Assembly (NCBI RefSeq): GCF_964340395.1
Contig: NC_135558.1
Coordinates: forward strand, 11,714,501-11,778,500
Direction: 5' to 3'
Origin: Glandiceps talaboti
Taxonomy: Eukaryota; Hemichordata; Enteropneusta; Spengelidae
Length of the DNA stretch: 64,000 bases
In this document: positions 1 through 64,000 of the stretch, in pieces
How positions within the stretch are numbered: position 1 is the stretch's first letter
Layout of the letters: every line of letters begins with the position of its first letter
Notes under the pieces: model-generated
What the model saw: the letters and a program-made list of their open reading frames with translations, nothing else
Databases searched by the model: none
What the model was told of the DNA's origin: nothing
Translations under genes and position numbers: made by a program

Positions 1-400
1 ACATGTGCCTAGCAACAAGACTATACCCATAGCAAGTCATATGATGCAGTATATTGCGAAGATAAAAATGGGTGGGTAGGCAAGTGGATAAACATCAAAG
101 CAATGAACACATATGCCTAGCAATAAGACTATGCCCACAGCAACAGTCATATGATGTTGTATATTGATATTATTGCATGATGTATATTGCAAAGGTAACA
201 CCAGGGGTGGGTAAGCAAGTGGATAAACATCCAAACAATGAACACATATGCATAGCAACACGGCTATACCCATAGCAACAGTCATACGGTGCAGTATAGT
301 GCAAAGATAAAAACACAGATGGGTAGGCAAGTGGATAAACATCCAAAAAATGAAGAGATATATGACTGGCTACAAGACTATACCCATAGCAACACTGAGA
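1..400. repeat. Tandem minisatellite, units about 110-137 bp
   Basis: Three full units and a partial share GCCTAGCAACAAGACTATAC, GTCATATGATGCAGTATA and GGCAAGTGGATAAACATC. The array may continue left of the window. Confidence 0.85.
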
Positions 401-725
401 CGTTTAGTATGTAGTTATATAGTTAGATTTGAAACAGGGTTTTATACCAAGACAAAATAAACTGACGTGAACAATATTGACTGTGTCTCCGTAATGATTT
501 ATTTTAGTAATAAAGCCTTGATAACTGTATCTACAATATTTCTCTGCTGATTGAAAATGGATCAAAAGTCACTATAATTAGTTGAAACATCTTGAATTCT
601 CAAAGGATCTGCATTCTGTTTTATTGCCATTCTAACCCTTGAAAGTGATGAAGGTATTTATATATATTCAGCACTAGTATGATGTATGTGTTACAAATTC
701 TTGGTATCTGCAGTAGTATATCATT

Positions 726-917
726 TCATGCTAGAGTGTTAAAACAGAACAAGAAGGTTGACTTATTCTCATGCAAGCTTATATTAATACGTGTGGAGAG
801 GAAGTCATGGTGTTGATTCATGCTAGAGGGTTAAAATAGTACAAGGTTGACTTATTCTCATGCAAGCGTATAGTAATACGGTGTATATATGTGGAGCGGA
901 AGTGATGGTGTTGACCA
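726..917. repeat. Tandem duplication, about 92-bp unit
   Basis: Two copies share TCATGCTAGAG.GTTAAAA, GTTGACTTATTCTCATGCAA and GAAGT.ATGGTGTTGA. Confidence 0.85.
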
Positions 918-989
918 AGAAATTTGGATGATCATTACTTTTATGATGCGCATAGGTGGTGGAATTCTGTTGCAGGTACTGGGGATTGA

Positions 990-1085
990 TAGACTGCAGG
1001 ATATGTCGTGTCGTTACACCCTCACTGGCCGATGTGTGAGGGCGCCCCATCATGGCGTACCTTACAGACTGACTGAGGATTGTAG
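990..1085. repeat. Dispersed repeat, copy 1
   Basis: GATATGTCGTGTC... and GATGTGTGAGGGCGCCCCA ... TACCTTACAGAC recur at 19935-20090. Confidence 0.7.
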
Positions 1086-1581
1086 GACCATATTTTAGAT
1101 GCCAAATAACTACACTAGTGGTGGAGTCTGTCTTAGAATGTTTCACACCCAAAAAATTATGGGATGGGATATTCTTGTTTAACATATACGTTGGCACTAT
1201 GGCAACACGGGTCAGATTAATGAATTGAAAATTCTGTAAATTTGTAAATGTAGACTGTGAAAGAGTAGCTGACATGTTGGGTTAATTGGGAACTTGCAAT
1301 CCAAACTGAGCATGCTCAGATGCAAAGGACTATGGGATTATATCTGTTGTTATCGTAATACCTTAATCAGGAGCAACTGATAAAATAAACCTCCCACAAT
1401 GGTCAGGGTGACTATGAATTGATCGTTCCTGGTTATAAACAATGTAACAGTATTGTATAATTAGTATTTATTATCACTTTTTCCATGATGCAACATGGCA
1501 GGTTTGCAAGTTCCCTATTAACCAATATGTCACAAATCATACCCAAATCTTATGTATACCCACCTATAGAGGGGGTAATTC

Positions 1582-1587
1582 TTTATT
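1582..1587 (-). promoter_or_regulatory. Candidate poly(A) signal for copy A
   Basis: TTTATT on plus reads AATAAA on minus, about 540 nt after copy A's stop. Another AATAAA lies near 1467. Which is used cannot be told from sequence. Confidence 0.35.
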
Positions 1588-1902
1588 AAGTTGATAGCCT
1601 CTGACTCAAGCTGCACTAGTATTCATAAATAAAATTTGGCAGACAGTAGAAGTATAAAAGTTACCATGTCTTAATTCATATTTCTGATAAAAATAGTATC
1701 GAGAAAAGAAAATACTCTGTGCTTCAAAGTTTATGTCATTGACTGTTTAATGAAGATTTTCACTGAAATATACAATTCTTATAAAATCTATTTCTTATAA
1801 GTAATTTAAATAAAATAATCGTATGAAAAAAAGTATGATTTATAAAACTGGGTAGTACTGTAGTGGTCTTATAGTAAAGTTTGTGTGCTAACTTTCTGTT
1901 TC

Positions 1903-2118
1903 AGATATCAGGCATACTGTGATTACTGGGCTTCTGTGAAAATTGCTATGTGTACACTGATTTAATGATATCAGACACTGATTACTGTGGTCCTGTGGAT
2001 ATTGCTTTGTGTACATTTCATCATATCAGATACACTGATTACTGTGGTTCTGTGGATATAGCTGTGTACACTGATTTAATGATATCAGACACACTGTGAT
2101 TACTGGGGTCCTGTGGAT
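1903..2118. repeat. Tandem repeat, about 65 bp, abutting copy A's stop codon
   Basis: Four units carry ATATCAGACACACTG, GATTACTGTGGTCCTGTGGA and TGTGTACACTGATTTAATGA. It would lie in copy A's 3' UTR. Confidence 0.85.
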
Positions 2119-2124
2119 ATTTCT

Positions 2125-5100
2125 CTACAACATATCTAAAATTACATCTTTGAGTTTCAGATAATCACTCTTTGTGTTATAAACCTGGGCACTAATTCTA
2201 CACCATAGTCGGTCTTGTATATCTACAATGACACATACAACTTTCGACTTCTCATAAATGACCCCTTTCAGATGTTTGAGTGGTGCCTCTTTAGCTGCGA
2301 ATGTCAGAAACAATGCCTTACTAGTGGCAGGGAGGGCTACTACTCCCATGAAGGGCGCCCTCAAGTCATCAGGAATGGACAGACTCTCTGTTTTCCATTC
2401 TTGTACCAGCATGTTCATCGCCCACTGTAACAAGTCCTTGTTGTGTTTGGATATCTCTTCCTGTGCAATAAAAAGATCATGAAAAAGAGGAAACACATAA
2501 ATAAAGAGGAAAGAAACAACTTGCAAACACTGTTCATTGTGACTGAATGTATAGTTTGTGCATAGACCCTCCACCCAGATGGAGGGTCTATGGTTTGTGC
2601 AGTGTTATAACTGTGTTTGTTAGTTTGTTACCAATTATGGCATTGTATGTTCCTGTTTGGGGCAAACAATCCTTCTTGTTACTCCTATGAAATAATCTTA
2701 CTGGGATAATTTACACAGGATAGTTCTTTAAGTATATAAGCATTTGACTCCCAAGATGTCCAGTGAGGACTTACCCTCACTGGTGCAGTGTTAGTGGAGG
2801 AGGAAACTAAACACATAATAAAAACTTGTGTTCGGTAGAGTCAACTGAACGAATGGCATTCTTCTTACAACATGGTAAATTTAATCAAACCCAGACTAGG
2901 GCTTGAACCCTGGCTGTAGTGGTAAAAGGCAGTCGGCTTTAACCACACAGCCACCGACAACCCATCATATCACATCCTGCCATGTGCCCATTTATATAAA
3001 TATGTAAACAGATTTACGAGTGCACTTCGAACATCTTGCCATGCCCCTCCCCTCACCCGACACAAGTCAGTGAAATAGCTGCAGCAATCCAGAAAGGTGT
3101 CAACTTGAGTATGACATTGTCATTCTATCCACTTAACAATCACAAAAAGTATCATGATTGATTTTTGCCCGTCAAATCATAATAAAATTATTGAAAAAAA
3201 TACTTACAAAACCACCAATGTCATTATAGAATTCAATTGCAGCTGGAGCACATAGATAGGTTGATATATCACGAGTGCCTTGCATAAAAAACTGGTTCTG
3301 TAAACTCTGCTGATAACAATGTGAGGTCACCAAAGGTTTGACTTTCTTGTAATGTTTTGGATGAACCCATAGAAGTGCACAACCACGTGGAGCAAACGCC
3401 CATTTATGAAGATTACCTGAAAAAGGAAGAAAGATGTGATATGTCGTCAAACTACCAACATCGAGACAAGTGGTAACTTTGCATTTCTTTATTTTCGTGA
3501 ATGTGTAAAGTACAAACAGTACAATTACATAGATATTGAGTCTCCATGGTAACACAGCAAATGCAGAACACAGCCACAACCCCCTCAAACTATGTATAAA
3601 GTTGGCACATGATTCAGAATCATTTAAAATGGACTTTATTAGAAACGGTATCTGTAGATGGGGGTGTAGACAGATGATAGTTAAATTTAAGACATCCTAT
3701 CAAATCAAGAAAGTGTACCTACCCACGTAATAGTCAGCACCAAGTTGTTCAAGTTTAAGTTGTACTTGTCCTGGAGCGTGTGCACCATCTACAATGACTT
3801 GTACACCTTTACTATGACATACTACTATCAATTCTTTGATTGGCATTAACAATGCTGTACCACTTGTAATATGATCTATAATAGCAACTTTGATAGTTGG
3901 CTCTGATTCCAGGATATCCCGGTATTGTTGGACGATCTCTTCCTTGCCAAGTATCGGAAATTTGATTTCTAGACTCACAACATTTGGACCTGAAAATACA
4001 AATATTTTTATCCCAATATAAACAACGCATTACAAATTTGAAAAACAATAAGTGACATGTATGGTCTGACAAATCAATAAACATACCTCTTTTAATGCCA
4101 CTGTAATACTGAGCCCCAGGTTCATGTTTATAATCTCTTTTAGATAGAAATGTACTTGACCTTAAGTCAAGTTGAAAAAAAAGAAATTGAACTTTTGATG
4201 ATATATGACTGGGCGTACTTCCTGCAGTATTTATTCATCACATTATAACTACTATAAAAATCTCCCAAATTTAAATAGCTATCAAGGAGTTTTTTCAACA
4301 GCTGTTTCAGAGCTTATGGAACCTTTCCTATTTGGCGAGGGATATAATTTTCAAAACTGGATGCAGTAAGATTTTTTTTATAAAATAATTTTGGGGTAAT
4401 ATCTCTATTATTTGATTTTATACCTTTTATTTTTCTGATTTTCAAGCCATTTTAAAGACATTTTTCTCTAACTTTGTACAGTTTAGGGTCAGTAGGTAAA
4501 GATTAGAACCCCCCCCCCACTTTTTTTATTTGGATTTATCAAAAATAATTTCATTCTGACTTCATAAACTTGTCAAGAAACAATGAAAGCTGTCAACAGA
4601 CACACATGACCTTTGACCTGGAGATTAAATTTGCATATCTTTTGATCAAAACATGAAATATAAAATGACAGCCATCAGTAAATTGACAAAGTTAACACAA
4701 TACATGTAGTAACTTGAACTAACGATGTCAATTTGTGTGAAATGACACAGAGAAGGCAGAATGCCTATGGATATCATAGGAGGTCATTGTAGGCTGTATT
4801 TGTAGTATTTGTAGCAGGATCTGATATAAGTTCATGTATGTGTGGTGGGGGGGGGGGGCCTGTGGGTTGATGTTGGGAGTGGGGTTCAGATGGCACTATA
4901 TTTTATCATCTTTGTCTCATTGAAGGTCATCACAGATGAACTATGTTACCATAGAAACATGCCAGGCAATTTTGGGGCCACATACCAAGAGTAATGTTCA
5001 AGATGCACTTTCTATCATATCCCTAGTGCACTTTTACATGTTTGATGATGCAAGTTCACCCTCACCCCCCCCCCCCCCCCCCCCCATCACCTGGGCCTGG

Positions 5101-6364
5101 CAGTGAGCATGTTCAAGTTGTCACTCCAGCCTCAGTACTTTCAAAAAATTGTACCTTGAGAGTAGAACATTGTCTCAATGATAGCAGTTTCATGTAGCCA
5201 TCAAGTTTATAAAAACATTCACCGGGTCAGGTGCAGGCAAATCAATTTTCTAGGAGTCGGTCACGTTTTTCGAGGACTTAAATTGTCACGACTTTCCAGG
5301 ATCCTAAAGAACACTCTCCCTGGATTTTAGTTTAATTAGGTCACAAGTAAAAACAATATACCTACCATGTTCTGAGTTGTCACTAACATCAAGTGCGGTA
5401 TTTTTAATGGCAGGATATGTCAGACTACTGACTAACACACTGTCTCCTTTCCTCCATTTCATAGACTTCATTATACAGTTAATGCCTGTCACAAAATAAT
5501 AACAGAATGTGATTCAAAACTATTAAAACTCTTTTATTGTGAAGAAACTTCATATAATGTAAATAATCTGTTTGAATTCTGTCTAGCTGTATATATTTCT
5601 GGTGGATGCCATGGTTAATTTAGGTGACTTTAGAACACACCCCTTCAACTGCCAGCTGTCTGTATCTATGATGGATGAAACCATGTTGAAATAGAACACT
5701 TTTCTTTGATCCTGTACAGGAAGAAAACATTGCTCAAAAACGAAATGCTTTGAAACCACATTATTAAAGGAAATCTAAGGTATCATCTTATGGTGAAGTC
5801 TTTAATTCATTACCTTGTACTACACAACTTCTTCACCTTGCATGATGTATATATATCAGAGCAACCCTGCAGCCTGAGCAACTATGCACATAAATATCCT
5901 CGCACATAATTCTATATATTTCACCATAGAATATTTAATATGTGTTATTGTAGATATTTTCAGAGACTTATATTTACCATCACATACCTGAAGTTGCATT
6001 TTCAACAAATACAAGATGTTCAATATTAGCACCAACAAAATCAGCCGCACAGATCAAGGCTTCTTCATACAACTTAGAACCAGTAATTCTAACAAACTCA
6101 TCTGGACATCTCTCCACTTCCCTCAAAATTCTGTAAAAATTAGGTTTATTCACCAAACTCCAAGTTTCAATTTATATTATCTCCAAACCTCAGATTCTTT
6201 CTAGGTATTTAAGCATAATTTAACAGCACTGTCAATATGGAACAACATCATGATACTCTTGGTTCAAAAATATTACTGATATGCTGTCTTTTACTAGCCA
6301 TTAACTTTTGTGTTCTTTGTTTGTATGTATGTATGTATGTATGTATGTATGTATGTATGTATGT

Positions 6365-6404
<40 letters not shown>

Positions 6405-6726
6405 ATGTATGTATGTATGTATGTATGTATGTATGTATGTATGTATGTATGAGTTTGTTTGTTTATTAGTTTGTTTATTTCTATGAACATCACCGCACTT
6501 ACCTTACTCTTGTCATCATGACTGTTCTAGGTGTTGTACCATATGATCCATGATTACAGGGTGTAATGTCTTGACCAAATAAAAACTCCTGGTCGCGAAT
6601 TTCTTTGCCAAACTTTGGCTTCTCCTTCTTCGTATGTTTCCACAACCATGTGATTAACATTGTAACCAGTGATGTGGCTGCTATGGCAACCACAAAGGAT
6701 CTTGGTATCACCATTTTCCTATCCAT
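2125..6726 (-). CDS. Class-V PLP enzyme, isopenicillin N epimerase-like, membrane-anchored (copy A)
   Basis: Six coding exons on minus: 6503-6726, 5988-6130, 5366-5485, 3723-3989, 3208-3416, 2125-2460. All have GT-AG junctions, and the phases (2,1,1,1,0) join into 432 aa with no internal stop. The protein starts with a short basic head and a hydrophobic segment (about residues 10-28, VVAIAATS...ITWLW), then KHTKKEKPK, so it is probably a single-pass anchored enzyme. Class-V aminotransferase landmarks are seen: PCNHGSYGTTP near the N-terminus, VFVENATSG, VDGAHAPGQ (Asp230, expected to hold the pyridine nitrogen) and GNLHKW (Lys256, expected Schiff-base lysine). The family includes isopenicillin N epimerase, EgtE-like C-S lyases and cysteine desulfurases; the substrate of animal members is not known to me. 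The start is the first Met before the hydrophobic segment, in context CTCAATGG, as in copy B. Its partner copy B lies head-to-head. Compared with B it lacks three residues in the membrane segment. Confidence 0.92.
2561..2592. repeat. Perfect 13-bp hairpin
   Basis: Arms CATAGACCCTCCA (2561-2573) and its exact complement (2580-2592) with a 6-nt loop, in intron 5 of copy A. Confidence 0.9.
2755..2965 (-). mobile_element. tRNA-derived SINE
   Basis: On minus, a tRNA-like head has an A box (TGGCTGTGTGGTT, 2941-2953) and a B box (GGTTCAAGCCC, 2899-2909) with tRNA-like spacing, followed by an unrelated body toward 2755. The acceptor-stem halves do not pair, so it is a SINE rather than a tRNA gene. 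Boundaries are approximate. It lies in intron 5 of copy A and in the same orientation as that gene. Confidence 0.6.
4607..4619 (-). promoter_or_regulatory. Perfect DR1 motif
   Basis: AGGTCAAAGGTCA on minus, in intron 3 of copy A; copy B has a weaker GGGTCAAAGGTTA near 12910. Confidence 0.35.
5065..5085. repeat. Poly-C tract
   Basis: About 20 C in intron 3 of copy A; a similar G/C-run is at 4848-4858 and at 42594-42606. Confidence 0.9.
6322..6451. repeat. ATGT/GT compound microsatellite
   Basis: (TGTA)n interrupted by (GT)n in intron 1 of copy A. Long open frames over it on both strands are artefacts. Confidence 0.97.
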
Positions 6727-7885
6727 TGAGCTTCAATCTCTTGTAAGTTGTAATGAAAGTCCAGGTTTTCAATGGCCTTTTCTCAAATGGACCAACTCTG
6801 CAAGTGTAAATAAAAAAGATTGATTGATCGATTTGATTGATATTTGCCAAACCACAATAATATTTGAAAGACTATTACACACCAGTACGGCCCGGGTGGA
6901 CACTTACAATAGCTGTGTCTGAGCTACTAGTATGTACCCGCATATACTTTTGAATGCCACGTTTATTTTTATACTACGGCACCAACGATTTCAAAGCAAG
7001 GAGGATAGATTGCGTGAATACATGTAGGAATTGGCTTCGATAATCTATTCTGTAATGTCAAACCACAGTGTTGCTTATCACAACTCATATTTTTCGTAAA
7101 GGAATTTATAGATTATGAGTACCTTTGCGTCTTCAGGCAAAACACCCTTATCAGAAGAATGTTATCAATGTATCTGACCCTACTACTGTACTAAATGAAC
7201 TCTTCCAGACGCTCACTGAGTAAATAAAGTTCATTTGATTGTTCAATTGAGTACACGACAGTCTAGCTCGCTTACAGGTCATCACCGGGGGTCATCATAA
7301 CTCTTTCACTTTCAGCGATCGATGTTGACCTAGAGTCGGAACCTGGCCTGGTGGACCTAGGAAAGGGGTTTCGTCCGTATATGGTTATGATTAGCGACGA
7401 ATCAGACTAAATTGTACTGTGACAGAAACAGCAACTCGACACCGTCTGGCGTTTTCAAGGGTATGTACTCGTAAATTATGTCAGTACAGTGACCCGTTGA
7501 CATTGGGCCCATTGATTGGCTTTCACTCTAATCAGGACGTGGCTTTTCATTTATACGTACGTGACAAAGGTAAGGCACAACTTGTTGACAATGTTGACAA
7601 TATTGTACAGTTTCCAGAGTGAGGTTTGTGAGGCCGCAGATATTAAACCTTTGCATTTCAAATATCTTCATTTTTAATTCAAGTTTATAACAATGTACAG
7701 TCCTGCTTGCAGACGGACTACAGGACTCGATTCTGACAATGCCCCATATAGCTATAGTTTTAATATATCATGGATGTCTCGCTTTTTGTATTTCTATTGT
7801 ACTGGAATAATATATTTGTTTTGTAACCTTGTGCAGTCTTTTAGATGTGTTGAAAAAAGCTAGTGTTTTTGTTTTAGGGCAGTAA

Positions 7886-8278
7886 GGCCAAATAAAAAAA
7901 AGTTGTTCAAATGGTTCCGGTTGCCCGTTTTTCACGCCGACCCTAAACCTTTTTTTTACATATTCGAGAAAACTTGAAAAATAAGAAACTCGCGAAAATT
8001 GTTAAGTCTCGCAAGAAATAGTGCTTGCGAAAACTGACATCGACTGAAAAAAAAACAATATAAAACTGTTCTTCCAATCTGTAATGGCTGTACATCTGAT
8101 GAGAAGAAGCCAATAACACAGAGACCATATGGAAAACAATGGAAAAACATAACTACCTAAACTAGACACTCACATATGAAAAAAACATAAATTTAAAAAA
8201 ATAAAATAAAAAAATCTACCTACCCCACCTTTTTAAAAATTGAATGTAATCAGAACCAAACAATTTTTTTTTTATGCC
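7886..8278 (+). mobile_element. MITE family A, full copy 1, with TAA target duplication
   Basis: 393 bp, starting GGCCAAATAAAAAAAAGTTG and ending in the inverted equivalent (CAATTTTTTTTTTATGCC). It is flanked on both sides by TAA (7883-7885, 8279-8281). An inverted full copy is at 56783-57155. The 3-bp TWA duplication is typical of PIF/Harbinger elements. No transposase. Confidence 0.8.
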
Positions 8279-8710
8279 TAAGTAGGTAAAATCTACCTAA
8301 CAGTTCCAGGCCCCAGTCAACTAGCCAGGTTTCCCAAATAAAATTATGTATTATGGGATATCCAGTTTACCCATTTCCTACTTTGTTACCAGGGTTCCAA
8401 AACCGTTGCTAAGGAACAGCAGTGTAAATGATATAAAATTGTCAGAAAATGTTTCAGAAATCCTGATTTTGTGGACTGTTTTTTACACCAGGGATGATAT
8501 AGTCGTGAAAGCCATGGCCATGATACATCAAGGTCCAACAATCCTAATAGGATAATGGTCAAGTTCAGATTAGAATTAAAATTCAGGCATGGAAACCAGG
8601 TGTCTGGCAGAGCTATAGAAAAACTTGGTCTGGAACAAAAAAAATTATCCTTGTTAAATCCCTATCGTGCCACTGATAAGATAACACTCAGATGCTGCCA
8701 TGAACCTGGC

Positions 8711-9085
8711 CATAAATGTCATACCACAGGGTACAGGATGAATAATTCAAAGTTTCTCACAATTTTCCGGATTTCTAATATTATTTTCTCTATATTTCAA
8801 ATAAAGTTTTAAATATTGCCACCATAACTATAGTTTCCTCTCATTGTTTTTTTCCTATTTCCTACTTTATCACAGAGTTTACCAACTTTGCATTAATTAG
8901 CAGATTACTAATCCTAGAACAAACTCTTGAGTTATTTGCCCAATTAACACATTACAAAGTGAGTGTAAACATCTACTGATCCAACTAATGGAAGTACAAA
9001 CGTAGAGAAAATAATATTAGAAATCTGGAAAATCATGAGAACAAAAATTATTCATCCTGTCCCCTGTGGTCATACCTACATTGGC
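8711..9085. repeat. Large inverted repeat (arms about 90 bp)
   Basis: Left arm 8711-8803 and right arm about 8997-9085 share, in inverse orientation, CAGGATGAATAATT and GATTTCTAATATTATTTTCT. It forms a foldback in the divergent promoter region; some mismatches. Confidence 0.75.
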
Positions 9086-9959
9086 ATTGAGTACCTATTA
9101 GCCTAGTTTTGTAAGCGTATAGATGTAAATAACCAGGGTTAATGAATAATTGTTTGCCTACGTACATGTATTGTAGTGTAGTTGATTAGGGATGAATAGT
9201 TTCCACAGCTTTTCTGTAATACATTGACAGTAAAATGTAGTATCTTGGGTGGAGCTCCTCTTGTCTATGACACCCGCATACCATTAGACTAGTGGGAGTA
9301 CCAGTGGTCCACCCACGATGATATTTCACATTACATTTTGTGAACTATACTGTGTAGCTGTGTCTTTGTATTTTATTGTGGATGTGTATTGATGTAAAGT
9401 ACTTTGTAGCAATTCTAAATTTGAGACTGTGATAGGGTACAAGTCCAAGACCGACACCATCTGGTGTTTTCTATACAAGGTATGTATCATGTCAAAGGAC
9501 ACCCAGTGACCTTAAAGCTGCTAAGGACATAGTACACATGACTTTACAATTGACCTAGGAGTGGGACATGGTAAAGTAAGTATATACCTACTGTGGTTGT
9601 GTACATGATGAAGGAGGTAGGGGCTATCAGTTCCTGAGGCTGTGTAAGGGAAATTACAAAAGTTACGTGTATATTAAACATGAGAGTTGAATGCTACATT
9701 ATAGCCTCACTTAAAGGAGATCGTATGACACTCTGTATTTACTTATGTAAATATGCATAATTGCTGAGTAAAACTGAGTTGAAACTTGTTCCTCATTCAT
9801 TGGCCTGTGTAGGTCCTTGCCCTAGTGGACACACATTGCCTAAATTGTTTATTACCTTAAAATAAAACAAAATCATATAAAATTCCCTTTCAGTCATGAA
9901 TATTTCCTTTCGTTGACTGACTGACCAACTGAATTCTTATCACAGGAGATTGTAGCTCA

Positions 9960-12900
9960 ATGGATAAGAAAATGATGATGCCAAGACCCCTTATGGTTGC
10001 CATAGCAGCCACGTCAACATTGAGCATCCTCACGTTCCTTGTCACATGGCTGTGGAAAAGCACCAAGAAGGAGAAACCAAAGTTTGGCAAAGAAATCCGT
10101 GATGAGGAGTTTTTATTTGGTCAAGACATTATACCCTGTAATCATGGCTCCTTTGGTACAACACCTAGAACAGTCATGTTGACAAGAGTAAGGTAAGTCT
10201 GGTGACAATGTGATTAAAATCTAGAAGAATATGTCAGTGGTTTTCAATTTTTGTTGTTGTTCTGAGAGTGATCACCTTCTTACTAGGAAGATGAGTATTC
10301 TTGGAAAAATAAAAATGAAAATAAACGTCAATACACAAAGGACATAGAGGCCAGTAAAGGTATCAAGCATCGGATTTTAATCAGCTAGGTCTGCTCACAC
10401 ACAAGCAAACAAACAGATACACAAGCACACATACACATATATACACATACATGTATACATATATTTATGTGTATATATGTAACAAAATGGCCCATATTTG
10501 TATTTATCTTCTTCATATAATGGCCACCGTTGTGAAATTTTTCTCGGGCCAGACAATCATGCATCATTCCAAATTCAAGAGACACTGCTGCATGGCAATT
10601 AATGTTTGAAAAGATATATATAACTTACAGGGAATCAGAAAAATTCATCTAAAAAATCAGAAGTATAAAATGATTCTATTAAAAAGAAGCACTCAATCTG
10701 ATACAAGTTAATGGTAAATTTGAACCTGAATCAGAAAGATGAAATTCTGTGTTTGCCTACACCTGATCCGGCCTGACCTGGCCTTGCCTGCACCTGGCCT
10801 GGCCTGGCCTGACCTGACCTGACCTGGCTTTGACTGCACTTGACCCAGCCTGACCTGGCTCTGCCTACACCTGACCCGGTCTGACCTTGTTTGCCTACAC
10901 CTGACCTGACCTGACCTGGCTTTGCCTACACCTGATCTGACCTGGCTTCAGCTGCCCTGACTTTGTCTGCATTTTACTTGACCTGACCCGGCTTGACTTT
11001 GCTCGCACTTGACCTGACTTGAGCTGACCTGGCCTTGCCTGCGTTTTGTACTGACAATGTCACTATGCTATATTTATCAGAACCAAGTCCACAATATTTG
11101 AAGATTGTGAGATTGATAAAACATTTATGACCCATTTCACAGGATTTTGAGGGAAGTGGAAAGATGTCCGGATGAATTTTTCCGAAAGAATAGTTCTATG
11201 CTTTATGAGGAAGCCTTGATCTGTGTGGCTGATTTTGTCGGTGCCAATATTGAACATCTTGTATTTGTAGAAAATACAACTTCAGGTAATCTCAGTGTTA
11301 GTCAAGTTCCTGATGGACCGTATTCTGTACTACTATTTTTCATTTTTCATCCAAATGGCCACTTTAAATTGTATTTATGTTTGTATTATACATGTATATA
11401 TACTCAGAAGAATAGAAAACCCCCAAATATTGTGTTAATACAACCGAGGTGATTGATGAAGAATTTTGTGTGGATAGAGATATTTGTAAAGTCATAATTT
11501 GTGAATATATTTACATATGAAATATTCTATGGTTTTCACTGTAATCTGTATCATGCAGGCTAAGTTGTGGATGGTGTTCACATGGTAATCAATGTTTTAT
11601 CATTCATCGTCATCATCAGGTCGAGCTAGCTCAGTCACTTTTGACAATTTATATCCATAGATCTTTATGTTGCATGATTGCTGGTAGATTGCATCAATTT
11701 ATACCTGAGTCTTGTTCCAAAGTGTCAATGAAAGGTTTCCTAATAGTAATATGATTCCTGATCTTATGCCGTATTATGCAATATTCAGTGTTTTAGAAAT
11801 ATGTTTGTCATGCCCTTAAAAAAATTTAATTGGTTAATTTAATTCTTACTAGTTATGTATACTTTTATCCGCTATTATCCACCATATAGTTAGTAATTAA
11901 TAGAATGTGCTATTGCATCTACAAAGTTTCTTCACAATCAAAGAGTTTTAAAAGTTTTTGAATCACAGAATTCTGGTATTATTTTGTGACAGGAATTAAC
12001 TGTATAATGAAGTCTATGAAATGGAGGAAAGGAGACAGTGTGTTAGTCAGTAGTCTGACATATCCTGCCATTAAAAATACCGCACTTGATGTTAGTGACA
12101 ACTCAGAACATGGTAGGTATATTGTTTTTACTTGTGACCTAATTAAACTAAAATCCAGGGAGAGTGTTCTTTAGAACCCTGGAAAGTCGTGAAAATTTAA
12201 GTCCTGGAAAAATGTTGATTTGCCTGCACCTGACCCGGCCTGACCTGGCTTTGCCTACATCTGACCTGACCTGACTTTGCCTACACCTGACCTGGCCTGG
12301 CTTTGCCTACACCTGACCTGACCTGACCTGACCTGGCTTTGCCTACACCTGGCCTGATTTGATTTGATAGGTGAGAAATATATATTAACAAGCAGGTGTG
12401 TTGACAAATTAATTGTATTTCACTGGTCTACACTCCTGTAAAATGACCAAAGTTGATCTGAATAATCCTGGGAAAATTTATTTTAAAAAAACTCCTGGAA
12501 AGTTCTTGAATTTTATTTTGACTTTAAGTGTATGAACCATGAATAAAAAGAATGTAACTATTACTCCTGTCCCCTGTTGTTCCCATGGTAACATAACATT
12601 ATTAACCCAACCTCTACTGAGTCTCATATCATTATGATTATCCTGCTTGTTTCCATGGTAACAGTATCTATTGATGACCTCTGAGGACGGGCAATGACAA
12701 GAGACGAAATAATACAAATTTGATTATATGTAGTGATTCCAGCCCACTCCCCTTCTCCATCCCAATCCCACCTGCACCCCCTAAACATGGGATTATACAC
12801 TATACAGCAGATATACTACAAATATAGTAACCTTGGTGACAAACCCTAGACTTTGCCTTCAGTGTGTCATGTCACACAAATTGAGTTTTCAAAAGATAAA

Positions 12901-13800
12901 ATAGTGAGGGTCAAAGGTTATCTTAGACTGATATAGTTACCGGTAGCTCAAGTTACTACATGTTTTGTGTTAACTTTGTCAGTCTACTGATGGCTGTCTT
13001 TTTATATCTGATGTTTGGAGCAAAACAGTAAACCCAGGTCGTACAACTCATTTGATTCTGTCGACAACTTTCAGTGTGTTTTCAACCAGCTTATAAACCA
13101 GTATTTTCAGATTGGAATGATTTCTGGTATCATTAAAGACCAACAAATGGGATTACTGTTCATTCTATGTAACCTCTTTTGGGGGATAAACAGATATATG
13201 TTCTGGGGGGGGGGTTTTTATCAAAAGAAAAACATGTTTTATTTGTTATTTTATTTTTTTAGGTCCAAATGTTGTGAGTCTAGAAATCAAACTTCCGATA
13301 CTTGGCAAGGAAGAGATCGTCCAACAATACCGGGATATCCTGGAATCAGAGCCAACTATCAAAGTTGCTATTATAGATCATATTACAAGTGGTACAGCAT
13401 TGTTAATGCCAATCAAAGAATTGATAGTAGTATGTCATAGTAAAGGTGTACAAGTCATTGTAGATGGTGCACATGCTCCAGGACAAGTACAACTTAAACT
13501 TGAACAACTTGGTGCTGACTATTACGTAGGTAGGTACACTTTCTCGACTTGATAACATTTTTCAAATTTTGCTTCCAATGAAACTAGTATATGTGTGTTG
13601 TGTTCATTTGTCTTTTTAGTTGAGATAAGAGATGTCTGTTGGTTGAATGTGTGTATGGGGGTTAATACAAAATCAATTGGGCAGACAGAATTTTTGTGTA
13701 AAATCTTTTTGGTTTAGACTATTATATGGTAGAATTTAAAATAGTAATGATAGAGGCCTGGAAGTCTTGGACTAGCAGTGATAAACCCTTAGGGTTACCA

Positions 13801-13887
<87 letters not shown>

Positions 13888-13904
13888 TATATATACATAT
13901 ATAT

Positions 13905-13935
<31 letters not shown>

Positions 13936-15310
13936 CACATACACACATACACACACACATATATATATGGTGACATGAGAGTATCTCTGTATGCAGACTG
14001 GACTGTCTTCGTCTATATGTGGACTAATGTCTAACAGAAATTGGCGCCAAATTGAAATTTGTAACAACTTAAAGTTATCAGTAACACACAGTTGTGCAGA
14101 ATTGCTTTGATCTGACTTGACTAAATTTTTATAGAAAGACACAAATCTACTAAAGTACTCAACAGTCAAAACATTTTTGTAAGAACCAAATCCCAAATTT
14201 TCACAGAATCACTGATGTATGTCTTGTCAGTCCCCCTGGGGTGTAATGCAATTTTGGATTTGTTTCACCAAACATTTGACTCTGTTAGTGGAAATTTTCA
14301 TTTGATAAACACACTTCATGTAAAGCACTCTTACTTTGGTACTTAAAACATGTCTTTCGTCCTTTTTTCAGGCAATCTTCACAAATGGGTGTTTGCTCCC
14401 CGTGGTTGTGCACTTCTATGGGTTCATCCAAAACATTACAAGAAAGTCAAACCTTTGGTGACCTCACATTGTTATCAGCAGAGTTTACAGAACCAGTTTT
14501 TTATGCAAGGCACTCGTGATATATCAACCTATCTATGTGCTCCAGCTGCAATTGAATTCTATAACGACATTGGTGGTTTTGTAAGTATTTTTTTCAATAA
14601 ATTTATTGTGGTCATATCAAGGTAGAATGTGTCGTAGGGATCAATTTCCCTGAAAGTTCTTAAAATCTCCAAATTTTGTAGTGCAAACAAACACAAAGCT
14701 AATACAGAGTCCGTGTAAAAATTAATGATGATGAAAACCATTATATTGCAACAATTGGCAACAATGTAACAATTCCACACTTAGTATCATGATGTAAGCA
14801 TGACTATCAACCAATCGCAATTCAACAATTTACTTACAACAAATTGATCAATCACATGTGTACACAGTACACCAGTTAGCAACAAAGTAACAATCACAAA
14901 GTACCTTTCAATGTTCTGCTTTTATTTCTATTAATATTATGTTTTCTTTTACGTCTTTTCATTTATGAAAACAGGAAAAGATATCCAAATACAACAAGGA
15001 CTTGTTACAGTGGGCAATGAACATGCTGGTACAAGAATGGAAAACAGAGAGTCTGCCTATTCCAGACGACATGAGGGCGCCCTTCATGGGGTTAGTAGCT
15101 CTCCCTGCTACGAGTAAGAAAACATTTCTGACGACAGCAGCTGAAGGGGCAAGTCTGGACCATCTGATCAAAGCTATTTATGAGAAGTCTAAAGTTGTAT
15201 GTGTGATTTTAAATATACAAGACCGACTATGGTGTAGAATCAGTGTCCAGGTTTATAACACAAAGAGTGATTTTCTGAAAGCCAAAGATGTAATTTTTGA
15301 TATGCTGTAG
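9960..15310 (+). CDS. Class-V PLP enzyme, isopenicillin N epimerase-like, membrane-anchored (copy B)
   Basis: Six exons on plus: 9960-10192, 11143-11285, 11993-12112, 13263-13529, 14372-14580, 14975-15310; they sum to 1308 nt, 435 aa plus stop. Exon lengths equal those of copy A except exon 1, which is 9 nt longer. Residues 11-32 form a hydrophobic segment (LMVAIAATSTLSILTFLVTW), followed by the basic STKKEKPKFGK, suggesting a membrane anchor with the catalytic domain after it. Catalytic landmarks: CNHGSFG (60-66), VENTTSG (120-126), VDGAHAPGQ with Asp233 and His236, and NLHKW with Lys259 as the probable PLP lysine. All are present, so the enzyme is probably active. Reaction and substrate are unknown: epimerase, C-S lyase or desulfurase activity are family options. 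A possible 5' UTR splice acceptor (TTATCACAG) lies 14 nt before the ATG, as in copy A. Introns 1 and 3 carry CCTGACCTGG minisatellites. Confidence 0.94.
10745..11045. repeat. CCTGACCTGG minisatellite in intron 1 of copy B
   Basis: Degenerate 5- and 10-bp units (CCTGA, CCTGG) with TTTGCCTACACCTGA spacers. A second block lies at 12222-12360. Confidence 0.9.
12222..12360. repeat. CCTGACCTGG minisatellite in intron 3 of copy B
   Basis: Same unit as 10745-11045. Copy A has only the first unit (TGCCTGCACCTGACCCGG, minus, about 5222-5242) at the matching place. Confidence 0.9.
13801..13966. repeat. AT/GT/ACATAT compound microsatellite
   Basis: (AT)n-(GT)n-(ATACAT)n in intron 4 of copy B. Confidence 0.97.
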
Positions 15311-16007
15311 AAATACAACCCAACAAAATTATAATAATCTAACACTCAATTGTGAGAATTTTTCTACAGACAAGACCGTTACAGTACTATGCAAGTTTTT
15401 ACATCATTTCTAAATCAGATTTTTCTGACAATCATGGCACTGTAATTACTGGTTTTTGAGACTAAAGATTTTATCAGAATTGTATATTTCAGAAAAAGTG
15501 CAAGCCCTGAAACTTGGCTATTGGACGTCAATTGTCGCTTTTTGTGGCAAACAACATTGTCAAGCAGAATTGCCAAGCCTATGAACTGTGAAAGTGCTTA
15601 TTTTTATTCAACAGTAACTATATTTGTGGATTTTGAAGCAGACAGTATTTTTTTATCAATTTGTTAATCAGGAATATGAATTAACTACGACAGCTTTTAT
15701 ATTTCTACTGTATACCAATTTTATCTGTGAATTCCAGTGCAGCTCAGAGGCTATCAAATTAATGATATATTATATTTTCTGTACTATACATGTCCAATTT
15801 TGTAACTTTTGGAAATTCTGAAATTTCTTCATTCTATTGTTTAGATAATTACTTTTGAAAGGAAACAGACTGTTGACAGATAAATTATATTCGTATTGTC
15901 AGCTTGTTATACTTTTTTTTTTCTTTTTTTTTTTTTCCCCATCTACTTACTTACTTAGTCTATACATAATGTGAATGGTGAGACTCGGCGTTAAACAATT
16001 TTTTCAA

Positions 16008-16013
16008 AATAAA
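16008..16013 (+). promoter_or_regulatory. Candidate poly(A) signal for copy B
   Basis: AATAAA about 700 nt after copy B's stop, the first of several (others near 16083, 16388 and 16401). Confidence 0.4.
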
Positions 16014-17205
16014 CATATGTTGAAACAAAAGAATTGGACTATTGCCCAATGAGGCTTGGTATGTAATTGTAAACTCACATCTTCAATAAATTCCAGTGTG
16101 CTTTCCTTTACTTCTGAATTGCCAAGACTTTATTTCAGTAATGCTTTTCTCGTTTGTGTATTAAGATACATTGTCGTTATTTGTAATTTATATATTTTCT
16201 TTTAGAATGTGTTTCCAAAGTATGAGCAATGAAGCACTGCAACATATTAATACATTACTAAACTTGTCCTGATGCATTGACTTAGATTTAGCTGTAACAG
16301 TCACAACATTGCCTACATAGCATGGCAAAATTGAATAACGGCTTACTTTGATAACACCACTAAACAGGCACACTATTATTCATTGTTGCAAATAAACTTT
16401 AAATAAACTTGGGTGTATTAATAGATGACATCAACACGGCTAGACATATGGAGTGCTGTCTAACAACAAACCTTGGTAACTGTATATATGAGGCACCAAA
16501 TTTGATATTTGTTGTGATTGAAGTTATCAGTAGGACTTGCACAAATTGTGGCACATCTTTGATCAGACCCTACTAAATTTTGTACAGACACAAATGTACT
16601 TTAGTAATGTATCAATATGTTGCAGTAATTCATCATTCATACTTCAACTGGAAGTACCATTATAAATAAGTGTAATGTTTATTTGTTTGTATTTCCTGTG
16701 ACACTTTCTCCAGTAATCTTTATCTTCCATTGATATACCCTAGAACACTGACAACTTTCAATGAATTCTGTATATATTGACTGACTGTTACTGAAAACCA
16801 GTCATTTTTCTAAGAATAATCATGCTGAAAATGACTTTTATGAGACCAAGTTTGGTATCACAACTACGAAAATGTAGTACTGTATGAAGATATTTAAAAG
16901 TTTTTATGACCATATAAAGAGGCATTTTGAGTTTTTTGTATGCAAGTATTTCAAAAGGAAACAAACTGTTGTTCCTAATATGTATGTACTAGATATTTAT
17001 CAAGAAAAAATTCCCCAAGTAAAGTTTCATTCCAAACTTAAAACATTCATAAACGTTTGGGTCTTGAGTCATTTGATGATTACAAAACACATACATGCTT
17101 GGATTGCCAAAATGGAACATTGAAAGATTGAAACTCTTTTTCTCACCTCTGCTGTTCTTTCAGTGGGGCACTGTTGCATCATGGGTAGTAACAGAAATGA
17201 ATATT

Positions 17206-17291
17206 TATTAGATGAACTTTAAATATTCATGATTCCTAAGTGCTTATTTCCTTCAGACAAATAGTCATGAATATGCATTGTTCATCTAATA
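17206..17291. repeat. Small inverted repeat
   Basis: TATTAGATGAAC...ATTCATGA (17206-17232) is mirrored at 17265-17291, with a few mismatches. Confidence 0.7.
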
Positions 17292-18525
17292 CACATTCAT
17301 GTCTGCTAAGATAGTGTGCAACTGAAAGAATAGACTTGAAATCAAGTTTCAACTTGGTGTTTCTTGGCAAAAGAGTGAAATGTATGTGATGTGAAATCAC
17401 ATGAAATGACTCTCCAGAACCCATGGGTGATGAAAATACCTTTATTTCCTGGAGTTGTGTTCTCCTTTCAATAGTTGTAATATTGCTGAACTTGTCAAGA
17501 GGAATGACAACCTATGTTCATAAACATATAGTTGTGTATCAGATGCAGTGTGCCCTCTATTGAGAGCCAAAATTTTGTGGTTGCGAGTCAAAATGAGGAA
17601 AAAACTGGGATTTCTTGTGAGTCACCACATAGTAAGAGATAGGGGAACACCAAATTTTGCTGCGTCACTACAAAGTGTGTGTGCGTAAGTGGCATGTCGA
17701 ATTGACACTGATCAGATGTCCTGATAAATGTGACAATTCATATGAAATAAAGACTTGACTAAACACAAGATTTCTAAGAAATAATTTATTGCCAAAAGTA
17801 CTAAACAGTACAGAGAAAAGTTGCAAGTATTTGGCAAAAAAAGAAACAAAGGCATGAAAAAAAAACACAAATAAATTACATACTAAGTACATTATACTTT
17901 GCTTAAATCTATTACGTAACACTATATTAAAATAAAACTGAAAAAAAATATTCAAAATTCATTTATTTAAAAGACATACCACATGCATAATTAAAATGGC
18001 TATTCAACAATAAAACTTATCTCTGTATCTATCGTGTTTTAGATTTTATGGCCTTCCACGACCTACAGCAAAAAAATAGAGGGAACGTAGAGCTTAAATT
18101 ACTTTATAGCTTTCATCTTACAGTAAAATTATTAAATTACTATTTACTATTGCTGCTCAACCTTACTGTGTTAAGACTGCTAGATGGTAGTGTTAGCACA
18201 ATCCAATCATATTACTAGCAGTGGTCATGTGACTGACATGTGACAATCAGGTGACCAAATAGTCTAACTACTTTGTAATCACATAAATTTGGTATCTACA
18301 ATTACTACATCCATAACAAGTTACACTGGCAAAGCAATTGTCATAACAATCTATGACATAGTTGACAAGAAAAAGTGAAAAATCTTCTGGGGTTTTGAAA
18401 TTTTTGAAACAAATTATCTTTATTTAGCTGGCAAGACCCAAAACACTTTGATTACCTGACTTTGCACCCACTTTTTTCATGCCAATCTTAAAGTTTTTAT
18501 CACTCTACACCAAAGTCCTTCCCCG

Positions 18526-18538
18526 AGGTCAAAGGTCA
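18526..18538 (+). promoter_or_regulatory. Perfect DR1 motif
   Basis: AGGTCAAAGGTCA; TCAAGGTCA and GGTCAAAGTTCA follow within 60 bp. Confidence 0.35.
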
Positions 18539-19081
18539 TATTAGTAGGGAAAGTCAAGGTCACAATTTGGACAATTGGTCAAAGTTCAAATCAGTTGCAA
18601 CCAGACTCTAAGACACTGTCATTACTAAATCATCATGATTGTCATGACAACTTCTTTTATAGTTTTGTAGTAACTTAGCATTTGTTCATAGAATGTTGTA
18701 TAAATTTACTATGTATATATAATGTTGCCTTGCGCTTAATAGCATTAATCAAAACACTCTGTATCAAGCACCTTTCTCTGTCATCCAGCAAACTGATGAC
18801 GAGAAAAGATATCTTACATGTGATAATGTTACAAATTCTGAATTTCTAGTACTTGAATGACTTGATTAAATTACCTAAACCAAAGTGAAAAATGGATGTA
18901 CCGGTATATTATGATTAAACCTGAATAATAATGTGTAATCGATTTATTTCAATTGAGTGCATGAATCGGGAGTGAAAACAGTCCCAGTTGATCAAAACTG
19001 ATATTTTTTGATTGCTTCTCATAAATCTGCATTTGCTTTTGAAATATGTACAGCACCATCAATGGAAAGGTGACTTGTGCT

Positions 19082-19345
19082 TCAGTAACACATGATCTGG
19101 TTGGCCATTTGTGCGTCAAGAACACATGGTGGCTGTTATCAGCCAATCAGGAACAATGTTTCATGATGTGTGTGCTTCAATAACACATCTGGCTGGCTGT
19201 GTTTCACTAACACATGATTTGGTTGGTTCTTTAATCAGCCAATCAGGAATGACGTTTCAAATGTGCTTTGATAACACACGATCTGGTTGGCTGTGCCTCA
19301 GCTCTTATCAGCCAATGAGGAACAATGTTTCATCAGTGTTCTGAC
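19082..19345. repeat. Tandem repeat with CCAAT boxes
   Basis: About three units of 80-90 bp sharing AACACATGATCTGGTTGG and ATCAGCCAATCAGGAA. Confidence 0.8.
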
Positions 19346-19835
19346 AACATCAAAGTCACCTGTGTTATTATATGTAGAGAGTATGTGAGGTGATAATCTT
19401 TTCCCTAAGACATCAGAAGGCTAGAGGGCTATGTGCACCATGTTTTAAATGTACTAAGTATTGCATGTCAAATATGCGATTCAAAAAAATTACTTTTTTT
19501 TCCTCTATATGTACTACCCTCCTCACTCTGTAAATCTACCCTCCCCAACCTATCATGTCGTCTTTGGTAGAAAAGTCAACCTCTGCCTCTCATTAAAAAA
19601 AAAGACCTGCATAATGATTAATACCTGATGTACATCAATCAGTTCATCCTCCCCCATTATCAAGTGGACTAGTCTACCATACAATAGAAAGGACTATACC
19701 AAATATCCACTATGGGGATGACTGGATTGCATAGAAAAATTCACCAATTTTGATCTGATAAAACTTACGAGTCACACTATTCTTTAACATTAACATCAGC
19801 ATTTACAATAAAATAGTACATATTATTATAAGTTA

Positions 19836-19841
19836 TTTATT
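19836..19841 (-). promoter_or_regulatory. Candidate poly(A) signal for the scaffold gene
   Basis: AATAAA on minus about 2 kb after the proposed stop at 21890. If used, the 3' UTR would contain the 35-bp tandem array at 20285-20835. Confidence 0.2.
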
Positions 19842-19934
19842 GAAGCATTGTAGCCATGATCTACAAATTCAATTTTAAAAGTCAAGTTATTTCATTTTCA
19901 CTTCCTACAGTAAGTTACACTTATATCTTACAGA

Positions 19935-20090
19935 GCTAGACTGTAAGATATGTCGTGTCACTCACTGACCTGCTCTATCTGGGAGGTGTTGACCAATGTG
20001 TGAGGGCACCCCACCACAGCATACCTCACAAACTAGGTGTTGACTGATGTGTGAGGGCACTCTATCACAGCATACCTTACAGACGACCTA
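19935..20090. repeat. Dispersed repeat, copy 2 (internally duplicated)
   Basis: Shares GATATGTCGTGTCACTC and two copies of TGTGTGAGGGCAC.C..CACAGCATACCT with 990-1085. Confidence 0.7.
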
Positions 20091-20284
20091 CAGAGCTTAA
20101 AGTGGATGAAACACTATGGTACTGTATTTTACAATGTCTTGAAAATTAAAAAAACAATATGATGTACTCCTTGAAGACAATACACTATATACAATAGAAA
20201 TGATATATCACACTGAAATATAGGGAGCATGCTATAGCATCCTTGAAATAAAAACACTCACTACTCAACACAGTACAATGAATT

Positions 20285-20835
20285 TACTGGGTATGGTTCA
20301 GTGTTTGCATTACAGTACAATTAATGGGTATGTCAATGTCTGCGTTACAGTACAATTAATGGGTATGTCAATGTCTGTGTTACAGTACAATTAATGGGTA
20401 TGTCGATGTCTGCGTTACAGTACAATTACTAGGTATGTCAATGTCTGTGTTACAGTACAATTAATGGGTATGTCAATATCTGTTACAGTACAATTTGTGG
20501 GCATGTCAATGCGTTACAGTACAATTTGTGGGTATGTCAATGTCTGCGTTACAGTACAATTAATGGGTATGTCAATGTCTGCGTTACAGTACAATTATTG
20601 GGTATATCAATGTCTGCGTTACAGTACAATTAATGGGTATGTCAATGTCTGCGTTACAGTACAATTAATGGGTATGTCAATGTCTGCGTTACAGTACAAT
20701 TAATGGGTATGTCAATGTCTTACAGTACAATTAATGGGTATGTCAATGTCTTACAGTACAATTAATGGGTATGTCAATGTCTGTGTTACAGTACAGATAA
20801 TGGGTATCATTGTTTGTGTTACAGTACATTTACTA
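20285..20835. repeat. 35-bp tandem array
   Basis: About 15 units of GTTACAGTACAATTAATGGG + TATGTCAATGTCTGC, a few shortened. No spacers, so not CRISPR. Confidence 0.95.
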
Positions 20836-21889
20836 TGTATAATAATATCTGCATTACAGTACACTTTCTGGGTATGGTAAAGTCTTACGTCAATCACTAA
20901 CGAACTACCCTGTATAGTGGTTATGGACTACCTATGGACTACCTAGCTTGGTGACATAAACAACATATTGTGACACGTGATCAATTTGCACCTTATATGG
21001 TATTAATTTGCTACATTGTATGTCATTCATTCTCAGACTCATTGCTACCCAGGTTTATAGCAAGTATTCCCCACTGTACAGAAATGATTATATAGTTTTG
21101 CAGGCAGTACTGAAAAGAGTGAAATTGTTTACTTTTTAGGTGCCAGTCTCATGAAATGTCAGTGGTTGATATTTTACCCCATTTGACTGTAAAAAATGCT
21201 AATTTCATTCTTCATTCATACAGTATATAATAAAGATGAAATCATTCTTGAAGGCAGATGAGTATCTTCCTCTATCCCTCAAATACTGTATTACACCAGT
21301 TGTGGAGTTCCAAAAGTGTAGGCTGTGTACTTCAGTAGCTCTACATACAATAGTTACAACCATGTTGTTACTTTACATGTTGACATAACATGAGGAAGGA
21401 AGAATCTTGAGAACCAATTCATTTGAAAATCAAAGTCACTTGAATCCTCCAAAACTTTGCCATATGAAAGCTGGTTCCTTTTGAAATCATCACAAAAATG
21501 TGGCTGTTCCCCACCTTCTTTACAAGGGAATCTTTAAACTATTATTTTCCTATCGCACTCACACATTGTTTGGTGGCCATTTTGGAGTATTATGTGGCAA
21601 ATTTTGAGACTGTTTTGTTTCTTTTTTCAAAAATATTACATGGTGACCCCTAATTTTTGTGCTTGATTTGAACTCAGAATTGGGTGGAGATTTCTTGAAC
21701 CAAGTATAAACAAAAGTTAGCGACTTTCATTTCTGAGGCAAGTACTACTTTAGTGCATCTTGTAGGTACAACGTACGTAACCCTGAACTAGTTTACTTCA
21801 CATAGCATTCTATTATTAACATATCATACCCTGTATGGTACATATACACAAAAACTGTTCACAATGATTGAATATTTCATTGCAATGTA

Positions 21890-61943
<40,054 letters not shown>

Positions 61944-62631
61944 TGTCGCAAGAATTTGAATGATTTTTTATACAACAATAGGACTCATCTACAGTTAGTA
62001 ACAATATGATACAATTTCATAAAAAATAAACACTTCATCATTTTGTATACACATGTCAATGACAGTGACTCACAATTGCATAACGTGCGTAATGATGTCA
62101 TGTGAGGGGAAAGAATTTCATTATTTATGGCTTTCGTTCCACGTGCAAACTCTGTTGTACATCTTCACACCTTTACCCCGTTGCAATGAAAAATGACAGC
62201 AATTCATAGCCACCTGGTTCATCCTAATAAGTTGATATGCAACATTTTGAAACATTACGGTCAGATTTTGTCTGTCAGGTGGACAAACGTAAAACACTTA
62301 GCAGTAAAATTTCAAAAAGTTCATAAAATTTCAAAAGTTCACAAATACTTTACAATCAATAGCAGTCAGACATGCTAATTTCATTTCATTTTTTTTTCTA
62401 AATTCTTTAATTGTTATCAGCACACTGCAAATGTGCTACCATTTAGAAGGTTAACAGCAGTTTTTTTAAAAATTCTAATAAAATCACAGTCTACAACTTC
62501 CACTAAGGCTTTTAGCAAGCAACTATTTGTAAATCAAACAAATGCTAAAATAGAATGTTTGCCAATACTTTTCTATCACGCAACCTGGTTAAACCATTTG
62601 AAAAATTAGGCCAACTTTTCATCCTCACTAA

Positions 62632-62913
62632 CCCTGTCCCCACATGGAATTTTTTTAATTAAATCAAAGTCGGTTCTCCAGCCCCAACATGCACTAAAAC
62701 TAGTCTAAACCAATTTAGTTGAATCGGTTCAAAACCATTTGCAAGGAGTGGTTTTGAATAATTTCAAAGCAAATCAGTTCAAAACCAACGCAAACGCAAA
62801 AGTGAATCGATTCAAATCCATTCCTTAGTCATCTTGTGGGCACAGAACCAAATTTTGAATCAATTTTAATAACTGAATCGATGGGTTTCAAATCGATTCA
62901 GGTGGGGACAGGG
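62632..62913. mobile_element. MITE with CCCTGTCCCCAC inverted ends and CTAA flanks
   Basis: 282 bp, from CCCTGTCCCCACATGGAAT to ATTCAGGTGGGGACAGGG, with CTAA directly repeated at 62628-62631 and 62914-62917. The interior is rich in GAATCGATTCAAA-type motifs; no coding capacity. Confidence 0.75.
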
Positions 62914-62918
62914 CTAAT

Positions 62919-63063
62919 GTTAGTCTATCTGCTAGACCTCGGATGTTCTTCCGATAGAATACGACACACGCCCGAACATCGCTATCGACAAGCCCTCACT
63001 GCGAACTTCGTTCACTTATAGTATCGAAAGAAAGCCCGAACGTCTAGCAGCAAGACTAGGCTA
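62919..63063. mobile_element. Short inverted-end element adjoining the previous MITE
   Basis: TTAGTCTATCTGCTAGAC at the left is mirrored by GTCTAGCAGCAAGACTAGGCTAA at the right with small gaps; GGCTAATGT lies at both flanks. Confidence 0.5.
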
Positions 63064-63799
63064 ATGTCTGACTGATTGCTGCAACTCACAAAAAGCCTAA
63101 CGAGGCAACATATTAATGATTCACAGAGAAAAATAACTTTATAAACATTTATTTAGCTATATATGTATTTATATATGCATAGATCTTGGGTCTATATGAC
63201 TTGTATAAATAACTTGAGGTAAAGAGTAAAACTTGAGTGTGCCAAACTCAGATCTTAAAAATATCTTTCCTGTAACAGACCGGTTGAAGCCTCTGAAAAT
63301 CAGTTCCATCAATGTACATGTGGCCTCTATCTTAACATCCCAAACCCTAATGTTACTTGTCTTCTACAGTTTGTCTGGGTTACAAAACAGACAAGGGTAC
63401 ACAACATATACATCGGACCCAGTGCTCTTTAGTCTTGCCATAGTGGGTACTCTAAACATCCCTAACGATAATGTTACTTGTTTTGTCCATTACACACTTT
63501 ATGTTTGGCTTTTTAACAAATAGACTACATTACAACAACACATAATATGTTGGGGCCAGTGTTCCTCAGTCTTGCTCAATATTCCAACACTGTCTAGTTC
63601 CTATACATGTATATTACGATCACCGCAATCATGGGGGATAATGATCGTAGAAAATGTAGACAGGTATACGTATAAGATCTAGACTTAAAATTATAGACGA
63701 GGGATCAACAGTCGAACGATGTCTAAATAAAGAGTACCAGCACCAAATTAAAGTCGGTTTAGAATAGGAAGATGAACAATGCTTGATGTAGACGCATAC

Positions 63800-63882
63800 C
63801 TTGTAATAGGTGGAATTTGGTGACCTCGCTGACACACACACTCTCAATGCACAAAGGAGTGCATTGTACACAGTGTGTTTAC
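63800..63882 (-). CDS. Possible upstream exon of an unidentified minus-strand transcript
   Basis: Open for KHTVYNALLCALRVCVSARS then PNSTYYK, bounded by AAAACTTTAG and ACAAG|GTATGC, ending in phase 0. No start codon is in it and no family is recognised. It could be an alternative 5' exon of the scaffold gene or chance. Confidence 0.18.
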
Positions 63883-64000
63883 CTAAAGTTTTCACACACA
63901 GCTAGATTGTCTAAGACCGTACTATTAAAGGTTTTACCTTGTTCTATATTGGAATGTGGATTAAATTGGCAGCCCATTGAATGCTCACTTTTAAAGGTGA

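Follow-up and report, generated by a model that had tools for sequence, protein, structure and literature searches.

Gene conversion between linked paralogs is a known process, and the described system closest to the present one is that of the palindromic Drosophila amylase genes, Amy-p and Amy-d, which are linked paralogs in inverted orientation (PMC3924832). The cases described for Caenorhabditis paralogs (PMC3966223) include adjacent inverted pairs, and the converted sequence often includes introns; the same review notes that conversion is mostly reported for exons, and that rapid intron divergence may hinder it. In the mammalian pairs BMP8A/B (which is inverted), DDX19A/B and TUBG1/2, as presented in PMC2720389, concerted and divergent exons occur within a pair. 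These pairs were selected for having similar introns between similar exons, and their concerted parts mostly have raised GC, not significantly so for one pair in rodents. The gibbon L/M opsin genes are described as a mosaic of converted and unconverted sequence around exons 3–5, with conversion mainly intronic and selection keeping the exons different (PMC3213168).

Here we describe two neighbouring genes, A and B, within a window of 64,000 nucleotides from the hemichordate Glandiceps talaboti (contig NC_135558.1, positions 11,714,501 to 11,778,500). They form a mosaic of similar and dissimilar exons, for which the best explanation, and a very probable one, is interlocus gene conversion in short tracts after an old inverted duplication. 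The pair would thus be a fresh instance of the known process. Its genes are linked and inverted, as are the amylase genes and BMP8A/B, but compared with what is described for Amy-p and Amy-d they are homogenised mainly in three of the six exons, and the diverged parts are the other three exons and the introns. Only tract 1 reaches far into an intron, in contrast to the Caenorhabditis cases; it also departs from the mammalian pairs in having dissimilar introns, and a lower GC3 in the similar exons. The mosaic is around exons 3–5 as in the opsin genes, but is the reverse of the opsin arrangement, the exons being alike and the introns not.

Gene structure and family

A and B are intact six-exon genes of the class-V aminotransferase family, arranged head to head as mirror images. 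Exon boundaries were placed by GT/AG sites, and the spliced frames are open in both. Gene A (2125–6726, minus strand) encodes 432 amino acids in exons 1–6 at 6503–6726, 5988–6130, 5366–5485, 3723–3989, 3208–3416 and 2125–2460. Gene B (9960–15310, plus strand) encodes 435 amino acids in exons at 9960–10192, 11143–11285, 11993–12112, 13263–13529, 14372–14580 and 14975–15310. The assembly comprises 47 contigs and 590 Mb, figures that are uninformative on local accuracy.

Membership of the family (PF00266) follows from the Pfam score of A, which is 79 bits over its first 321 residues against a gathering cut-off of 21.5, and from the aligned lysine region of B. The HKW motif of B, whose lysine we take to be the cofactor-binding lysine, aligns with the HKW of 9aza; the DGAH and HKW stretches, encoded by exons 4 and 5, both align with a solved class-V enzyme. 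Among PDB entries, B is closest in sequence to chains of class-V aminotransferases/cysteine desulfurases and of Egt2. Against the NCBIfam cysteine desulfurase/lyase equivalogs, B scored under the curated cut-off for all 25 listed models, the best being SufS (84 against 475.1). A search of viral contigs for relatives of exons 4–5 confirmed none. The hydrophobic N-terminal end could, by eye, be a membrane anchor.

Divergence along the genes

A sequence-only reading had counted 1 difference between A and B in the 120 nt of exon 3, about 3 in 267 in exon 4 and about 5 in 209 in exon 5, with 7 of 47 residues differing in exon 2, about 21 of 111 in exon 6, and many changes plus an indel in exon 1. 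Recounting returned exactly these numbers (5/210 for exon 5 if whole codons are counted), making nine differences in exons 3–5, and for exon 1 gave 36/225 nt and 15/75 residues over the codons common to both genes, together with a 9-nt indel. Uniform synonymous divergence, which that reading had named as evidence against conversion, is rejected: dS is 0.42, 0.44, 0.04, 0.03, 0.10 and 0.34 for exons 1 to 6, a range of 0.03–0.44 (Fisher P = 6e-8). The pooled values are 0.056 for exons 3–5 and 0.383 for exons 1, 2 and 6. At codons for the same amino acid, silent differences number 7/197 and 35/190, respectively.

The fragment with the fewest differences was sought by two-sequence permutation with four mismatch penalties, and gave P = 5e-5 at all four, which is the floor of 20,000 permutations. 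It ran from exon 3 to early exon 6 at three penalties, and from exon 3 to exon 4 at the fourth. A model with two rates was better than one with a single rate (P = 1e-6).

Low-divergence tracts and their edges

Tracts were called as the low-divergence state of a hidden Markov model (HMM), in which the rates and the switch rate were set by hand. Tract 1 (A 5307–5492, minus strand; B 11986–12171, plus strand) covers exon 3 and the adjoining intron edges, with 1 event in 186 columns and a mean posterior of 0.95; in A, weaker similarity extends to 5222 and 5550. Tract 2 (A 3725–3988, minus; B 13264–13527, plus) covers exon 4, with 2 events in 264 columns, a mean posterior of 0.97 and an identical run of 181 bp. 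Tract 3 (A 3191–3385, minus; B 14403–14597, plus) starts at about the 32nd base of exon 5 and takes in about 17 bp of intron 5, with 1 event in 195 columns, a mean posterior of 0.96 and an identical run of 164 bp. The tracts are thus about 185–265 bp long and each is centred on an exon. These lengths are close to the mean of 200–300 bp quoted for most follow-up experiments in PMC3924818.

A possible weak fourth tract lies in early exon 6 (A 2384–2441, minus; B 14994–15051), with 1 event in 58 columns and a posterior of 0.80. A rerun with the high rate at 0.25, covering tracts 2 and 3 and exons 6 and 1, placed tract 2 of A at 3711–3989 with 3 events, tract 3 at 3189–3387, and the early exon 6 candidate at 2382–2444 with a posterior of 0.94. 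Only at this setting were further stretches called in late exon 6 (posterior 0.80) and at two places in exon 1 (0.72 and 0.77). This mosaic within exons 1 and 6 could be due to further conversion or to protein constraint. Because of the hand-set rates and these weaker stretches, the number of tracts is given as at least three and is not fixed.

The homogenised sequence takes in non-coding DNA, clearly so at exon 3. The first 60 or so intron bases past this exon (5304–5365 in A, 12113–12174 in B) had been noted as identical, and all 62 do match; with 118 nt of exon 3 they form a difference-free run of 180 bp (A 5304–5483, B 11995–12174). Counting from the exon, 98 of the first 103 ungapped bases of intron 3 match. 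There is little non-coding support for exons 4 and 5, because the nearby intron similarity is short: 10/13 bases match upstream of exon 4 and 33/40 downstream, similarity ahead of exon 5 amounts to 8 bp, and past exon 5 the match is 28/30.

Between the tracts the two genes are not homogenised. The interior of intron 3 contains a segment (A 4640–4724, minus; B 12941–13025, plus) which is 88% identical and lies inside a longer island of 75% identity. This unconverted island is at baseline divergence, with 28 of 154 aligned sites substituted compared to 9 of 597 in exons 3–5 (P = 1.5e-13). Intron 4 can be aligned over no more than its first 40 bp, 7 of which are mismatched, and has no match beyond, and the copies differ at 5 of 33 sites across the junction of exons 4 and 5. 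The pattern therefore calls for a minimum of three short tracts. One conversion event spanning exons 3 to 5 would suit the adjacency of the low-divergence exons and the finding that one rate serves all three (six exon rates are no better than two, P = 0.51), but a single tract would have carried the intron stretches and the exon 4/5 edge with it, and we consider this improbable.

Controls and alternative explanations

A slightly less probable alternative is an artefact of assembly, in which exons 3–5 of both copies were built from reads of one copy or of another haplotype. Against this, the tracts are embedded in introns that are unlike between A and B, there are differences within exons 3–5, and the likeness is broken at the exon 4/5 edge. 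Nor does either of the two regions searched in the genome have a third placement: the exon 3 region and the exon 5 region were each found at two places only, in A and B, so that no third near-identical donor copy was found. A genome search with the full-length protein yielded 27 scored candidates and a list of 28 matches, of which 12 belong to A and B (77–99% identity); the 16 others listed are all at or below 64%, with no further near-identical copy.

Two older paralogs on the same chromosome, C and E, were used as outgroups to A and B. They bear on the possibility that selection alone, acting on the protein or the nucleotides of a cofactor-binding core in exons 3–5, has kept these exons alike. 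The aligned DGAH and HKW stretches are in keeping with such a core, and exons 3–5 are indeed better conserved between paralogs, the non-synonymous distance to C being 0.25 for exons 3–5 and 0.39 for exons 1, 2 and 6. This contrast is 1.6-fold, however; the corresponding one between A and B is about 25-fold (0.004 and 0.107). At silent sites, the p-distance of A and B from C and E is 0.81–0.84 in exons 3–5 and 0.75–0.81 in exons 1, 2 and 6. Silent sites in exons 3–5 are saturated, as are those of exons 1, 2 and 6 pooled, and there is therefore no special silent constraint in exons 3–5. Protein selection also fails to account for the identical bases of intron 3, as the sequence-only reading had argued. 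Selection alone, a very improbable account, is thus refuted, unless a strong silent constraint has arisen recently in A and B only. Least probable of all is conversion via a spliced cDNA copy, which would fit the closeness of the tract 2 limits to those of exon 4, but every intron is present in both genes, and the 62 intron bases in tract 1 rule out this route for that tract.

A second divergent pair of the family, C and D, also speaks for conversion. It has a short low-difference patch at the start of exon 6, where silent differences number 3/44 in codons 1–47, compared to 38/81 over exon 5 together with the remainder of exon 6 (P = 2.4e-6). Aligned without gaps, exon 6 of C and D differs at 26 sites within its first 165 nt, because the likeness ends near codon 47.

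It is concluded that conversion is supported, because silent divergence is far from even, the likeness extends into intron 3, and the paralogs have no silent-site constraint in exons 3–5. The earlier proposal of conversion over exons 3–5 holds in this respect, but not as a single block, because unconverted sequence remains within intron 3, in intron 4 and where exons 4 and 5 meet.

Proposed history and direction of copying

A and B would descend from an old inverted, head-to-head duplication, with a silent divergence of about 0.38 outside the tracts. Later interlocus conversion, which we infer to have proceeded by double-strand-break repair between the inverted copies, would have passed sequence from gene to gene at least three times, covering exon 3 with its intron edges, exon 4, and exon 5. 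Conversion requires sequence likeness. Purifying selection would have kept the catalytic-core exons alike while the introns gained insertions, deletions and repeats; because the introns diverged and the core exons stayed alike, repair would have been confined to exon-sized islands. Conversion may have bypassed exons 1 and 2 and the greater part of exon 6, or may not have reached them recently.

Of the 112 differences between A and B polarised by C and E, A agrees with the outgroups at 24 and B at 13, and the remaining 75 gave no answer. The counts are 8 against 7 in exon 6, and 4 against 1, with 4 giving no answer, in exons 3–5. The outgroups favour the residue of A at 6 of the 45 amino-acid differences, that of B at 2 and neither at 5; at the other 32 they are split or give no answer. 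The slight tilt towards A as the possibly ancestral copy is too weak to use, the outgroups being distant.

GC-biased gene conversion is expected to raise GC3 in the converted part. This signature is absent from both A and B, in which GC3 is lower in the converted exons: 0.286 in exons 3–5 of A compared to 0.395 in exons 1, 2 and 6 (P = 0.02), and 0.291 compared to 0.428 in B (P = 0.004). This counts against conversion in its simple form.

Implications

A and B offer a well-resolved natural case in which exon-sized conversion tracts can be mapped to single bases, with internal controls in the form of the baseline exons, the unconverted intron island, and older paralogs in which silent-site saturation can be assessed. 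If the duplication were dated by exons 3–5 (dS 0.056), and not by exons 1, 2 and 6 (0.383), its age would come out nearly seven times too young.

More speculatively, and on balance doubtfully, the family may be held in step exon by exon over the long term, repeated conversion renewing the cofactor-binding core of inverted paralogs while the N- and C-terminal parts diverge. If so, conversion limited by intron heterology would slow the divergence of the enzyme module by module, and the C/D pair would count as an earlier or separate example of the process, but with its patch in exon 6 and not in the core.

The gene pair and its relatives

Genes A (minus strand, 2125–6726) and B (plus strand, 9960–15310) both contain introns and lie head-to-head, with start codons about 3.2 kb apart. 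Each has six exons and GT-AG introns, and the spliced frames are open over 432 (A) and 435 (B) residues. Residues 1–321 of A match PF00266 (Aminotran_5) with 79 bits against a cut-off of 21.5. The top solved sequence relatives of B are 9aza, 9azb and 8dl5, all aminotransferase class V/cysteine desulfurase chains, and also include Egt2 (5uts), a C-S lyase; B falls short of the cut-off for every one of the 25 listed NCBIfam models. A 3′ flank island past the stop codons aligns between the copies (138 identities, 21 mismatches and 37 gap columns), indicating that the duplication extended past the genes themselves. Between the start codons is an 87% inverted repeat (8723–8792 and 9003–9070, spacer 210 bp); it may be what is left of the inverted duplication's axis, or it may be a mobile element. 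The window (NC_135558.1:11714501–11778500) has a G+C content of 35.6% and no N.

A protein search of the source genome (590 Mb in 47 contigs) gave 28 exon matches, which comprise A, B, three further family members on the same chromosome, and weak matches on contig C4. The three are C (NC_135558.1:3919320–3923220, minus strand, six exons), D (3951574–3952652, plus strand, a two-exon piece) and E (2976259–2986100, plus strand, six exons). Exon 4 of C ends in an apparent GC splice donor (3920576; GC-AG intron).

Divergence between A and B

Over whole aligned codons, A and B differ at 36/225 nucleotides in exon 1 (dS 0.42), 19/141 in exon 2 (dS 0.44) and 48/333 in exon 6 (dS 0.34), but at only 1/120 in exon 3 (dS 0.04), 3/267 in exon 4 (dS 0.03) and 5/210 in exon 5 (dS 0.10). 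This recount agrees with the per-exon differences given by the sequence-only reading, and synonymous divergence is indeed not uniform: pooled exons 3–5 have dS 0.056 and dN 0.004, against 0.383 and 0.115 for exons 1, 2 and 6 (Fisher tests: silent differences, P = 6e-8; replacement differences, P = 2.5e-14). Codons for the same amino acid differ in 7/197 and 35/190 cases, respectively. In 20,000 permutations with four mismatch penalties, none matched the observed fragment at any penalty; the best fragment extends into the start of exon 6 at three of the four. The mosaic pattern is real and significant.

The likeness continues into some introns. The 62 bp of identity noticed earlier downstream of exon 3 was confirmed; 98/103 ungapped positions at the start of intron 3 match before an 18-bp gap, beyond which similarity resumes, reaching 144 bp in A. 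Over its final 65–69 bp intron 2 shows about 90% likeness, 28/30 bp match downstream of exon 5, and exon 4 is flanked by 10/13 matches upstream and 33/40 downstream, while upstream of exon 5 the likeness covers just 8 bp. There is little similarity at the intron edges beside exons 1, 2 and 6 (11/13 matches downstream of exon 1; 7/8 upstream and 3/3 downstream of exon 2; 4/4 upstream of exon 6).

Probable conversion tracts

Tracts were called with a two-state HMM on A/B alignments of exons plus flanks. Three clear low-divergence tracts were found, centred on exon 3 (A 5307–5492, B 11986–12171; 186 columns, 1 event), exon 4 (A 3725–3988, B 13264–13527; 264 columns, 2 events) and exon 5 (A 3191–3385, B 14403–14597; 195 columns, 1 event), with a weaker low-divergence stretch of 58 columns in early exon 6 (posterior 0.80). 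The three tracts contain uninterrupted identical runs of 180, 181 and 164 bp; given how often sites of all kinds differ in exons 1, 2 and 6, the chances of such runs at a given place are 3.5e-13, 2.9e-13 and 4.4e-12, which are understated given coding constraint.

The sequence-only reading had proposed gene conversion over exons 3–5. Conversion is supported, but not as a single tract, because an island in intron 3, intron 4 and the exon 4/5 edge are diverged. The first two tracts are separated by an island in intron 3 with substitutions at 28/154 aligned sites, compared to 9/597 in exons 3–5 (P = 1.5e-13). The second and third are separated by intron 4, where 7 of the first 40 bp are mismatched and nothing beyond them matches. 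At the exon 4/5 edge 5/33 coding sites differ (P = 4e-5 versus the rest of exons 3–5, a flattering value since the HMM selected this stretch).

Constraint and mechanism

Constraint on exons 3–5 was considered using the older paralogs C and E. A brake on silent sites able to give the seven-fold A/B contrast should have shown in comparisons with C and E. Silent p-distances from A/B to C/E are 0.81–0.84 in exons 3–5 and 0.75–0.81 in exons 1, 2 and 6 pooled; individually, exons 3, 4 and 5 range from 0.72 to 0.91, and the minimum is in exon 2 (0.53–0.66), not within the tracts. At the protein level exons 3–5 are the more conserved portion (pN to C 0.25, versus 0.39 in exons 1, 2 and 6), which accounts for part of the A/B replacement contrast and none of the silent contrast.

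Interlocus gene conversion in three or more short tracts best accounts for the low-divergence exons, and the pair adds a further instance of an already known phenomenon. Most likely, breaks in A or B would have been repaired off the other copy, and we propose that tracts remained short because sufficient likeness was confined to exons. This picture fits reviews describing short gene-conversion tracts (PMC3924818), introns acting as conversion barriers (PMC3966223) and palindromic amylase genes whose concerted evolution is coding-only (PMC3924832).

GC3 is lower in exons 3–5 than in exons 1, 2 and 6 of both A (0.286 versus 0.395) and B (0.291 versus 0.428), which counts against a simple conversion picture, being the opposite of GC-biased conversion. 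The sign is reversed in C (0.382 versus 0.353), and the values are nearly equal in E (0.419 versus 0.430). The low GC3 points either to conversion without GC bias here or to an AT-rich donor sequence. A donor from beyond the pair may be compatible with the low GC3; none was found in the source genome with the exon 3 and exon 5 regions and the full-length protein as queries. When the 112 A/B differences were polarised with C and E, 24 sided with A, 13 with B, and 75 were unpolarisable.

A second pair

C and D are divergently oriented, about 28 kb apart. Within NC_135558.1:3924001–3958000 D retains just exons 5 and 6, with none of exons 1–4 found using C as query. Codons 1–47 of exon 6 have 3/44 silent differences, compared to 24/44 codons in exon 5 and 14/37 in later exon 6 (P = 2.4e-6 versus the rest, with the codon 47 boundary chosen by eye). 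The likeness begins in intron 5, 44 alignment columns upstream of exon 6, of which 37 agree. Short-patch exchange thus seems to be recurrent in this gene family.

Repeats in the window

B carries related GACCTG-rich repeats in intron 1 (10752–10948) and intron 3 (12215–12357); the first 24 bases of the latter are identical in A. Tandem arrays occur at 20284–20894, 24045–24340 and 28635–28924, the last inside a long open frame (28354–29418, minus strand) with repeated peptide units. Dispersed pairs, possibly mobile elements, are found at 7927–8274 with 56780–57105 (inverted), 30123–30372 with 55321–55578 (direct) and 30301–30411 with 55709–55819 (inverted).
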